From NCBI GenBank assembly GCA_947245585.1, contig CAMXPV010000009.1, positions 1 through 64,000 of the forward strand: a DNA stretch of 64,000 nucleotides. Reading direction: 5' to 3'. Origin of the DNA: an uncultured Lachnospiraceae bacterium (GTDB lineage Bacteria > Bacillota > Clostridia > Lachnospirales > Lachnospiraceae). Under the pieces are notes generated by a model. That model was not told the origin of the DNA. It searched no databases and saw only the letters and a program-made list of their open reading frames with translations. This document shows positions 1 through 64,000 of the stretch, one piece after another (positions within the stretch are counted from its first letter, which is position 1; every line of letters begins with the position of its first letter). Made by a program: the position numbers and the translations under genes.

Positions 1-253
1 GTTCGGCTAAGTGTGGCGAAAATTCATCGTCACGTTTTCGAGAATCCGGGTTACAAAGTAATTTCATGTCTTTTACTTCCAATTTTTTCTTCAAATCAAT
101 CAATGCCTCAAAATAGTTTTCCCCTTCACCCCAAATGATACAATTTTCCCATTCAAATTTAACTCGATATTTTTCTTTCTCTTCATATAAATAAATTGTT
201 GTTTTATGCTCCTTGCCATTAATTGAACATAAAATCTCGTACCTATCTTCCAT
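1..253 (-). CDS. Hypothetical small soluble protein, 3' truncated by window edge
   Basis: This reading frame is open from an ATG at 253 to the left edge (84 codons seen) and is absent from the ORF track because it has no stop in the window. A GGAGG lies 5 bases before the ATG, which decides the start. The product begins MEDRYEILCSINGKEH and is rich in Glu, Lys, Tyr and Trp (motif FEWENCIIWGEGENYF), with no signal peptide or membrane segment. I do not recognise a family. It sits downstream of the ankyrin gene on the same strand in an AT-rich patch. Immunity proteins of polymorphic toxins often look and cluster like this, but that is inference only. Confidence 0.7.
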   Translation of the reverse strand, partial: MEDRYEILCSINGKEHKTTIYLYEEKEKYRVKFEWENCIIWGEGENYFEALIDLKKKLEVKDMKLLCNPDSRKRDDEFSPHLAE

Positions 254-306
254 TGTTGCCTCCATACTTAAGATTAGAAATCAACTCCCCACCAACCCAT
301 TTTTTT

Positions 307-348
307 CATTATAACAGAACCCCACAAGGTTCCAAAACATCAATATTT
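307..348. repeat. Diverged copy C of the intergenic repeat
   Basis: About 42 bases starting cattataaca match the beginning of repeat copy A (910) at 35 of 42 positions by eye. It lies between the ankyrin gene and the truncated gene, so the small genes here are separated by related spacers. The promoter half of the repeat is not clearly preserved. Confidence 0.6.
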
Positions 349-403
349 CTTCTGTCCCAGCTTGGAATCGTTAAGGAGAATATTGCAACATTTTATGTTT
401 TAA

Positions 404-808
404 TTATTTTTTACGATAATATTTCACTATTATTTTGTTCATTTCATCATCGCGAAATGATTCAATCATTTCTTTTAACGTCATATCACCTTCCATTTTA
501 TCTAAACTCAGTCCATGCTGCAGCATCAACTCAAGAATATCATTGTTTTTCTCATTCATTTTTCCTAACGCTTCTAAAACAGGAGAAACCCCTCTTTTAT
601 CATTTACATTAGGATTAGCACCTACCTCCAACAATACCTTTACCGCTTCCAAATAATGACTTTGACATGCCCTGTGAAGGTATGACATCCCTTTATCATC
701 TTGGAAATCCGGATCATCAACATTTCTAAGTTTTTGTAATAAATCATCAGATTTTTCAAAACCTAATCTACAAAAAATTTCATCTCTGCTATACATATTT
801 GGATACAT
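404..808 (-). CDS. Small ankyrin-repeat protein, possible immunity protein
   Basis: A 134-residue protein with a good ribosome site (AAGGAG 6 bases before ATG). Residues about 38-67 (MSYLHRACQSHYLEAVKVLL then EVGANPNVND) form a canonical ankyrin repeat, and about 70-104 (SPVLEAL...ILELMLQHGL) a second, divergent one. There is no signal peptide or membrane helix, so it should be cytoplasmic and mediate protein binding. Ankyrin-repeat proteins of this size are common as immunity proteins next to secreted toxins in Firmicutes. No toxin gene is visible here, so that role is inferred. Base composition is clearly more AT-rich than the genes from 1535 on, consistent with transfer. Confidence 0.8.
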   Translation of the reverse strand: MYPNMYSRDEIFCRLGFEKSDDLLQKLRNVDDPDFQDDKGMSYLHRACQSHYLEAVKVLLEVGANPNVNDKRGVSPVLEALGKMNEKNNDILELMLQHGLSLDKMEGDMTLKEMIESFRDDEMNKIIVKYYRKK

Positions 809-909
809 TTTCTTACTCCTTTCTCTTCCAAGATAATACTACCATTTTTATCATGACGGAAAGCGGTAAGACTTCCCGCATGGATACATTCAATCGCCTG
901 TTTCTTCCA

Positions 910-1000
910 TTATAACAAACCCCCGCAAAGTTTCAAAACGGCAATATTTACGGGAAACGGTTATTTACCTTGAAATCCCCCTGTTTTATGTATAATGGTA
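910..1000 (+). repeat. Intergenic repeat copy A (contains a decayed promoter)
   Basis: This 91-base segment is nearly identical to copy B (1396-1487), with two substitutions and one indel by eye. Both end in TTGAAA...TATAAT. In copy A the spacer is 15 bases (16 in B), so it is probably the weaker promoter, and only a stop-laden stretch follows it. The region 809-1052 otherwise holds no gene. Confidence 0.85.
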
Positions 1001-1052
1001 GGAACAGCCATGCGTTAAAAGTGAACCGCTACTAAAAAATCTTTTACTAATA

Positions 1053-1081
1053 TTGCATTGACAATCTGCATATGCTATAAT
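1053..1081 (+). promoter_or_regulatory. Promoter of the antisense RNA
   Basis: TTGCAT, a 17-base spacer and TATAAT, with an extended -10 (TGC before TATAAT). Transcription should start near 1088 and run into the hairpin at 1128-1157. No open reading frame follows. Confidence 0.75.
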
Positions 1082-1087
1082 GCCGAT

Positions 1088-1157
1088 AGGCAATTAAGAA
1101 GTCAGTGGATCTAAGTATTCACAAACGAAAACCCCGGAGCGGCTACTCCGGGGTTTT
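1088..1157 (+). ncRNA. Putative antisense antitoxin RNA (par RNA II-like)
   Basis: A predicted RNA of about 70 nt, between a strong promoter and a bidirectional terminator, with no coding potential. Positions 1098-1122 (GAAGTCAGTG...TATTCAC) match 1246-1270 at 21 of 25 positions. The second copy covers the start codon and spacer of the convergently transcribed toxin gene. The RNA can therefore pair with the toxin mRNA both at the start region and across the shared terminator. That is the layout of the pAD1 par locus (established for the Fst family). Its existence and 5' end are predicted. Confidence 0.65.
1128..1157. terminator. Bidirectional terminator shared by toxin mRNA and antisense RNA
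   Basis: AAAACCCCGGAG - 6-base loop - CTCCGGGGTTTT. The stem is perfect and has T-runs on both strands, so it can stop both convergent transcripts. Confidence 0.9.
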
Positions 1158-1166
1158 CATTTTGGG

Positions 1167-1262
1167 CTAGTTGTCATAGTGATCGCCATCTAACCACTTG
1201 ATGATGTAGTGGCAAGCTACACCAGCCATGACGGCGATTAAAAACGAAGTCAGTGTCTCCAA
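1167..1262 (-). CDS. Putative Fst-like type I toxin, 31-residue membrane peptide
   Basis: This frame is too short for the ORF track. It starts at TTG, preceded by GGAGG with 7 bases between, and ends TAG just before the shared terminator. The peptide begins METLTSFLIAVMAGVA and ends KWLDGDHYDN: one hydrophobic helix (about 6-21), a Gly-Val step, then a WLD motif and a charged tail. This matches the general plan of Fst/Ldr-type toxins (helix ending in a W/F-L segment and polar tail), which damage the cell's own membrane when over-produced. Together with the convergent antisense RNA, the direct repeats and the shared terminator, it forms a par-like module. Family membership is inferred from architecture, not from a search. 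Confidence 0.7.
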   Translation of the reverse strand: METLTSFLIAVMAGVACHYIIKWLDGDHYDN

Positions 1263-1298
1263 ATATTCACCTCCTCCCCGTCGTCGGTTTGGGTTGAC

Positions 1299-1326
1299 AA
1301 CATAGCCATAATATCACATATTCCAA
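1299..1326 (-). promoter_or_regulatory. Candidate promoter of the toxin mRNA
   Basis: On the minus strand, TTGGAA, 16 bases, TATGTT, about 36 bases before the TTG start. Both hexamers are imperfect (4 of 6 for the -10), so it is weaker than the antisense promoter, as expected if antitoxin is made in excess. Confidence 0.45.
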
Positions 1327-1395
1327 CACGATTCTACATTAAGGATCAAAAATCATACTAGACTATATTTTTTATTCTAAAATGCTTTTTCTGCC

Positions 1396-1487
1396 TTATA
1401 ACAAACCCCCACAAAGTTTCAAAACGGCAATATTTACGGGAAACGGTTATTTTCCTTGAAAATCCCCCTGTTTTATGTATAATGGTA
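1396..1487 (+). repeat. Intergenic repeat copy B (live promoter copy)
   Basis: Near-identical to copy A. A and B together bracket the toxin-antitoxin locus as direct repeats about 486 bases apart. This copy lies directly before the ABC-F gene and includes its promoter. Confidence 0.85.
1456..1483 (+). promoter_or_regulatory. Promoter of the ABC-F / PHP / HAD operon
   Basis: TTGAAA, 16 bases, TATAAT, with the expected start near 1490 and a 45-base leader to the ATG at 1535. A GAGG lies before that ATG. Confidence 0.7.
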
Positions 1488-1534
1488 TGAGTAACCAAAA
1501 TAAGCAGAAAGCATAGAAAAAATGAGGTTTCGAT

Positions 1535-3175
1535 ATGATACAGGCAAACAACGTAACATTACGCGTAGGAAAAAAGGCCCTCTTTGAGGACGTAAATATC
1601 AAATTCACCGAAGGCAACTGTTATGGGTTAATCGGCGCAAACGGCGCCGGAAAATCCACCTTCTTAAAAATTCTGTCAGGCGTTTTGGAGACCACAAACG
1701 GCGATGTGACAATCACCCCCGGCCAGCGTCTCTCCGTACTGGAGCAGGACCACTTCAAGTATGATGCCTACCCTGTGATGGATACGGTCATCATGGGCAA
1801 TGAGCGGCTTTACCAAATCATGAAGGAGAAGGATGCCATCTATGCCAAGGAGGATTTCTCCGACGAGGACGGCATCCGCGCAAGCGAACTGGAAGCGGAA
1901 TTTGCTGAAATGGACGGATGGGATGCGGAGACCAACGCCGCCATGCTCCTAAACGGCCTTGGCATTGAGACCGACATGCACTACAGTGAAATGTCCACCT
2001 TAAACGGTAACGAAAAAGTCAAGGTACTTCTCGCCAAAGCCCTGTTCGGCAATCCCGACATATTGCTTCTGGACGAGCCCACGAACCATCTGGATCTGGA
2101 TGCCATCGCATGGTTGGAGGAGTTTTTGATTAACTTTAACAACACGGTGATCGTGGTCTCCCATGACCGCTATTTCCTGAATAAGGTCTGCACCCATATC
2201 GCGGATATCGACTACGGAAAAATCCAGCTCTATGCGGGCAACTATGACTTCTGGTATGAGTCGAGCCAGTTGATCATCAAGCAGCGCAAGGAAGCGAACA
2301 AGAAAAAAGAGGAGCAGATCAAAGAACTGCAGGAGTTTATCTCCCGCTTTTCCGCCAACGCAAGTAAATCCAAGCAGGCGACTTCCAGAAAGCGCGCCCT
2401 GGAAAAAATCGAGTTGGACGACATCCGGCCCTCCAGCCGTAAATATCCTTACATCGACTTCCGGCCAGAGCGTGAAATCGGCAACGAGGTACTCACTGTG
2501 GAAGGTATCAGCAAGACCGTAAACGGCGAAAAGGTCCTCGACAATATTTCCTTCATCGTAGGCCATGACGACAAGATTGCCTTCGTGGGCGGCAACGAAC
2601 TGGCAAAAACCACCCTCTTCCAGATCCTGACCGGTGAGATCGAACCGGACGAGGGAACTTACAAGTGGGGCGTTACCACCTCTCAGGCCTATTTTCCGAA
2701 GGACAACACGGCGGAATTTGATAACGATTACACCATCACCGACTGGCTCATGGGTTACTCTCCCGTCAAGGACGTGACCTATGTGCGCGGTTTCCTCGGC
2801 CGTATGCTCTTTGCCGGCGAGGACGGCGTAAAAAAGGTGAAGGTACTCTCCGGCGGCGAGAAGGTACGGTGTCTTCTCTCCAAAATGATGATCAGCGGTG
2901 CCAACTGTCTGCTCTTTGACGAGCCCACAAACCATCTGGACATGGAAGCCATCACCGCCTTAAACGAAGGCATGAAGAAATTCAAGGGCGTGGAGCTTTT
3001 CTCCTGCCACGACCATCAGGTGGTACAGACCACAGCCAACCGCATTATGGAAATTCTGCCGGATGGCAGTCTGATTGATAAGATCACCACCTACGACGAG
3101 TATCTGGAAAATGACGAGATGGCGAGAAAGCGCACCGTCTACACCAGCACTGCAAACGAGGAAGAGGACGACTGA
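1535..3175 (+). CDS. ABC-F family ATPase (YkpA/YbiT-like)
   Basis: A soluble 546-residue protein with two ABC ATPase domains and no membrane segment, the plan of ABC-F proteins that act on the ribosome. Domain 1 has Walker A GANGAGKS (about 34-41), a degenerate signature LNGNEKVK (about 155) and DEPTNHLD (about 180). A charged linker at about 240-300 (P-site tRNA interaction motif region) follows. Domain 2 has an unusual P-loop, GGNELAKTT (about 351), with signature LSGGEKVR and a second DEPTNHLD. The degenerate motifs are typical, as I recall, of the YkpA branch. It is first in an operon with the PHP gene, whose ATG lies 2 bases after this stop. A role in translation quality or stalled ribosomes is more likely than drug efflux; antibiotic resistance cannot be deduced. 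Confidence 0.9.
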   Translation: MIQANNVTLRVGKKALFEDVNIKFTEGNCYGLIGANGAGKSTFLKILSGVLETTNGDVTITPGQRLSVLEQDHFKYDAYPVMDTVIMGNERLYQIMKEKDAIYAKEDFSDEDGIRASELEAEFAEMDGWDAETNAAMLLNGLGIETDMHYSEMSTLNGNEKVKVLLAKALFGNPDILLLDEPTNHLDLDAIAWLEEFLINFNNTVIVVSHDRYFLNKVCTHIADIDYGKIQLYAGNYDFWYESSQLIIKQRKEANKKKEEQIKELQEFISRFSANASKSKQATSRKRALEKIELDDIRPSSRKYPYIDFRPEREIGNEVLTVEGISKTVNGEKVLDNISFIVGHDDKIAFVGGNELAKTTLFQILTGEIEPDEGTYKWGVTTSQAYFPKDNTAEFDNDYTITDWLMGYSPVKDVTYVRGFLGRMLFAGEDGVKKVKVLSGGEKVRCLLSKMMISGANCLLFDEPTNHLDMEAITALNEGMKKFKGVELFSCHDHQVVQTTANRIMEILPDGSLIDKITTYDEYLENDEMARKRTVYTSTANEEEDD

Positions 3176-3177
3176 TC

Positions 3178-4062
3178 ATGCGGGCAATCGATCTGCACAC
3201 CCACACCGCCAAGTCGGACGGCAGCTATACTCCGGCAGCGTTGGTTGATTATGCCATTGAAAAAGATCTGGCGGCCGTAGCCATCACGGATCACGACAGC
3301 ATTGAGGGACTGGACGAAGCCCTCTCCCATGCGGCTGCCTTACGTAAAAAGGGGCTTCCCTCCGTGGAGGTGGTTCCGGGCATAGAATTTTCCACCAAAT
3401 ATGAAAAACAGGACGTGCACATCGTAGGCCTCTATATCGCCTACGACGGTGCTCTCTTTCAGCAGGCGCTTCAAAATTTTGTAGACTCCCGCGAAGGCCG
3501 AAACATCAAAATGTGCAAAAATCTACAGGAGGCAGGAATCGGCATTTCCTACGAAAAATTGCAGGAAATGTATCCGGGCGCGGTCATCACAAGGGCCCAT
3601 TATGCCTCTTTTCTCTGCGAGTACGGCTACGTCAAAAACCGCCAGGATGCCTTTGCCAAATATCTGGGCGATCACACGAAGTATTTCGTTCCGCGGGAGA
3701 AAGTGACGCCTGCCCAAGCCGTGGAGCTGATTCGGAAAGCAGACGGCGTTCCCATCCTGGCCCACCCGCCACTCTACCACATGGGAAACGAAAGGTTGGA
3801 TGCGCTTGTCTCCTCCCTGAAAGAAGACGGCCTTATGGGCATCGAAAGTTTCTACAGCACCTACACCAATCAGGATGTGCGGGATATGTTAAGACTCGCG
3901 GATAAGTATGATCTGCTCCTAAGCGGCGGCTCCGACTTCCACGGCGCCAACAAGCCCGGACTGGACTTAGGCTGCGGCTACGGCAAGTTGTTTGTCCCGG
4001 AGGATCTGCTTGTCAAAATCAAGGAGGCGCGTCGCCCGGCAAAGACCGGCGGCAGCGATTGA
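3178..4062 (+). CDS. PHP-domain phosphoesterase (RnaAM / YciV type)
   Basis: This 294-residue protein starts MRAIDLHTHTAKSDGSY, the first PHP metal motif (HTHxxxSDG). It continues with AITDHDS (motif II), a conserved GIEFS block, AHPPLYH (motif III) and SGGSDFHG near the C terminus (motif IV). The full set of metal ligands suggests an active trinuclear hydrolase. Family members remove phosphate from 3',5'-nucleoside bisphosphates or trim short RNA 5' ends (RnaAM). The start overlaps the end of the ABC-F gene with only 2 bases between, and the ribosome site lies inside the upstream frame, so translation is coupled. The exact substrate cannot be read from sequence. Confidence 0.9.
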   Translation: MRAIDLHTHTAKSDGSYTPAALVDYAIEKDLAAVAITDHDSIEGLDEALSHAAALRKKGLPSVEVVPGIEFSTKYEKQDVHIVGLYIAYDGALFQQALQNFVDSREGRNIKMCKNLQEAGIGISYEKLQEMYPGAVITRAHYASFLCEYGYVKNRQDAFAKYLGDHTKYFVPREKVTPAQAVELIRKADGVPILAHPPLYHMGNERLDALVSSLKEDGLMGIESFYSTYTNQDVRDMLRLADKYDLLLSGGSDFHGANKPGLDLGCGYGKLFVPEDLLVKIKEARRPAKTGGSD

Positions 4063-4075
4063 CAGGGAGGATAGG

Positions 4076-4912
4076 ATGAAGTTATTATTCACGGATTTAG
4101 ACGATACGCTCTTAAACAATCAAAGTCTGGTTTCCCCTGAGTCGAAAGCCTTTCTGGACGAATTTCTTTCTGACGGCAACCGCCTGATTCTCTCCTCCGG
4201 CAGGCCGCTCGCAAGCGTTCTGGAAGTGAAAGAACAGGCCGGGCTGCACCACCCCGGTATCTTTGTCAGCAGCTCCAACGGCACACTGGTCTACGACTGC
4301 GACAACCGGCGTATCATCATGAAGAAATGTCTTCCCCTCTCCTACGTCTCCTATCTGCAGGAACAGGCAAATGCGCTCTCTCTGCACATCCACACCTACC
4401 GCGAGGAGACAGGCAAGAGCGATGCCATTATCTCCGCCACAGACAGCGCGGAAATCCAATATTACCGCCGAAGAGTGCACCTGCCTCTGATCATCAGTGA
4501 AAATCTGAGCGCTCCTCTCAAAGAAGGCCCTTGCAAACTATTGGCTATTAGTTTACATAACTCTGATAAATTGGAGACATTCCGCAGAAATATTGCAGAC
4601 TGGGCAGCAGACAAAATCCAAACCATCTATTCCAACAAACAATATCTGGAGCTCTTTGACAAAAGTGCGGGCAAAGGCAGTTCCCTGCTCTTTTTGTGCG
4701 ACTATCTGGGCGTTCCCGTCTCCGATGCCTATGCCGCCGGGGACGCGGACAACGACATCTCCATGCTGGAGGCTGCCGGCTGCGGCATCGCCATGAAAAA
4801 TGCCACAGACAAAGTGAAAGCCCACGCCGACGTTGTCACAGACCTAACCAACGACCAGAATGGGCTTGCGGACATCATGTACAAGCTGTTATCAAAGAAT
4901 ACAAAACATTGA
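4076..4912 (+). CDS. Cof-type HAD-family phosphatase
   Basis: The ORF track begins at 3992, but the ATG at 4076 is preceded by AGGGAGG and starts directly at the catalytic motif: MKLLFTDLDDTLL (Asp7 and Asp9 are nucleophile and acid). That gives 278 residues, the usual Cof length. Motif II is SSGRP, and the C-terminal motif IV is AGDADNDISMLEAAG. Between them lies the C2B cap domain that selects the substrate. Such enzymes dephosphorylate sugar phosphates, pyridoxal phosphate or flavin intermediates, and the substrate here is unknown. It is the third gene of the ABC-F operon, 13 bases after the PHP stop. Its TGA directly abuts the stop of the opposing small gene. Confidence 0.9.
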   Translation: MKLLFTDLDDTLLNNQSLVSPESKAFLDEFLSDGNRLILSSGRPLASVLEVKEQAGLHHPGIFVSSSNGTLVYDCDNRRIIMKKCLPLSYVSYLQEQANALSLHIHTYREETGKSDAIISATDSAEIQYYRRRVHLPLIISENLSAPLKEGPCKLLAISLHNSDKLETFRRNIADWAADKIQTIYSNKQYLELFDKSAGKGSSLLFLCDYLGVPVSDAYAAGDADNDISMLEAAGCGIAMKNATDKVKAHADVVTDLTNDQNGLADIMYKLLSKNTKH

Positions 4913-5170
4913 TCATCCCTCGACGATGAGGTATCTGCCGTCCCCCACGTCAAATACTTCATCTGCTTCTAAAATCTCCTCCTCGTCGGCACCCTCCATA
5001 TCGATGCCTTCCTCCTCAAAGAATTCCCACACCTCTTTCACGGAGTTCACTACCACCGCCATACATTCCTCCAGAAAATTCTCCGCCTCCTCGTAGGTTT
5101 CGGCTACCTTTTCCGGATAAAGCTGCAGTTGGTTCTCCAAAAAGCACTGCACAACCTTCTCGTCAAACAT
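4913..5170 (-). CDS. Small acidic conserved-type protein, function unknown
   Basis: An 85-residue, strongly acidic protein (begins MFDEKVVQCFLENQL, ends GDGRYLIVEG) that reads as a single alpha-helical domain with a short C-terminal beta strand. There is no signal peptide, membrane helix or metal motif. Its stop is directly adjacent to the stop of the convergent HAD gene, with no terminator between them. It lies about 65 bases after maf on the same strand, possibly as the last gene of the pheA-to-maf transcript. I recall similar short proteins in Lachnospiraceae but know no function. Confidence 0.65.
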   Translation of the reverse strand: MFDEKVVQCFLENQLQLYPEKVAETYEEAENFLEECMAVVVNSVKEVWEFFEEEGIDMEGADEEEILEADEVFDVGDGRYLIVEG

Positions 5171-5235
5171 CGTTCGTCCCTCCCCGTTTTCATTATAGTT
5201 TACATAACTTAACTATCTTTTCAAAAAACAAATCG

Positions 5236-5823
5236 TTACACCAGTCCACGCTTCTTAAGCTCCTGGCAAAGCCGCCCCACCGGCAGTCCCACCACATTGT
5301 TATAATCTCCACAGATTCCCTGAATATGCGCCGCGCAGAGTCCCTGGATCGCATAGGCCCCCGCCTTATCCATGGGCTCGCCGCTGTCCACGTATCTTTG
5401 AATCTCCTCATCGGTCATGGCATACATGGTGACATCGGTGCACTCGGAAAAAGTGGCGTACATGGGCGGCATATCCTTATATTTCCACGCAAGGGTCACT
5501 CCCGTGTAGACCTGATGGCTGCCGCCCTGCAGTTCTTTTAACATCCGCTTCGCGTCTTCCTTGTCCGCAGGTTTTCCCAGGATCTTTCCCCAAGCGCTCA
5601 CCACCGTATCCGCCCCGATGACAACAAAGTCCTCTTTTCCTTCCGCCGCCAGTCGTCCGCAGACATCCACCGCCTTCTGATAAGATAACTCTTCCACCAC
5701 CCCGTCAGGCGCCTCTTTCGTGGTCTTCTCCTCCACCGTACTCGGCACAACCTTGAAGGAGAGGCCCACCTGTCTAAGCAGTTCCTTTCGTCTTGGCGAT
5801 GCCGAAGCCAGATATAGTTTCAT
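5236..5823 (-). CDS. maf: Maf-like nucleoside triphosphate pyrophosphatase
   Basis: The tracked ORF extends to 5982, but the true start is the ATG at 5823, giving MKLYLASASPRRKELL, the Maf signature at residues 1-16. A GGAG lies about 10 bases upstream, and the longer form would run into ppk. The protein is 195 residues, as expected. Further motifs are GADTVV (about 75), GKPADKEDA and the QGLCAAHIQGICGDYNNVVGLP type C-terminal block (split here: GAYAIQG, GDYNNVVGLP). Maf proteins hydrolyse non-canonical or modified NTPs (dTTP/UTP class) and influence septum formation. It sits 22 bases after ppk, so it probably shares its transcript. Confidence 0.92.
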   Translation of the reverse strand: MKLYLASASPRRKELLRQVGLSFKVVPSTVEEKTTKEAPDGVVEELSYQKAVDVCGRLAAEGKEDFVVIGADTVVSAWGKILGKPADKEDAKRMLKELQGGSHQVYTGVTLAWKYKDMPPMYATFSECTDVTMYAMTDEEIQRYVDSGEPMDKAGAYAIQGLCAAHIQGICGDYNNVVGLPVGRLCQELKKRGLV

Positions 5824-5845
5824 TTGCAGGTCTCCTCTCTCCATT

Positions 5846-7972
5846 TTACGTGGGGTGTACCTTCGGGATAAAGACCCGCTTGTGGGCCGTCCCCGCCTTC
5901 TCTCTCGCCGCCGTCCGCGCCGCTTCGCAGAATGATAACTGGGCGTTAAACTTTTCCTTCCCCCGCCCATCCACTTTGGCATAACTGCCGTCCGGCTGCA
6001 AAATCTGCGCCTTTACCGTATCCCTAAGCTGACTGTCCAATATCATCTTCAACCGCTCCTGCAGCGCCGGTTTCTCAATCGGAAAGAGAATCTCCACTCT
6101 CCGCTCCAGATTTCTCGGCATCCAGTCCGCACTGGCACAGTAGTATTCCGGCTTGCCGTCGTTCTCGAAATAGAAGATTCTGGCATGTTCCAAAAAATTA
6201 CCCACGATGGAACGCACCGTAATATTTTCGCTGATGCCCGGAATCCCCACGCGCAGGCAGCAAATCCCCCGCACAATCAGATCGATCTTCACCCCGGCTG
6301 CACTGGCCGCATAGAGGGCCTCTATCACATCCTTGTCGCACAGCGCGTTCATCTTCGCAGTAATCCCGGCGGGCCTTCCCGCCAGCGCGTGCTCTTTCTC
6401 CCGCTCAATCAATCGAAGGAAACGGTCTTTGAGCCAATGAGGCGCAAGGGAAAGCCGGTTCCAACTTCTCGGCTCCGAATACCCCGACAACATATTAAAC
6501 ACTGCCGTGGCATCTTCCCCGATCATCTCGGAGCAGGTGAAATATCCCACATCGGTATAGAGCTTTGCCGTGGAATCATTATAATTGCCGGTGCCCAGAT
6601 GGACGTAACGCCGAATCCCGTTTTCCTCCCGTCTGACAACAAGCGTTATTTTACTGTGTGTCTTAAGCCCCACCAGTCCGTAAATGACATGGCAGCCCGC
6701 CTTCTCCAGTTTCTTTGCCCAGACGATATTGTTCTCCTCGTCAAACCGGGCCTTCAGCTCCACCAAAACGGAGACCTGTTTGCCGTTCTCCGCCGCCTGT
6801 TCCAGCGCCGCGATAATGGGCGAATTGCCGCTGACCCGGTAAAGGGTCTGCTTGATGGCGAGCACATCCGGATCTTTGGCCGCCTGTCTGACAAACCGCA
6901 CCACCGGCTCAAAACTCTGATAGGGATGGTGCATGAGAATATCCCCTTCCCGGATTCTCTCAAACACATTGGCATCCTCCGGCAGCTCCGGCACCGTCTG
7001 GGGCGGCAGATAGCGGTGTTCTTTCAGATGGTCAAATCCTTCCATACCGTAAAGTTTCATCAAAAAGGTCAGATCCAGCGGCCCCGCTATGGCAAAGACA
7101 TCCTCCTTTGGCACCTTCAATTCTTCCCTAATCAGTTTGAGAAGGCGATTGTCAATGCCTTCCTCCACCTCCAGACGGATCACCTGTCCCCACTGTCTCT
7201 TTTTTAACTGTTTCTCGATCTCCTGCAGAAGATCTTCCGCCTCCTCCTCCTCGATGGTCAGATCTGCATTTCGCATAACACGGAAAGGATGGGTGCAGAC
7301 AATGTCATAATTCAAAAAAAGTTTGTGTATGTTCCGCTCAATAATTTCCTCCAGAAGAATCAGTCTCCGCCCCTCGCCGGAAGGAAGTTCCACCAGACGG
7401 TCAAGGACACTTGGCACCTGCACCATGGCAAATTCCATCTCCCCGTCCCCGTTCTTCTTCGTCATCAGCGCTCCCAGATTCAGGGATTTATTCCGGATCA
7501 ACGGAAAAGGTCTGGAGGAATCCACCGCCATGGGCGTAAGCACCGGGTAGACATTTTCCGTAAAGAAATTGTCTGCAAAGGCACTCTCCTCCTTCGTCAT
7601 GTCCTCATGGTGGGTGACGATGCGAAGTCCGTTCGCCGACAGCTGCGGCAAAAGAGAGCGATTGTACGTGTTGTACTGTCTGTCCACCAACTGATGGGTT
7701 TTCTCATTCACCGCGGCAAGCTGCTCGGAAGCCGTCATGCCTGCGATATCCCGCTTTTTGTAACCCGCGGCCACCATGTCCATCAAATATGCCACTCTCA
7801 CCATAAAAAATTCATCCAAATTTGACGCAGTAATGCTTAAAAACTTCAACCGCTCAAACAACGGCATCTGCTTGTCTCTCGCCTCCGAAAGCACCCGCTC
7901 GTTGAAGAGCAGCCAACTCAGCTCCCGGTTCGTATAATACGCTTCATCGGAAAATGTACTCTCCTTTGCCAT
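5846..7972 (-). CDS. ppk: Polyphosphate kinase 1
   Basis: A 708-residue protein that makes polyphosphate from ATP. The N domain begins YYTNRELSWLLFNERVL, followed by the head domain. The catalytic core contains KARFDEENNIVWAKKLE and the autophosphorylated His segment GLKTHSKITLVVRR, then HLGTGNYN. The C-terminal half has the second PLD-like set: LIVRGICCLRVG, FEN and ADWMPRNLERRVE. The length agrees with bacterial PPK1. It is directly downstream of ppx (37-base gap), so synthesis and degradation of polyphosphate are genetically paired, as in many bacteria. The start ATG has a weakly spaced AGG-rich site. The C terminus carries a charged tail after the conserved FPIEKP block. Confidence 0.95.
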   Translation of the reverse strand: MAKESTFSDEAYYTNRELSWLLFNERVLSEARDKQMPLFERLKFLSITASNLDEFFMVRVAYLMDMVAAGYKKRDIAGMTASEQLAAVNEKTHQLVDRQYNTYNRSLLPQLSANGLRIVTHHEDMTKEESAFADNFFTENVYPVLTPMAVDSSRPFPLIRNKSLNLGALMTKKNGDGEMEFAMVQVPSVLDRLVELPSGEGRRLILLEEIIERNIHKLFLNYDIVCTHPFRVMRNADLTIEEEEAEDLLQEIEKQLKKRQWGQVIRLEVEEGIDNRLLKLIREELKVPKEDVFAIAGPLDLTFLMKLYGMEGFDHLKEHRYLPPQTVPELPEDANVFERIREGDILMHHPYQSFEPVVRFVRQAAKDPDVLAIKQTLYRVSGNSPIIAALEQAAENGKQVSVLVELKARFDEENNIVWAKKLEKAGCHVIYGLVGLKTHSKITLVVRREENGIRRYVHLGTGNYNDSTAKLYTDVGYFTCSEMIGEDATAVFNMLSGYSEPRSWNRLSLAPHWLKDRFLRLIEREKEHALAGRPAGITAKMNALCDKDVIEALYAASAAGVKIDLIVRGICCLRVGIPGISENITVRSIVGNFLEHARIFYFENDGKPEYYCASADWMPRNLERRVEILFPIEKPALQERLKMILDSQLRDTVKAQILQPDGSYAKVDGRGKEKFNAQLSFCEAARTAAREKAGTAHKRVFIPKVHPT

Positions 7973-8009
7973 CCCCCTATGGCCTCCTTTTCAATCATTC
8001 CGGGCCGTG

Positions 8010-9539
8010 TCACACGAGCCCGCGCTGTCTGATCACCGGACGCACACTGTAAACCTCCTCAAAAAAGTCTGACCGTCTGGTGAAAAGCCCCTTTTCCAGT
8101 GTGATATCCACCGAATCATCCAATGTAATAATTAACTCCCGCTCCTTCAATATTGCCTTGACATCTTTAAATTTCTGCTTGTGGCTACGGTCCAACCCGT
8201 TGGCAACCTTTAAAATGGCAGTCAGCTTCGCGATCGTCAGGTAAGCGTCCCTGTCAATGCTGCCGCTGCCCGTCACTTCCCTGTAATTGAAATCCATATG
8301 ATTGTACTTCACCACGTTTGCCACAATCTCGCGCTCCCTATGGGAAAGGCCGATGATCTCCGTGGACATGATGATATTATAAGAACACTCTCCCAGATTT
8401 ACCAAGCTGATATATTTCCCACAGTCATGTAAGAGCGTAGCGATCCGCAACAGCAAACCTTCCCTTTTCCCCAGGCCATGTACCTTTTTCATGCTGTCAT
8501 AAATGGTCATGGCAATCTTTTCCAGAGTCTCTCCCCGGCGTTTACTGCCCATGTAACGTTTACTCATATTCTGCGCACAGGCAATGATATCCTGCTCAAA
8601 ATCATGCTCTTCCCTGATAATTTTATGCTTCTGCGCATACTCGTATGCCATGCCGTCGCACAGTGTCGCTCCCGGCGCCCATATCATTTTGGCATCCATC
8701 ATCTTGGCAATGCGGTTGATCAACACCCCTGAAATATACAAAAGCGGCACATTCTCCTCCGGTATGTCAAGCGCCTTTGCCGCCTGTTGGGAAGATTTTG
8801 CGTGAATCCGCTCCAGAAAACGCTCCACGGCGGCTGCCTCCACACTGCTGTCCTCAAGACCCGTCACGCCTTTCCCCACAATGGAGGAAATATAGTCATC
8901 CACAACGATAATGTTCTCAATCTGCCTGTCCTTCATATGGAGTTTTTTGAATACCATAATCTGGGAGCTTACCATCTCATCCAGAATCTCTCCGTAGTGT
9001 CTTTGGCTGATATTCAACCGCCCCAACTGATCCTGCAGCCGCAATACCCCCAGACGCAGATTCTGGGTCGTCACCAACGTATCCTTGTCAAACAGGGAAA
9101 TCTGAATACTGCCTCCGCCGATATCCACAATGGCGGTTCCCTTCTCCACAACCTTATTAAACCGGCCTCTGGAAGCAATTGCCTTATAATTTAAGAATCG
9201 CTGCTCCGAATTGCTCACCACCTCAATACGGATGCCTGTGCGTTGGGCAATCTGATCCAACACAATCGCGGTGTTTTCCGTCTCTCTGATGGCGCTTGTG
9301 CCGTAGGCAGTGTAATCGTCCACATGATAGCTTTTCATGATATCCCTGTATTCCCTGAGCACGCGGGACAGCTCATCCACACGTTCATAGCTGATCTTAC
9401 CTGTGGCAAAGGTGTCCGTGCCCAGATCAATCCGGTGTCTGATATGATCGATCTCCCTCAGACCACTCCCCTCGGATATCTCAAAGATTTTCATGGCAAG
9501 TTCATAAGAACCCACATCTATCGCCGCAAATGTCTTCAT
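8010..9539 (-). CDS. ppx: Ppx/GppA phosphatase with C-terminal HD domain
   Basis: A 509-residue exopolyphosphatase or pppGpp phosphohydrolase of the actin-like (ASKHA) fold. The N terminus FAAIDVGSYELAMKIFEI is the phosphate-1 motif, AIVDIGGGSIQISLF (about 138) is phosphate-2, and AYGTSAIRETENT is the conserved Ppx block. From about residue 320 an HD-type domain follows (LHDCGKYI, then a second metal-motif region around SHRERE), so this is the long Ppx form. It removes terminal phosphate from polyphosphate chains and may act on the alarmone pppGpp. Which activity dominates cannot be read. It is upstream of ppk in the same orientation, 19 bases after the DUF815 gene. Confidence 0.92.
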   Translation of the reverse strand: MKTFAAIDVGSYELAMKIFEISEGSGLREIDHIRHRIDLGTDTFATGKISYERVDELSRVLREYRDIMKSYHVDDYTAYGTSAIRETENTAIVLDQIAQRTGIRIEVVSNSEQRFLNYKAIASRGRFNKVVEKGTAIVDIGGGSIQISLFDKDTLVTTQNLRLGVLRLQDQLGRLNISQRHYGEILDEMVSSQIMVFKKLHMKDRQIENIIVVDDYISSIVGKGVTGLEDSSVEAAAVERFLERIHAKSSQQAAKALDIPEENVPLLYISGVLINRIAKMMDAKMIWAPGATLCDGMAYEYAQKHKIIREEHDFEQDIIACAQNMSKRYMGSKRRGETLEKIAMTIYDSMKKVHGLGKREGLLLRIATLLHDCGKYISLVNLGECSYNIIMSTEIIGLSHREREIVANVVKYNHMDFNYREVTGSGSIDRDAYLTIAKLTAILKVANGLDRSHKQKFKDVKAILKERELIITLDDSVDITLEKGLFTRRSDFFEEVYSVRPVIRQRGLV

Positions 9540-9558
9540 ACTTCCTCCGTCATTAGAA

Positions 9559-10848
9559 CTACTTCTTGCTTTGGCCGAGCAGAAAATCGATAAACTGCTG
9601 TGCCGTCCTGCCGGACAGCCCTCCGTGGGACAGCTCCCACTTGTTTGCCAAAAGGAAGAGATCTTCCTCCGGCACCCGCAGTCCGTTTCTCTCCGCCAGT
9701 GTCTTTACAATCTGTTGGAACTGCTTCTTATCCGGTGATCCGAAAAAGATGGTTACACCGAAGCGGTAAACCAAAGACAGTTTCTCCTGCACCGTATCTC
9801 CCGCGTGCATGTCCTCGTCCCGTCTGTCCGCCTTGTCGCTGTAGTTCTCCCTGATCAGGTGCCGCCTGTTGGATGTGGCATAAATCAGCACATTCGCCGG
9901 TTTTTTCTCCAGGCCGCCCTCGATCAGCGCCTTTAAATATTTGTACTCAACCTCAAAATCCTCAAAACTTAGATCATCCATATAAATGATAAACTTATAG
10001 TTTCTGTTCTTGACCTGGGCGATCACAGCATTCAGATCCTGAAGCTGATGCTTGTACAGTTCAATAATACGCAGGCCCTTCTCGTAATATTCGTTGGCAA
10101 TCGCCTTCACACAGGAAGATTTCCCCGTCCCCGCATCCCCGAACAAAAGGCAGTTGTTGGCGCGTCTTCCTTCCACGAAAGCCTCCGTGTTGTCGCATAG
10201 CTTCTGTTTTGGAATCTCATAACCCACCAAATCGTCCAGATATACATGGGCAATATTCCTGATCGGGACAATGACCGCGCCGTTTTCCGTGTGCTCCACG
10301 CGAAAAGCCTTGTGCAGTCCCAGATCGCCAACCCCATACTCCCTGTAAAACTGAGTAAGCGTCGCTTTCATGGACGCAGCGTCCTCACACCTCACAAAAT
10401 GCTGCGCAAGCGTACAGATCCGGTCACGGATGCGTCTGTTGTAGACCTTGCTGTCCTCCGAAGGACCCTCATAGTTTAGTACCACGGAAAATTCCGGTGC
10501 CTTTAACACCTCCATCATCTCCGTGAAATCATAGTCAAAGAACTCTTTAAAAATGACGATGTCATGGAGCACCAACTCGTTGATGCTGCCCTCCACCTCA
10601 CCCCGCATCTCACAGGCACAGCTATAACTGTTCTCATTGTTCACAAGCAGATTGGTCAGATAACAGTGCCAGAGATTGCCATAGAATCCATGATCCGCCG
10701 CCTGCTGAGAGAGCTTGTGCATACATTTGTAAAACAGGGGCATCGCCCTGCCGTCCCCGGAACGGTAATGCTCCATCAGCCAGACCACATCCCGCAGAAT
10801 CTCCCCGTCTGCAAATTCCTTATATACGATCAGTTCCTCTTCTCTCAT
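9559..10848 (-). CDS. DUF815-type AAA ATPase
   Basis: The start chosen is the ATG at 10848 (MREEELIVYKEF), preceded by GGAGGG. The track's 10872 would use GTG with a poorer site. The product is 429 residues: an N-terminal helical region of about 190, then an ATPase core with Walker A LLFGDAGTGKSS, Walker B FIIYMDDLSFE and sensor-1 type LIYATSNRRH. This matches the DUF815 family of P-loop ATPases, whose role is unproven. The C-terminal GGLSGRTAQQF block is the lid. It lies between pheA and ppx, co-directional with short gaps, so it may belong with polyphosphate or stress metabolism, but this is only context. Confidence 0.85.
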   Translation of the reverse strand: MREEELIVYKEFADGEILRDVVWLMEHYRSGDGRAMPLFYKCMHKLSQQAADHGFYGNLWHCYLTNLLVNNENSYSCACEMRGEVEGSINELVLHDIVIFKEFFDYDFTEMMEVLKAPEFSVVLNYEGPSEDSKVYNRRIRDRICTLAQHFVRCEDAASMKATLTQFYREYGVGDLGLHKAFRVEHTENGAVIVPIRNIAHVYLDDLVGYEIPKQKLCDNTEAFVEGRRANNCLLFGDAGTGKSSCVKAIANEYYEKGLRIIELYKHQLQDLNAVIAQVKNRNYKFIIYMDDLSFEDFEVEYKYLKALIEGGLEKKPANVLIYATSNRRHLIRENYSDKADRRDEDMHAGDTVQEKLSLVYRFGVTIFFGSPDKKQFQQIVKTLAERNGLRVPEEDLFLLANKWELSHGGLSGRTAQQFIDFLLGQSKK

Positions 10849-10887
10849 GATATTCCACCCTCCATAGTACACAGTGCTTTTCGCAAG

Positions 10888-12015
10888 CTAGTAGTTTCCC
10901 AATATTTTCATGTTGCGGGCCTCGTCGCGCAGTCCTCTTAAAGCGTTTTTCACAGCGCCGTCCGCCAGGTTACCATCAAAATCAATAAAAAAGCGGTATT
11001 CCCAATTTCGGTCCTCAATGGGACGGCTCTCAATTTTGGTCATATTCAGATTGTTGTAGATAAAGTGGGACAGCATGTGATAGAGGGAACCGCTCTCGTG
11101 GGGCACCTCCAGGCAAATGCTGATTTTTTCCGCATCTTTTTGAAAGATCTTCTGGTTCGTGACAATGATAAACCGGGTGGAATTGCTTTCCGACTGATTG
11201 ACGCCCCGCTCAAGAATATCCAGGCCGTAAATTTTGGCCGCCTGCTCGCTGGCAATGGCCGCCTGCGTCCTGTCACCCTCCTCGCTCACCTTGCGGGCTG
11301 CAAAGGCATTGTTCTTTAAGCTGATCTGTTTCCAGTCCTCATGCTCGCCCAAATACCTGGCGCTCTGCATCAGCGACTGCGGATGGGAATAAACGGTCTT
11401 AATCTGTGAGAGTTCCGTCCCCGGCAGTCCCAACAGACAGTGCTCGATCTTTATAATCTGCTCTCCGACAATATAATTCTCAAACTCCACCAGAAGATCG
11501 TAGATCTCGCTCACCGTTCCCGCCGTGGAATTTTCGATGGGAAGCACTGCAAAATCTGCGCTCCCCTCCTCTATTGAAGTCATGGCCTCCCGAAACGTAT
11601 CCACATGAAAACTGTTAATCTGATCCCCAAAATACGTAAGCATTGCCATGTGGGAGTATGCACCCTCCGCCCCCTGAAAGACAACCCTTGCTCTCTGCGT
11701 CTCCAGACTGTCCACGCCGATAAAAGGAAGCCGCCCCATGGACCCGGCCTCCACCAGCTTTCCATACTGCATCTTTCTGCTCATGGACATAATCTGCTCA
11801 AAAAGCTCCTGCACACCATGGGCGTTAAAAGCGTTGTGCGTGAGGGAACGCACCGTCTTCAACTTCTCTTCCTCCCGCTCCCTGTCAAACACTTTCTTTC
11901 CCGTCTCTATCTTATAATCGGCTACTTTGGAACAAATTTCCATGCGCTCCTCGTAAAGCCTTACAATTTCTGCGTCAATTTTATCCAACTGTCCGCGCAA
12001 TTCCAATAAATCCAT
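10888..12015 (-). CDS. pheA: Bifunctional chorismate mutase / prephenate dehydratase
   Basis: A 375-residue P-protein of phenylalanine synthesis. Residues 1-85 form an AroQ chorismate mutase (LRGQLDKIDAEIVRLYEERM, then DREREEE). The prephenate dehydratase domain starts at VVFQGAEGAYSHMA (about 111) and includes VLPIENSTAGTV and the STRF motif (SNSTRFIIV). A C-terminal ACT domain (SICLEVPHESGSLYHML, then IESRPIE) carries the ESRP motif that binds phenylalanine for feedback control. All three modules look intact. It is the first gene of the leftward series to maf, with a promoter at 12048-12076. There is no room for a T-box leader (about 30 bases from promoter to start). Confidence 0.95.
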   Translation of the reverse strand: MDLLELRGQLDKIDAEIVRLYEERMEICSKVADYKIETGKKVFDREREEEKLKTVRSLTHNAFNAHGVQELFEQIMSMSRKMQYGKLVEAGSMGRLPFIGVDSLETQRARVVFQGAEGAYSHMAMLTYFGDQINSFHVDTFREAMTSIEEGSADFAVLPIENSTAGTVSEIYDLLVEFENYIVGEQIIKIEHCLLGLPGTELSQIKTVYSHPQSLMQSARYLGEHEDWKQISLKNNAFAARKVSEEGDRTQAAIASEQAAKIYGLDILERGVNQSESNSTRFIIVTNQKIFQKDAEKISICLEVPHESGSLYHMLSHFIYNNLNMTKIESRPIEDRNWEYRFFIDFDGNLADGAVKNALRGLRDEARNMKILGNY

Positions 12016-12047
12016 TTTCTTCTGTCCTTTCGCTGTCTTGCCTCTTA

Positions 12048-12076
12048 AGTTTACCGCAATTTCTTCTTGATAGCAA
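12048..12076 (-). promoter_or_regulatory. Promoter of pheA
   Basis: TTGCTA, 17 bases, TAAACT on the minus strand, placing the transcript start about 25 bases before the pheA ATG. Confidence 0.6.
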
Positions 12077-12100
12077 GCAGGTTTAATGATATCATTGACG

Positions 12101-12119
12101 CAGACTCAAACAGTCTGCA
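12101..12119. promoter_or_regulatory. Perfect 7-bp inverted repeat before the DUF5050 gene
   Basis: GCAGACT caaac AGTCTGC lies 38 bases before the ATG at 12157 and about 25 bases beyond the -35 of pheA. It has no T-run, so it is not a terminator. It could be an operator for either divergent gene or a leader hairpin. Confidence 0.4.
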
Positions 12120-12156
12120 CAGCAAAAATTTAAGAGTTTTTTTGGAGGAAGATTCC

Positions 12157-13224
12157 ATGACAAGCAGTCGGAAAAACATCCTGATTCTTTTAGTGACAGG
12201 TGTTATATTAATAGCCGCATTCGTGGGCGCGCTCTTAAGCGGACGCATCCCCATGAACGATGAGTTCACCGTGGGCAACACGCCGGGAAATCTGAACAAC
12301 GGCGGATATTTCTGCGAGTCGGACGGAAAAGTGTATTTTGCAAACGCTTACGACAACTTCTCGCTCTACTCCATGAATCCCGACGAGTCTGAATTGCGTA
12401 AACTAAACGACGGCGCCGTCTCCTCCATCAATGCTGCCGGAAAATATCTTTACTATGCCCAGGTCAGCGGCGGCACCGGCGAGGAGAAGGGCATCGGCAG
12501 CGCTGTTCGCATGGCCGGCATCTACAGGAGCAATCTCAAGGGCAAGTCCGTTGTCGGACTGGACCGCTGCGACATTGTCAGTATGCAGTTATGCGGCAAC
12601 TACCTGTACTATGAAAAATACGACAAACAGATCGGCACCTCTCTCGATAAAGTAAGAATTGACAAGAAAGACAGACAGACCGTTGCGGAGGCAATCATCA
12701 ATCCCAACTGCTTCGTAAACGGCAAAATATACTACAACGGCGCGGCAGAAGATCATTATCTCTACGCTCTTGATATCCCTTCGGACATGGAAAGCGTGGT
12801 ATGGCGCGGCAACATCTGGAATCCCATCGTTCAGGACGGCTATGTCTACTATATGGATGTCCCGGAAAACTACCGCCTGTGCCGCTACAATCTCTCGACC
12901 AATGTGGTGGAAATTCTCACCAACGACCGGATTGATATGTTCAACGTCTATGACAATTACATCTATTATCAGGTGAGTTCCCCCGACTCTCCGGCCCTCA
13001 AACGTATGCTGATCGACGGAAGCTCACAGGAGATCGTCCGTGAGGGCGTATACCAGAACATCAACATTACCTCACAGTATGTGTACTTCAATGCGTTCAA
13101 CGAGAGCACTCCGGTCTACAAGACTTATACCTACGGCCCCATCAACGTGACCACCTTCGACGCGGCAAGAGAAGCCGCCCTCGCTAACACGGACAGGAAA
13201 GAATCTGACAATTCCGAAGAATAA
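12157..13224 (+). CDS. Membrane-anchored DUF5050-type beta-propeller protein
   Basis: The ATG at 12157 has a strong GGAGG site and begins directly at a signal anchor (NILILLVTGVILIAAFVGALL, about 6-26). The track start at 12067 adds 30 non-conserved residues. The remaining 330 residues face outward and contain short repeats of the pattern G-x-Y-Y-Y/F plus polar residues (GKVYFANAY, GKYLYYAQ, NYLYYEKY, GYVYYMD, NYIYYQV, QYVYFNAF). This is the DUF5050 / TolB-like propeller style. It is likely an extracytoplasmic binding or scaffold domain; no enzyme motif is visible. It is divergent from pheA and ends in a terminator shared with folBK. Confidence 0.8.
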   Translation: MTSSRKNILILLVTGVILIAAFVGALLSGRIPMNDEFTVGNTPGNLNNGGYFCESDGKVYFANAYDNFSLYSMNPDESELRKLNDGAVSSINAAGKYLYYAQVSGGTGEEKGIGSAVRMAGIYRSNLKGKSVVGLDRCDIVSMQLCGNYLYYEKYDKQIGTSLDKVRIDKKDRQTVAEAIINPNCFVNGKIYYNGAAEDHYLYALDIPSDMESVVWRGNIWNPIVQDGYVYYMDVPENYRLCRYNLSTNVVEILTNDRIDMFNVYDNYIYYQVSSPDSPALKRMLIDGSSQEIVREGVYQNINITSQYVYFNAFNESTPVYKTYTYGPINVTTFDAAREAALANTDRKESDNSEE

Positions 13225-13271
13225 GGACATAAAAAAGGGACTGCTTTTGGCAGTCCCTTTTTTATGTCCTT
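13223..13271. terminator. Bidirectional terminator with both stop codons inside the stem
   Basis: A perfect 22-bp inverted repeat (arms start AAGGACATAAAAAAGGG) around a 5-base loop. A-run and T-run lie within the stem, so it works on both strands. The TAA of the DUF5050 gene and the TAA of folBK both fall in the stem. Confidence 0.92.
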
Positions 13272-14112
13272 ATTCATATAACACATGTTTTTCTCCGCTG
13301 TTCCCCACTTCCTCAAGCAGTTCAATAACAGCCTTTCCCACTACCGGATGTCTCTCATAGGGAGCAATCTGGGCAAGCGGCACCAACACAAAATCCCGGT
13401 TACACATATCCCTGTGGGGAATCGTAAGACGCTTCGTATGCATCACACATCCCTCATAGAGAAGTATATCCAGATCGAGCGTTCTCGGCCCCCAACGTTC
13501 TTTCCGCTCCCTCGCCTCCGCTTTCTCAATCTCATGCAGTTTCTCCAGAAGCTCCTCCGGCGTGTAGAGCGTCTCCAGCGCAAAAACGCCGTTTAGATAA
13601 TCGGCCTGCTCCACACCGCCGTAGGGCGTTGACTCCATCCATTCCGAAGCCCGGAGCATCCTGCATTTTTTATCCGACGACAGAGCATCCTCCGCCGCCC
13701 GCAGATGCGCCTCCCTGTCTCCGATATTGGAACCGCAGGCGATATAGGCCCGCCGCCATCCCCGCACAATCTTTACGGAAACCGACCCAAAGGGAACGGT
13801 AATCGGCGCCTCAGGTTTTTTGATCTCAAGGGTGACCTGCCGTATCCGCGGAAACTGCAAAAGCAGCGCCTCCGCCGTCCTTTCCGCCGCCGTCTCAATC
13901 AGCTTATAGGTATGCTCTGTCAAAAAGGTGTGCAGGAAACGGCATACCACCCCGTAATTGGTCGACAGCGCCAAATCGTCCGCCATCCCCGCCGTTCTCG
14001 TATCCGTATCGAGAATCACGCTGACATAAAAGTTTTGCCCGTTTTCATTTTCCTGCTGATACACCCCATGATAGGCGTATACTTGCAGGTCCTCCACGAT
14101 AATCTGATCCAT
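13270..14112 (-). CDS. folBK: Fused dihydroneopterin aldolase / HPPK
   Basis: A 280-residue fusion of two consecutive folate enzymes. Residues 1-115 are FolB (MDQIIVEDLQVYAYHGVYQ, TNYGVVC, then IKKPEAPI), which cleaves dihydroneopterin. Residues about 124-275 are FolK (YIACGSNIGDREAHL, NGVFALET, ERWGPRTLDLDILLYEG, IPHRDMCNRDFVLVPL), which pyrophosphorylates the pterin. The fused form is frequent in clostridia. The ATG at 14112 follows a G-rich site, while the tracked start at 14133 is a TTG. Last gene of folC-folE-folP-folBK, 70 bases after folP. Confidence 0.95.
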   Translation of the reverse strand: MDQIIVEDLQVYAYHGVYQQENENGQNFYVSVILDTDTRTAGMADDLALSTNYGVVCRFLHTFLTEHTYKLIETAAERTAEALLLQFPRIRQVTLEIKKPEAPITVPFGSVSVKIVRGWRRAYIACGSNIGDREAHLRAAEDALSSDKKCRMLRASEWMESTPYGGVEQADYLNGVFALETLYTPEELLEKLHEIEKAEARERKERWGPRTLDLDILLYEGCVMHTKRLTIPHRDMCNRDFVLVPLAQIAPYERHPVVGKAVIELLEEVGNSGEKHVLYE

Positions 14113-14182
14113 ATCTGCGCCGCCCCCGTACAACCAATTAAGTATCTATTGTTATTTTATGTAACCGTCCATTTCCGTCCGC

Positions 14183-14998
14183 TTAATTTCTGTAGCCGTC
14201 GCGAATCGCCTCTGTCATTCTGATGGCGCGCACGTTCTCTTTCACATCATGCACACGCACAAACATAACACCCTGTTTTACGCCGTAAACGGTCGTCACC
14301 AACGTTCCCTCCATGCGCTCGTTGACGGGCAGATCCAACCCCATCCCGATCACCGATTTGCGGCTTGCACCGAGAAGCAGCGGATATCCCAGAGAATGGA
14401 ATTTCTGCAGATTATCAATGATCTCCAGATTGTTCTCGTAGGTCTTCCCAAAACCGATGCCCGGGTCAAGAATAATCTTATCGTAGGCAATGCCTTTCTG
14501 GTTCGCCAGTTCCAACGTCGATTCCATATCCCAGAGCATTTCCTCAATCAGATTGGAATATTTGTGTTCTTTCCGGTTATGCCCCAGACAGCAGGGAATC
14601 CCGGCCTCGGCAATCACGTTAACCATATTCTCATCGTATTTTAAACCCCAGATATCATTGATCATGTCGGCACCCGCCGCAATACCGGCTTTCGCCACCT
14701 CAGATCTGTAGGTATCCAGAGAAATCGGTACATTAAATCTGGATTTGATAGCTTCGATTACCGGAACCACCCTCTCCGTCTCCTCCTCTACGGAAACCTG
14801 GGTATAACCCGGACGTGTTGACTGCCCTCCCACGTCCACAATATCCATACCATCCGTTATCATTTGTTCCACATGGTATAATGCCTGATCCAACTGATTG
14901 TACTTTCCGCCGTCTGAAAAAGAATCGGGTGTTACGTTAAGCACTCCCATCACATAAGCATGTCCTTTTGTCCTAAAATCTCTCTGTCCTATTCTCAT
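14183..14998 (-). CDS. folP: Dihydropteroate synthase
   Basis: This 271-residue TIM-barrel enzyme condenses pterin pyrophosphate with p-aminobenzoate; it is the sulfonamide target. Signatures are VMGVLNVTPDSFSDGGKY (about 16-33), DVGGQSTRPGYTQV (about 56), SLDTYRS, NDIWG, LDPGIGFGKT and GASRKSVIG. The key Asn, Asp, Arg and Lys residues of the active site are all present, and length is typical. It sits 18 bases after folE and before folBK, so the operon covers GTP to folylpolyglutamate except for the intermediate phosphatase and dihydrofolate reductase. Confidence 0.96.
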   Translation of the reverse strand: MRIGQRDFRTKGHAYVMGVLNVTPDSFSDGGKYNQLDQALYHVEQMITDGMDIVDVGGQSTRPGYTQVSVEEETERVVPVIEAIKSRFNVPISLDTYRSEVAKAGIAAGADMINDIWGLKYDENMVNVIAEAGIPCCLGHNRKEHKYSNLIEEMLWDMESTLELANQKGIAYDKIILDPGIGFGKTYENNLEIIDNLQKFHSLGYPLLLGASRKSVIGMGLDLPVNERMEGTLVTTVYGVKQGVMFVRVHDVKENVRAIRMTEAIRDGYRN

Positions 14999-15016
14999 TT
15001 TGCGCCCTCCGTATTT

Positions 15017-15634
15017 TTATTCTTGTAACAGCTTATCCACAGGATTCTTATATATTAAATCCTGATTATATACCATATCATTTCCCACCATGCGGAAAAA
15101 TAGTTCCTGCCACTTAGGGTCCTTTTGAAAACATCCTCTGGATGCCACCGTCACCGTTCTGCTTCCCGGCTTTTCCACACCCCTCATGGTCATGCACATG
15201 TGTTCCGCCTCCAACATAACCATCGCCCCCTGCGGGTTCAGATGTTCCATGACGGCCTCCACAATCTGTATCGTCATCTGTTCCTGAATCTGCGGTCTTC
15301 TGGCGTAAACCTCCACCGTCCTTGCAAGCTTGCTTAAGCCCACCACCTTCCCATCGGGAAGATAGGCGATATGCGCCTTCCCGTAGAATGGCATAAGATG
15401 ATGCTCGCAAGTAGAATAAAAGGTGATATTTTTTAGGAGAACAATCTCGTTGCTTGCCACCGAAAATGTTTTCGACAAATGCGCTCCCGCATCCTCGTCC
15501 ATCCCGGCATAAATTTCGCCGTACATACGGGCGATCCTATCCGGTGTCTCCCGCAGTCCCTCCCTGGTCACATCCTCGCCGATGCCTTCCAAAAGAAGCC
15601 GGACAGCCTCTTTAATTTTCGTCTGATCTACCAT
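15017..15634 (-). CDS. folE: GTP cyclohydrolase I
   Basis: The start at 15634 ([15 protein letters not shown]) is preceded by AGGAG and overlaps the folC end by 23 bases, which suggests translational coupling. The tracked start at 15670 is upstream inside folC. The 205-residue product shows [13 protein letters not shown], the zinc site [20 protein letters not shown] with a later Cys ([11 protein letters not shown]), and [20 protein letters not shown]. It opens GTP to dihydroneopterin triphosphate, the first step of folate synthesis. This is the zinc-dependent FolE1 type. Confidence 0.96.
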
Positions 15635-16943
15635 GGGTGTCTCTCCTGATCGTGTCTCTATGCACCACAATATCCATCAGCTCTCCCAGATAGGAGAGCG
15701 AGCCAAAGGCAATGATAACGGCCTCCTTGTCTTTTCCCGCAAGCAGATAAGCGATCTCCACCGCCTCCTGCACACAGTCCGCAGCCGTCACGGCGCTGTG
15801 GTACTCTCTTGCCGTCTGCGCCAGATCGAGAGCCGGCAATGCGCGGTCTCCTGCGGGCGGCGTTACAGTGATAATATGAGAAGCCAACTCGAACGTACTG
15901 CGAATCACCTTGTCAGTCTCTTTGTCCTGTAACATTCCCATTATATAAATAATTTTCCTATTTGTAAAATAAAACCGTATACTTTCCGCCAATTTTTTCG
16001 CAGCATCCTCGTTGTGAGCGCCGTCTGCGATGAAAAGAGGCCTCTTTGCGAGCACGTCAAACCGACCGGGCCATCTCGTCTCCACAAGCCCCCTGCGAAG
16101 CTTCTCTTCCGGAATCTTAAAACCGCAGCGCCCTAGCGCCATAATTGTCTCCACCGCCAACACTGCATTCTCTACCTGAAACTTTCCAGGCATGGAAATC
16201 TCCAGATTTTTATAGCGGTCATAGTCAAAACGCTGTTTCTCCACCCCGTATTTGACATGTTTTGCGCGGGACACATCCGCCGTCAAAAATTTCCCCTTCT
16301 TCAAGAGCGTTGACTGACGCAAAATTTTCATCACCTCAGGAGGCTGCTGTACAGATATAACATAACACTTGTTTTTTATAATACCTGCCTTTGCAGTGGC
16401 GATTTCCTCCAGACTATCTCCCAAAATATCCATATGATCCATGCTGATCGAGGAAAAAACTGCCGCCAGCGTCTGTTCCACCACGTTGGTGGCATCCAGG
16501 GAACCGCCCAGACCTGTCTCCAGGACAACCAGATCACATTCCCGATCCTGAAAGAACAGAAACGCCACCGCCGTTTCCACTTCAAAAAGCGTGGGATGGG
16601 GCATTCCCTCCGCCGCCATCGACGCTGCCGCCGCCTTTACCGGCTCCAAATATTTACAGAGTCCCGATTGGGTGATGATTCTGCCGTCCACCTGAAAGGA
16701 TTCCCTGTACTCCCTCACCGCCGGAGAAAGATACCTTCCGACCCGATATCCCGCCTCCTGCATCACCGTGGAAACATAGGCAAGTACGGAACCCTTGCCG
16801 TTTGTCCCGGCGATATGCACAAATTTCAACTGTTCCTGAGGATTCCCCAGCTTTTCGCACAGCCGGCGCATACTCTCCAGCCCCATGACCCTGCCAAGGG
16901 GCCTCAATTCATCGATATACTGCATGGCTTCCCGATAATTCAT
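15612..16943 (-). CDS. folC: Folylpolyglutamate / dihydrofolate synthase
   Basis: A 443-residue Mur-ligase relative that adds glutamates to folates. [13 protein letters not shown] (P-loop) starts about 50, followed by [29 protein letters not shown] and AGIIKN. Substrate and ATP sites [21 protein letters not shown] and DGAHNEDA lie in the second half. I prefer the ATG at 16943 ([13 protein letters not shown]), which matches the usual FolC beginning. The track's 16988 start adds 15 residues and has no good ribosome site. First gene of the folate operon. Divergent from the CmpB-like gene with fewer than 90 bases between starts, too little for a riboswitch. Confidence 0.93.
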
Positions 16944-17029
16944 GGCCTGTCCACACTCCGTTTCGTTCCCTGCAGATCTGATTCTCATATCCCTGTATAA
17001 GCATAACCCGAACGGTCTATACTAGGGAT

Positions 17030-17443
17030 ATGAAAAAATTATTGCACAATTTTATTCACTGCGGCCTGTTGGGGTGGTTTCTGGAAATCACCTTCACAGC
17101 CTTTCATTCTTTTCGCAAAAGGGACTTTAAACTGCCCGGCGCCACCTCCGTTTGGATGTTTCCCATCTACGGTCTGGCAGCCCTGCTCGCCCCTGTCTGC
17201 CGCCTGCTTAAAAACCGCTCCCTGCTATTTCGCGGGCTCGCTTACACCGGCCTGATTTTCACCGGCGAATTTATCACCGGCATGTGGCTGAACCGCCGGG
17301 AACTCTGTCCCTGGAATTACGAGCGCTCCCGTTGGAATCTGGGAAAGGTAGTCCGGCTTGACTACGCTCCTTTTTGGTTCATCACAGGCCTTCTCTTTGA
17401 GCGTCTTCTCAGGGAAAACGATCCTTCCCTTCGCCCGGACTAA
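17030..17443 (+). CDS. CmpB-like integral membrane protein (putative ABC permease family)
   Basis: A 137-residue membrane protein with about four hydrophobic segments. The tail motif CPWNYERSRWNLGKVVRLDYAP (quoted in parts: CPWNY, RLDYAPFWF) is the hallmark of the small family named putative ABC transporter permease (CmpB / DUF1113). That name is historical and no transport function is proven. N-terminal HNFIHCGLLGWFLEI fits the same family. There is no partner ATPase nearby. It is divergent from folC and convergent with the PH-domain gene, and its ribosome site is weak (AGGG 4 bases before ATG). Confidence 0.75.
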   Translation: MKKLLHNFIHCGLLGWFLEITFTAFHSFRKRDFKLPGATSVWMFPIYGLAALLAPVCRLLKNRSLLFRGLAYTGLIFTGEFITGMWLNRRELCPWNYERSRWNLGKVVRLDYAPFWFITGLLFERLLRENDPSLRPD

Positions 17444-17451
17444 GCGGCCTG

Positions 17452-17874
17452 TCAATCCATATCAATGTCGTCCGCATCAATATTCAGGGTATTCAATGTC
17501 CGTCTCTTTCTTCTGGCCGCCTCAGAGGCATGCAGGATATAGTTTTTGATCTCCTTCGCATTTTTGACGTGCTCCAGATAAAGCTGCGGGTGCGTATTGT
17601 CGCCTGTGTAACAAGCAACCGTACCCAATCCGAAAATGCGCTCCACGAAACTGGTCTGCAGTTCCACATCCTGAACCTTATATAAATAACAGTCGTTTTC
17701 TGTAGTGTTGAGCAGACCCGCGTTGATGGTGATCACCTGATCGTTTACCGTATATTTTGTGAAAGTGAAGGGCAGACCAAAAAACAGCCAGCGTTTGCGC
17801 TCCACATACTGCTTCGCCCGCTCTTCCTCCTCATTGCCTCCCTCTTGTAACATTTCCTCTCTGTTCTCTTCCAA
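17452..17874 (-). CDS. PH-domain (bPH2 / YdbS-like) protein
   Basis: The track runs to 18012, but that extension is basic and low in similarity to any domain. A strong GGAGG lies 10 bases before a TTG at 17874, giving 140 residues. The core is KRWLFFGLPFTFTKYTVND, ITINAGLL, then ENDCYLYKVQDVELQTSFVERIFGLGTV, which is the bacterial PH (YdbS) pattern of a beta barrel with the D-V-E-x-x-x-S loop. A basic and acidic helical tail (ARRKRR...DADDIDMD) follows. It lacks the transmembrane pair of full YdbS proteins. Role unknown, perhaps membrane-surface or protein binding. An alternative start is the ATG at 17853. Confidence 0.75.
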   Translation of the reverse strand: MEENREEMLQEGGNEEEERAKQYVERKRWLFFGLPFTFTKYTVNDQVITINAGLLNTTENDCYLYKVQDVELQTSFVERIFGLGTVACYTGDNTHPQLYLEHVKNAKEIKNYILHASEAARRKRRTLNTLNIDADDIDMD

Positions 17875-18094
17875 ATTATGATTTCCTCCGCTTCTTTTCG
17901 CAGTGCAGCTCAGTAACCTGCGGTTCCTTCGCTGACGGGCATTCGCCCTATGCATCCGCAATCTGAAAAAATTGTCAGCAAGCTGCCATTTTTTCATCTT
18001 ACGTCTGCGCACTGCTCATTGCTACATCATTTTATCACATATAGCCTCGATTCACAAGATAACCGATCGTATCAATATCCGCCTTTTGTCCCAC

Positions 18095-18123
18095 TTGCGC
18101 ACCCCCCTCCTTTGTGCTATGAT
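18095..18123 (+). promoter_or_regulatory. Promoter of the nitroreductase gene
   Basis: TTGCGC, 17 bases, TATGAT, leaving a leader of about 90 bases before the ATG at 18218. Confidence 0.6.
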
Positions 18124-18217
18124 ATGTGTAATTATTCGGAGCCTTCAACTTGGAAGATACGGTTTTGCGAATTGGCTCTGCATAATGAACTCACAACGAT
18201 AATAAGGAGGACACCAC

Positions 18218-18760
18218 ATGACCGCTAAAGATTGTATTCTGGGCCGCAGAAGCATCCGCAAGTTTAAGGCTGACGCTGTTTCCCACGATCTGATATCCCA
18301 GATTGTTGAGACCGCTTCCTACTCCCCGAGTTGGAAGCACACACAGATCACCCGCTATATTGCCGTAGAGGGTGCTTTGAAAGACAAGATCGCAAGAGAG
18401 TGCACTACCATGTATCCCCCCAATGGCGATATCATTGCGGCGGCACCCGTTCTGATGGCCGTTACCATTATCAAAAACCGTAGCGGATACGAGCGCGACG
18501 GCTCATTCAGCACTCCCAAAGGGGATGGCTGGCAGATGTATGATGCCGGAATTTCCTCCCAAAGCCTCTGCCTTGCGGCATATGAACAGGGGCTTGGTTC
18601 CGTGATTCTCGGTCTCTTTGACCAGAGCGCAGCGGAGTCTCTGTTGCAGATTCCCGAAGATCGTGAACTTGTGGCGCTTATTCCTATTGGCTATCCCGAC
18701 GAGACACCTGCTGCTCCCAGAAGAAAGCCTGTGGAGGAATTATTATCCTATCAATCATAA
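18218..18760 (+). CDS. Nitroreductase-family FMN oxidoreductase
   Basis: This 180-residue protein has the family's opening (CILGRRSIRKFK, the FMN-phosphate-binding RRSIR motif) and ASYSPSWKHTQITRY, where most relatives have the S-P-S-x-x-N-x-Q pattern. It ends with the LGSVILG and VALIPIGYPDE core. Such enzymes use FMN and NAD(P)H to reduce nitro compounds, quinones or flavins; the true substrate is unknown. Start supported by AAGGAGG. It is monocistronic: own promoter at 18095 and a strong terminator right after. Confidence 0.9.
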   Translation: MTAKDCILGRRSIRKFKADAVSHDLISQIVETASYSPSWKHTQITRYIAVEGALKDKIARECTTMYPPNGDIIAAAPVLMAVTIIKNRSGYERDGSFSTPKGDGWQMYDAGISSQSLCLAAYEQGLGSVILGLFDQSAAESLLQIPEDRELVALIPIGYPDETPAAPRRKPVEELLSYQS

Positions 18761-18770
18761 ATGTTTAAAA

Positions 18771-18801
18771 TAGAAGAGAATTGTCTCTTCTATTTTTTTC
18801 G
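18771..18801 (+). terminator. Terminator of the nitroreductase gene
   Basis: AATAGAAGAGA - ATTG - TCTCTTCTATT followed by a T-run; 11 perfect pairs. It separates this gene from pyrB. Confidence 0.92.
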
Positions 18802-18830
18802 ACTATCTTGCAAAGGAGTATATCATTTCT

Positions 18831-19742
18831 ATGAGACATTTAATGAACCCACTGGATTTTTCCGTCGAAGAACTGGAAAAGCTCTTCGACCTGGCTAACA
18901 AAATCGAGGCCGATCCCGACAAATACGCACATGCCTGCGAGGGGAAAAAATTGGCCACCTGTTTCTATGAGCCAAGCACGCGCACGCGTCTGAGCTTTGA
19001 GGCCGCCATGTTGAATCTGGGCGGACAGGTCCTCGGCTTTTCGGATGCCGCTTCCTCTTCCGCTGCCAAGGGGGAAAGCGTATCCGACACCATCCGCATC
19101 ATTTCCTGTTATGCAGATATCTGTGCCATGCGTCATCCCAAAGAGGGCGCACCCATGGTAGCTGCCTCCCGCTCCGGCATCCCCGTAATCAATGCCGGGG
19201 ACGGCGGACACCAACATCCCACACAGACCCTTACCGATCTGCTTACCATCCGCTCCCTGAAGGGAAAACTGGGCGGATTTACCATCGGGCTGTGCGGCGA
19301 CTTAAAGTTCGGCCGCACCGTTCACTCTCTCATCAACGCGCTGATCCGTTACCGCGACATCCGATTCATCTTTATCTCCCCCAAGGAGTTAAAGGTTCCG
19401 GACTATATCACGGACATGCTCACCGAAAAAGGCATCTCCTACGAGGAGGTCATCCGCCTGGAAGATTGTATGCCTCAGCTTGATCTCCTCTACATGACGA
19501 GAGTACAGAAAGAACGTTTCTTCAACGAAGAGGATTATGTAAGGCTGAAAGATTTTTATATCCTGGACAAGGAAAAACTCTCTGCCGCAAAAGAAGATAT
19601 GCTGATCCTTCATCCCCTCCCCAGAGTCAACGAAATCTCGGTGGAGGTCGATGACGACCCCCGCGCCGTCTACTTCAAACAGGCGCAGTACGGTGTCTAT
19701 GTGCGGATGGCACTGATACTGACGCTGCTCGAGTTGGCGTAA
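18831..19742 (+). CDS. pyrB: Aspartate carbamoyltransferase catalytic chain
   Basis: This 303-residue enzyme joins carbamoyl phosphate and aspartate, the committed step of pyrimidine synthesis. The carbamoyl phosphate loop is [15 protein letters not shown] (about 45), [10 protein letters not shown] lies about 129, and [10 protein letters not shown] is the aspartate-side loop (about 262). Length is typical. It is preceded by AAGGAG and followed 26 bases later by pyrI, so it should form the regulated PyrB6-PyrI6 holoenzyme of the E. coli type. No attenuator is evident in the short space after the nitroreductase terminator. Confidence 0.97.
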
Positions 19743-19768
19743 AAACGCCCAAGAAAAGGAGGACTGTA

Positions 19769-20206
19769 ATGTTAAATGTAGGAAAAATTGAGGAAGGCTT
19801 CGTGCTCGACCATATTGAGGCCGGCAAAAGCCTTGATATCTATCACCATTTAAAGCTAGATAAACTGGACTGCACGGTGGCAATCATCAAGAATGCCCGC
19901 AGCAACAAGATGGGAAAAAAGGACATTCTGAAAGTGGAGTGTGACATCAACACACTGAACCTGGATATTCTCGCCTTTATCGACCACAACATCACCGTCA
20001 ACGTAATCAAAGACGGAGAGATCGTGGATAAAAAGGAACTGGTTCTCCCCCGTGAAATTCACAATGTCATCAAATGTAAAAATCCCCGCTGTATCACCTC
20101 GATTGAACAGGAACTTCCGCATATTTTCGTCCTCGCAGACGAAGAAAAAGAAATCTACCGCTGTAAATACTGCGAAGAAAAAGCAGGAACCTCCTCTACA
20201 TGGTAG
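19769..20206 (+). CDS. pyrI: Aspartate carbamoyltransferase regulatory chain
   Basis: A 145-residue nucleotide-binding partner of PyrB. The N domain contains GKSLDIYHHL and NARSNKMGKKDILKVE, which bind CTP and ATP. The C domain is a zinc site with four Cys (CKNPRC and CKYCEEK), needed for contact with PyrB. The strong AAGGAGG site and position directly after pyrB support one operon. Its 3' end overlaps the end of the opposing HD-GYP gene by 11 bases inside a shared hairpin. Confidence 0.96.
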   Translation: MLNVGKIEEGFVLDHIEAGKSLDIYHHLKLDKLDCTVAIIKNARSNKMGKKDILKVECDINTLNLDILAFIDHNITVNVIKDGEIVDKKELVLPREIHNVIKCKNPRCITSIEQELPHIFVLADEEKEIYRCKYCEEKAGTSSTW

Positions 20207-20220
20207 AGGCAGATTCCTGC
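20183..20220. terminator. Shared hairpin at the pyrI / HD-GYP convergent end
   Basis: GCAGGAA...CCTCTA-catgg-TAGAGG...TTCCTGC. Both TAG stop codons lie inside. T-runs are short, so termination strength is uncertain. Confidence 0.55.
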
Positions 20221-20963
20221 CGGTTTTGCACTGCCCTCTTTTCAAACTCCCCTGCGGCCTTTTCTAAGCATGAAAGAAGTTTCGGGGAAAACTGTCCGCA
20301 TTCTCCCTTCATAATCATTTCATAGGCCCGCGCGGGCGTGTAGGCGCTCTTATAACAGCGTTCACTGACCAGAGCGTCATAGACGTCCGCCACTGAAACA
20401 ATCTGCGCGGCGATGGGGATATCCTCCCCCGCCAGTCCGTCGGGGTAACCCTTCCCGTCATACCGCTCGTGGTGATGCCGGCAGATCTCATAGCTTGCCC
20501 TGCCGTACTCGCCCTCCTGAATGTCCCCAAGCATCTCTATAATCTCGCACCCCTTTACGGTGTGTGTCTTCATAACCGAAAACTCTTCCTCGGTAAGCCT
20601 GCCCGGTTTCAGAAGAATGGCATCCGAAATTGCGATCTTTCCCACATCATGCAGGGCCGCCGCCGCGGCAATCACATCCACATCCTCTTTGCTAAGATGA
20701 TATTCCGGGTAAAGTGCGGCCACATATCCTGCAAGAATCCTGGTAAAATCTTTCACCCGCCTGACATGGTCGCCCGATTCCAGATTCCGGAACTCCACCA
20801 CGCTGCTCATGGTCTCTATGATACGTTCGTTCATGCGCCGCAGTTCCTGCGCCTGTTTTTGCAGTACACTGGTCTGCAGCGCGACAAGCTCCTCTAAATG
20901 ACGTTTTGAATAACACCTGTCATCCTTATCATTCGTGCGTGATCCTACGCCCGAATTTTTCAT
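20196..20963 (-). CDS. HD-GYP domain phosphohydrolase
   Basis: This 255-residue cytoplasmic protein starts with a helical segment (about 15-55, coiled-coil style: LVALQTSVLQKQAQELRRMN). The HD-GYP domain follows: HVRRVKDF, ALHDVGKIAI (HD pair), MKTHTVKG, HHERYDGKGYPDGL (the GYP motif) and SVADVYDAL. This intact set predicts hydrolysis of cyclic di-nucleotides (c-di-GMP class) with a bimetal centre. There is no receiver or membrane sensor domain, so the input is unclear. pnp lies immediately upstream on the same strand, but the 13-base gap may be incidental. Confidence 0.9.
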   Translation of the reverse strand: MKNSGVGSRTNDKDDRCYSKRHLEELVALQTSVLQKQAQELRRMNERIIETMSSVVEFRNLESGDHVRRVKDFTRILAGYVAALYPEYHLSKEDVDVIAAAAALHDVGKIAISDAILLKPGRLTEEEFSVMKTHTVKGCEIIEMLGDIQEGEYGRASYEICRHHHERYDGKGYPDGLAGEDIPIAAQIVSVADVYDALVSERCYKSAYTPARAYEMIMKGECGQFSPKLLSCLEKAAGEFEKRAVQNRQESASTM

Positions 20964-20976
20964 ACAACCTCACTTT

Positions 20977-23067
20977 TTATATCTGTGCCACATCCTTCAT
21001 GGAGAAGCTGATTCTGCCCATCTTGTCCTTGCCAAGGCACACTACCGTCACCTTGTCGCCGAGGGTAAGCACATCCTCCACGCGGTTGATTCTCTCCTTG
21101 GCGATCTTGGAAATGTGAACCATACCTTCCTTGCCGGGTGCAAACTCAATGAAAGCGCCAAACTCCTTGATGCTCACCACCGTACCCTGGAAGATCTGTC
21201 CCTCCTCAAAGTCCGTGGTAATCATCTTGATCATATCCACAGCCTTGTCCATCATCTCGTGATCGGTGCCGCAGACGGAAACTTGTCCCTCGTCGTTGAT
21301 ATCGATCTTCACACCCGTACGGGCAATGATCTCGTTGATGGTCTTGCCGCGCTGGCCGACCACATCACCGATCTTATCAGGATCAATCTGAATCGAAATG
21401 ATCTTGGGCGCGTAAGGGCCAACCTCCTTGCGGGGCTCTGCAATCGCAGGCTTCATGCAGTTTGCCATAATATACTCTCTCGCCTCGCGGCATCTGCCGA
21501 TGGCTCCCTCCACGATGGCCTTCGTCAAACCGTGGATCTTAATGTCCATCTGAATCGCCGTGATGCCGTCATGGGTACCTGTCACCTTGAAGTCCATATC
21601 CCCGAAGAAATCCTCAAGACCCTGAATATCCGTCAACAGCACGAAATCGTCGTCCGTGTCGCCGGTTACAAGGCCGCAGGAAATACCCGCCACCATCTTC
21701 TTGATCGGCACGCCTGCCGCCATCAGAGACATACAGGACGCACAGGTGGAAGCCATGGAAGTGGAACCGTTGGACTCAAAGGTCTCGGACACCGTCCGGA
21801 TCGCATAGGGGAACTCTTCCTCAGAGGGAAGCACAGGGAGCAAAGCTCTCTCCGCCAATGCGCCGTGGCCGATCTCTCTTCTGCCGGGGCCTCTGCTCAC
21901 CTTTGTCTCACCTACGGAGTAGGACGGGAAATTATAGTGGTGCATATATCTCTTGGATGTGATATTCTCATCCAAACCGTCCACCTTCTGCATCTCAGAA
22001 AGAGGTGCCAGTGTACAAACGTTACAGATCTGTGTCTGTCCTCTGGTGAACATAGCGGAGCCATGCACTCTCGGAATAATATCAACTTCCGCCGCAAGCG
22101 GTCTGATCTGGTCAAGCGCTCTGCCGTCGGGACGCTTGTGGTCCTTCAGGATCATCTTGCGCACGGTCTTTTTCTGGTACTGGTAAACCGCTTCGCCGAG
22201 CACTGCAAGGTAATCTTCCTTATCTGCAAACGCCTCTTCCAACTTCGCGGTGATATTTCTGATATTCTCCTCGCGCACCTGCTTCTCGTCGGTAAAGACT
22301 GCCTTCTCCATCTCCTCCGGCGTTACGATCCGCTTCATCTCTTCAAACAGCTCCTCGGGAACCGCACAGCTCTCATAAGAATGCTTCGGCTTGCCAACCT
22401 CAGCCACAATCTGATTGATAAATGCGATCAGGGACTGATTGATTTCATGCGCCTTAAAAATTGCCTCCAACACCTTTGCCTCGGGCACTTCATTGGCACC
22501 GGCCTCTATCATCATCACCTTTTCGGCGGTGGAAGCAACCGTCATCTTCAGATCACCCTTGTCCCACTGTTCCTGAGACGGGTTGACAATCAGCTCTCCG
22601 TCCACCAAACCCATCTGGGTCATCGCGCAGGGGCCTGCAAAGGGAATATCGGAAATGCAGGTCGCAATCGCTGTACCGATCATCGCCACCAACTCCGGAC
22701 GACACGCCGGGTCCACGCTCATAACCAGATTGTTTAACGTCACATCGTTGCGGTAATCCTTGGGAAACAGCGGTCTCATAGGCCGGTCGATGACACGGCT
22801 TGTGAGGATCGCATTCTCGGAAGGTTTTCCCTCCCTTTTATTAAATCCGCCCGGAATCTTTCCTACGGAATAAAACTTCTCCTCATACTCCACACTGCAG
22901 GGGAAGAAATCAATGCCCTCCCTCGGTTTATCGGAAGCCGTCGCAGTGGATAAGACGGTTGTCTCCCCATATTGCATAAAAGCACAGCCGTTTGCCTGCT
23001 TTCCGACTCTGTCGATGTCTACCCGAAGGGTACGCCCGGCAAGTTCCATGGTATAACTCTTGTACAT
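20977..23067 (-). CDS. pnp: Polynucleotide phosphorylase
   Basis: A 696-residue 3'-5' exoribonuclease that uses phosphate. Two RNase PH cores lie at about 1-220 and 315-535 (GKIPGGFNKREGKP, SRVIDRPMRPLFP, FTRGQTQ, HHYNFPSYSVGE, RREIGHGALAERAL). A KH domain (about 555-615, IGDVVGQRGKTINEII) and an S1 domain (about 622-692, GTVVSIKEFGAFIEF) follow. All domains are complete. The start is supported by GAAGGAGAG. It follows rpsO, the conserved order in most bacteria, separated by a hairpin that could be a processing site. Confidence 0.97.
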   Translation of the reverse strand: MYKSYTMELAGRTLRVDIDRVGKQANGCAFMQYGETTVLSTATASDKPREGIDFFPCSVEYEEKFYSVGKIPGGFNKREGKPSENAILTSRVIDRPMRPLFPKDYRNDVTLNNLVMSVDPACRPELVAMIGTAIATCISDIPFAGPCAMTQMGLVDGELIVNPSQEQWDKGDLKMTVASTAEKVMMIEAGANEVPEAKVLEAIFKAHEINQSLIAFINQIVAEVGKPKHSYESCAVPEELFEEMKRIVTPEEMEKAVFTDEKQVREENIRNITAKLEEAFADKEDYLAVLGEAVYQYQKKTVRKMILKDHKRPDGRALDQIRPLAAEVDIIPRVHGSAMFTRGQTQICNVCTLAPLSEMQKVDGLDENITSKRYMHHYNFPSYSVGETKVSRGPGRREIGHGALAERALLPVLPSEEEFPYAIRTVSETFESNGSTSMASTCASCMSLMAAGVPIKKMVAGISCGLVTGDTDDDFVLLTDIQGLEDFFGDMDFKVTGTHDGITAIQMDIKIHGLTKAIVEGAIGRCREAREYIMANCMKPAIAEPRKEVGPYAPKIISIQIDPDKIGDVVGQRGKTINEIIARTGVKIDINDEGQVSVCGTDHEMMDKAVDMIKMITTDFEEGQIFQGTVVSIKEFGAFIEFAPGKEGMVHISKIAKERINRVEDVLTLGDKVTVVCLGKDKMGRISFSMKDVAQI

Positions 23068-23108
23068 AGTCTTCTCTCCTTCTTCTTCTCTTCTTTATAA
23101 ATGAGTAA

Positions 23109-23147
23109 AGCGGATTTAGGGTCGGACCTGCCAACCCTATCTCCGCT
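23109..23147 (-). other. Hairpin between rpsO and pnp (possible RNase processing site)
   Basis: Two stacked stems, AGCGGA/TCCGCT and AGGGT/ACCCT, separated by a 3x3 internal loop. It lies in the rpsO-pnp gap, where an RNase III cleavage hairpin controls pnp in E. coli. The analogous role here is inferred. Confidence 0.55.
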
Positions 23148-23159
23148 CATCAGCCTTAC

Positions 23160-23426
23160 CTATTTACGAAGTCCAAGTTTCTCGATCAGTGTACGATATC
23201 TCTCAATATCCTTCTCTTTCAGATAACCGAGCAGCCCACGTCTCTGACCAACCATCTTCAAAAGTCCCCTTCTGGAATGATGATCCTTCGGATGCTCTTT
23301 CAAATGCTCTGTAAGCTCCTGAATCCTCTCTGTCAGAACCGCAATCTGTACCTCCGGTGAACCGGTGTCACCCTCAGATCTGGCATACTCTTTGATAATT
23401 GCTGTCTTCTTTTCCTTAGAAATCAT
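23160..23426 (-). CDS. rpsO: 30S ribosomal protein S15
   Basis: This 88-residue protein binds 16S rRNA early in assembly. It shows the whole family signature: [48 protein letters not shown] and [12 protein letters not shown]. The start has AAGGAGAC 7 bases upstream. Its 95-base leader and own promoter make S15 autoregulation by leader binding possible, as known in several bacteria. Confidence 0.98.
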
Positions 23427-23557
23427 AATGTCTCCTTTCCCTCAGGGATTTCCCTGAATAACCGCCCGGCACCAAGAAGGGGTCGGAGTGTCCCGCCTCT
23501 GCGTGTCGGCTAAATTTCATACCTTGATATCTTATCACATTGCTTACGTATTGTAAA
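23427..23557 (-). promoter_or_regulatory. rpsO promoter and structured leader
   Basis: TTTACA (23552-23557), 17 bases, TAAGAT (23529-23534). The 95-base GC-rich leader contains CCTGAGGG / CCCTCAGGG type pairing near the ribosome site (CAGGGAAATCCCTG), so it can fold over it. This is consistent with S15 autoregulation but not proof. Confidence 0.55.
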
Positions 23558-23564
23558 GTAAATT

Positions 23565-24647
23565 TTAATCCTGTAAGATCCTGACCGCCTTAAAGGGGGA
23601 ACGGTAGGATACGCTAGAAATACGGATGCCCGTTCTGGGATTGCTGGCATGGATCACCTGCCCGTTTCCGATATAGATCGCCACATGATTGATGGTCTTG
23701 CCCTTTGCGTAGAAGATCAGATCCCCCGGCTTCGCCTCGGACACCTTGATGGTAGTGCCGCAGTTCGCCTGCGCTCTGGAGTTTCTGGGAAGTTTCACGC
23801 CGTACTTTTTAAAGATGCTCATCACAAAACCGGAGCAGTCCGTCCCCTTGGTCAGGCTAGTGCCGCCCCACACATAAGGATTTCCCAAAAATTCCTTCGC
23901 ATACTGACAGATATCCACCCGCACATCGGAGATTCCCTGTCCGTAAAGCAGCTCCGACATGGTGATCGCCGTACCCAGCTCCGCACTGACTTCCACATAT
24001 TCTCCGGAGACATACACCTCGTCGTCATCCAGAAAGACCTTGACCCAGTCGCCCTCCACGGCCGACACCTCAAGCTCCTCTCCCATAGGCACCAACGTAA
24101 TGACCTCCGAGTCCGTGTTTGCCTCCGCCCTGACTTTCAAACTATCCGTGGTAACTGTCGCCACGGTTACCGCCAGTTCCTCCGCCCTGAGCTTCGCAGG
24201 AATACCGGTCAGAAGATAGTCCCTGCTCACATAACCGTCCACACTGCCGGACTGGATGTGCGCCCACGTATCATCCATTTCGATCACCTCGCAGGCTGCG
24301 TCTTTCGGCAGCTTTCCCACAAGTCTGCCATCCTCCGCGGCAATCGCCCGGATATTCAAATTATCACTCACGTCGGCAATTCCCAGGTTGGTGTACCCCC
24401 AGTTTGCCTCCTTTGCCCGCTCATAGGCAAGGGCATAATCTTCCGCCGTCTTATCTGCAATCAGAACCACACCGGAACCGATGGCATCCTCCTGCAGAAC
24501 ATCCTGGGCCGTCTCCGCGGCTTCCTTGTCCAGATCCAACTGTCCGAACGGAAGCAGATTCGGTACAGGCATGGTGGCCTGTACCGGCAATGATGAACCT
24601 ATAATCATAACACACGTTACGATAAATAAACTCTTTCGTCTCCTCAT
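23565..24647 (-). CDS. Secreted SH3b - NlpC/P60 peptidoglycan hydrolase
   Basis: The start at 24647 gives a clean signal peptide (MRRRKSLFIVTCVMIIGSSL, cleavage near VQA). The mature part carries two bacterial SH3 domains (about 80-140 and 165-225; each with the L-x-x-R-x pattern and GYV or EVYV strands). Its C-terminal NlpC/P60 cysteine peptidase has catalytic Cys in KGTDCSGFV, partner His in NHVAIYIGNG and third residue in VIHASNP. This enzyme should cut gamma-D-Glu to diamino acid bonds in peptidoglycan, outside the membrane. It follows the Na/Pi transporter gene by 39 bases; no functional link is obvious. Confidence 0.92.
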   Translation of the reverse strand: MRRRKSLFIVTCVMIIGSSLPVQATMPVPNLLPFGQLDLDKEAAETAQDVLQEDAIGSGVVLIADKTAEDYALAYERAKEANWGYTNLGIADVSDNLNIRAIAAEDGRLVGKLPKDAACEVIEMDDTWAHIQSGSVDGYVSRDYLLTGIPAKLRAEELAVTVATVTTDSLKVRAEANTDSEVITLVPMGEELEVSAVEGDWVKVFLDDDEVYVSGEYVEVSAELGTAITMSELLYGQGISDVRVDICQYAKEFLGNPYVWGGTSLTKGTDCSGFVMSIFKKYGVKLPRNSRAQANCGTTIKVSEAKPGDLIFYAKGKTINHVAIYIGNGQVIHASNPRTGIRISSVSYRSPFKAVRILQD

Positions 24648-24686
24648 GCAGAACCAATTCCTCTCCCTGTCATCCGGCATGTCCCA

Positions 24687-26321
24687 CTAGTTTGGCTCAT
24701 AATAACTGTTGGCAAACGCGATGTTCGTCGCGTGATCCGCCACTCTCTCCAACCCCGAAACAATGTCTGAAAACAGAGCGCCGGCCTCCGGCGTACACTC
24801 GTTATTGGAAAGCCGCTCGATATGCTTTTGCTGCAATTCCTTTTCCTTCTCGTCAATGGCCTCCTCCAGATTTCGGATATCCTCCACGTGCTCCTCCGTG
24901 CTCTTGACAAACATCTCAAAAGAGAAGCGCAGAATCGTGTTGACCATATCCATCATCTCCCCAAGCTCCCGTTGGGCTGCCTTGGAAAATCCCACGCCCG
25001 TTTCCTGTCTATGTACTGCTGAATCCGCAATGTTTTCGGCATGGTCGCCGATCCGCTCTATATCGTTGACCACATGGAACAGCGCGCCGATACTCTTCAA
25101 GTCTTCAATGGGCAGGGTCGTCTGGTTGATTTTCACCAGATAATTGGTGATGGCATGGCTGAGGAAGTCAATATTCTTCTCCACCTCGTAAACTTCTTCG
25201 ATCTCCTCCTGGTCCAACGTAACCAGGGCATTCATCGCACGGTTCAGATTTTCATCCGCAAGAGAACCCATACGGTCCAACTCCTTGATCACCTCCACCA
25301 CAGCCGTAGCCGGATTTAAGACCACCTTTTCGCCGATATATTTCAGTTGGTAGCTGTCACGGTAACCGATCTTCTTGTCGTCACCGGGCACCAACAGATA
25401 AGTAAGCTTCACGATCTGTTTGATAAACGGCATCATAATGATAACCTGAAATACCTTAATCAAAATATGGGCAAAGGCAACCATACGGCCCGCGTCCCCG
25501 TGGGCCAGATAGGTGAGGCCCATGACAATCTCTTCCACCGCCAGTGAAAATATCCCATAGACAATAACCGTACCGATGATATTGAAGACCAGATGGATCG
25601 CCGCCGCCCGCTTGGCATCCTTCTTACCATTTAGAGAGGCCAGAAGCGCCGAGGTGCAGGCACCGATATTACAGCCCAGAATGATAAACATACCGATCTC
25701 CATGCTAAGCATCCCCTGATTGGCCAGAAGCACCATGATGCTGACCGTCACCGAGGAGCTCTGGATCACAGCCGTGAGGAATGTTCCCAACAACACGGCC
25801 AGAAACGGCGACTGCAGGGAGGCAAACAAATCCATAATCACCGGCGAATCTTTCATGCCTGACATGGCGCCCGACATCGTCCCCAGTCCCATAAAAAGAA
25901 CGCCGAATCCGATGATGACCTCACCCCACCTGGAAATTTTCTGTTTCTTGACAAACATCACTGTCAACACACCTGCAAGCAGGATCACCGGAGCCGCTTT
26001 TTCTAATTTAAAGGATACAAGGAGCGCCGTCACCGTCGTACCGATATTAGCGCCAAAGATCACGCCCGCCGCCTGGGTCAGCGTCATCAGACCGGAGTTT
26101 ACGAAGCTGACCACCATGACCGTACAGGCCGACGAAGACTGGATCACTGCCGTGAAGAAGACACCTACCAGAATAGCCGTAAAGCGGTTGGTCGTCAGCC
26201 GCTCCAAAATCCCTCTCAGCTTCGCGCCGGCAACCTTCTCGATGCTGTCGCTCATGATCCGCATACCATACAAAAACAGCCCAAGGCCGCCCGCCATGGA
26301 AAGAATGATCGATAGACTCAT
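24687..26321 (-). CDS. Na/Pi cotransporter with PhoU-like tail
   Basis: This 544-residue inner-membrane protein has two inverted transport repeats, each with the QSSS motif (VIQSSSACTVMVVSF at about 60 and VIQSSSVTVSIMVLL at about 185), and 8-9 hydrophobic helices. The soluble C-terminal 200 residues (from about 340) are all-helical PhoU-type (HVVNDIERIGDHAENIA, then DIVSGLERVADHATNIA). The type imports phosphate with sodium (NptA/YjbB class), and the PhoU tail is thought to gate it. Sodium and phosphate specificity is inferred from family. Start supported by G-rich site before ATG at 26321. Confidence 0.92.
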   Translation of the reverse strand: MSLSIILSMAGGLGLFLYGMRIMSDSIEKVAGAKLRGILERLTTNRFTAILVGVFFTAVIQSSSACTVMVVSFVNSGLMTLTQAAGVIFGANIGTTVTALLVSFKLEKAAPVILLAGVLTVMFVKKQKISRWGEVIIGFGVLFMGLGTMSGAMSGMKDSPVIMDLFASLQSPFLAVLLGTFLTAVIQSSSVTVSIMVLLANQGMLSMEIGMFIILGCNIGACTSALLASLNGKKDAKRAAAIHLVFNIIGTVIVYGIFSLAVEEIVMGLTYLAHGDAGRMVAFAHILIKVFQVIIMMPFIKQIVKLTYLLVPGDDKKIGYRDSYQLKYIGEKVVLNPATAVVEVIKELDRMGSLADENLNRAMNALVTLDQEEIEEVYEVEKNIDFLSHAITNYLVKINQTTLPIEDLKSIGALFHVVNDIERIGDHAENIADSAVHRQETGVGFSKAAQRELGEMMDMVNTILRFSFEMFVKSTEEHVEDIRNLEEAIDEKEKELQQKHIERLSNNECTPEAGALFSDIVSGLERVADHATNIAFANSYYEPN

Positions 26322-26415
26322 GTTAATTCAAACGTCCTTCCTTTGTTCTTTTCCTCATTGAAAAGCTACACTTCTCTATTGTATCTAAAAAAAAATCCTC
26401 TTACAAGCCCCTATG

Positions 26416-27339
26416 TCAAAAAAAAGCGTTTCTGCCCGCTTCCACATCCTCCTCAATCTGACGGCGCAGCGCCTCCACACTTTCAAAAGTCCGCTCGGGC
26501 CGCCGGAATGCCAGAAGTTCCACTGTCATATCCCTGTCGTAAATTTCCCCCTCAAAATCATAAAGATAGGTCTCCACACCCATAACCTGCTCGTCGGAAA
26601 CCGTCGGCTTACAGCCCACATTGGTAATTCCCCTGTAGGTCTTGCCATTCAGAACCGTTTTGGAATAGTAAACGCCGTTTGGCGGAAGGAGCTTGCTCCC
26701 GTCCGGTCTAAGATTCGCAGTAGGCATCCCCAACTGCCTCCCCAATGCCCTGCCATGCACTACCCTGCCGCTCACACTGTAAGGCGCTCCCAACATCAAA
26801 GCTGCATCCTGCATCCGCCCCGCGCGGACCGCCTCCCTCACTCTTGTCGAACTGACCTCCTCCCCTTTCACGCGGACTTTCTCAATCAGCTCCACCTGAT
26901 AGCCGAATTTTTGCGCATATTCGGCAAGCAGCGCGTAGTTTCCGGCACCCCCCTTTCCAAAAGAAAGATCCGGCCCGGCGCAGAGATAAGCCGTTCGCAT
27001 CTGCCCCGCCAGATAGCGGGACAAAAAATCCAGGGGCAGTGTGGCCGCCGTGTCCCGGTTGAGCGGAAATTCAATCAACACGTCGATCCCCAACCGGGAA
27101 AAAGCCGCCCGTTTTTCCTCCCTTGTGGACAGTTCCTTGTCATCGCCGCCAAAAAAGGTTGCCGCGGAAGTGTCAAAGGTGAATACCACCGCCTGAAGCC
27201 CCCGTTTTTTTTGTTCCAACACTTGCCCCAACAGTTTGCGGTGTCCCAGATGTACGCCGTCAAACTTGCCAAGAGCCACTGCGCTTGGCAGGTTCAGATG
27301 AAATTCCGTTGTATTTTCTATAATCTCCATGCCGCCCAT
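26416..27339 (-). CDS. ribF: Bifunctional riboflavin kinase / FAD synthetase
   Basis: This 307-residue enzyme makes FMN and then FAD. The N-terminal nucleotidyl transferase has VALGKFDGVHLGHRKLL and SSTRVREAVRAG. The C-terminal kinase has GRVVHGRALGRQLGMPTANL, VYYSKTV and the ETYLYDFEG block with catalytic Glu. Last gene of the rimP to ribF series, 52 bases after truB, an order common in Firmicutes. The first three residues (MGG) may not be translated; an internal ATG at 27330 is equally plausible. Confidence 0.95.
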   Translation of the reverse strand: MGGMEIIENTTEFHLNLPSAVALGKFDGVHLGHRKLLGQVLEQKKRGLQAVVFTFDTSAATFFGGDDKELSTREEKRAAFSRLGIDVLIEFPLNRDTAATLPLDFLSRYLAGQMRTAYLCAGPDLSFGKGGAGNYALLAEYAQKFGYQVELIEKVRVKGEEVSSTRVREAVRAGRMQDAALMLGAPYSVSGRVVHGRALGRQLGMPTANLRPDGSKLLPPNGVYYSKTVLNGKTYRGITNVGCKPTVSDEQVMGVETYLYDFEGEIYDRDMTVELLAFRRPERTFESVEALRRQIEEDVEAGRNAFF

Positions 27340-27391
27340 CCCGTTTCCGTCATCCGGTCCCTCATCGAGAAACGTTTGATCACACCCGCTC

Positions 27392-28303
27392 CTACTCCTG
27401 CTGCAAAAACATCTTCACAGGCCTTGCTTCCCCCACCTCATACTGATACACGCCATAAAACCGACCGGTCTCATCGTACATACGAATCTGTTCCTCCTCC
27501 CGCAGACTTCCCGCATCGGAAAGCAGCTCTGCCGAAAGCCGGTTGCCGTTCTCCAAAAGCCGCTTTCCTTCGGCTGTTACGGCCACGGCCCGGCAAGACG
27601 CAAACACAGCGTCAGGCGGAATAATAACATCCGATATTCTATCTTCATCCCGGAGTTTTTCAATTTCCGAAAGCCGCAGCGCCTGATCAATCCCGAAGAT
27701 GCCGACCCTGCTTCGCGTCAGGGATGCCATCGCACCGCCACAGCCAAGCCGCTCCCCCACATCATGACAGAGTGTGCGGATATAGGTCCCCTTGGAGCAG
27801 ACCACACGAAACCGCACCGTTGGAAGCGCCGTCTCCAGGATCTCCAACTCACTGATCTCCACCCGTCTTGCCTTACGCTCCACTTCCTTTCCCGCCCTGG
27901 CCAGTTCGTACAGCTTTTTTCCATTCACCTTGAGGGCGGAGTACATGGGCGGTATCTGGTCATAGCCGCCGAGAAAATGCAGGATGGCCTCCCTCACACG
28001 CTCCTCGGTGACAGCCGCCAGCGCATCCTCGTCCGCTTTCCATAACACCTGTCCCGATAAATCCTGCGTGTCTGTGGCCACCCCGAGCCTTAACGTTGCA
28101 ATATACTCTTTATCCCAGTCCGTAAGCATATCGCACAGTTTCGTGCCCGAACCAAAACATACAGGAAGCACGCCGACCGCATCCGGATCGAGTGTCCCTG
28201 TATGCCCTATTTTTTTCTGTTTACAGATGCCCCGGAGCTTTGCCACAACATCGTGGGACGTAAAACCCGCCTCTTTATAAACATTCATGATTCCGTTATA
28301 CAT
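27392..28303 (-). CDS. truB: tRNA pseudouridine-55 synthase
   Basis: A 303-residue enzyme that makes pseudouridine 55 in the T-loop of tRNAs. The start MYNGIMNVYKEAGFTSHDVV is the family opening, and the catalytic Asp lies in GHTGTLDPDAVGVLPVC. Later motifs are KEYIATLRLGVATDT, PMYSALKVNGKKLYELAR and VVCSKGTYIRTLCHDVGE. The C-terminal domain past 230 is PUA-like. The start has GAGGG close before the ATG. It follows nrnA by 7 bases. Confidence 0.96.
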   Translation of the reverse strand: MYNGIMNVYKEAGFTSHDVVAKLRGICKQKKIGHTGTLDPDAVGVLPVCFGSGTKLCDMLTDWDKEYIATLRLGVATDTQDLSGQVLWKADEDALAAVTEERVREAILHFLGGYDQIPPMYSALKVNGKKLYELARAGKEVERKARRVEISELEILETALPTVRFRVVCSKGTYIRTLCHDVGERLGCGGAMASLTRSRVGIFGIDQALRLSEIEKLRDEDRISDVIIPPDAVFASCRAVAVTAEGKRLLENGNRLSAELLSDAGSLREEEQIRMYDETGRFYGVYQYEVGEARPVKMFLQQE

Positions 28304-28310
28304 AGAACCC

Positions 28311-29270
28311 TCATTCCCCGGTCTTCTTCAACTGGGCTTCGATCTCTCGGGAAAGATTGTTGATATTGTCATGGTATGTACCGTTCATCGTGCAGCCTGC
28401 AGCCCGCACATGTCCGCCGCCGCCAAACTTGACAGCCACCTGCGACACATCCACAAGACCGTTGGACCGCATGCTGACCTTGTACTCCAGCGTACCGATC
28501 TCATACATGAAAATCGCGCAGTCCACGCCCTTTACGCCCTGCAGCTGATTCACGATGCCGTCCAAATCTTTCGGACTGACACAGTAAAATTCCATCATAC
28601 GCCGGCTCACCATGCTGACGATACACCTGCCGTCCATAAAGCGCACGCTCCCCAGAATCGCCCTTCCCATGATCTGCGTCTGAAAATAGGTCTTTTCATA
28701 AAAAGTCTCTTCTATCAACGCAGAAAAATCAAATCCAAATTTAAGTAGATCCGCAGCAATCTGCATCGTGTGGGGAGAGGTGTTGGAATAGCGGAACACA
28801 CCGGTGTCATGGGCAATGCCAATGTAGATCGCCTTGGCAATCTCCACGTCCACCAACTCCGGCTCCATCAGATCATAGAGCAGTTCCGCCGTGGAACTTC
28901 TCTCAGGTTCCACAATATTGATATCCCCGCTGCCCGTATTGCTGATGTGATGGTCAATGTTGATGCGCTTGCGCGCCCGCCTGAAAATCGGCAGCGCATC
29001 GCCCAACCGCTCGTCATTACAATCCACCGCAAAGAAAACATCATAAATTGTATCAGTGTTAAATTCTGATTTGATTTCTTCTATTCCTTCCAAAACCCGA
29101 AAAGGCGCCGGCGGTTCTTCCAGATACACATCGATCTGTGCCTGTGGCAGTTCCTTCTTCAGATAATGATACAGCGCCATGACGGAACAGACACAGTCCC
29201 CGTCCGGCCTCACATGCCCGCCGATCGCTATGGTCTTTGCCTCTTTTATTTCACTACTGATTCTCTTCAT
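28311..29270 (-). CDS. nrnA: DHH-family nanoRNase / pAp phosphatase
   Basis: This 319-residue enzyme degrades very short RNAs and dephosphorylates pAp. DHH motifs: HVRPDGDCVCSVMAL (a Cys-rich variant of the usual DGDAxGS), VDCND, NIDHHISNTGSG. The C-terminal DHHA1 domain has the GGGGHVRAAGC loop. The ATG at 29270 (MKRISSEIKE) has AGAGG upstream; it overlaps the rbfA end by 17 bases, so translation is coupled. Position between rbfA and truB is the conserved Firmicute order. Confidence 0.94.
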   Translation of the reverse strand: MKRISSEIKEAKTIAIGGHVRPDGDCVCSVMALYHYLKKELPQAQIDVYLEEPPAPFRVLEGIEEIKSEFNTDTIYDVFFAVDCNDERLGDALPIFRRARKRINIDHHISNTGSGDINIVEPERSSTAELLYDLMEPELVDVEIAKAIYIGIAHDTGVFRYSNTSPHTMQIAADLLKFGFDFSALIEETFYEKTYFQTQIMGRAILGSVRFMDGRCIVSMVSRRMMEFYCVSPKDLDGIVNQLQGVKGVDCAIFMYEIGTLEYKVSMRSNGLVDVSQVAVKFGGGGHVRAAGCTMNGTYHDNINNLSREIEAQLKKTGE

Positions 29271-29658
29271 TTTCAATCCTCTTATTCGTCTCCGCTGCTT
29301 CCCGGTCCGATGCCACCACTTCCTCGATCCGCTTCGACATATTTACCCCGTAAGCGATCGACTGGTCCATAATAAACTGAATCTGCGGCGTATTTCTCAA
29401 ATTGATGGTGCGCGCCAACTGTCCCCGGATATATCCTTCCGCGCTCTCAAGCCCTGCAAGCGTATCCGCCTGCGCCTTCTCGTCGCCAAGTACGCTGATC
29501 CATGCCTTGCAGGTCTTTAAATCCGGCGCAACCTCCACCGCAACCACCGAGGTCATGGGCGCAATTCTGGGATCCTTGATCTCCCCGCGGATCATCTCCG
29601 CCAACGCCCGCTGCACCTCCCCGTTGATACGGGTATTTTTGACACTATTTTTACGCAT
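29254..29658 (-). CDS. rbfA: Ribosome-binding factor A
   Basis: A 134-residue KH-like factor needed for late 30S maturation and cold growth. The signature begins NTRINGEVQRALAEMIRGEI (part) and KDPRIAPMTSVVAVEVAPDL, then AWISVLGDE and LRNTPQIQFIMDQSIAYG. Length is typical, with an acidic tail. The start is preceded by GGAGAGG. It lies between infB and nrnA in the nusA operon. Confidence 0.96.
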   Translation of the reverse strand: MRKNSVKNTRINGEVQRALAEMIRGEIKDPRIAPMTSVVAVEVAPDLKTCKAWISVLGDEKAQADTLAGLESAEGYIRGQLARTINLRNTPQIQFIMDQSIAYGVNMSKRIEEVVASDREAAETNKRIENEENQ

Positions 29659-29695
29659 TGCTGTAAACCCTCTCCTCTGCGCTTTTTATTGTTTA

Positions 29696-32443
29696 TCAGC
29701 GCGGTACTTCCACCATGATGTAGGCCTCCACGATATCAAGCTCCTCCATCTTGTCAAAGCCCTCAAACACAAGACCGCACTCAAATCCGGCCTTCACTTC
29801 CTTCACATCGTCCTTGAAGCGCTTCAGGGAAGCAAGCTCGCCCTCGTAAATCTGCTCGTCGCCCCTGCGGATCCGAATCTTGCACCCTCTCTGGAACTCG
29901 CCGTCAAGCACATAGGAGCCCGCAATATTGCCGATGGCAGATGCCTTAAAGATCTGGCGCACCTCCGCGTGCCCGATGATCTTCTCCTCAAAGATCGGAT
30001 CTAACATACCCTTCATGGCCGCCTCAATATCCTCGATGGCCTGGTAAATTACCTTGTAGAGACGCACATCCACGCCCTCGCGCTCCGCAACCGTCTTTGC
30101 GGTAGCGTCCGGCCGCACATTAAAGCCGATAATAATCGCGGAGGATGCGGAAGCGAGAGACACGTCGGACTCGTTGATCGCGCCCACGCCGCCGTGAATG
30201 CACTTCACCACCACTTCCTCGTTGGAAAGCTTCATCAGGCTCTGCTTCACCGCCTCCACGCTGCCCTGTACATCCGCCTTGACAATCAAATTCAGTTCCT
30301 TCAAATTGCCTTCCTGAATCTGGTTGAACAGATCGTCAAGGGACATCTTTGTCTTAGTATCTGCAAGCATCTCCTCTTTATGCTGCGCCATGTAGGTCTC
30401 CGCATAGGATTTCGCGCTCTTGTCATTCTCGTGGACGATAAACACCTCTCCTGCACTGGGCACATCGGACAATCCAAGGATCTCCACCGGTGTGGAAGGC
30501 GTTGCATCCTTCACCCGTCTGCCCTTATCGTCAATCATGGCCCTTACCTTGCCGTGGCTTGCCCCTGCGGAAATAAAGTCTCCCACATGCAGCGTACCCT
30601 TCTGTACCAGTACGGTGGCCACCGGGCCTCTGCCCTTGTCGAGCTCCGCCTCGATGACAAGACCTCTGGCATTTCTGTCCAGGTTCGCCTTTAGTTCCAG
30701 AATTTCCGCCGTAAGCAGAATCGTTTCCAGAAGGTTTTCAATTCCCTCACCCGACTTTGCGGACACAGGAACAAACTCCGTAGACCCGCCCCAGTCTACC
30801 GGGATCAGTTCATACTCTGTCATCTCCTGCTTTACGCGATCAATGTTTGCATTCGGCTTATCGATCTTGTTGACCGCCACGATAATCTCAATCCCTGCCG
30901 CTTTGGCATGATTGATCGCCTCCACCGTCTGCGGCATAACGCCGTCATCGGCCGCCACAACCAATACCGCAATGTCCGTGGAGTTTGCGCCGCGCATACG
31001 CATAGCCGTAAACGCCTCGTGGCCGGGCGTATCCAAAAAGGTGATGCTCTGTCCCTTCACGCTTACCGTGTACGCGCCGATGGCCTGGGTGATGCCGCCG
31101 GCCTCCTTATCCGTCACATTCGTCTTCCGGATTGCGTCAAGCAGGGAGGTCTTACCGTGATCAACGTGACCCATCACGCAGATTACCGGCGGACGCGCCA
31201 CCATGGTGGAAGCGTCCTCCTCCTCCTCCCGAAGGAGCTCCTCTATGACATCTACCTTTACCTCTTTCTCACAGATAATCTCGTACTCAATCGCGATATT
31301 CTCCGCCTCTTCAAAACTGACATCTGAATTCAGCGTGACAATCTGTCCCTGTAAAAACAGTTTTTTAATGATCGCGGAAGGTTGGATTTTCATCTTATCC
31401 GCCAGTTCCCGGATCGTCAGGCTGTCGGGAATCGTAATCACCTTGATCTGCTCTTCCTTGGACTCCTCCGGCTTCTTCTCCGGCTTGATGAAGCGTCCCG
31501 CCTTATTGCGGTTCTTTACTGCTGCTTCATCCTCCTCATAGATATGATCCTTCTTGGACCGTTTATTCCTGTCCTGATTCGCCCTGCGCTTTTCATCCTC
31601 CCTATGGTTGGACGTATCCTTACCAGGCGCCTCGGCGACAAAGTCCTTCGGACCGTTATTTTTCTTAAATCGATTGTCCGGCCCGCCATTTCCTCTCTGA
31701 GGGCGTTCACCACCGCCGTTGTTCCTGCTATAAGTGTTGGAAGCGCCGCCGCCTTTGCGATCAGCCTGACCGCCGTTATAATTCGTTCTATTCTGATTTT
31801 CAGGTCTGCGATTTTCCCCTGCACTTCCTGTTCTCTCCTGTTCCTGTACCGGTCTGCCGCCGGCTGCCGCGTTCTTATTGTTTTCCCGCTTCTCCTGCTG
31901 CCGCTGCTCCAGCCTTCTCTCCTGCTGCTGCTTTTGTCTGACATCATAAGGTTCCGCCGTCACCGGGATTGGCTTCTGTGTGGGACGCACGATCTTGTGG
32001 GGCGTGTTCTGGGGCTGAACCGGACGAGCGCCGTTTGACGGCCGGTTATTTCCCCTGTTCTGCTGTCCGCCTCCCGCGTTTTGGCCCTGGGACGGACGGC
32101 CGGACATCTTAGAGTTGTGAGGGTTGCTCACGAAGATGATCCGTTTCTTTTTGGGCGTTTCCGCCTTCTCCTCTTTTTGGGCGGTTTCCGCCACAGGCGC
32201 TTCCTTTTTTTTCGGGGGCTCCTGCGTCTTTGCGGGCTTTTCCTCCGCCGCATTCTTTTCTGCCACAGGCCCTTTCTCCTGTTTTGAAACGCCAAATTCC
32301 TTTCTTACAAGCGCAATCGCCTCATCCTCAATGGAGCTTTGCGCCACCTTCACCTCATATCCTTTGGCCTGCAAAAAGTCTATCAGTTCCTTACTTTTCC
32401 TGTCTAACTCTTTTGCCAGCTCATGTACTTTCATCTTCGCCAT
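29696..32443 (-). CDS. infB: Translation initiation factor IF-2
   Basis: A 915-residue GTPase that brings initiator tRNA to the ribosome. The ATG at 32443 ([13 protein letters not shown]) has GGAGG 8 bases before it; the tracked start at 32458 is a GTG. Order: short IF2_N at 1-60, a long Gln/Asn/Arg/Gly-rich disordered stretch about 65-330, a second IF2_N ([16 protein letters not shown]), the G domain ([28 protein letters not shown]) and domains II-IV ending VEVPR. The linker is long but normal for clostridia. Central in the rimP to ribF operon. Confidence 0.97.
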
Positions 32444-32458
32444 ACTCACTACCTCCAC

Positions 32459-32782
32459 CTATTTCGAATCTCCTAAATGCTTCCGTATCGAATTTGCAAA
32501 TCCCTGGTCTGTCACCGCAAGAACGGATCTCTCTTCCTTACCCATGGAATGTCCAAGCACATCCTTCGTCCCATGGAGTACACAGGGAACCTTATAAAAA
32601 TCACACATGTTACTATACTTTTTTCTGGTATTACCCGACGCATCCTCGGCTATAATGACCAGACTTGCCTTACCGCTTTTGACAGCCTGTTCCGTCGCAA
32701 ATCCGCCACTGACAACATTTCTGGAGCGTTCGGCGAGTCCCAGCATTGATAATACCTTATCCTTCCCCGGTATCTGACTCAT
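32459..32782 (-). CDS. ylxQ: L7Ae-family RNA-binding protein YlxQ
   Basis: A 107-residue protein of the L7Ae/L30e kink-turn-binding fold. The ATG at 32782 (MSQIPGKDKVLSMLGLAERS) has GGAGGG before it and lies inside the end of ylxR (26-base overlap), which decides it over the tracked 32827. Family features: LAERSRNVVSGGFATEQAVK, LVIIAEDASGNTRKK, then VLGHSMGKEERSVLAV. It is expected to bind RNA near the ribosome; detailed function is unknown. Confidence 0.93.
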   Translation of the reverse strand: MSQIPGKDKVLSMLGLAERSRNVVSGGFATEQAVKSGKASLVIIAEDASGNTRKKYSNMCDFYKVPCVLHGTKDVLGHSMGKEERSVLAVTDQGFANSIRKHLGDSK

Positions 32783-33047
32783 GCCTGCCCTCCTCAAACT
32801 CCTTTTCCAGATTCTCGTATATTTCATCCGGTATGCTCATCTTGAAAGAACGTTCCAGTCCCTTGTTTTTCCTCGCTTTCGACAGGCACGCCCCGCTCTT
32901 ACAAAGGTAAGCGCCCCTGCCGTTTTTTCTCCCGCTCATATCCAGAAGAATGGAACCTTCCGTGCTCCTTAACACGCGCATCATCTCTTTTTTATCTTTC
33001 ATCTCTCCGCAGCCAACGCACTGGCGCAGTGAAATCTTTTTTGCCAT
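32757..33047 (-). CDS. rnpM: YlxR family RNA-binding protein (RnpM)
   Basis: A 96-residue protein with the YlxR hallmark CVGCGEMKDKKEMMRVLR (an N-terminal CxxC pair), then GRGAYLCKSGACLSKARK and a LERSF motif. Members in B. subtilis bind RNase P RNA (RnpM, established there). It follows nusA by 13 bases and overlaps ylxQ, as in other Firmicutes. The C-terminal acidic tail (EEGRHESDTGEG) is shared by the overlapping frame. Confidence 0.93.
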   Translation of the reverse strand: MAKKISLRQCVGCGEMKDKKEMMRVLRSTEGSILLDMSGRKNGRGAYLCKSGACLSKARKNKGLERSFKMSIPDEIYENLEKEFEEGRHESDTGEG

Positions 33048-33060
33048 GCCATTCCTCGCT

Positions 33061-34242
33061 TTACGCTTCTTCGCCGCCTGCTTCTTCCTCTACGTACCCT
33101 TCCTCGGCATACGCTTCTTCCGTATCCCCGTCTTCCTCTGTGTACTCCTCTTCCTCTGCGTACTCCTCATCGTCGTAGAGATAATCTTCATAGCGGAAGC
33201 CGGGCGCATCCTTGGCCTGCGTCTCGCTCTTAATGTCGATCTTATATCCTGTCAGCCTGGCCGCCAGTCTGGCATTCTGCCCCTCTTTACCGATGGCAAG
33301 GGATAACTGGTAATCCGGCACCACAACCTTGGCCGTCTTCTCGTCGGGATCTGCAAACACGGCCACAATCTTTGCCGGGGAGAGGGCGTTCTGAATCAGA
33401 TTTCCCGGATTGTCATCCCAATTCACGATATCAATCTTCTCTCCGCAAAGTTCATCCACAATGGAGTTGACTCTGGAACCGTTGATTCCCACACAGGCGC
33501 CGACAGCATCCACATTGGGATTGTTGGAGCGCACCGCAATCTTGGTTCTGCTTCCCGCCTCTCTGGCAATGCTCATGATCTCCACCGTACCGTCTTTGAT
33601 CTCTGTCACTTCGGACTCAAAGAGGCGTTTCACCAACTCGGGGTGGGTTCTGCTGACTAAAATCCGGGGACCCTTCGGTGTATTTCTCACCTCCAGAATA
33701 TACACCTTGATTCTCTCCGTAGGCTTGAAATGTTCCGTGCGCACCTGCTCATTTTCATTCAAAATCGCGTCCGCCTTGCCCAGATTAATGGAAATGTTCT
33801 TTCCCATGTACCGTTGGACGATACCTGTCACCACGTCCTTCTCCTTCTCAAAGTACTGGTTGTAGATAACGCTTCTCTCCTCCTCACGGATCTTCTGTAA
33901 GATCACGCTCTTGGCATTCTGGGTTGCAATGCGGCCAAACTCCTTGGAGCGAATCTCCACGCGGACGATATCGCCCACCTTGGCCTTCGGATCAATCTCC
34001 TTCGCCTCCTCCGGCGAAATCTGCATGACGGGATCTTCCACTTCCTCCGCCACCTCTTTTTCCGCGTAGCAGTAGTAGTCGCAGGTTTCCCTGTCGATTT
34101 CCACCTTCACGTTATCCGCCTTGCCGTAATGATTTTTGTAAGCGGTAATCAGTGAGTTTTCAATCGCTTCAAAGAGAGTGTCCTTGCTGATCTCCTTCTC
34201 CCTCTCCAGAATATCCAGCGCCTCCATCAATTCCTTATTCAT
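33061..34242 (-). CDS. nusA: Transcription factor NusA
   Basis: A 393-residue protein that modulates pausing, termination and antitermination. It has an N-terminal RNAP-binding domain ([16 protein letters not shown]), S1 ([10 protein letters not shown] then [10 protein letters not shown]), KH1 and KH2 ([46 protein letters not shown]). No C-terminal acidic repeats of the E. coli type; instead a short Glu/Tyr-rich tail (about 360-393) of six acidic clusters. It follows rimP by about 40 bases and starts with AGGAGG. Confidence 0.97.
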
Positions 34243-34283
34243 TTTCCCTTGTCCTCCTATGTCTCCTTACTATGATAAACGCT

Positions 34284-34748
34284 TTAAAAATCCAGTGACA
34301 GTCTGACCGTTGCGATATCCGGTCTCTCAAATCTGTGTAAAACGCCGTCCTCCTCAATGGTGACGGACTCCGCGTCATATGCCCTTAAAATTCCCTCAAA
34401 TTCCTTCTTCTTGTCGATGGGCTTATAGGTTTTCAGCTCCACCGGCTCCCCCAGACTCTTCTCCAAATGTCTGTCCTTTTTTAAAACCCTGCCCAACCCC
34501 GGACTGCTCACCTCCAAAATATAGGCATCCGGGATGAAATCCTCCTCGTCGAGCACATCCGACAAAGCCCGGCTCACATTCTCACAATCCTGAATGTTCA
34601 CGCCCTCCGGCTTATCGATATAAACCCGCAGATAAAACTCCTTCCCCTCTTTTACATACTCCACATCGTAGATTTCCACGCCGCAGCGATCTACGATGGG
34701 AGCGAGGAGACTTTCCGTTTTTTCCTCATAGGTTTCTCTTTTTGACAT
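34284..34748 (-). CDS. rimP: Ribosome maturation factor RimP
   Basis: A 154-residue factor for 30S assembly. The ATG at 34748 (MSKRETYEEKTESLLAP) has AGGGGG upstream; the tracked start at 34808 lies inside the leader hairpin region. Signatures: GVEIYDVEYVKEGKEFYLRVYID, DCENVSRALSDVLDEE, YILEVSSPGLGR. First gene of the nusA operon. Confidence 0.95.
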   Translation of the reverse strand: MSKRETYEEKTESLLAPIVDRCGVEIYDVEYVKEGKEFYLRVYIDKPEGVNIQDCENVSRALSDVLDEEDFIPDAYILEVSSPGLGRVLKKDRHLEKSLGEPVELKTYKPIDKKKEFEGILRAYDAESVTIEEDGVLHRFERPDIATVRLSLDF

Positions 34749-34766
34749 AACGTCCCCCTGCACGGA

Positions 34767-34794
34767 AAAGAGCGGACTCGCAAGTCCACTCTTT
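34767..34794 (-). ncRNA. rimP leader hairpin
   Basis: AAAGAGtGGACT-tgcg-AGTCCgCTCTTT about 20 bases before the rimP start. A conserved rimP leader element is known in Firmicutes; this one fits in position and shape, but the assignment was not searched. Confidence 0.6.
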
Positions 34795-34824
34795 ATCTCA
34801 GTAATCATTATTGATTCTCATAGC

Positions 34825-34853
34825 ATTATAGCACCCTTTTTCTTCCATTGCAA
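34825..34853 (-). promoter_or_regulatory. Promoter of the rimP-nusA-infB-ribF operon
   Basis: TTGCAA, 17 bases, TATAAT with TGC before the -10. This is the only clear promoter before the nine-gene series. Confidence 0.85.
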
Positions 34854-34900
34854 GTGTTTTTCCATTTTCGGGCGCTTTCGCTTTCCCGTAAAGGTTTCTG

Positions 34901-36925
34901 TTAAGCGTGATATTGAAACCTGTCAACCAATTCTTTCAGCAGATCAGCCTGTGCTGACAGCTCCTGAGAGGCTGCCGCGCTCTCCTCGGAAGTGGCGGAA
35001 TTGGACTCAACAACCTGCGCAATCTGATTGATGCCTTCCGTAATCTGTTCCGTGGCATCCGCCTGTTCTTCGGAAGCCAACGCGATCTCATCAATCGCCT
35101 CGCCCACTGTCTTCGAGTTCTCCACCACAAGCAGCAGTGACTCCGCCGTGTTATTTGCCAGTTTTGTTCCGTCTTCTACCGCCTGAATCGCATTCTGGAT
35201 CAGATGCTTGGTATTTTTCGCCGCCTCACTGCTCTGCTCGGAAAGCGTGCCCACCTGTGTGGCAACAACCGCAAAACCTTTTCCTGCCTCCCCCGCTCTT
35301 GCCGCCTCGATAGAAGCATTCAATGCGAGCAGGTTCGTCTGGGACGCAATTTCTTCAATGCTGCCAATGATCTCCGCAATCTTATCGGAAGCCTCCCTGA
35401 TTTTTTCCATCGCCTCCATGCTCTGTTTCATCTGGGCATTGCTCTCGCTCACCTGGTCGTTCATACCTGTCACGACTTCTCTTGCCTTCTCCGCATTCTC
35501 CGCATTGGTATGAATCTTTTCCGATATATCCGTCATGGTCGCCGTCAGTTCTTCAATCGCGCTCGCCTGATCCGTCGCGCCCTCTGCCAGAAGCTGGGAC
35601 GCACCTGCCAAATCCGTCGCGCCTTTCCTTACCCCCTCCGCATTGACATCAATTTCTCCGAGCGCCGTGCTGAGGGATGTGACAATATCCCGGAAGGAAT
35701 CACTGATCTGCGCAAAATCTCCCTTGTATGTCTCATCCACGCTGATCAGGAAGTTGCCGTCAGCCAATTGTGCCAAATCGCTGCTGATGCCCGTAATAAT
35801 CTGATTCAAATCCTGCATTGTCTCTGACATACAGTCTAGCAAAATTTTCGTTTCGTCATTTTCAACTGCCTCAGGCACCTCGGAATGAATGTCGCCCTCT
35901 GCCAGAAGCTTAAGCCTTTCCACCGCTCTGCTCAATGGAGCCGCAACCGCTTTGCCGAGCGTCACACCATTTTTAATGCCGATCACCGTAAAGACGGCCA
36001 CAAAAATGATCGTGAGTACCAACGAAATATAAAACATCTTTAAAAACTGATTTCTCACCGCCGCCACACCGATGCTCCAACCGTCCGTGCCGGGAACCGG
36101 GGAGTATGCGACCACCTTGGTCTTGCCGCCATAACTGTATGTACCCGTACCGTTTTCCCCGGCAATCATCTTTTTACAGATCGCGCTGTATTTCTTAAGC
36201 TTTGGATTTGTGTCGCCAAGGGCCACGCTGTCTTCCACGCCGACCAGCGAGGAATCCACATCCGCAATCGTAATGCCGTTCTTATCCAGCATAAAAGCGG
36301 TTCCGCCCTTCCCGACCTGGATGGAACGCATAATCTCATTCAAAAACTCGCCGTCCGGCACATAGGCGACCACGCCGACCGGAGTCGTCCCCGGAATACC
36401 GCCTTCCCACAACGGCGCCGCTACCACGTAAGACGCCTTGCCCGTCACCTCGCTGTACGTCGGTGTCGAAACACTCGTATTCCCCTTCATGCCTTCCTTA
36501 AAGTAATCCTGATCCGAAAAGTCCGTCCCCGTAATCATGTCGATGCCATTGCTGTCCAGCAGATAAGCGCCGTCCATATTGTGCGCCTCGACCTTCTGTT
36601 CCAGAATGGCTGCCTTTTCTTCTAAGGCTTTCTCCGGGTCCGCCAGACGCGCAATGCTGCCCGTCTCATAGGCAATGGCAACAAACTCCTTCAGCGAAGC
36701 GGAAACATAATCCGCCGCCACGTCAGACGTGTTATTAATTGTCTCAGACACTGCGCTGATTGAAGAAACATAACTCAAGATTGATGTAACTGCTCCTAAA
36801 ACAATACAACAAATCATGATGACCTGTCCGAAACGCTTTGAAATTTTTTCCCCAATACCAACAAAACAACCGTCATTTTTTCCGCGCGAAGCCTGCTCCG
36901 CACGTTCCCCCTTTTTTCTTTTCAT
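34901..36925 (-). CDS. Methyl-accepting chemotaxis receptor with extracellular Cache domain
   Basis: This 674-residue transmembrane receptor has one helix near 30-52, an outward dCache-type domain to about 295 ([40 protein letters not shown]), a second helix about 298-318, HAMP, then the cytoplasmic signalling domain with the tip [19 protein letters not shown] (part) and [19 protein letters not shown]. Cache ligands are usually small acids or amines; the actual ligand is unknown. Start supported by GGGGGAA. No chemotaxis operon lies nearby, so it is an orphan receptor. Confidence 0.95.
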
Positions 36926-37232
36926 GAAGATTTCCCCCGTTCACATGTTGGATTAATAAGATAGATAAACAGACCAAGATAGAACAAAACGAATAGATTG
37001 TCGTAATAAAGAGATTAGTATAAGAACGATTCGGCAATAAACCAGTGCATTCATCTAGGTTATTAACAAAAATAGTTACATTTATATTATAGCACAATAT
37101 TCTGCTTTTTAGGAATTTATTTAGATTTCATTTGAATTTTTCTTTTCAAGAATATTATGGGAGTTTGACAGGAAGGCAGATATCTATTACTCTATTTCTT
37201 ATAGCAGTTTACTATTTGGGGGAAAACAAGAC
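36926..37232. promoter_or_regulatory. AT-rich divergent spacer with extended -10 for the chemoreceptor gene
   Basis: This 307-base spacer holds no gene. On the minus strand TGCTATAAT (extended -10, 37086-37094) lacks a clear -35 and would give a 155-base leader. On the plus strand TTGACA at 37156-37161 lacks a good -10. No repeats seen. A flagellar-sigma motif was looked for and not convincing. Confidence 0.5.
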
Positions 37233-39116
37233 ATGACCAACAAACCGGACCGTATTTTACTGTCTCACTTATTCCAGAGCTTTGTCACCACCTGGGCCTT
37301 GATGAAGGCATCCCGCATGGAGCCGGGCAATATCCTGACCTTCGTCTTTTTCCTTCTGGTGTTCTTTTTCTACCGGCATGTAAACCGCCGCATGAACCTG
37401 CTGCAGCTTTCCAACCGTGTGGCTCTTGTCACAGCGGTTCTCTTTACGCTTCTGTATATGTTGGTTGATTATCCCCACTACATCGAACTGCTCACAAGCA
37501 GACTTTACCGCACCGGAATCCTTGCCATTATCTTTGTTGGCTTTGTCTGCCTGTTTTATTACCTGCTGCATTTTTTGTATTCGTACACCTGCGACAAAGA
37601 ACGGCTGTACCATGCACTGCTCACCCGCTATCAGGATATTCCCTATTCGCATAACAGTCGTTACTCAATGTTGTCCGCCTTTTTTTCGTCGGTGGTGAAT
37701 TTCATACGCAATCATACGGCCCTGTGCGCCTTTCTTGCCTGTATGGCCGGTTGGTTTCCCTATTATCTCTATCAATTTCCGGGGATCATGACCCCGGACA
37801 GCATCAACCAACTGGAACAAATTTTGGGGGCCGTACCCTATTCCAACCATCATCCATGGATCCATACGTTGGTATTCGGATTCTTTTACCGCATCGGCTT
37901 TGCGCTGACAAAAGATATGGTGATTGCCGTATCCTTCTATACATTTTTTCAAATGTGCCTGTTGGCGGGCAGTGTTGCCTTCTTCATCTCCACACTGCGC
38001 GCTCATAAGATCCGGCCTTTTGTCCTGATTCTGATCACAGCCTTCTATGCCCTGATCCCGTACCATGCCGTCTTTTCCGTCACCGTGTGGAAAGATATTC
38101 CCTTTGCGGCGGCGGTACTGCTGTTTGGCTGCTCCCTCCTGCGCCTGTCGGTACAGGAAAAAATCTGCCTGAAAAATCTTTCCGTATTTTTTATATCAGG
38201 TGTTATGATATGTCTTTTCCGTTCCAACGGATGGTATGCCTTTCTTCTTGCCGTCCCTTTCCTGCTTTTCGGTTTCCGGCACAAAGCAAGGTCTGTCTAT
38301 CCGCCGCTGTTCGCCATCCTTCTTCTGGCCGCAATCGTCAGATATCCAATCATGCGGGCCTGCCAGGTGGAACCGCCCGACTTTATTGAAACCGTCTGCA
38401 TCCCCATGCAGCAAATTACAGCCGTTATTTGTAATGACAGAGCTCTCACGGAAGAAGAATTGTCTCTGATCGAGCAGGTGGTGGACTTAACTTACATTCA
38501 CGAACTCTACAATCCCACCTTCGCAGACAACATCAAGGAACTTGTCCGGGCGGGAAATCAGGACTATCTGGTGGAACACAAGGCAGAATTTTTAAAGCTC
38601 TGGTTCGATCTGGGGCTTCGCTACCCCGGCGACTATCTGACTGCTTACGTAAAGCAGACCTACGGTTACTGGTATCCTGACTCCTTCTATCTGGTGGCGG
38701 AGGCCGAGGGTGTCAGCGCCACAGATCTTGGTGTCTCCCACACGCCGCTGATCGGCGGCCCCCTCGTCATAAAGGGTAAGGAGATCGCCATCAAACTGGG
38801 AAGCATGGTGCCCGTCTACGGTGTCCTTTGGAGTATGGGCGTGGCCTGTTGGATTATGATATTCGGAATCAGCGTGGTGATGATCCGAAAGGAATATCAC
38901 AAGCTCATCTGCTATCTGCCAAGCGTCGCCCTGCTGCTCACGGTACTGGCAGCCACCCCGGTAGCCACGGAATTCCGTTACGTTTATTTTATGGTGCTTA
39001 GTCTGCCCTTTTACCTGATTACGGCCATCCTGCCCTGCCAGGAACCTGCGGCAGAGAAGAATGGCCATATCGTATCAGCGTTTACACAAGAACCAACGAC
39101 AGCAGGAAAACAATAA
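37233..39116 (+). CDS. Polytopic membrane protein (DUF6020-like)
   Basis: A 627-residue protein with about 12 hydrophobic helices and two long soluble or periplasmic loops (about 160-230 and 395-505). The loop motif WFPYYLYQFPGIMTPDSINQ with NHHPWIHTLVFG (parts quoted) resembles the DUF6020 style of membrane proteins in Lachnospiraceae, whose fold recalls GT-C glycosyltransferases. Function is unknown; a role in surface glycan assembly is only a guess. Start has GGGGGA. Its last 35 bases overlap the 3' end of the opposing gntP-type gene. Confidence 0.7.
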   Translation: MTNKPDRILLSHLFQSFVTTWALMKASRMEPGNILTFVFFLLVFFFYRHVNRRMNLLQLSNRVALVTAVLFTLLYMLVDYPHYIELLTSRLYRTGILAIIFVGFVCLFYYLLHFLYSYTCDKERLYHALLTRYQDIPYSHNSRYSMLSAFFSSVVNFIRNHTALCAFLACMAGWFPYYLYQFPGIMTPDSINQLEQILGAVPYSNHHPWIHTLVFGFFYRIGFALTKDMVIAVSFYTFFQMCLLAGSVAFFISTLRAHKIRPFVLILITAFYALIPYHAVFSVTVWKDIPFAAAVLLFGCSLLRLSVQEKICLKNLSVFFISGVMICLFRSNGWYAFLLAVPFLLFGFRHKARSVYPPLFAILLLAAIVRYPIMRACQVEPPDFIETVCIPMQQITAVICNDRALTEEELSLIEQVVDLTYIHELYNPTFADNIKELVRAGNQDYLVEHKAEFLKLWFDLGLRYPGDYLTAYVKQTYGYWYPDSFYLVAEAEGVSATDLGVSHTPLIGGPLVIKGKEIAIKLGSMVPVYGVLWSMGVACWIMIFGISVVMIRKEYHKLICYLPSVALLLTVLAATPVATEFRYVYFMVLSLPFYLITAILPCQEPAAEKNGHIVSAFTQEPTTAGKQ

Positions 39117-40422
39117 CCAAAGTGGTAACGCCCATCACCGCCGTCACACCGGTCTGACACTTGTAAGCGGCTTTTGTGTCCATATCCGAGAACTGCGACA
39201 CCACCCAGAAATAGGAATCGTTTGCATGGGATACCGTCATGGAACCTGCGCCGATTGCCATGATAACCAGAACCTTCGCAATGGGGCTTGTAAATCCCAA
39301 CGCACCCATCATAGGAGCGATCATGGCCGACGTGGTGATCATAGCCACCGTAGAGGCACCCATGGCTGTCTTTAAAAGCGCGGCAATCACAAACGGAAGC
39401 ACAACACCAATGCCAAGTCCCAACATGGAGCCGCTCAGGGCATCCGCAATCGGGAGCTGTTGTAAAATGGCGCCAAAAGATCCGCCCGCGCCGGTAATCG
39501 CCAGAATCCCTGCCGAATTGGTCACCCCCTCCGTAATCCATTTCAGGGTATTTTCTTTCTCCGACTTCGGAATCAGCGTCATCGCCAAAAAGACACCCAG
39601 AATCAATGCAATCACAGGATTACCCACGAAAGAGACAATCATTTTAACCGTACCGCTGCCAAAAGGCGCACTGGGGAAGTCGCCAATCGACTTTAGGGCA
39701 ATCAGAATAATCGGCAGAAGAATCGGGGAAAAGCTGTGCAGCGTACCCGGAAGTTTTCCATATTTTTGCTGTAATTCTTCCACTGTGTACTCCGGGTTTG
39801 CCGGAATATCAATTTTTCCTGCCACCTTCTTTGCATAGAGGATGGCCACCAGTGTAACCGGAATGGAAATCAAAAGACCCACAAGGATCGTCAAACCCAG
39901 ATCCGCTTCCAATGTGCCTGCCATTGCGATCGGCCCCGGTGTAGGCGGAACCAGACAATGCGTTGCGTACAGACCTCCGGAGAGGGCTGTCGCCATCACT
40001 GCCAGAGATACGTTGCTCTGACTTGCCAACGCTCTGGAAATGGGACTCAGGATAACAAAACCGGAATCACAGAAAACGGGGATACCGGTTACATAGCCGG
40101 TAAGACCCATTGTGAGCACGCTCTTATCCTTGCCCACCACTTTGAGAATACTGTTGGCCATCGTGAGCGCCGCGCCCGTCTTTTCAAGAATCGTTCCGAT
40201 AATCGTACCCGCCAGAATCACGATACCGATGCTGGCCAGAATGTTGCCGAACCCATTCTTAACCGTCGTGATCACATCCTCCGTGGGAATGCCGCAGACA
40301 AGGCCGACAATCACTGCCACCAACACCAACACCAAAAACGGATGTTGGTTGAACTTTGAGATAGCGATCACCATGGCCACAACAGCTAACACAATAACCG
40401 CAAACATAAAAACAGCTGACAT
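39082..40422 (-). CDS. GntP-family permease (glycerate/gluconate type)
   Basis: A 446-residue inner-membrane carrier with about 12-14 helices. GntP features: GIVILAGTIIGTILEKTGAA, SGFVILSPISRALA, ATHCLVPPTPGPIA and the C-terminal MTVSHANDSYFWVVSQF. The family takes up gluconate and other sugar acids with protons. Last gene of the glycerate kinase - MBL - permease series, so glycerate is the most likely substrate. Start has GGGAGAAAG. It overlaps the opposing membrane-protein gene at the stop end by 35 bases. Confidence 0.9.
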   Translation of the reverse strand: MSAVFMFAVIVLAVVAMVIAISKFNQHPFLVLVLVAVIVGLVCGIPTEDVITTVKNGFGNILASIGIVILAGTIIGTILEKTGAALTMANSILKVVGKDKSVLTMGLTGYVTGIPVFCDSGFVILSPISRALASQSNVSLAVMATALSGGLYATHCLVPPTPGPIAMAGTLEADLGLTILVGLLISIPVTLVAILYAKKVAGKIDIPANPEYTVEELQQKYGKLPGTLHSFSPILLPIILIALKSIGDFPSAPFGSGTVKMIVSFVGNPVIALILGVFLAMTLIPKSEKENTLKWITEGVTNSAGILAITGAGGSFGAILQQLPIADALSGSMLGLGIGVVLPFVIAALLKTAMGASTVAMITTSAMIAPMMGALGFTSPIAKVLVIMAIGAGSMTVSHANDSYFWVVSQFSDMDTKAAYKCQTGVTAVMGVTTLVIVFLLSLVLV

Positions 40423-40515
40423 ACTTTCTCCCTCCTTTTGATAACCTATGCCCTGTGGGCGCTTAATAGAATCTATCGGAAAAGGATATGCTCCTTCTCT
40501 TTCCCTCCGGAAACT

Positions 40516-41346
40516 TTACGGCAAAAAGATGCAGTCCCCCGCCTTCAAATGCATGTACTGCGTGCCCTCACCCGCCTGCGAAAGACGGCTCTGTGCTGCA
40601 TCGCCCGTACAATGGTTGAAGCCCGCAAGCGCAACCCCCATATCCTGAAACAATTTCATGGTCTGCGCAAGCCTGGCCTCATCTGCCTCCACCAGATGAG
40701 AGCCTCCGAAAACCGCATGGATCTGTCTGCCAAACCGTTCTTTAACCGTCTCAAGCATATTCAAGATACCGGGGTGGCTGCAGCCCACAATCACTACAAG
40801 CCCCTTGGTATCCTCAATCACCAGACAGACTTCGTCCGGAAAATCATCCTGCACCATTCCCTCCGTCGTCTGACGAACAAACCGGGACGGCGGTTTCTCG
40901 AACTCATATTTTTGCTCGAATCCGCTCACCGCATAACATCCCTCAAAGAGGGTAAGGCAGTCCGTACATACGCGGTGCTCTATCTGCTCGGCCTCAAAAA
41001 ACTCTCTGCCAAAGCCGCAGCCCAAATACACATACTTTCCGCCGTCCTGCGCGTATTTTTCCTCAAAAAACCGTGTTCCCGTGATAAGCGGCGCACGGAC
41101 GCCACTCCTCACCATATCGGGATAGCCTCCCGCATGATCGTAATGGCTGTGGCTCAGCACCACATAATCCACCCCGGTCAGAGATACGTTCATCTTCTCT
41201 GCATTCTTTCTGGCCGCGTTGCCCGCGCTGCAGTCAAACAGAATTTTCCCGTGCTGCGTCTCCACCATAAAGGACAGCCCATGCTCCGCAATAAGCGATC
41301 TGTTCTGGGAGAGCGTATTTTCCAACAGTGTGCGAAGAATCACCAT
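40516..41346 (-). CDS. MBL-fold metallo-hydrolase
   Basis: A 276-residue protein with the metallo-beta-lactamase signature LSHSHYDHAGG (HxHxDH), then CSHPGIL for the third His, and a C-terminal HCTGD. The N terminus LRTLLENTLSQN and LSFMVETQHGKILFD place it with the long-branch MBL group near 7,8-dihydropterin-6-methyl-type phosphate synthases. The actual substrate is not predictable. It lies between glycerate kinase and the permease; a lactonase-like or phosphatase role in sugar-acid use would fit. Confidence 0.88.
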   Translation of the reverse strand: MVILRTLLENTLSQNRSLIAEHGLSFMVETQHGKILFDCSAGNAARKNAEKMNVSLTGVDYVVLSHSHYDHAGGYPDMVRSGVRAPLITGTRFFEEKYAQDGGKYVYLGCGFGREFFEAEQIEHRVCTDCLTLFEGCYAVSGFEQKYEFEKPPSRFVRQTTEGMVQDDFPDEVCLVIEDTKGLVVIVGCSHPGILNMLETVKERFGRQIHAVFGGSHLVEADEARLAQTMKLFQDMGVALAGFNHCTGDAAQSRLSQAGEGTQYMHLKAGDCIFLP

Positions 41347-41380
41347 ACTTCTTCCTTCCCTTCTTCCCTATTTTTGTATC

Positions 41381-42613
41381 TCACCGTCTGATCAGAAGCA
41401 CCGCCACATCGTTTACATTGGTGCCTGTCGCGCCCGTCACAATCAGGCCGTCTGTCTTCTCTAGCGCGTGGTAAGCATCGTTGTCCTGCAAAACGTCATA
41501 AATGGAAATCCCCTGCTCTGCAAGTCTCTCCTTCGTGAAAGCATCGCTATAACCGCCCGCCGCGTCCGTGGGGCCGTCGGTCCCGTCACTTCCCACGCTG
41601 AATACCGCCGTGCCGGAAAGCCCTGCAATGCCCTCCGCCGCCGCAAGCGCCAATTCCTGATTCCTGCCGCCCTTGCCCTTTCCCGTCAGATGTACCACCG
41701 TCTCCCCTCCTGCCAGGAAGGCCAGACTCTTTTTCGTATCCCGATGGGTCTTTGCCATAGCGGAAAGAAACCGGCCAGCCTCTCTGGCCTCGCAGGATAA
41801 CTGGTCTGTCAGAATCACCGGCTCATATCCCAACTCCTTACAGGCCGCAGCGGCGGCCCTGCATAGATCAGACACACTGCCCATGACCTGCGTCTCCACG
41901 CCCTCCAGCTGCTTCGGCGTCTCCCGATTCAAAAGCGCCCACGCCTCTCCTGACATCTGTAACCCATATTTTTCGGCAATGGCAAGGGCCTCCTCACAGG
42001 TGGAGGAATCCGGATAAGCCGGGCCCGATGCGATCATGTCAAGGGGATCGCCCAGAATATCGCTTTGCACAACACTGAACACATGCGCAGGCGCACAAGC
42101 CTTGGCAAACCGTCCGCCTTTCACAGCTGAAAGCCGCTTGCGTATGGTATTTATCTCCACGATGTCCGCCCCGCAGGCCAAAAGCTGTCCCGTGATATCC
42201 GCAAGCTCCTCCCCGCTCACAAGCGGTTTTTCAAACAGGGCCGAACCGCCGCCCGACAAAAGGAAAATCACTTCATCCTGCGCCGCAGCCCGCTCCACAA
42301 GCGCCAAAACCTCCCTTGTCGCCTGATAGGAATTTTCATCCGGCACCGGATGACCTGCTTCAAAACACCGGGTTCGGGGAATCTCCCCCTTCACATGACC
42401 GTACTTCGTCACCACCACGCCTGCTTCCAGTCTGTCTCCCAGAATACCGGCCGCCGCCTTTCCCATCTGCCAGCCCGCCTTGCCGACTGCCGCCATATAG
42501 ATTTTTCCCGGGCCAAAATTTCTGCCCTGCAGCGCTCTTTTCACGGCCTCGTCCGGCAGCACCGCCTGAATTGACTTTTGTATGATCTGATCTGCCTCTT
42601 CCCGTAATGTCAT
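41381..42613 (-). CDS. Glycerate 2-kinase (MOFRL family, GckA/TtuD type)
   Basis: This 410-residue enzyme phosphorylates glycerate at O2. The N domain has GKAGWQMGKAA and HPVPDENSYQATREVL; ATP and substrate sites include LLSGGGSALFEKP, INTIRKRLSAVKGGRFA, SDILGDPLDMIASGPAYPD, AGGETVVHLTGKGKGGRNQE (the MOFRL motif near 310) and SVGSDGTDGPTDAAGGY. The start has GGAGGG. First gene after the CdaR regulator in the cluster; a terminator separates them. Confidence 0.93.
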   Translation of the reverse strand: MTLREEADQIIQKSIQAVLPDEAVKRALQGRNFGPGKIYMAAVGKAGWQMGKAAAGILGDRLEAGVVVTKYGHVKGEIPRTRCFEAGHPVPDENSYQATREVLALVERAAAQDEVIFLLSGGGSALFEKPLVSGEELADITGQLLACGADIVEINTIRKRLSAVKGGRFAKACAPAHVFSVVQSDILGDPLDMIASGPAYPDSSTCEEALAIAEKYGLQMSGEAWALLNRETPKQLEGVETQVMGSVSDLCRAAAAACKELGYEPVILTDQLSCEAREAGRFLSAMAKTHRDTKKSLAFLAGGETVVHLTGKGKGGRNQELALAAAEGIAGLSGTAVFSVGSDGTDGPTDAAGGYSDAFTKERLAEQGISIYDVLQDNDAYHALEKTDGLIVTGATGTNVNDVAVLLIRR

Positions 42614-42677
42614 ATAAGCCCTCCCGTCAGATATCTCTTCGCCTCCATTTGTGTATTATTACTAATAAAATAATAAA

Positions 42678-42706
42678 AAAAGAAGATTTTTTAGTAATCT
42701 TCTTTT
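42678..42706 (-). terminator. Terminator of the cdaR gene
   Basis: AAAAGAAGATT - loop - AATCTTCTTTT, followed on the minus strand by a T-run. It insulates the regulator from the kinase operon, which must have its own promoter in 42614-42670. Confidence 0.88.
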
Positions 42707-42788
42707 AAAATACTACATATGATTCGCATTGTATATGTTATGGCATACATATATTTTGCTATATTTTTGTTCTGTAACACATTATCCC

Positions 42789-43955
42789 TTATCCGCCAAA
42801 GCTTCTCTGTCCCATTCCCGCCGCATGATTCAGCGTCCTGTAAAACTGCAGCGCCATATAGTACACCGCCGCTCCAACCGGTGTCCTGATATCCCGCCCG
42901 TTGAAAGTCTCCATTTTTTTCAGTTTATACTGTATGGTATTTTTATGCATATAGAGCCTGTCCGCCATTCTGGTAACGGAACCTTCCTCCTCAAAAAACA
43001 CCTCGATCAGCTTCATATAGGCATCCAATTCTTCTTCCAATATCCCCGGAAAAAGCCTGTCCAAATATTCTATCTGCGTCTCCGCCGTCACGTCGCGCAA
43101 AAAAAGCTCAACGTACAGATTTTTATAGAAAACAATATCAGCCAGACCGCCGGCTTCCGCCGCCCGCTCCGCTTCCTTGCAGATCTGATTGATTCGTATG
43201 CTGCCACCGTCCGCCGCATCAATACCGATTACCACCCGTTCGTCGTATTTATCCCGCAGCAGAGCCTGTATGCTTTCCGCCGTCCTTCTGATTTTTTCAT
43301 CGCTGCAGGCCTCCAGAAGACAAATCTGTCTCGGCGGTTCCCGCAGATAAAGAATCTCCTCACGCTCCGCATAATGCCGAACCGTTGACTCCATCTCCTC
43401 CAGACGCCTCTGTCCTTCCTGCGTGGCGGAAAGCTCTGAATAGCGCACAAAGCGAATCACCATGGCCCGGCGGGGTCTCATGATATCAATACCGATCTGT
43501 CCGCCGCGCTCCACAAATCCTCTGTCATAAAAGGCTCCTGATCTGCCTATCCACTCCTCTATAAAGCGATATCTAACACGCCTGTCATACCTTCTGTGAT
43601 CCTTTTGACGGCTGTCCGCCACCATAATTTCTGTCATCCGCCGCACAATATTCCCATAGCCCGCCACCCGCTCCTTTTCACCGGTAATCCCTACCACGCC
43701 GACGATCTCACCCCGAATCGTGATGGGCAGATTGATCCCCTTTTTCGTGGTAGCATTTTCCATCTCCTCCGTGATATAAAGCTCCGGAAGTTTCTCCACT
43801 ATGATGCGTCGCGCACCCGTATGGAGCGTGCCAAGCCGGGCCTTATCCGTGCTTGCCACGATATAGCCCTCCTGATCCATAAAATTAACGTGCTCATTGA
43901 TCTCCCGGCCGATTTCTTCCACTATGGACTGCGCTGCGGTTTTTGATATGTACAT
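42789..43955 (-). CDS. CdaR-family sugar diacid/glycerate regulator
   Basis: The ATG at 43955 (MYISKTAAQSIVEEIGREIN) has AAGGGGG upstream; the product is 388 residues. The N-terminal sensor (diacid-recognition domain, about 1-135: ININLPITIRGEIVGVVGITGE-like block here GINLPITIRGEIVG) is followed by a GGDEF-like middle and a C-terminal PucR-type HTH (MADRLYMHKNTIQYKLKKME). CdaR proteins activate sugar-acid genes when bound to glycerate or diacids. Directly upstream of the kinase-MBL-permease operon. Confidence 0.92.
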   Translation of the reverse strand: MYISKTAAQSIVEEIGREINEHVNFMDQEGYIVASTDKARLGTLHTGARRIIVEKLPELYITEEMENATTKKGINLPITIRGEIVGVVGITGEKERVAGYGNIVRRMTEIMVADSRQKDHRRYDRRVRYRFIEEWIGRSGAFYDRGFVERGGQIGIDIMRPRRAMVIRFVRYSELSATQEGQRRLEEMESTVRHYAEREEILYLREPPRQICLLEACSDEKIRRTAESIQALLRDKYDERVVIGIDAADGGSIRINQICKEAERAAEAGGLADIVFYKNLYVELFLRDVTAETQIEYLDRLFPGILEEELDAYMKLIEVFFEEEGSVTRMADRLYMHKNTIQYKLKKMETFNGRDIRTPVGAAVYYMALQFYRTLNHAAGMGQRSFGG

Positions 43956-43975
43956 AATTGCCCCCTTATGCCGCA

Positions 43976-44004
43976 ATTATAGCATTTTTCCCCGCTCTCC
44001 ACAA
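43976..44004 (-). promoter_or_regulatory. Promoter of the CdaR gene
   Basis: TTGTGG, 17 bases, TATAAT with TGC before the -10, about 20 bases before the ATG at 43955. Confidence 0.65.
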
Positions 44005-44012
44005 TCCGCCTT

Positions 44013-45356
44013 TTACTCTCCCCACTCTTTGACAGCGATCCCGTTTTCCAGTTCCTTATCACACTCCGTCACAATCTTCATATCGCCTGCAAGCAGTTCG
44101 TCCGCAATCGCCGCATAGTCCTCATTCTGGTCGAGAAGCCGCACCGTCAGGCTCCTTGCGCTGATCTGTGTGCCGAGAATCCCGTTCTTTTCCTCCAACA
44201 CATAAACGCATTTCCCACCCTCGTCTCGAAGCGCCTTCAACGGGACAACATACTCATAAATCTCCGAGGTGGAGGTGACCTCCATAACCCCTTCCGTCCT
44301 TCCCCTGCCGGTGCCCGCATCCAGATAAATCTTCACCGTATAAGCGCCGTTTTCCTGCACAATGGAATCCACCGTCTCCGACGCTTCCTCGGCGCTTCCC
44401 GGAAAACGCAGGCGCACACTGTCGCCCGTATGCAGCATGGATTTCTGTTCCTGGGTAATCACCGTGGAAAACAACAGGCCGCTCTCGTCATCGGCATAGC
44501 GGATCACCGCCTCCGATCCCATCCGCATACCGGACTGCACCATGACTTCCAAAACCGTGCCATCCTCTTTTGCCTTCACCCTGCCCTCCTCCTCGGAAAG
44601 TTCCGTCAAAAGTGCAATCCGCTCCTGCCTCTCCCGCACCTGGCTGATGCCGGAGACTCCCATGTCAAGGCCGCTCTCCGCCGCATTTTGGGCGCGTCTG
44701 GCATCCTCAATCTCTCTGTCCGCCTGCCGCAATATTTTTTCCTTCTCAAGCTGCACATTCTCGATCGTCCGCTTTTTCTCCGCAATCTCCCTGTCAAAGC
44801 GCTGCCGCTCGTCCGCCCATGCAATCCAGATTTCGTCCGAGGCGTCCTCCTCGGGAATCCGGAACATATGGGTGTCCAGATCCTCCATAAGCTCTTCCAG
44901 TTTCTTCGTCTCCTCCGCGATTTTTCTGTCCAGTTCCGTGACGCTCATATCGTAATCTTCCTGTGCCCGGGTAGTGTTTGTAGCCGCGTCCCGCCGTCTG
45001 GCCTGCTCCTGCTGCTGCCACGCCTGCTCCTGCGCAGTAAGCTCGGCAAGCTGCGCCTGCATGTCCTCCGTGTCCACCTCATAGAGCACGGTTCCTGCCT
45101 CCATCCGGTCTCCTGCCGTCACGCACACCTTTTTCACCAACAGACCCTCCAAGCCGGTAACCGCCTGCGAATTGACCGCCTCCACGGTTCCGTCCACCTC
45201 CAGTTTCTTTTAAATGGAAGATGCCACCGGATTGGCCCACCGAATCCGCGGCATCTGGCTGACATAGACCATCCGTGACACATAGGTCATAATCAGCATG
45301 GCCAACAGAAACAGGGCAAATCCCCTCCACAATTTTTTCTTCGATTCCATCTGCAT
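44013..45356 (-). pseudogene. HlyD/MacA-like membrane fusion adaptor, interrupted by in-frame TAA
   Basis: One continuous frame runs from the ATG at 45356 (or 45350) to 44013 except for a TAA at 45210-45212. Upstream of the TAA the product is a perfect signal anchor (ESKKKLWRGFALFLLAMLIM). Downstream it continues with VDGTVEAVNSQAVTGLEGLL, a lipoyl/biotinyl-like half, a long Gln/Glu/Arg coiled coil (about 90-210), the second half-motif (KEDGTVLEVMVQSGM) and the beta-barrel region. That is the adaptor plan of HlyD/MacA. The track entry starts at a GTG (45197) after the stop, which would lose the membrane anchor. A GGAGG just past the stop might allow reinitiation near 45185. Nonsense mutation, sequencing error or readthrough are all possible. 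Confidence 0.75.
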
Positions 45357-45377
45357 CCCACCTTCTCCGTTCCAACC

Positions 45378-46229
45378 TCACTGTTTGACTCCAATATAGG
45401 CAATTCCCTCCTCCAGTGCATCCTGCCCAAGCGCAAAGACAAACAGCGCGGGGATCAACACCATGACCGCCACCGCAAAAGCGAAACCCGCCTGGCTGAT
45501 ATCAATCTGCGGCAGATAAAGAGACAGCGGCCACATGGCCTGCTCTTCCAAAAAAGCCATGGGCTGCTCTACCAGATTCCAATACTCTAAAAAACTCAGG
45601 ACGATCGCCGCCTGTATTCCCATCTTTCCCAGAGGCAGTCCAATCTGTAAAAAAATCTGCCACTCCCCCGCGCCGTCCAATCTGGCCGCCTCCAAAATCT
45701 CCCCGTCTATCTGGGTAAATCCCCGGTACATGATAAACACCGGAAACGTGGAAAAGATGGCCGGAAGAACCACCGCCGCAGGATGATTGTACATCTGCAG
45801 CTTCTGTAATACGATGTACTGCGGCAGGAGCATCACCTGAAAGGGCAGAAGCATCAGCACCACATAGAGGCCAAACAGAAAATCCCTGCCCCGGAAACGG
45901 AACGTGGCAAAAGCCCATGCCGAGGGCAGTCCCACCACCAACTGGCCCAAAAGAATCGCCGCCGTCATTCCCACCGTGTTCCAGAACAGCCGATAAAACG
46001 CCGGTGACTCGATTAACAGCCTGTAAAAATGGCCTATCGTCGGATAAAGGGGAATCAGATGCCAGACTGCAAAGCCGCTCCCCTCCCCCAGAATCGGCGC
46101 AAGAATCCGCCGCATCTCCGCGCTGTCCATCAGAGAACCGCCCGGAATCATCAAAAGAGGCGCACAGATCAGAGCCGCCGCTGCCGCACAGATGGCCGTT
46201 GCAAACCATGCCCTTTTCTTTTTCCGCAT
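45378..46229 (-). CDS. Carbohydrate-type ABC transporter permease (MalG-like)
   Basis: This 283-residue membrane protein has six helices and the cytoplasmic EAA loop that contacts the ATPase: EAARLDGAGEWQIFLQIGLP (part of the motif). The N terminus is a typical MalG anchor (AWFATAICAAAAALICAPLL). Its ATG directly follows the stop of the partner permease. No ATPase gene is present in the cluster; sugar importers often share one ATPase such as MsmX encoded elsewhere. Confidence 0.88.
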   Translation of the reverse strand: MRKKKRAWFATAICAAAAALICAPLLMIPGGSLMDSAEMRRILAPILGEGSGFAVWHLIPLYPTIGHFYRLLIESPAFYRLFWNTVGMTAAILLGQLVVGLPSAWAFATFRFRGRDFLFGLYVVLMLLPFQVMLLPQYIVLQKLQMYNHPAAVVLPAIFSTFPVFIMYRGFTQIDGEILEAARLDGAGEWQIFLQIGLPLGKMGIQAAIVLSFLEYWNLVEQPMAFLEEQAMWPLSLYLPQIDISQAGFAFAVAVMVLIPALFVFALGQDALEEGIAYIGVKQ

Positions 46230-47084
46230 CTACCCCGCCTCCAGTCTCTTCTGCAAAAGCAGGCACACACAAAGCAATACAAGCGACAGAATCACCGTCA
46301 AAGCCGCCATCCTGTCAAACTCCAGTTTCAGATACCAGTTTTGTAAAAGATGCTGCAAAAAATAAATATGTTCCTGCGGATAACTGCCCGCCACCATCCA
46401 GACTTCCCTGTAGCTTTTAAAAATCTGTAAGACGGACAGCATCCCTATGGTGAAAAAACTGCCGGAAAGCCCCGGCCGGATGATATAATGCCAACTCTGC
46501 CATCTGTTTGCGCCGTCCACCTGCGCCGCCTCCTCCACTTCTTTTGGCAGCGCCGAGAGTCCCGCAAGCCAGAGAATGACCATATACCCCGTGTTTTTCC
46601 ACAAAAAACTGCACACCACCACCGCCAGGGCCCACTCGGTATTGAGATAGTCGATCGCGGCAAAGGCAGGGAGCGCCGTAATCTGTTCCGATACTTTCGT
46701 CAACACGCCGTTGACCACGCCCTGTCTGTCAATCAGAATCTGCAGCGTCAAAACCATGACCGCCGCCGGCACCGCCATTGGCAGGAGCATTGCCGACACC
46801 AGTTTGCGCCGCAGCGCAAGGCCCCGCAATAACAGCGACAGCATCAGACTGATTCCCATCAAAAGCGGCACGCCCACCGCCATATACAGAAGCGTATTGC
46901 GCACGGCCAACAGGAAAGCGCTGTTTGTAAACACCGTGCGGTAATTGTCCGTCCCCACAAAGGCATTGTTGCCTGATTTTACAAACGAGCGCCGCACCAC
47001 CTCAAAAAAGGGAAACAGATAAAACAGCATGACACCCGTAAATCCCGGCAGCAAAAACAACAGCCGCCTACTCTTCCATCGCAA
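46230..47084 (-). CDS. Carbohydrate-type ABC transporter permease (MalF-like)
   Basis: A TTG at 47084 with GAGAGG 10 bases upstream gives 284 residues; the ORF track's 47102 is a TTG with no spacing to its site. It overlaps the binding-protein stop, implying coupled translation. Features: LFLLPGFTGVMLFYLFPFFEVV (first helix), then EEAAQVDGANRWQSWHYIIRP, the EAA loop. Six helices in all. It pairs with the MalG-like gene immediately downstream. Confidence 0.86.
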   Translation of the reverse strand: MRWKSRRLLFLLPGFTGVMLFYLFPFFEVVRRSFVKSGNNAFVGTDNYRTVFTNSAFLLAVRNTLLYMAVGVPLLMGISLMLSLLLRGLALRRKLVSAMLLPMAVPAAVMVLTLQILIDRQGVVNGVLTKVSEQITALPAFAAIDYLNTEWALAVVVCSFLWKNTGYMVILWLAGLSALPKEVEEAAQVDGANRWQSWHYIIRPGLSGSFFTIGMLSVLQIFKSYREVWMVAGSYPQEHIYFLQHLLQNWYLKLEFDRMAALTVILSLVLLCVCLLLQKRLEAG

Positions 47085-49443
47085 TCGCCATCTTCCTCTC
47101 AACCTCTCCCGCCCCTTCCTCCGGTGTCAATTCTCCGTTAAGCACCCGGATGCCGGTCTCCATCGCACATTCCTCCAACATTGTTCCTGGGCGGTAGCAG
47201 CAGTCCGCGTCCTCCATCATCTGATAGAGCCACTGCTTTTCTTCCTCTGTGGGCCAAAAATCCGGATAATTGATTCCGGTAGGGTCTTTGAATCCCATAA
47301 CCTGACCGAACTCTATGTTGTCGATATCCAAAATGTCGCCAAGGGAGTCTTTCCGTATCGTGAGCCCGCTCTGGTTCCGCGGTTTGTCAAGCCACCACTT
47401 CCGCATCATCTCATCGGAGAGAAGCAGCTTGAAAAATTCCTCCGCAAGCTCCGTCTCTTTTCCCTGCTCACACAGGCCCACGATCGTCTTTGCCCAGTAG
47501 ACATTGTCCGCCTGCCCTGCATATGTCCCATAAGTCACCACATCATCCAACTCTTTTGGCTGCCAGTCCGCCGCCATATTTGCCTTCTCCACATGAATGC
47601 CCGTCATGCCGACCTGCGGGGTCATCAGGAAACCGAGCTGCAGCCATGTCTCACCGAAATTCTGTTGGGCGTTGTACTGATAACAAAAGCTGATATCCGC
47701 CATATTCCTGTCCGTTGGCTCATAATATTCCATATTGTTTTTCTGCCACGCTTCCCGCCCCGCATCGTCAAATCCGGCGCAGTCTATCTCCCACATTCTG
47801 CTCACCGCCCGATAATACGCCGTCAACTTCTCCACATCCAGACTGCCGTCCTCCCCTGTCCATGCGGGCAGGCAGACCGGCATCGTCTGCTGCAGGACAT
47901 CCTTGGGATAGAGTGTGTAGAGAATCGGCCCCTCAGGGTGTTTCTGCCTGGCAAGCTCCATGCCCGCCACAATGGCATCAAGACTCTCCTCCCCATCCAG
48001 ATACATCTCCTCGCCAAGCCAGAGGGGAAGGTAAACCATCATCGGCACAGAGTATACTTTCTCCTTGTCTGTCATGCGCATCCCTTCCACGATATTCCGG
48101 TACAGAATGCCGTCGTCCAGATAGGGCTGTAAGATACCGTCCAATTCTTTCAGTACTCCCTTGTCGGCATACTGTTCGATGTCCATATTGTCCATGACGA
48201 TCACATCCGGCACATCCCCTGCAAGCAGGCGCGTGTTCAGGTTTTTCAGCGCATCCTCTTTACTGACCGCATTGTCGCCATCCATACCCGTCTCATACCG
48301 CACAAGCACATCCGGGTGCTCCTTCTGGAAAAGCTGCCCTGCATAACGAATCCATCCGATTTCCTCCAGACTGTACACCGTCAGCTCCCTGGAAGGTCTG
48401 GCGGGCAGCGTCTCATCGTAGTACATCTCCACCATAGTATTGCCGCTGAACATAACGCGGAACTCTCCGTTATCAAGCGCCTGCAGGGCAATGGGCTCTC
48501 TCTGGGTATCTCCGAGCGCCGTCATCTGCCCGTCCGCGATCTGCTCGATCACCGAACCGCCCCATATGTAGCGGTATACGCCTGTGCGGCATGCCATATA
48601 CAAAATCTGCGCATTCCCGGTATCGTCTGCTGAATCCGTATCCGATGTGTCGGCTGCCTCACCGTCCATAACTTTTCCCTGAATGTCCTTGTCCGACACC
48701 GCCATCACAAGACCGCCGGTACTGTGATTTTTGATAAACTCATCCAACGCACTGCTGCCGTCTGTCAATTTCCCCGCTGCCATGTCATAGAAATAGGCCT
48801 TCTCCCTGTCCGCCGCAAGCATTACACCGTCTGCGAAGACAATGGATTTCACCTGGCCGGACGTGGCAAAAAGGCTGTCGGTCTCACCGCTCTCCACATT
48901 GATCCGGTACACATGATTTTCGGACGCTGCATACAGGTCTCCTTCCGGTGAAAAAGCAAAAATGTTCAGATTCGTGCCTTTCTGATACCCCTCTCCATGG
49001 GGTTCCAGCGCATAATTTTTTCCGGCCTCATCCACATAACAGTATAAATAACAGGTGTCACCGGAAATCCATAAAGCCTCCATTTCCTTATCCACCCAGA
49101 ATTTAGGCGTATAAGAAAAAACAGCCGCCCCGCTGTCCGAACCCCCCACCTCATACTTGACGCGAATATTGGCGTTATTTTCCCAACTCCAGTTCTTTTC
49201 CCGACTTTCGCCCTGCGCGTCCACATAGGTCAGATTGGCATCCGCACCATACAGATAGTACCCGCCGTCAGGACACGAATGCATATAACTGAAAGTGCCT
49301 GGCGGCAGCTTCACCTCCCTGTCCGCATAACGTCCCATAGGGATTTCTTCCTCTTTACTGCCGCATCCGAAAAGGGCTGCGCACATAACAGCTGTTATAG
49401 CCGCCACGCACAACAACATTTTTCTTTTACGTCCCCGCATCAT
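47068..49443 (-). CDS. Very large lipoprotein: propeller-like N half fused to solute-binding domain
   Basis: This 791-residue lipoprotein starts with a lipobox (AALFGC, Cys about 27). Residues 30-340 are beta-rich with repeated short strands (CPDGGYYLYGADANLTYVD, GDLYAASENHVYRINVESG, ILYMACRTGVYRY) like a PQQ/WD-type propeller. Residues about 355-790 are a family-1 type solute-binding protein (LLAGDVPDVIVMDNMDIEQYADKGVLKELDGIL, in parts), typical for sugar or oligosaccharide import. Ordinary binding proteins have about 430 residues, so the fusion is unusual. First gene of the minus operon; RBS AAGGAGG. It probably anchors outside and may sense as well as deliver ligand. Confidence 0.85.
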   Translation of the reverse strand: MMRGRKRKMLLCVAAITAVMCAALFGCGSKEEEIPMGRYADREVKLPPGTFSYMHSCPDGGYYLYGADANLTYVDAQGESREKNWSWENNANIRVKYEVGGSDSGAAVFSYTPKFWVDKEMEALWISGDTCYLYCYVDEAGKNYALEPHGEGYQKGTNLNIFAFSPEGDLYAASENHVYRINVESGETDSLFATSGQVKSIVFADGVMLAADREKAYFYDMAAGKLTDGSSALDEFIKNHSTGGLVMAVSDKDIQGKVMDGEAADTSDTDSADDTGNAQILYMACRTGVYRYIWGGSVIEQIADGQMTALGDTQREPIALQALDNGEFRVMFSGNTMVEMYYDETLPARPSRELTVYSLEEIGWIRYAGQLFQKEHPDVLVRYETGMDGDNAVSKEDALKNLNTRLLAGDVPDVIVMDNMDIEQYADKGVLKELDGILQPYLDDGILYRNIVEGMRMTDKEKVYSVPMMVYLPLWLGEEMYLDGEESLDAIVAGMELARQKHPEGPILYTLYPKDVLQQTMPVCLPAWTGEDGSLDVEKLTAYYRAVSRMWEIDCAGFDDAGREAWQKNNMEYYEPTDRNMADISFCYQYNAQQNFGETWLQLGFLMTPQVGMTGIHVEKANMAADWQPKELDDVVTYGTYAGQADNVYWAKTIVGLCEQGKETELAEEFFKLLLSDEMMRKWWLDKPRNQSGLTIRKDSLGDILDIDNIEFGQVMGFKDPTGINYPDFWPTEEEKQWLYQMMEDADCCYRPGTMLEECAMETGIRVLNGELTPEEGAGEVERKMAIAMEE

Positions 49444-49487
49444 ATGCCTTCATCCTCCTTAGCACAACAGCCTTTTACGTTTTTTCT

Positions 49488-49543
49488 ATTATAAACAATA
49501 ATCTTTCTAAATATCTTCTAAGAAGTTTCTAAGAAATCTCTAA
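49488..49543. promoter_or_regulatory. Four 11-bp phased direct repeats abutting the -10 of the transport operon
   Basis: TTCTAA (CTCTAA in the last copy) starts at 49505, 49516, 49527 and 49538, a strict 11-base period. TATAAT of the leftward operon is at 49488-49493 (minus) and has no -35. The repeats take its place, which is the layout of OmpR/PhoB-type activator sites. The adjacent OmpR-family regulator is the obvious candidate. Confidence 0.7.
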
Positions 49544-49670
49544 TTTGAGTATTTTTCAACAGACTAAAATATTTGGGATTTATTTGAAGAAAAAATGTGG
49601 TAAAATGTTCACGAAAGCACAAAATCGCTTTGCGGATTCACAGCACAGATGGGGAATCGAGGAAACTATC

Positions 49671-50348
49671 ATGAAAATTTTGATCATCGAAGATGACAAA
49701 GACTTATGCCACGCCGTATCCTGGCAGTTACAGCAGGAGGGAAACCGGGTGGACTGCTGCCATGACGGCAGCGAAGCCCTGTTGTATATTCGTCAGGGCA
49801 TTTATGACCTGATCCTGTTGGACTGTATGCTGCCCGGCGAAGACGGTCTTCACATTCTGCGCGACATACGCGCCGAGGGAAATCTGACCCCAGTTATCAT
49901 CCTCTCCGCTCTCGGCGAAGTGGACGACCGGGTAACCGGACTCAACGCGGGCGCAGACGACTATCTGGTGAAGCCTTTTGCCTACTCGGAGCTCGCCGCC
50001 AGAATCACGTCCCTGTTTCGCCGCAAAAACGCCTTTGAAACCCCTGCCCTCTCCTACGGCGATCTGTTCCTAGACCGCGCGGAAAACAGCCTGATATGCG
50101 GAAATAAAAAATGCGCTCTCTCCCAGACGGAGAGCGAACTGATGCGCCTGCTTCTGCAATCCGGCAGCAAAATCACCGACCGCACCGTGCTGCTGCACAA
50201 AGTATGGGGACTGGACACTTCCGTGGAAAGCAGCAATCTGGATAACTATATCTATTTCCTGCGCAAACGCCTGAAAACACTAGACAGCCGCGTCCTCATC
50301 GTAAACCGGCGCGGTCTCGGCTACCATCTGGAATACAACGAAGAATAA
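49671..50348 (+). CDS. OmpR/PhoB-family response regulator
   Basis: The ATG at 49671 (MKILIIEDDKDLCHAVSW) with GAGGAAAC upstream is right; the tracked 49545 adds 42 residues of spacer. The 225-residue product has a receiver domain (EDDKD acidic pocket, phospho-Asp in DLILLDCMLPGEDG, KPFAYSELAARI) and a winged-helix C-terminal domain (LLQSGSKITDRTVLLHKVWG, SSNLDNYIYFLRKRL, VNRRGLGYHLE). Directly before its histidine kinase; extended -10 TGGTAAAAT lies near 49597. Confidence 0.94.
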   Translation: MKILIIEDDKDLCHAVSWQLQQEGNRVDCCHDGSEALLYIRQGIYDLILLDCMLPGEDGLHILRDIRAEGNLTPVIILSALGEVDDRVTGLNAGADDYLVKPFAYSELAARITSLFRRKNAFETPALSYGDLFLDRAENSLICGNKKCALSQTESELMRLLLQSGSKITDRTVLLHKVWGLDTSVESSNLDNYIYFLRKRLKTLDSRVLIVNRRGLGYHLEYNEE

Positions 50349-50358
50349 AGGAGTGCCT

Positions 50359-51696
50359 ATGTATCAGGATGTACGGCTTCGGCTGACCAAACTTTTCACT
50401 GCTGTCCTCTCAATTCTGCTCACCATACTGCTCGGCGTCTGCTTTTATTTTTCCGTCAGACAGCAGTTTTCCCTGCAGGTATCCTCTTTTACAAGCCAGT
50501 CCTACACCGTGTTTGAATCTATCAGCGAGCAGACGGTTCTCACGTCCCAATGGCTGACAGCCCACGAAGAAAACGCGGGAATGCGCATTTATCTGTGGGA
50601 TAACGGCGTGGAGCTGTTCCACAACCAGGACCACGCCAACCAAATCCACCCTGAATATATCCACTATCTCTCCGAACCGGAAGACGGGCGCACCTTACAT
50701 CCGCAAAAAGGGGCTGTTGACGTATCGGTTGGCAGACACGGCCTTTTCCCCGAAGTGCTGTGTTACCAGAAGCAGTTTGTCAAAAATAACAGTCTGTTGC
50801 AAGTCTGCTTTTTACAATCGCTGAAACCGCTCTATGCCCGCATCAGAAGCAGTCTGTTTCTCTATCTCGCCCTGCTTTTTTCCTCTCTGTGCCTCCTTGC
50901 GCTCTTTTGTTGGTATTTCACAGGGCGGCTTCTAAAGCCTCTGCTTGCTTCCCATGAGAGTCAGAACCGTTTCATAGCAAGCGTCTCTCACGAACTGCGC
51001 ACACCGCTTGCCGTCATCCTCTCCAACGCTTCCGCCTGTGAAAAAGCGCCACCGGCAGAGCAAAAGACCTTTTTTCAAGTGATTGCAAGGGAAGGCGCGC
51101 AGATGTCCGTCATGTTGGAACAGCTTCTCACCCTCTCCCGCGCAGACAGCCACGGACTGACTCTCCAGATCGAAGAAACCGATTTACAGACACTTCTGCT
51201 TGAGACATTTGAAAACTTCCAACCGCTTGCCGCCGACAGCGGTCACCTCCTGTCTATCCGTCTGCCCGAAGCCGAACTGCCGCTCTGCTCCTGTGACGCG
51301 GCACGAGTACAACAGGTATGTCATATTCTTCTCCATAACGCTATGTCCTACACGCCCGCCGGAAGCACCGTGCTTCTCTTCATTGCCGAGGGGACCTATG
51401 AGAAAGAAATCACCATCGGCGTGCAGGATAACGGGCCCGGCATTCCCGACGAAGAAAAGGACAAAATCTTTAACCGCTTCTACCGCGTGAAATCCGATTC
51501 CTCCACGGCAAAGAACGAAAAAGGCCACCACGGCCTGGGACTGGCGGTAGCCAGGGAAATTGCTTCCGCCCACAAAGGCACGCTTACCGTCTCCGACGCG
51601 GAAGACGGCGGGACTGTCTTTTTATTGACACTGCCTGCCCTGCCATATTCTTTTCCGCTTAAGGCTTGCACCCCACTCCCTAAAGTGTTAGGATGA
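50359..51696 (+). CDS. Membrane histidine kinase partner of the response regulator
   Basis: A 445-residue sensor kinase. Start ATG at 50359 with AAGGAG. Two helices (about 10-32 and 155-178) flank an outward sensor of about 120 residues with no known domain. Then the H-box (FIASVSHELRTPLAVIL), N-box (ILLHNAMSYTPAGS, a variant with Met for the usual more polar residue), DNGPGIPDEEKDKIFNRFYRV and GLGLAVAREIASAH. Signals from outside to the OmpR-type regulator encoded 10 bases upstream, which probably controls the divergent transport operon. Confidence 0.93.
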   Translation: MYQDVRLRLTKLFTAVLSILLTILLGVCFYFSVRQQFSLQVSSFTSQSYTVFESISEQTVLTSQWLTAHEENAGMRIYLWDNGVELFHNQDHANQIHPEYIHYLSEPEDGRTLHPQKGAVDVSVGRHGLFPEVLCYQKQFVKNNSLLQVCFLQSLKPLYARIRSSLFLYLALLFSSLCLLALFCWYFTGRLLKPLLASHESQNRFIASVSHELRTPLAVILSNASACEKAPPAEQKTFFQVIAREGAQMSVMLEQLLTLSRADSHGLTLQIEETDLQTLLLETFENFQPLAADSGHLLSIRLPEAELPLCSCDAARVQQVCHILLHNAMSYTPAGSTVLLFIAEGTYEKEITIGVQDNGPGIPDEEKDKIFNRFYRVKSDSSTAKNEKGHHGLGLAVAREIASAHKGTLTVSDAEDGGTVFLLTLPALPYSFPLKACTPLPKVLG

Positions 51697-51702
51697 GCTT
51701 AC
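51666..51702 (+). promoter_or_regulatory. Promoter and GTTAG-N6-CTTAC operator of the DtxR-type gene
   Basis: TTGCAC, 17 bases, TAGGAT (51689-51694). A palindrome GTTAG-ggatga-type N6-CTTAC spans 51687-51702 across the -10; it has one mismatch to the feo boxes (CTTAC for CTAAC). This suggests autoregulation. Confidence 0.65.
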
Positions 51703-51738
51703 AACAGTTTCCATCCTGGGAAGGAGTGCAGACATCCT

Positions 51739-52137
51739 ATGAGTTACATTCAACACAAAGCCGAGGAATCCCTTGAGGATTACCTTGAAACCATACTGAT
51801 CCTGAGCAAACGTTTGTCTGCGGTGCGTTCCATCGATGTGGCAACAGAGCTGAACTTCTCTAAGCCAAGCGTGAGCGTTGCCGTAAAAAATATGAAAAAC
51901 AAGGGGTACATCACTGTCTCGGAAGACGGCCATCTCCACTTGACGGACGAGGGGAGAAGCATTGCGGAGAATGTCTACGAACGCCACACCCTGCTGACGG
52001 ATTGGCTGGTCCACCTGGGTGTCGATCCCAGAGTCGCGGCAAACGATGCCTGCAAGATGGAACATGACATCACCCCCCAAAGCTATGAGGCGATGAAAAA
52101 ATGTATCCTGTCCATTTTAGGGCGGGACAGCATGTAA
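51739..52137 (+). CDS. DtxR/MntR-family metal-dependent repressor
   Basis: A 132-residue winged-helix repressor with a metal-binding dimer domain and no SH3 tail, the MntR/IdeR short form. HTH: VRSIDVATELNFSKPSVSVAVKNMKNKGYI (in parts), then the dimer helix with HTLLTDWLVHLGVDPRVAANDACKMEHDI, which contains the usual His/Glu/Asp/Cys metal ligands (ACKMEH). By the operators found, it likely binds iron (or Mn) and shuts feo and itself. It is preceded by AAGGAG; the histidine kinase gene ends 43 bases upstream. Metal specificity is not readable from sequence. Confidence 0.92.
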   Translation: MSYIQHKAEESLEDYLETILILSKRLSAVRSIDVATELNFSKPSVSVAVKNMKNKGYITVSEDGHLHLTDEGRSIAENVYERHTLLTDWLVHLGVDPRVAANDACKMEHDITPQSYEAMKKCILSILGRDSM

Positions 52138-52498
52138 ACTATAATTCCTTTCTGCCTGATCACAAATACTTTTCAAGACACACCAACTGCAATCGGGAAT
52201 CCCGTTAAAGACGCACGGAATCACGCCCCGCTCTTCATATCCCGGTTTTTGGTACATAGCCCGCGCTCTTACATTCATCACGTTCGTGTCCATGCGCAGT
52301 TCCCTGCAGCCCTGCCGCCTTGCATATTCCTCATAAAAGGATACGAATGCCTTTCCGTAACCTTTATGCTTCTCTGATGGGATAAACATGCCGGATCCAT
52401 CCGGTTGTGGTCAGACCTTTTTCTTCCTCGGTGTGAATCTTTCCATATATCATTTCAATTCCATCCATATCTGATTCCTGTGCCCGTATGATCTCCAT
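52117..52498 (-). pseudogene. Decayed GNAT acetyltransferase
   Basis: The frame from ATG 52498 gives a GNAT start (MEIIRAQESDMDGIEMIYGK, then TTGWIRHVYP) and stops at a TAA 44 codons on. Another frame, in the track as 52117-52389, contains the C-terminal half (KHKGYGKAFVSFYEEYARRQ, RMDTNVMNVRARAMYQKPGY). The middle third, including the first part of the acetyl-CoA fold, is missing, so an internal deletion with frame change occurred. The end (CSWCVLKS) reads LQLVCLEKYL in the next frame, a second one-base slip. Non-functional remnant; start coordinate inferred. Confidence 0.8.
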
Positions 52499-52600
52499 TG
52501 CAAACTGTTTCTCCCTCTACAATTCATCTGTAGCATACGTCCGGTGGAAATCGTGGTTCCGTTTTTTGTATAGAAGAAAATATTGGCGATAACTTCCATT

Positions 52601-53305
52601 CTATACAAAGGCCTTTCCCCCGTCACCCTTCCTGCACCGGAAAGCCGCCATACCCTCCACGGTCTTTACTTCCGCTTTTTGGTACATGTCTTTCAACCTT
52701 GTCTCCAGACTTTGTTTCGTTTCATAGGGCGGCGTAAAATACCCCTTTGATGTATATATTTTTTCAATCAGCCAGTCAGTTCTTTTGTTTTCACCTTTGA
52801 CATAAAAGCAACCGCAAAAGATTCCGCCCGGTTTTAAGACCCGGAAAACCTCGCAGTATGCCACTTCTTTGTCCGGAAAAGCATGAAAGCCGTTCAGCGA
52901 CAGCACGAGATCAAAACTTTCGTTTTCAAAGGGCAGTTTCCCCACATCCCCCTGCATAAAACGGACGTTTTCGATTCCCCGTTTCTGCGCCTGCCGTTTT
53001 GCCCTCTCCATCATATCCGGAGAATAATCCAGACAGGTAACATCCGCATCCGGCAGCGTTTCATACACCGGCATACTGAGTACGCCCGTTCCCACCGGAA
53101 CCTCCAGAATTTTCCCGGAAAAGTTTTCCGGGATGCCCGAAAGCGCAAGCCCCAGATAACGGTCGTTTTTCTTTTTGTTCATGTTCCACACCAACTTACA
53201 GACCGCCTTTCCGGGCAGGGTGGAGCAGGTGATCATCCCATCGTAGAACGTCGTTTCACCGCCAAGGTTTCTATATGCGTTTTTGATTTCCTCATGTCTG
53301 CTCAT
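52601..53305 (-). CDS. Class I SAM-dependent methyltransferase
   Basis: A 234-residue cytoplasmic protein with motif I EVPVGTGVLSMPV, motif II CLDYSPDMMERAK and post-motifs VRFMQGDVGKLPFENESFDLVLSLNGFHAF (in parts). This is the UbiE/Methyltransf_11 style; substrate is unknown. The N terminus (NAYRNLGGETTFYDGMITCS) and CKLVWNMN are shared by small-molecule methyltransferases. It follows the feo operon terminator. Its stop lies in the right arm of an 11-bp inverted repeat (52565-52609). Confidence 0.88.
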   Translation of the reverse strand: MSRHEEIKNAYRNLGGETTFYDGMITCSTLPGKAVCKLVWNMNKKKNDRYLGLALSGIPENFSGKILEVPVGTGVLSMPVYETLPDADVTCLDYSPDMMERAKRQAQKRGIENVRFMQGDVGKLPFENESFDLVLSLNGFHAFPDKEVAYCEVFRVLKPGGIFCGCFYVKGENKRTDWLIEKIYTSKGYFTPPYETKQSLETRLKDMYQKAEVKTVEGMAAFRCRKGDGGKAFV

Positions 53306-53351
53306 TCTCCACTCTTTCCTTTCATGTCAGTACAATCTAACCTCTGTTTTT

Positions 53352-53383
53352 CAAAAAGGCGGTACACCTGTCAGTGAACCGCC
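53352..53383 (-). terminator. Terminator of the feo operon
   Basis: GGCGGT..CAC..GTG..ACCGCC followed by TTTTTG on the minus strand, 7 bases past the last feo gene stop. Confidence 0.85.
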
Positions 53384-53389
53384 ATAACA

Positions 53390-53581
53390 TTATTTTCGCA
53401 GAGTGTCCGGTTTTTCCGGATGGCAGACGCCGCTCATAGCGCAGCCTGCACATCCGCAGCCGCAGGATGATTTTCCCTTTCTCTTACCACGCACGATACT
53501 GGCAATGGCAGCCGCCACCATGAGAACCAGAACCGCGCTGATGATGATTGTCGCCATATTTTCCATAAGCCATGTCAACAT
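53390..53581 (-). CDS. FeoB-associated Cys-rich membrane protein
   Basis: A 63-residue protein with one N-terminal helix (NMATIIISAVLVLMVAAAIASIV) and a basic stretch followed by a Cys cluster (SSCGCGCAGCAMSGVCH). This is the small partner seen after feoB in Firmicutes, thought to help ferrous iron handling. RBS GGAGG. Position directly after feoB supports it. Confidence 0.92.
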   Translation of the reverse strand: MLTWLMENMATIIISAVLVLMVAAAIASIVRGKRKGKSSCGCGCAGCAMSGVCHPEKPDTLRK

Positions 53582-53607
53582 TGAAATCCTCCTGTCCTGT
53601 TTCCATA

Positions 53608-56007
53608 TTACATTTCCATTTTTACCTTTCTCGTCAGCTTCGTCGCCTCTTTATAGGGTCTAAACAGCATATAAATCATGCCGCCGAGGATTGCGATGGC
53701 TGCAAGCAGACCGATGGCATTCAAATTTCCCGTAAGCGCCGAGCCAATCTGGTAAACCGTCAACGCCACCGCGTAAGCCAACCCGCACTGATAACCGATG
53801 GCAAACCACGTCCATCTCGCGCTGTTCATCTCCCTCTTGATCGCGCCGATGGCCGCAAAGCAGGGCGCGCACAGGAGGTTAAATACAAGGAAAGAATAAC
53901 CCGCCACCTGACTGAAGTTTGCGCCGATCTCCGGCCATCCGCCGGGATAGAGGATACCCATGGTGCCGACAATATTTTCCTTTGCCACAAGCCCGGTGAT
54001 GGAAGCCACCGCCGCCTGCCAGTTACCCCACCCAAGGGGTGTAAAGATCCATGCAATCGCGCTGCCGACCGCCGCAAGGAGCGACTGGTCCATCTCCTCC
54101 TCGGCAAGCATCCGAAAGCCATCCGCGGTAAATCCAAAGTAAGTCGTAAACCAGATCACGATGGTGGAGAGCAGGATGATCGTGCCCGCCTTCTTGATGA
54201 AAGACCATCCCCGTTCCCACATGGAGCGCAGCACATTGCCCACCGTGGGCATATGATAGGCCGGAAGCTCCATAACGAAAGGAGCGGGATCGCCGGAAAA
54301 CATTTTCGTCTTTTTTAACATGATACCCGAAATAATAATCGCCGCCATGCCCACAAAGTATGCGCTCGTTGCCACCCATGCGGAACCGCCGAAGATCGCT
54401 CCCGCCACCATAGAGATAAACGGAACCTTCGCGCCGCAGGGGATAAATGTCGTCGTCATAATCGTCATTCTGCGGTCACGCTCGTTTTCAATGGTCCTGG
54501 ATGCCATAATGCCCGGAATGCCGCAGCCCGTACCGATTAACATCGGGATAAAGGACTTGCCGGACAGACCAAACTTACGGAAAATACGGTCAAGCACGAA
54601 GGCGATACGCGCCATATAGCCGCAGGCCTCCAGGAATGCGAGGAGCAGAAAGAGCACAAGCATCTGCGGCACAAAGCCGAGCACCGCGCCCACACCGGCC
54701 ACGATACCGTCGTTGATCAGCCCCGCGAGCCATTCCGCCGCGCCTGCTGCCTCCAACGCACCGCCGACCAGAACCGGAACGCCAGGTACCCATACGCCGT
54801 AAGCCGCAGGGTCTGGCTCTTCGCCATACCGTTCCACCACCGCAAACGCTTCTTCGTAATCCGCAAGGGAAGCCGTCTCTATCATCACTTCCAACGTTTC
54901 CTCGTCCTCTACTTCATAAGAGAAGTCGCCCACAGGCTCCACACCATTTTCTTCCACGTAAGCGTCGTAACCGTCCACAATCAGCGCCGCGTCGCCGTAT
55001 TCCTCAGCCGCCTCCCCGTAGTCTGAAGAACCGATGCCGAGCAGATGAAAGCCATCGCCAAACAGTCCGTCGTTTGCCCAATCCGTGGCGTTTGCTCCCA
55101 CCGTCACCATGGAAATATAATACACCAAAAACATAATAACTGCAAAGATCGGCAGTCCCAGAAAACGGTTTGTGACAACCCTGTCAATTTTATCGGAAGT
55201 GGTCAACTTTCCTGCGGACTTTTTCTTCAGGCAGCCCTTGATAATGCTTCCGATATAGATATAACGCTCGTTGGTGATGATGGACTCCGCGTCGTCGTCC
55301 ATTTCCTTTTCTGCCGCCTTAATGTCCTCCTCGATATGGTTCTGTACCGTCAGATCCAGGCTTAACTGCTCCAACACCTTGTCGTCCCGCTCAAACAGTT
55401 TGATGGCATACCAACGCTGCTGCTCCTCCGGCAGGCCGTGTACGGCCGCCTCCTCGATGTGGGCAAGGGCGTGCTCCACGGTTCCGGAAAAGGTGTGCAT
55501 GGGGACAGTCCTGCCATTCCTTGCCGCGTCGATCGCAGCCTCCGCAGCCTCCATGATGCCGGTTCCTTTCAGGGCGGAAATCTCCACCACTTTGCAGCCT
55601 AACTGCCTGGACAGCTCCGCCGTGTTGATCTGGTCGCCGTTTTTCTCCACCACGTCCATCATGTTGATGGCAACTACCACAGGGATGCCGAGCTCGATAA
55701 GCTGTGTTGTCAGATATAAATTTCTCTCTAAATTCGTGCCGTCAATCAGATTCAGGATCGCGTCGGGACGCTCGCTGATCAGATAATTTCTTGCCACCAC
55801 TTCCTCCAGCGTATAGGGAGAAAGGGAATAAATACCGGGAAGGTCGGTGATCGTCACACCGTCGTGCTTCTTTAATTTTCCTTCCTTCTTTTCCACCGTG
55901 ACACCCGGCCAGTTTCCGACAAACTGATTGGAACCGGTCAGCGCGTTGAACAGCGTCGTTTTTCCGCAGTTCGGGTTACCCGCAAGGGCAATTCGCATAC
56001 TCATCAT
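53608..56007 (-). CDS. feoB: Ferrous iron transporter FeoB with acidic insert
   Basis: A 799-residue inner-membrane transporter with an N-terminal GTPase (GNPNCGKTTLFNALTG, DLPGIYSLS, NMMDVVEKNG) and a GDI-type helical stretch to about 270. Then comes a membrane half with two Gate domains (GTGCGIPGIMASRTIENERDRR, FLLLAFLEACGYMARIAF). Between the first membrane helix and the second lies an insert of about 110 acidic and aromatic residues (SSDYGEAAEEYGDAALIV through EEPDPAAYGVWVPG), absent from E. coli FeoB. It imports Fe2+. Preceded by feoA (two copies) and a GTTAG-like box in the 66-base gap. Confidence 0.96.
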   Translation of the reverse strand: MMSMRIALAGNPNCGKTTLFNALTGSNQFVGNWPGVTVEKKEGKLKKHDGVTITDLPGIYSLSPYTLEEVVARNYLISERPDAILNLIDGTNLERNLYLTTQLIELGIPVVVAINMMDVVEKNGDQINTAELSRQLGCKVVEISALKGTGIMEAAEAAIDAARNGRTVPMHTFSGTVEHALAHIEEAAVHGLPEEQQRWYAIKLFERDDKVLEQLSLDLTVQNHIEEDIKAAEKEMDDDAESIITNERYIYIGSIIKGCLKKKSAGKLTTSDKIDRVVTNRFLGLPIFAVIMFLVYYISMVTVGANATDWANDGLFGDGFHLLGIGSSDYGEAAEEYGDAALIVDGYDAYVEENGVEPVGDFSYEVEDEETLEVMIETASLADYEEAFAVVERYGEEPDPAAYGVWVPGVPVLVGGALEAAGAAEWLAGLINDGIVAGVGAVLGFVPQMLVLFLLLAFLEACGYMARIAFVLDRIFRKFGLSGKSFIPMLIGTGCGIPGIMASRTIENERDRRMTIMTTTFIPCGAKVPFISMVAGAIFGGSAWVATSAYFVGMAAIIISGIMLKKTKMFSGDPAPFVMELPAYHMPTVGNVLRSMWERGWSFIKKAGTIILLSTIVIWFTTYFGFTADGFRMLAEEEMDQSLLAAVGSAIAWIFTPLGWGNWQAAVASITGLVAKENIVGTMGILYPGGWPEIGANFSQVAGYSFLVFNLLCAPCFAAIGAIKREMNSARWTWFAIGYQCGLAYAVALTVYQIGSALTGNLNAIGLLAAIAILGGMIYMLFRPYKEATKLTRKVKMEM

Positions 56008-56023
56008 TTTTCCACTCCTTCTT

Positions 56024-56039
56024 ATTAGTTTTCCCTAAC
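56024..56039. promoter_or_regulatory. GTTAG-N6-CTAAC type box in the feoA-feoB gap
   Basis: ATTAG-tttt cc type N6-CTAAC (first half-site has A for G). It lies just before the feoB start, so it could give internal control. Confidence 0.6.
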
Positions 56040-56073
56040 CATTAATCTGAAAATAAAGGGGATACCCCCCCTG

Positions 56074-56295
56074 TCAGTCAACCTCTATCATTTCCGCGTC
56101 TGCTTTTCGGATCGAAAGTTCATAGCCACGAACCCTCACTTCGATCGGATCGCCCAAGGGAGCCACCTTGCGAATCTGCACATCCACGCCTTTCGTCAGT
56201 CCCATGTCCATGATCCGGCGTTTGACTGCGCCCTCTCCGTGGAGTTTCACCACCCGGACGCTGTCGCCGACCTTTACTTCTTTCAGTGTTTTCAT
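56074..56295 (-). CDS. feoA: FeoA-type SH3 protein (second copy)
   Basis: The ATG at 56295 has GAGGAAGA upstream; the tracked 56361 start adds a basic stretch. The 73-residue SH3-fold protein (MKTLKEVKVGDSVRVVKLHG, RRIMDMGLTKGVDVQIRKVA, VRGYELSIRKADAEMIEV) helps FeoB function. Short gap to feoB. Confidence 0.94.
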   Translation of the reverse strand: MKTLKEVKVGDSVRVVKLHGEGAVKRRIMDMGLTKGVDVQIRKVAPLGDPIEVRVRGYELSIRKADAEMIEVD

Positions 56296-56320
56296 TCCGT
56301 CTTCCTCCTCATTTCTCATT

Positions 56321-56533
56321 TTAGACCAAAATTTTTTGCGCCATCTCTTTGCTGACTGCAATGCGGGAATTCTTCACATTCACGATCACATTTCCACCAA
56401 TGGCGCTGACTACCGTGACCGCCCCTCCCACAACAAAACCGAGGTTTTCCAGATGTGCCTTGATTTCCTGCTTTCCTCCGATTTTTCTGATGATGTTTTC
56501 CTCGCCTGTTTCTGCTAATGTAAGCGGCATCAT
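56321..56533 (-). CDS. feoA: FeoA-type SH3 protein (first copy)
   Basis: Start chosen at the ATG 56533 (MMPLTLAETGEENII) with GGAGG 5 bases upstream. The 70-residue FeoA fold (IGGKQEIKAHLENLGFVVGG, GGNVIVNVKNSRIAVSKEMA) differs clearly from the second copy. Two FeoA proteins before FeoB are common in clostridia. First gene of the feo operon. Confidence 0.93.
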   Translation of the reverse strand: MMPLTLAETGEENIIRKIGGKQEIKAHLENLGFVVGGAVTVVSAIGGNVIVNVKNSRIAVSKEMAQKILV

Positions 56534-56571
56534 AAGTACCTCCATTCCCAAACATTTTGTGCAGCATATGT

Positions 56572-56719
56572 ATTAGTCTTCGCTAACCCCATGTGTGAAA
56601 TAAGAGTTAGCTATTGCTAACCATATATTATCATATGACTGCGTACAGCCTTTGTCAATGCTATTTTGACTGTCGGCCGCAGTTTCATCACACTAACCAA
56701 TGTGTTAGGGAATGCTAAC
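56572..56719 (-). promoter_or_regulatory. feo promoter with three GTTAG-N6-CTAAC boxes
   Basis: TTGACA (56653-56658), 17 bases, TATGAT (56630-56635). Boxes: ATTAG-N6-CTAAC 56572-56587 in the leader, GTTAG-N6-CTAAC 56606-56621 at the expected start site, and GTTAG-N6-CTAAC 56704-56719 upstream, preceded by a CTAAC 6 bases before its GTTAG. Placement fits a DtxR-type repressor that blocks RNA polymerase. Confidence 0.8.
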
Positions 56720-56771
56720 TACCATTTTGTGCAAATTATCCATACTCATCCACCAGATTTTAACCTATCAA

Positions 56772-56844
56772 GTAAGGTTGCTTTTCACCTTACTCGCCGT
56801 GTGCCCCATGCGCTGCCATAGCAGCTTCCTCCTCTGCATGGGGC
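56772..56844. other. Two tight hairpins between feo promoter and tRNA
   Basis: GTAAGGT - 8 bases - ACCTTAC (56772-56793) and GCCCCATGC...GCATGGGGC (56803-56844, with an inner GCTGC-cata-GCAGC). Neither has a clear T-run. They lie in 390 bases without a long gene. On the minus strand the larger one contains GGAGGAAGC-type site, an ATG at 56819 and a 9-codon frame (MAAHGAHGE). Confidence 0.45.
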
Positions 56845-56850
56845 GTACAT

Positions 56851-56889
56851 AAAAAAAATACCGCAAACCGCATAAAATGAGGTTTCCGG
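56851..56889 (-). terminator. Terminator of tRNA-Glu
   Basis: On the minus strand CCGGAAACC - loop - GGTTTGCGG followed by a run of T. It ends the tRNA transcript about 35 bases after the tRNA. Confidence 0.85.
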
Positions 56890-56924
56890 CATCCTTTAGG
56901 GTTGGGCTGTTCTAAAACAGTCAA

Positions 56925-56996
56925 CAGCTCGTAGGGGAATCGAACCCCTGTTTCCGCCGTGAGAGGGCGGCGTCTTAACCGCTTGACCAACGAGCC
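56925..56996 (-). tRNA. tRNA-Glu, anticodon CUC
   Basis: The 72 nt fold as a cloverleaf: acceptor GGCTCGT with ACGAGCT (one G-U pair at the end), D arm GGTC..GAC, anticodon arm CCGCC-CTCTCAC-GGCGG with CUC in the loop, T arm CAGGGGTTCGATTCCCCTA. CCA is not encoded. CUC reads GAG. The promoter lies at 57016-57044. tRNA-Glu is recognised by overall similarity. Confidence 0.92.
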
Positions 56997-57015
56997 ATCT
57001 GATTGACACTTGCTT

Positions 57016-57044
57016 ATTCTATTATATTTTCGTGAAGAATGCAA
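57016..57044 (-). promoter_or_regulatory. Promoter of tRNA-Glu
   Basis: TTGCAT, 17 bases, TAGAAT, 20 bases before the mature tRNA 5' end. The rest of the 57000-57124 spacer is AT-rich with nothing else seen. Confidence 0.75.
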
Positions 57045-57124
57045 GTCTTTTTTACAATTTTTATGTGACAATCATAATTTTTCTTTTATAGGTTTACATA
57101 ATATAACCATTGCGATTTCCCGAC

Positions 57125-58870
57125 TCATGCGCTCCAATCTAACAGCCATACCTGATAATGCTCCGCGTCCTCCTGCGCAGGCTCTGCTTCCGCCTCTGTT
57201 ACAAAAATGTCGGCAACGCGCATGGGTATCTCTACGCTGCTTTCGTCCGCAAACGTATACCGTACTGTCACACGGTCTTCCGCGTCATCGGAGACGGCTT
57301 CTCCCCTGCCGCCCGTCAGATTCAACATCCACGCTGCCGCCGTAACCGGATCTCTGTAGACCGCGTTGCGGTCCTCCCCGCCGTTTTCCCTGTCATACTC
57401 GGTCTGCGCCTGGATACCATCTAAAAAGCCCCTCTCCTCATAATCCGTAAACTGATATGTCCCGCCGATCAGATATGCCTCGTCAAATTCCGCCTTGGTA
57501 GAAATGTTGTTCAGATCATGAAGCACGCTGCCTGTCACCCGATAGTCCCCTTCTCCTCCCGCCCCCTGCCTGGCAAATTGAATCTCCTCCTTCCAAACCA
57601 CCACATGAGGGTCGGAAGTCCATGCGTAATACCAGATTTCTGCGCTGCCCTCCTCTTTGGTCTCACCCTCATGCAGCGCAAAACGAAATTCATTGGGCCA
57701 CGGACTGGAGAAGCCGAAGGTGTACACGTCTCCCTCCTTCTCTAACAGGGGCAGACTCTCATAGGCAGTCTCCTCATCCGCGTACATCCCCACCAACTGA
57801 TTCCCGTACCGATCGCAGTATGCGTTGGCATAAACGCTGACAAAATCGTGCCTCAAAGCTTCCTCTGCCTCCTTCTCCTGCTGTTTTTCAGGGGCCCCCG
57901 GATTCAGCATTAGCCCCGCCGCCAGAGCGCACAATAGCACACCAAGCACAGCCGCCGTCACAATCCCGCTTTTCTTCCAACTGAGAATATTGCGGATACG
58001 GTTTTTTATCCCGCCCTCGCCAAAAGCCACCGGGCTTGCGTGAAAGCCCGATTTCTCACAGGAAAGCGACAAAAGCGCCCGCGAATACGCCTGCTTCACA
58101 TCCTCCCCAAGCTGTCCTAACACCCTCTCATCGCAGGACATTTCCATATCGCTCTCCATCAGCCGAAAAGAAAGCCACACGAGTGGATTAAACCAGTGCA
58201 GGCAGACTGCACCCCAACCGATCAGCTTGACCAGATAATCCCTTCTGGCAATGTGGGCCCGCTCATGAGCGAGCACATATTGGCCTTCTTCTGCCGACAA
58301 GTACGACGGCAGATAGATTCGCGGACGAAGAATACCAAACACAAAGGGCGTGGCCATCCCTTCCAACTCAAACACACACCTTCCCGCCATTCCATCGGCT
58401 CCCTCCTTTGCAGGCCGCGCCCCGGACAAAAACCGCCGCAATCTGACCGCCGTCCAAACACTGTAGCCAAGCAGAACGCACACGCCTGTCATCCAAACCC
58501 ACGCGCCCACAGCGAGAGCCTTTGTCCCCATCCCTGTCTCCTGCGCAGGAAACACACCTGCGGACACCATTGGCTTCGCCGCGCTTCCGTTCGTTTCGTC
58601 GGAAAAGTAACCCTTCCCCTGCCATACCTCCTGCTGCCCGTCGGAAAAAACTGCCTCGGACAGAATGGCCGTGTCCATTCGCAGCAGACTGAAACTACTG
58701 GTAAGAGAAATGGGGCACAACAGCCGAAACAGCACCACAGCCCAGAGCAGATAAGAAAATATCTTCGCCTGCCTGCGCAGCAAAAACCGCAATACAAGCA
58801 CCGCCCCGATACAATACCCTGCCGTCAAACTCATATTCAGTATCTTAAGAAAAATCGCTGTCATGTCCAT
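57125..58870 (-). CDS. BlaR1/MecR1-type M56 membrane peptidase sensor
   Basis: A 581-residue integral membrane protein: about four helices in the first 320 residues with the M56 zinc motif HERAHIARRDYLVKLIGW (HExxH form HERAH) and a cytoplasmic loop. A further helix (about 308-328) leads into an outward C-terminal domain of about 250 residues that is acidic and beta-rich with no penicillin-binding motif (no SxxK/KTG). So it is likely a sensor of another ligand. Follows the BlaI-type repressor, as in bla/mec operons. Confidence 0.9.
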   Translation of the reverse strand: MDMTAIFLKILNMSLTAGYCIGAVLVLRFLLRRQAKIFSYLLWAVVLFRLLCPISLTSSFSLLRMDTAILSEAVFSDGQQEVWQGKGYFSDETNGSAAKPMVSAGVFPAQETGMGTKALAVGAWVWMTGVCVLLGYSVWTAVRLRRFLSGARPAKEGADGMAGRCVFELEGMATPFVFGILRPRIYLPSYLSAEEGQYVLAHERAHIARRDYLVKLIGWGAVCLHWFNPLVWLSFRLMESDMEMSCDERVLGQLGEDVKQAYSRALLSLSCEKSGFHASPVAFGEGGIKNRIRNILSWKKSGIVTAAVLGVLLCALAAGLMLNPGAPEKQQEKEAEEALRHDFVSVYANAYCDRYGNQLVGMYADEETAYESLPLLEKEGDVYTFGFSSPWPNEFRFALHEGETKEEGSAEIWYYAWTSDPHVVVWKEEIQFARQGAGGEGDYRVTGSVLHDLNNISTKAEFDEAYLIGGTYQFTDYEERGFLDGIQAQTEYDRENGGEDRNAVYRDPVTAAAWMLNLTGGRGEAVSDDAEDRVTVRYTFADESSVEIPMRVADIFVTEAEAEPAQEDAEHYQVWLLDWSA

Positions 58871-58971
58871 GAATCCGCCCTGTTCCTTTCCTGTATTTCC
58901 GTCCGATTCTCCTCATCCGGCAATCCCGTATCCGGATCTGTCCCAGCGCCGCCAGACCCGTCTGTGCACCG

Positions 58972-59334
58972 TCAGTTCCCCGTGTGCTCGTCGATCAGCC
59001 GCTTGATTTCCTCCGCCTGCTTTTTCGTCAGCTTCCCGCCTCCCATAAAAGCAGTCAAAAACCGGGGAATGGAGCCGCCGAAAGAATCCTCCACAAACTT
59101 TCTGCTCTTGTAGCTGTAAAACTCTTCCTCAGAGATGAGAGAGGTCACTACCGCATTTTCATTCTGAAAAATTCCCCTGTCGCACAATTTCTTTAACACC
59201 GTGTAGGTGGTCGATTTCTTCCAGTCAAATTCCTTCTCGCAAAGCTTCACCAACTCCGGGGATGCAATCGGTTCCCTCTGCCAGATCAGCTTCGCAAACC
59301 GGGCCTCCCCTTCCGCAAGTCTGTATTCTTTCAT
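58972..59334 (-). CDS. BlaI/MecI/CopY-family repressor
   Basis: The ATG at 59334 (MKEYRLAEGEARFAKLIWQ) gives 120 residues; the GTG at 59343 is less likely. N-terminal winged helix (LAEGEARFAKLIWQREPIAS, KKSTTYTVLKKLCDRG) and a C-terminal helical dimerisation tail (LTKKQAEEIKRLIDEH). Repressor of its own operon and targets; cleaved by the membrane peptidase partner in related systems. No clear palindromic operator seen in the 63-base leader, which holds a hairpin. Confidence 0.92.
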   Translation of the reverse strand: MKEYRLAEGEARFAKLIWQREPIASPELVKLCEKEFDWKKSTTYTVLKKLCDRGIFQNENAVVTSLISEEEFYSYKSRKFVEDSFGGSIPRFLTAFMGGGKLTKKQAEEIKRLIDEHTGN

Positions 59335-59365
59335 AAACGCCACTTCCCCATCCTGTCAAGACCAA

Positions 59366-59390
59366 GGGCAGCGATTGTAAACCGCTGCCC
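59366..59390 (-). terminator. Terminator of the amino acid ABC operon
   Basis: On the minus strand GGGCAGCG - 9 bases - CGCTGCCC then TTGGTCTT; 8 perfect pairs. It lies 16 bases past the ATPase stop. T-run is weak. Confidence 0.7.
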
Positions 59391-59406
59391 TGCATCCTTT
59401 TCTCTC

Positions 59407-60150
59407 TTATAATACCTTGCTCAAAAAATCAATCGTCCTGGGCTCCTTCGGATGGTCAAGCACCTCCTCCGGCGTTCCCTCCTCGATGATATAGCCGCCC
59501 TCCATAAAAATCACGCGGCTTGCCACTTCTCTGGCAAACCCAATCTCATGGGTGACCACAATCATGGTCATGCCGTCCCTCGCAAGCTCCTTCATCACCG
59601 CAAGCACCTCTCCCACCATCTCAGGGTCAAGAGCGCTGGTCGGCTCATCAAACAGCATGATATCAGGATTCATCTCCAATGCCCTTGCTATCGCCACACG
59701 CTGTTTTTGTCCGCCGGAAAGCTGACTGGGATAGGCCTGCGCCTTATCCGAAAGCCCTACCCGCTCCAAAAGCTGCATGGCTTTGTTCCCTGCATCCTCC
59801 TTGGAGAGGGTCTTTAAATGCACCGGCGCAAGGGTCATGTTCTTTAAGACATTCAAGTGGTTAAACAGATTGAAATGCTGAAACACCATGCCGATGTTTT
59901 CACGCACTTTATTGATATCCGTGTGCTTGTCGGTCACATCAAACCCGTCGATCACGATCTGGCCGGAGGTCGCCTTCTCCAACTGGTTCAGACACCGTAA
60001 CAGAGTGGACTTGCCGCTGCCGGAAGGACCGATCAGCACAACCACCTCTCCCTCCGTCACTTCCAGACTGATGTCCTTAAGCACTTCCAGAGAGCCGAAA
60101 TTCTTTTTTAGATTTTTAACGGAAATCTTTACGTCCGTATTACCTGCCAC
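59407..60150 (-). CDS. Polar amino acid ABC transporter ATPase (GlnQ type)
   Basis: A GTG at 60150 with GGAGG before it gives 247 residues ([19 protein letters not shown]). All ABC motifs: Walker [12 protein letters not shown]-loop [11 protein letters not shown], signature [15 protein letters not shown], Walker [17 protein letters not shown], switch His VVTHEIGF. Overlaps the end of the permease gene (11 bases), so coupled translation. Confidence 0.95.
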
Positions 60151-60808
60151 GGTTGATCCTCCTCTCAATCTGCTTGGAAATCTTACTCAATATGGTAATG
60201 ACAATCAGGTACATGATACCTACAACAGCCCATGCCTGCAGGTTCTTAAACGTATTGCCCATAATGGTCTTACCCACATTTGTAAGCTCCGGAAATCCGA
60301 TGACCGAAAGGATGGACGTATCCTTCAAGGTAATGATAAACTGGTTGATAATCGACGGGATCATGGTGCGCACCGCCTGCGGAATCACAATCAACGCCAT
60401 CCCTGCGGCGTAGGAAAGCCCGAGGCTTCTGCCCGCCTCCATCTGCCCTCTGTCCACGCTCTGGATCCCGGCCCGGATAATCTCCGCCATATATGCGCCA
60501 CAGTTCATGGAAAGGGCAATCGTACCGCCCTGCAGCGCACTCATTCTGAAATTTGTAAAGCCCAGACTCTGAATGCCGGACGGCACGCCAAAATAGATAA
60601 AATAAGCCAACACAATCAGGGGCACGCCGCGCACCGCATCCACATAGACCGTGCCGATAAAGTTAAGCACCCTGTTATGCCCCACATTCATCAGGCCGAA
60701 AATCATACCGATGACCGTGGCAAACACCAGTGAAAGCAGGCACAGCAAAAGCGTGTGCCCCATCGCCTTCAACAGCATTGTCCCGTATGTCTGTATTATC
60801 ATTACCAT
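60140..60808 (-). CDS. Polar amino acid ABC transporter permease (HisM/GlnP type)
   Basis: A 222-residue membrane protein with five helices and the amino-acid permease EAA-like loop ([22 protein letters not shown]). Between the binding protein (18 bases upstream) and the ATPase. A single permease gene suggests a homodimer. Confidence 0.93.
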
Positions 60809-60826
60809 AAACGTTTTCCTCTTATC

Positions 60827-61702
60827 TTAGTTGCCTAAATATTTTTCGATAATCTCGTCGTACTTGCCGTTTGCCTTGATGTTCTTCAATCCTGCATTGA
60901 ACATATCCAAAAGCTCCTGATTCTCCGCATTCATGATCGCAAAACCGTAAGGCGCGCCCTCGCTCTCCATGCCCTCGGGAATGGTCAGCGCCAGATTACC
61001 CGTCTTGATGGAATCAGCCATGATCGGCGTATCTTCCACACATGCCGCAGAGTTGCCAAGGATCACATCCTGATACATGGTCGGTGAATCTTCAAACACG
61101 GTTGTGGTGAAGCCGTACTCATCCTTTAAGCTCTCGGCAAAATCCATGCCTGCGGTCCCGTTCTTCACCGCCACATTCTTGCCTTTCAAATCGGCAAAGC
61201 CCTTGATGTCGCTGCCCTCCGGAACGACGAAGGTCTGTGTCGCGTCATAATAGCCGTCAGAGAAAATCCAACCGGAGTCGATACGCTCCTGCTTGATGGT
61301 CGCGCCTGCGATCAGCGCATCCGCCTGTCCTGCCTGCACCGCGGCCACACCTGCATCCCAACCGAGGCTGTTCAGCTCATATTTGAAACCCTGATCCTCC
61401 GCAATCGCCGCCAACACATCCACGTCGATACCTACAAACTCACCCTTCTCGTTGGTGAACTCGAACGGGCGGAACACCGTATCTGTCGCAACCACCCAAA
61501 CTTTATCGCCTGAAGCCGCACTGTCCGCAGGCGCTTCCTGAGCCGCGTCCGCTGCCGGAGCCTCAGCCGCCCCTTCCGCTGCCGGAGCCTCAGCCGCCCC
61601 TTCCGCTGCCGGAGCTTCCTGTGCTGCGCCGCCGTCAGAACCGCACGCTGTCACGCCAAGAACCATGCAGCCTGTCAAAACCATTGCCAATAATTTTTTC
61701 AT
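60827..61702 (-). CDS. Amino acid ABC transporter binding lipoprotein with repeat linker
   Basis: A 291-residue family-3 binding protein. The lipobox is LGVTAC (Cys about 20). Residues 25-62 are a low-complexity linker encoded by 27-bp tandem repeats (EGAAEAPAA units). The core (DTVFRPFEFTNEKGEFVGID, GLLAG-like IAGATIKQERID, GTAGMDFAESL) binds a polar amino acid; specificity is unknown. The RBS is AAGGAGAGG. First gene of the ABC operon; promoter at 61794-61822 with a leader hairpin. Confidence 0.94.
   Translation of the reverse strand: MKKLLAMVLTGCMVLGVTACGSDGGAAQEAPAAEGAAEAPAAEGAAEAPAADAAQEAPADSAASGDKVWVVATDTVFRPFEFTNEKGEFVGIDVDVLAAIAEDQGFKYELNSLGWDAGVAAVQAGQADALIAGATIKQERIDSGWIFSDGYYDATQTFVVPEGSDIKGFADLKGKNVAVKNGTAGMDFAESLKDEYGFTTTVFEDSPTMYQDVILGNSAACVEDTPIMADSIKTGNLALTIPEGMESEGAPYGFAIMNAENQELLDMFNAGLKNIKANGKYDEIIEKYLGN
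61551..61620. repeat. 27-bp tandem repeat in the binding-protein linker
   Basis: Two exact copies of a 27-base unit (starts cgctgccggagcctcagc) at 61551-61577 and 61578-61604, plus a partial third. It encodes EGAAEAPAA and can change copy number. Confidence 0.85.
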
Positions 61703-61743
61703 AATATCCTCTCCTTTTCTACCGCAAAATGCTTTTTAACGCG

Positions 61744-61822
61744 AAAGACGGTGTACTGTACTGGCACTGACACCGTCTTTTCCCGCTTTCTTAAGTATAT
61801 GGAGTTTTTGATCCCTTGTCAA
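61744..61822 (-). promoter_or_regulatory. Promoter and leader hairpin of the amino acid ABC operon
   Basis: TTGACA (61817-61822), 17 bases, TATACT (61794-61799). The leader contains an 11-bp perfect stem AAAGACGGTGT/ACACCGTCTTT (61744-61780) with a 15-base loop. It lacks a T-run, so it may act as an mRNA stabiliser or protein site rather than a terminator. Confidence 0.75.
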
Positions 61823-61847
61823 GAACTTTGTATACAAACATACAAGT

Positions 61848-62438
61848 CTACAAGTCCGCCGCTGCGGCAAGAATCATCTCCACAGCCTTGTCAATCCCCA
61901 ACTTTTCCGTGTTGATCGTCAGGTCAAAGTTTCTCGCATCGCCGTAGGTCTGCTTGGTATAATACTCGCAGTAGCGCTTTCTCGCCTTATCCACTGCGCG
62001 CACGTCACCCGCCACCTGATCCGCCGGCACCCGGTCCATGATCCCCGTCATACGCTTCACCCGCCAGTCAAAACCCGCATGGATAAACACATTCAGGCAA
62101 TGGTCGAACTCCCGCAGAATATAATCCCCGTTGCGGCCCACGATCACACAGCTTTCCTTATTCGCAAGCTCCCTGATGGCATCCAGTTGAGCCTGCCATA
62201 ACTCCTCCTCCAACGGCTTATTATAAAAGTCAAACAGACTCTGGGCAAAGCCAAAGTTTTTCGGCACCCGCTCATCCCATTTGCGCACCTGTTCAGGCGA
62301 CAGGCTCTTTCCGGAGACGGCGGTCTTTAAAATGATATCCTTGTCATAGTATTCGATTCCCAGTTCCTTTGCCACGCGCTTTCCGATCTCACCGCCGCCT
62401 GCGCCAAATTCCCTTCCGATGGTAACGATTTTTCTCAT
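61848..62438 (-). CDS. Cytidylate-kinase-like P-loop protein
   Basis: The ATG at 62438 (MRKIVTIGREFGAGGGEIGK) with GGAGGG upstream gives 196 residues; the tracked start is further up. The P-loop variant GREFGAGGGEIGKRVA, the YYDKDIIL block, SCVIVGRNGDYILRE and DFDLTINTEKLG-like C end (RNFDLTINTEKLG) match the cytidylate kinase-like family. True substrate unknown. The gene is followed by no clear terminator and lies 40 bases after polC. Confidence 0.88.
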   Translation of the reverse strand: MRKIVTIGREFGAGGGEIGKRVAKELGIEYYDKDIILKTAVSGKSLSPEQVRKWDERVPKNFGFAQSLFDFYNKPLEEELWQAQLDAIRELANKESCVIVGRNGDYILREFDHCLNVFIHAGFDWRVKRMTGIMDRVPADQVAGDVRAVDKARKRYCEYYTKQTYGDARNFDLTINTEKLGIDKAVEMILAAAADL

Positions 62439-62478
62439 ACTTTTCCCTCCATAGTTTAATTGAGCTTGGCTCAATCGG

Positions 62479-64000
62479 TTAGACTAAGTCAAACAGACTG
62501 ATCTGATTCGACTCCGGCAGATTCCCCAACAGTCCCAGGTGACTCATCAAATCCAGAACCGTCTTGGATACTTTCGTGCGCTGCCTGAAGTCATCCTTAC
62601 TCAGAAACGGCCCGTCCTTGGCCGCCTCCACAATAGCGTCCGCCGCCTTCTCCCCTAGACCGTCAATGCTGTTTAAAGACGGCATCAATTTTCCGTCCAC
62701 AATCTGAAACAATCTGGACTGCGCCGTGAAAATGTCGATGGGAACAAAGCCAAACCCTCTGGCGTACATCTCCTGTACGATCTTCATGTCTTTCTGGGTA
62801 TCCTGTTCCTTTTTGGACAGTTCGTCGCTCCTGCGTTTATAATCCGCCATCTCGCTCTCCAAATGGGCCTGTCCCTGACACATAATCTCATAGGAAAAAG
62901 CCGAGGCACGGATGCTGAAATAAGCCGCATAGTAAGCCAACGGATAGTTGATCTTACAGTAGGCAATGCGCCACGCCATCATGACATAGGCCGCCGCATG
63001 GGCCTTCGGGAACATGTACTTGATCTTCTTGCAGGAACCGATATACCAGTCCGGCACCCCCTGCTCCTTCATGGCCTCAATCCACTCATCCTTCAATCCC
63101 TTGCCCTTACGCACGCTCTCCATGATGGTGAAGGACAAAGACGGCTCCACCCCCTGCTGCATCAGATAGATCATAATATCGTCACGGCAGCAGATCGCCG
63201 TGGAAATGGTCGCCAGTCCCTCCTCAATCAATGTCTGCGCGTTGCCAAGCCACACGTCCGTGCCGTGGGACAGGCCTGAAATCCGCACCAGATCGGTAAA
63301 GCACTTGGGTTTGGCATCTATCACCATCTGGATGACGAACTCCGTACCAAACTCCGGGATGCCAAGGCACCCCAGCTTACAGCCGCCGATCTGCTCCGGC
63401 GTGATGCCAAGCGCCTCCGTAGACTGGAAGAGGGACATCACCCCCTTGTCGTCCAGCGGAATCGTGGTCGGGTCAAGGCCCGTTAAATCCTGTAACATAC
63501 GAATCATGGTAGGGTCATCATGCCCCAGGATGTCAAGTTTTAACAGGTTATGGTCGATCGAGTGATAGTCAAAATGGGTGGTGACAATATCCGTGGTCAT
63601 ATCGTTGGCCGGATGCTGCACCGGCGTAAAGGAATTGATGTCCTCCCCCACCGGCAATACCACGATGCCGCCGGGATGCTGTCCCGTACTCCTTCGCACG
63701 CCGGTACATCCCGTCACAATCCGGTTGATCTCGCAGGCCCGTTTATGCCTGCCCCTCTCCTCATAATAATTCTTGACATAGCCGTAGGCCGTCTTGTCCG
63801 CCAACGTGCCGATGGTGCCCGCCCGGTAGGTCTGGCCGTTCCCGAAAATCACCTCCGTATATTTGTGGGCCTTACTCTGGTATTCCCCGGAGAAATTCAG
63901 GTCGATATCCGGCTCCTTATCTCCCTTGAAACCAAGGAACGTCTCAAAGGGAATGTCGAACCCTTCCTTCCTGAGCGGCGTGCCGCAGACAGGGCAGTCC
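62479..64000 (-). CDS. polC: PolC-type DNA polymerase III alpha, C-terminal part (5' end off window)
   Basis: The frame continues to the right edge without a stop (about 507 codons seen); the track shows only part because its first start codon is a GTG. Seen: zinc motif DCPVCGTPLRKEG at the edge, then FETFLGFKGDKEPDIDLNFSG (in parts), GVRRSTGQHPGGIVVLP, LKLDILGHDDPTMIRMLQ, MFPKAHAAAYVMMAWRIAY, GLGEKAADAIVEAA. This is the palm-fingers and C-terminal region of the replicative polymerase of low-GC Gram-positives. The rest of the gene with the exonuclease lies beyond 64000. Confidence 0.97.
   Translation of the reverse strand, partial: DCPVCGTPLRKEGFDIPFETFLGFKGDKEPDIDLNFSGEYQSKAHKYTEVIFGNGQTYRAGTIGTLADKTAYGYVKNYYEERGRHKRACEINRIVTGCTGVRRSTGQHPGGIVVLPVGEDINSFTPVQHPANDMTTDIVTTHFDYHSIDHNLLKLDILGHDDPTMIRMLQDLTGLDPTTIPLDDKGVMSLFQSTEALGITPEQIGGCKLGCLGIPEFGTEFVIQMVIDAKPKCFTDLVRISGLSHGTDVWLGNAQTLIEEGLATISTAICCRDDIMIYLMQQGVEPSLSFTIMESVRKGKGLKDEWIEAMKEQGVPDWYIGSCKKIKYMFPKAHAAAYVMMAWRIAYCKINYPLAYYAAYFSIRASAFSYEIMCQGQAHLESEMADYKRRSDELSKKEQDTQKDMKIVQEMYARGFGFVPIDIFTAQSRLFQIVDGKLMPSLNSIDGLGEKAADAIVEAAKDGPFLSKDDFRQRTKVSKTVLDLMSHLGLLGNLPESNQISLFDLV

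Follow-up and report, generated by a model that had tools for sequence, protein, structure and literature searches.

A conserved array of 11-bp-period direct repeats as the predicted operator of a two-component regulator and a transport operon in gut Lachnospiraceae

Four hexamers repeated with a period of 11 bp lie between a transport operon and a divergent two-component regulator gene in a 64-kb stretch of DNA (64,000 nucleotides; the window) from an uncultured Lachnospiraceae bacterium and, judged from comparison of orthologous sequences, this array almost certainly serves as the binding site of the adjacent regulator. We put at about 0.88 the probability that this OmpR-family regulator binds the array, stands in for the -35 contact and activates transcription of the operon as well as of its own gene. 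Genomes of gut Lachnospiraceae encode dozens of two-component regulators whose sites are unknown, and for one such system, apparently uncharacterised, the analysis offers a concrete predicted operator and a target operon.

The repeat array and the operon promoter

The array sits in a 227-bp gap between two divergent genes, the first gene of the operon (ATG at 49443, minus strand) and the regulator gene (ATG at 49671, plus strand). As read directly from the plus strand, three copies of TTCTAA are followed by CTCTAA, with start-to-start distances of exactly 11 bp; on the minus strand the hexamer is TTAGAA, and unit 1 is followed, after 11 bp, by TATAAT (Table 1). A three-unit pattern with up to three mismatches was found at a single place in the 64-kb window, the array itself, with 0.01 expected from dinucleotide shuffles. 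Similarly, comparing the 200-bp stretch before the regulator with itself, with no preset motif, gave 11 matching 7-mers at lag 11, as opposed to 0–3 at the other lags from 7 to 25, which leaves lag 11 as the sole strong period in this region. The hexamer located at the 17-bp spacing from the operon -10 is AGATAT, matching TTGACA at 0 of 6 positions, and a sigma-70 scan of the operon (minus) strand returned no promoter. These results confirm two statements of the initial annotation, namely that the TTCTAA motifs recur at an exact 11-base spacing and that they end 11 bases from a -10 element that has no -35. The array has the form of an OmpR/PhoB-type operator: a direct repeat of ~6 bp with a period of ~11 bp, overlapping the -35 position at a fixed distance from the -10 (N11 in all ortholog promoters).

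Genes around the array

The regulator combines a receiver domain with a C-terminal winged helix (Trans_reg_C), which bears out its earlier assignment to the OmpR/PhoB family. Its best PDB sequence match is DrrD (1kgs), and BasR/PmrA (8jo2, 4s04) is the second-best. In all orthologs with coverage of the region, a histidine kinase gene adjoins the regulator gene. Among the minus-strand genes there is also one for a HlyD-like protein, with an in-frame TAG near its N-terminus (45210–45212, minus strand; VASSI*KKLEVDGTVEA) where the ortholog from genome G033 reads through; this gene may be truncated, or it may restart at 45197. Tandem duplicates of the binding-protein gene occur in G482, G001, G013, G480 and G469 (loci L209, L215, L206, L207 and L203), and G457 appears to retain only the second-type copy.

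Table 1. Genes and predicted promoter elements at the locus (window coordinates)
Feature	Position	Strand	Remarks
Two ABC permeases of the operon, MalF/G-type	45378..47102	-	BPD_transp_1; order conserved in most orthologs
Substrate-binding lipoprotein, first gene of the target operon	47068..49443	-	SBP_bac_1, in the C-terminal part
-10 element of the transport operon, TATAAT	49488..49493	-	Lacks a -35 and a TG extension; spacing of 11 bp to unit 1 conserved in orthologs
Unit 1, TTAGAA (minus-strand reading), closest to the -10	49505..49510	-	Sequence and orthologs
Unit 2, TTAGAA	49516..49521	-	Sequence and orthologs
Unit 3, TTAGAA	49527..49532	-	Sequence and orthologs; decayed in G013
Unit 4, TTAGAG	49538..49543	-	Sequence and orthologs; decayed in G013
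Distal unit of the regulator promoter, TTGGGA (orthologs mostly TTAGGA or TTAGAA)	49573..49578	+	Weak in the window's genome (P = 0.095), strong in orthologs
Proximal unit, TTGAAG (orthologs TTAAAG, TTAGAG or TTCGAG), 11 bp from the -10	49584..49589	+	
Extended -10 of the regulator gene, TGG TAAAAT	49598..49606	+	TGN conserved in all regulator promoters examined
OmpR-family response regulator, 225 aa	49671..50348	+	Pfam Response_reg PF00072 (1.9e-28), Trans_reg_C PF00486 (1.2e-13)
Sensor histidine kinase	50353..51696	+	HisKA, HATPase_c
MntR/DtxR-like regulator, 132 aa	51739-52137		Downstream of the kinase

Conservation and rearranged relatives

The comparison set consisted of 77 genomes of the genus, 14 of which encode an ortholog of the binding protein. 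Over 11 orthologous intergenic regions, the columns of the array are 96% conserved (hexamers 97%, spacers 93%) and its flanks 61% (operon side) and 68% (the stretch beyond the array), although these sites are not fully independent because the ortholog genomes are related. The hexamer-N5-hexamer-N11-(-10) geometry is preserved in 14 of 14 ortholog genomes. Conservation of the 11-base period in orthologous promoters had been proposed earlier as a check, and both this period and the 11-bp gap to the -10 were found in every ortholog. The region is AT-rich and its period is close to the helical repeat, as might be expected of an UP-element, of curved DNA or of a chance low-complexity sequence. However, drift in the AT-rich flanks contrasts with conservation of specific C and G bases in the hexamers, distant copies carry the G+C-containing TTCGAG in the same position, and shuffles of the window give 0.01. 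Such base-specific conservation refutes a structural or low-complexity origin of the repeats, to which we assign only a negligible probability. On the protein side, alignment places the helix NLDNYIYFLRKRLK at the recognition helix, and all 12 regulators recovered share it without change.

Three genomes carry rearranged versions of the locus. In G469, and only there, an ftsH-like gene (L203:6001-7818) separates the regulator from the operon, and both promoters, ~2 kb apart, carry TTAGAA-N5-TTCGAG-N11-TATNNT. In G010, it is a permease gene and not the binding-protein gene that diverges from the regulator, and the two promoters, TTAGAT-N5-TTCGAG-N11-TATACT and TTAGCA-N5-TTAGAG-N11-TATACT, preserve the geometry. 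G001 has a second copy of the first gene of the operon elsewhere, with the same site. Since the sites follow both the operon and the regulator where these are separated (G469), the motif appears to be tied to this regulator; taken together with the helix shared by 12 regulators, the three rearrangements link it to this regulator and its operon rather than to the location alone. Ortholog conservation and the separation in G469 thus support the earlier reading of the array as the probable target of the neighbouring OmpR-family regulator.

Specificity of the motif

The pattern TTAGAA-N5-TTMGAR-N11-TANNNT was fixed from the ortholog promoters and then searched for in each of the 77 genus genomes. 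It gave 16 matches, 15 of them in promoters of this transporter operon or its regulator, with a single stray match in G035. By genome, the pattern is co-inherited with the transporter, being present in 13 of the 14 genomes with an ortholog versus 1 of the 63 without (Fisher p = 1e-12), a figure that measures specificity and is not an independent test of discovery, since the pattern was derived from part of the same data. The fourteenth ortholog genome, G010, falls outside the strict pattern, as TTAGAT replaces TTAGAA.

Within the window's genome, TTCTAA-N5-TTCTAA occurs in two further places, and the full geometry with a -10 was found, at zero mismatches, only at the array. A search of the same genome for a second regulon site found none, the matches with two mismatches being at the level of the reversed-pattern control. 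The motif is confined to one intergenic region of this genome, and the regulator seems to serve this locus alone. In family-wide scans of 397 genomes with the triple repeat and the promoter geometry, matches were no more numerous than those of the reversed-pattern control, whose counts were added up by eye, and the motif is therefore not a general element of the family. When contigs were scanned with the triple repeat, the matches listed were mostly unrelated, and the three among them that were examined (L086, L107 and L129) proved to be known orthologs.

These distributions also bear on the idea that some other DNA-binding protein, such as a global regulator or the MntR-like protein, binds the array and that the two-component neighbourhood is coincidental. 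The MntR-like gene does lie directly downstream in the window, yet it was found in only 1 of the 13 other ortholog regions searched (G033). Moreover, the motif occurs nowhere else in the genome and shows no enrichment in the family, and it is found at the regulator's own promoter even when this is unlinked from the operon. We consider binding by a different protein very unlikely.

The promoter of the regulator gene

The same motif is present at the regulator's own promoter, as would be expected of an autoregulated two-component system; this second site was absent from the initial annotation and was detected in the present follow-up. The operon geometry recurs unchanged on the other strand, as TTAGRA-N5-TTAAAG-N11-TAAAMT in most orthologs. 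In most of them the two-unit site has a shuffle P of 0.0004–0.011 each, with values of 0.001–0.003 in short-spacer species, 0.006–0.011 in most long-spacer species and 0.042 in G033. It is weak in the window's own genome, where TTGGGA/TTGAAG matches at 7 of 12 positions (P = 0.095). A pattern of two units plus TGN had 13 matches in the 77 genomes, 12 of them at this system, and its reversed control had 1. The distance from the array to the regulator promoter varies by ~27 bp among orthologs; this rules out a phase-locked action of the array on that promoter, so that any joint action on the two promoters would not be phase-locked.

Number of units and the extended -10

The distant forms (G469, G010 and the second copy in G001) have two units, while the main clade has four. 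TGN is absent from all ten four-unit operon promoters and present in all four two-unit ones; the regulator promoters likewise combine two units with TGN. G013 belongs to the four-unit group and is the partner of the four-unit G001 in the operon-protein tree, yet its promoter keeps only units 1 and 2, the other two having been lost, and carries TGT ahead of the -10. Half-site number and the extended -10 might, tentatively, trade off in evolution, the pattern being a post-hoc one that involves few independent changes. If this trade-off were true, the variants of this locus would form a natural series in which regulator occupancy is linked to basal promoter strength. Two-unit and four-unit promoters for probing the effect of half-site number and the extended -10 on output are already available among the orthologs.

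Proposed mode of action

In the OmpR/PhoB family, a phosphorylated dimer bound to two head-to-tail hexamers over the -35 position recruits RNA polymerase. By analogy, the histidine kinase would phosphorylate the regulator and cause it to dimerise, and the dimer would bind the hexamers head-to-tail, with TTAGAA reading towards the operon and one monomer per helical turn. A dimer on units 1 and 2 would occupy the place of the -35, 11 bp from TATAAT, and recruit RNA polymerase (class II activation), while units 3 and 4 may accept a second dimer, leading to stronger binding. The weaker two-unit site before the extended -10 of the regulator gene would allow basal expression and positive autoregulation.

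Some OmpR-family proteins repress from sites overlapping the -35 region, which the array also overlaps, and the regulator could conceivably bind there only to block polymerase until a signal releases it. However, the operon promoter lacks a -35, and in the ten four-unit species it lacks a TG extension as well; it would therefore be expected to stay silent unless an activator is bound. The invariant spacing of 11 bp before the -10 in all orthologs also resembles that of the activated CiaR promoters (gap 10; PMC3091779) and likewise speaks against repression. Repression thus seems unlikely, and activation remains our preferred reading.

Relation to known systems

The arrangement is of a well-known kind; the motif, the pairing of regulator and operon and the autoregulatory site appear to be undescribed. 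In the pho box of Escherichia coli PhoB, direct repeats with an 11-bp period replace the -35 about one turn upstream of the -10; the half-site is CTGTCAT, and strong promoters have multiple half-sites. The array shares with it the 11-bp-period repeats in the -35 place and the multiple half-sites but differs in half-site sequence, regulon and signal.

Promoters of the streptococcal CiaR regulon carry TTTAAG-N5-TTTAAG, followed after 10 bp by TATAAT, and are directly activated (PMC3091779). The shared features are an OmpR-family regulator and a hexamer-N5-hexamer direct repeat with an 11-bp period close before the -10. In contrast, the hexamer here is TTAGAA/TTMGAR, the gap is 11 bp instead of 10, and the operon has four units; the recognition helix is NLDNYIYFLRKRLK versus VVEVYVSKVRKKL in CiaR, and all orthologs have the former in place of the CiaR-type VVEVYVSK[VI]RKKL. 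The PmrA/BasR box of enterobacteria, CTTAAG-N5-XTTAAT (PMC3973317), is related through its N5-spaced hexamers with a TTA core and through head-to-tail binding (predicted here), as well as through the PDB match to BasR noted above. Yet the repeat here is TTAGAA-N5-TTAGAA, which differs in the fourth and following bases (TTAGA, as opposed to TTAAG or TTAAT), and the bacteria, the kinase and the target differ as well. The literature searched gave no matching system for direct repeats of TTAGAA or TTCTAA in connection with response regulators, and the earlier suggestion that the system is undescribed appears to hold.

Other OmpR-family paralogs recovered from the genome showed no general excess of upstream 11-bp repeats, with the exception of two regulators that have words of the TTTAGA type, L229 and L246. 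The first of these, L229 (G000:C43:28888; 47% identity), has TTTAGAG-N4-TTTAAAG located 10 bp upstream of TACACT, which suggests a wider subfamily with related half-sites, and L246 has an 11-bp repeat of the TTTAGAATTAATTAAGAATT type ~70 bp upstream.
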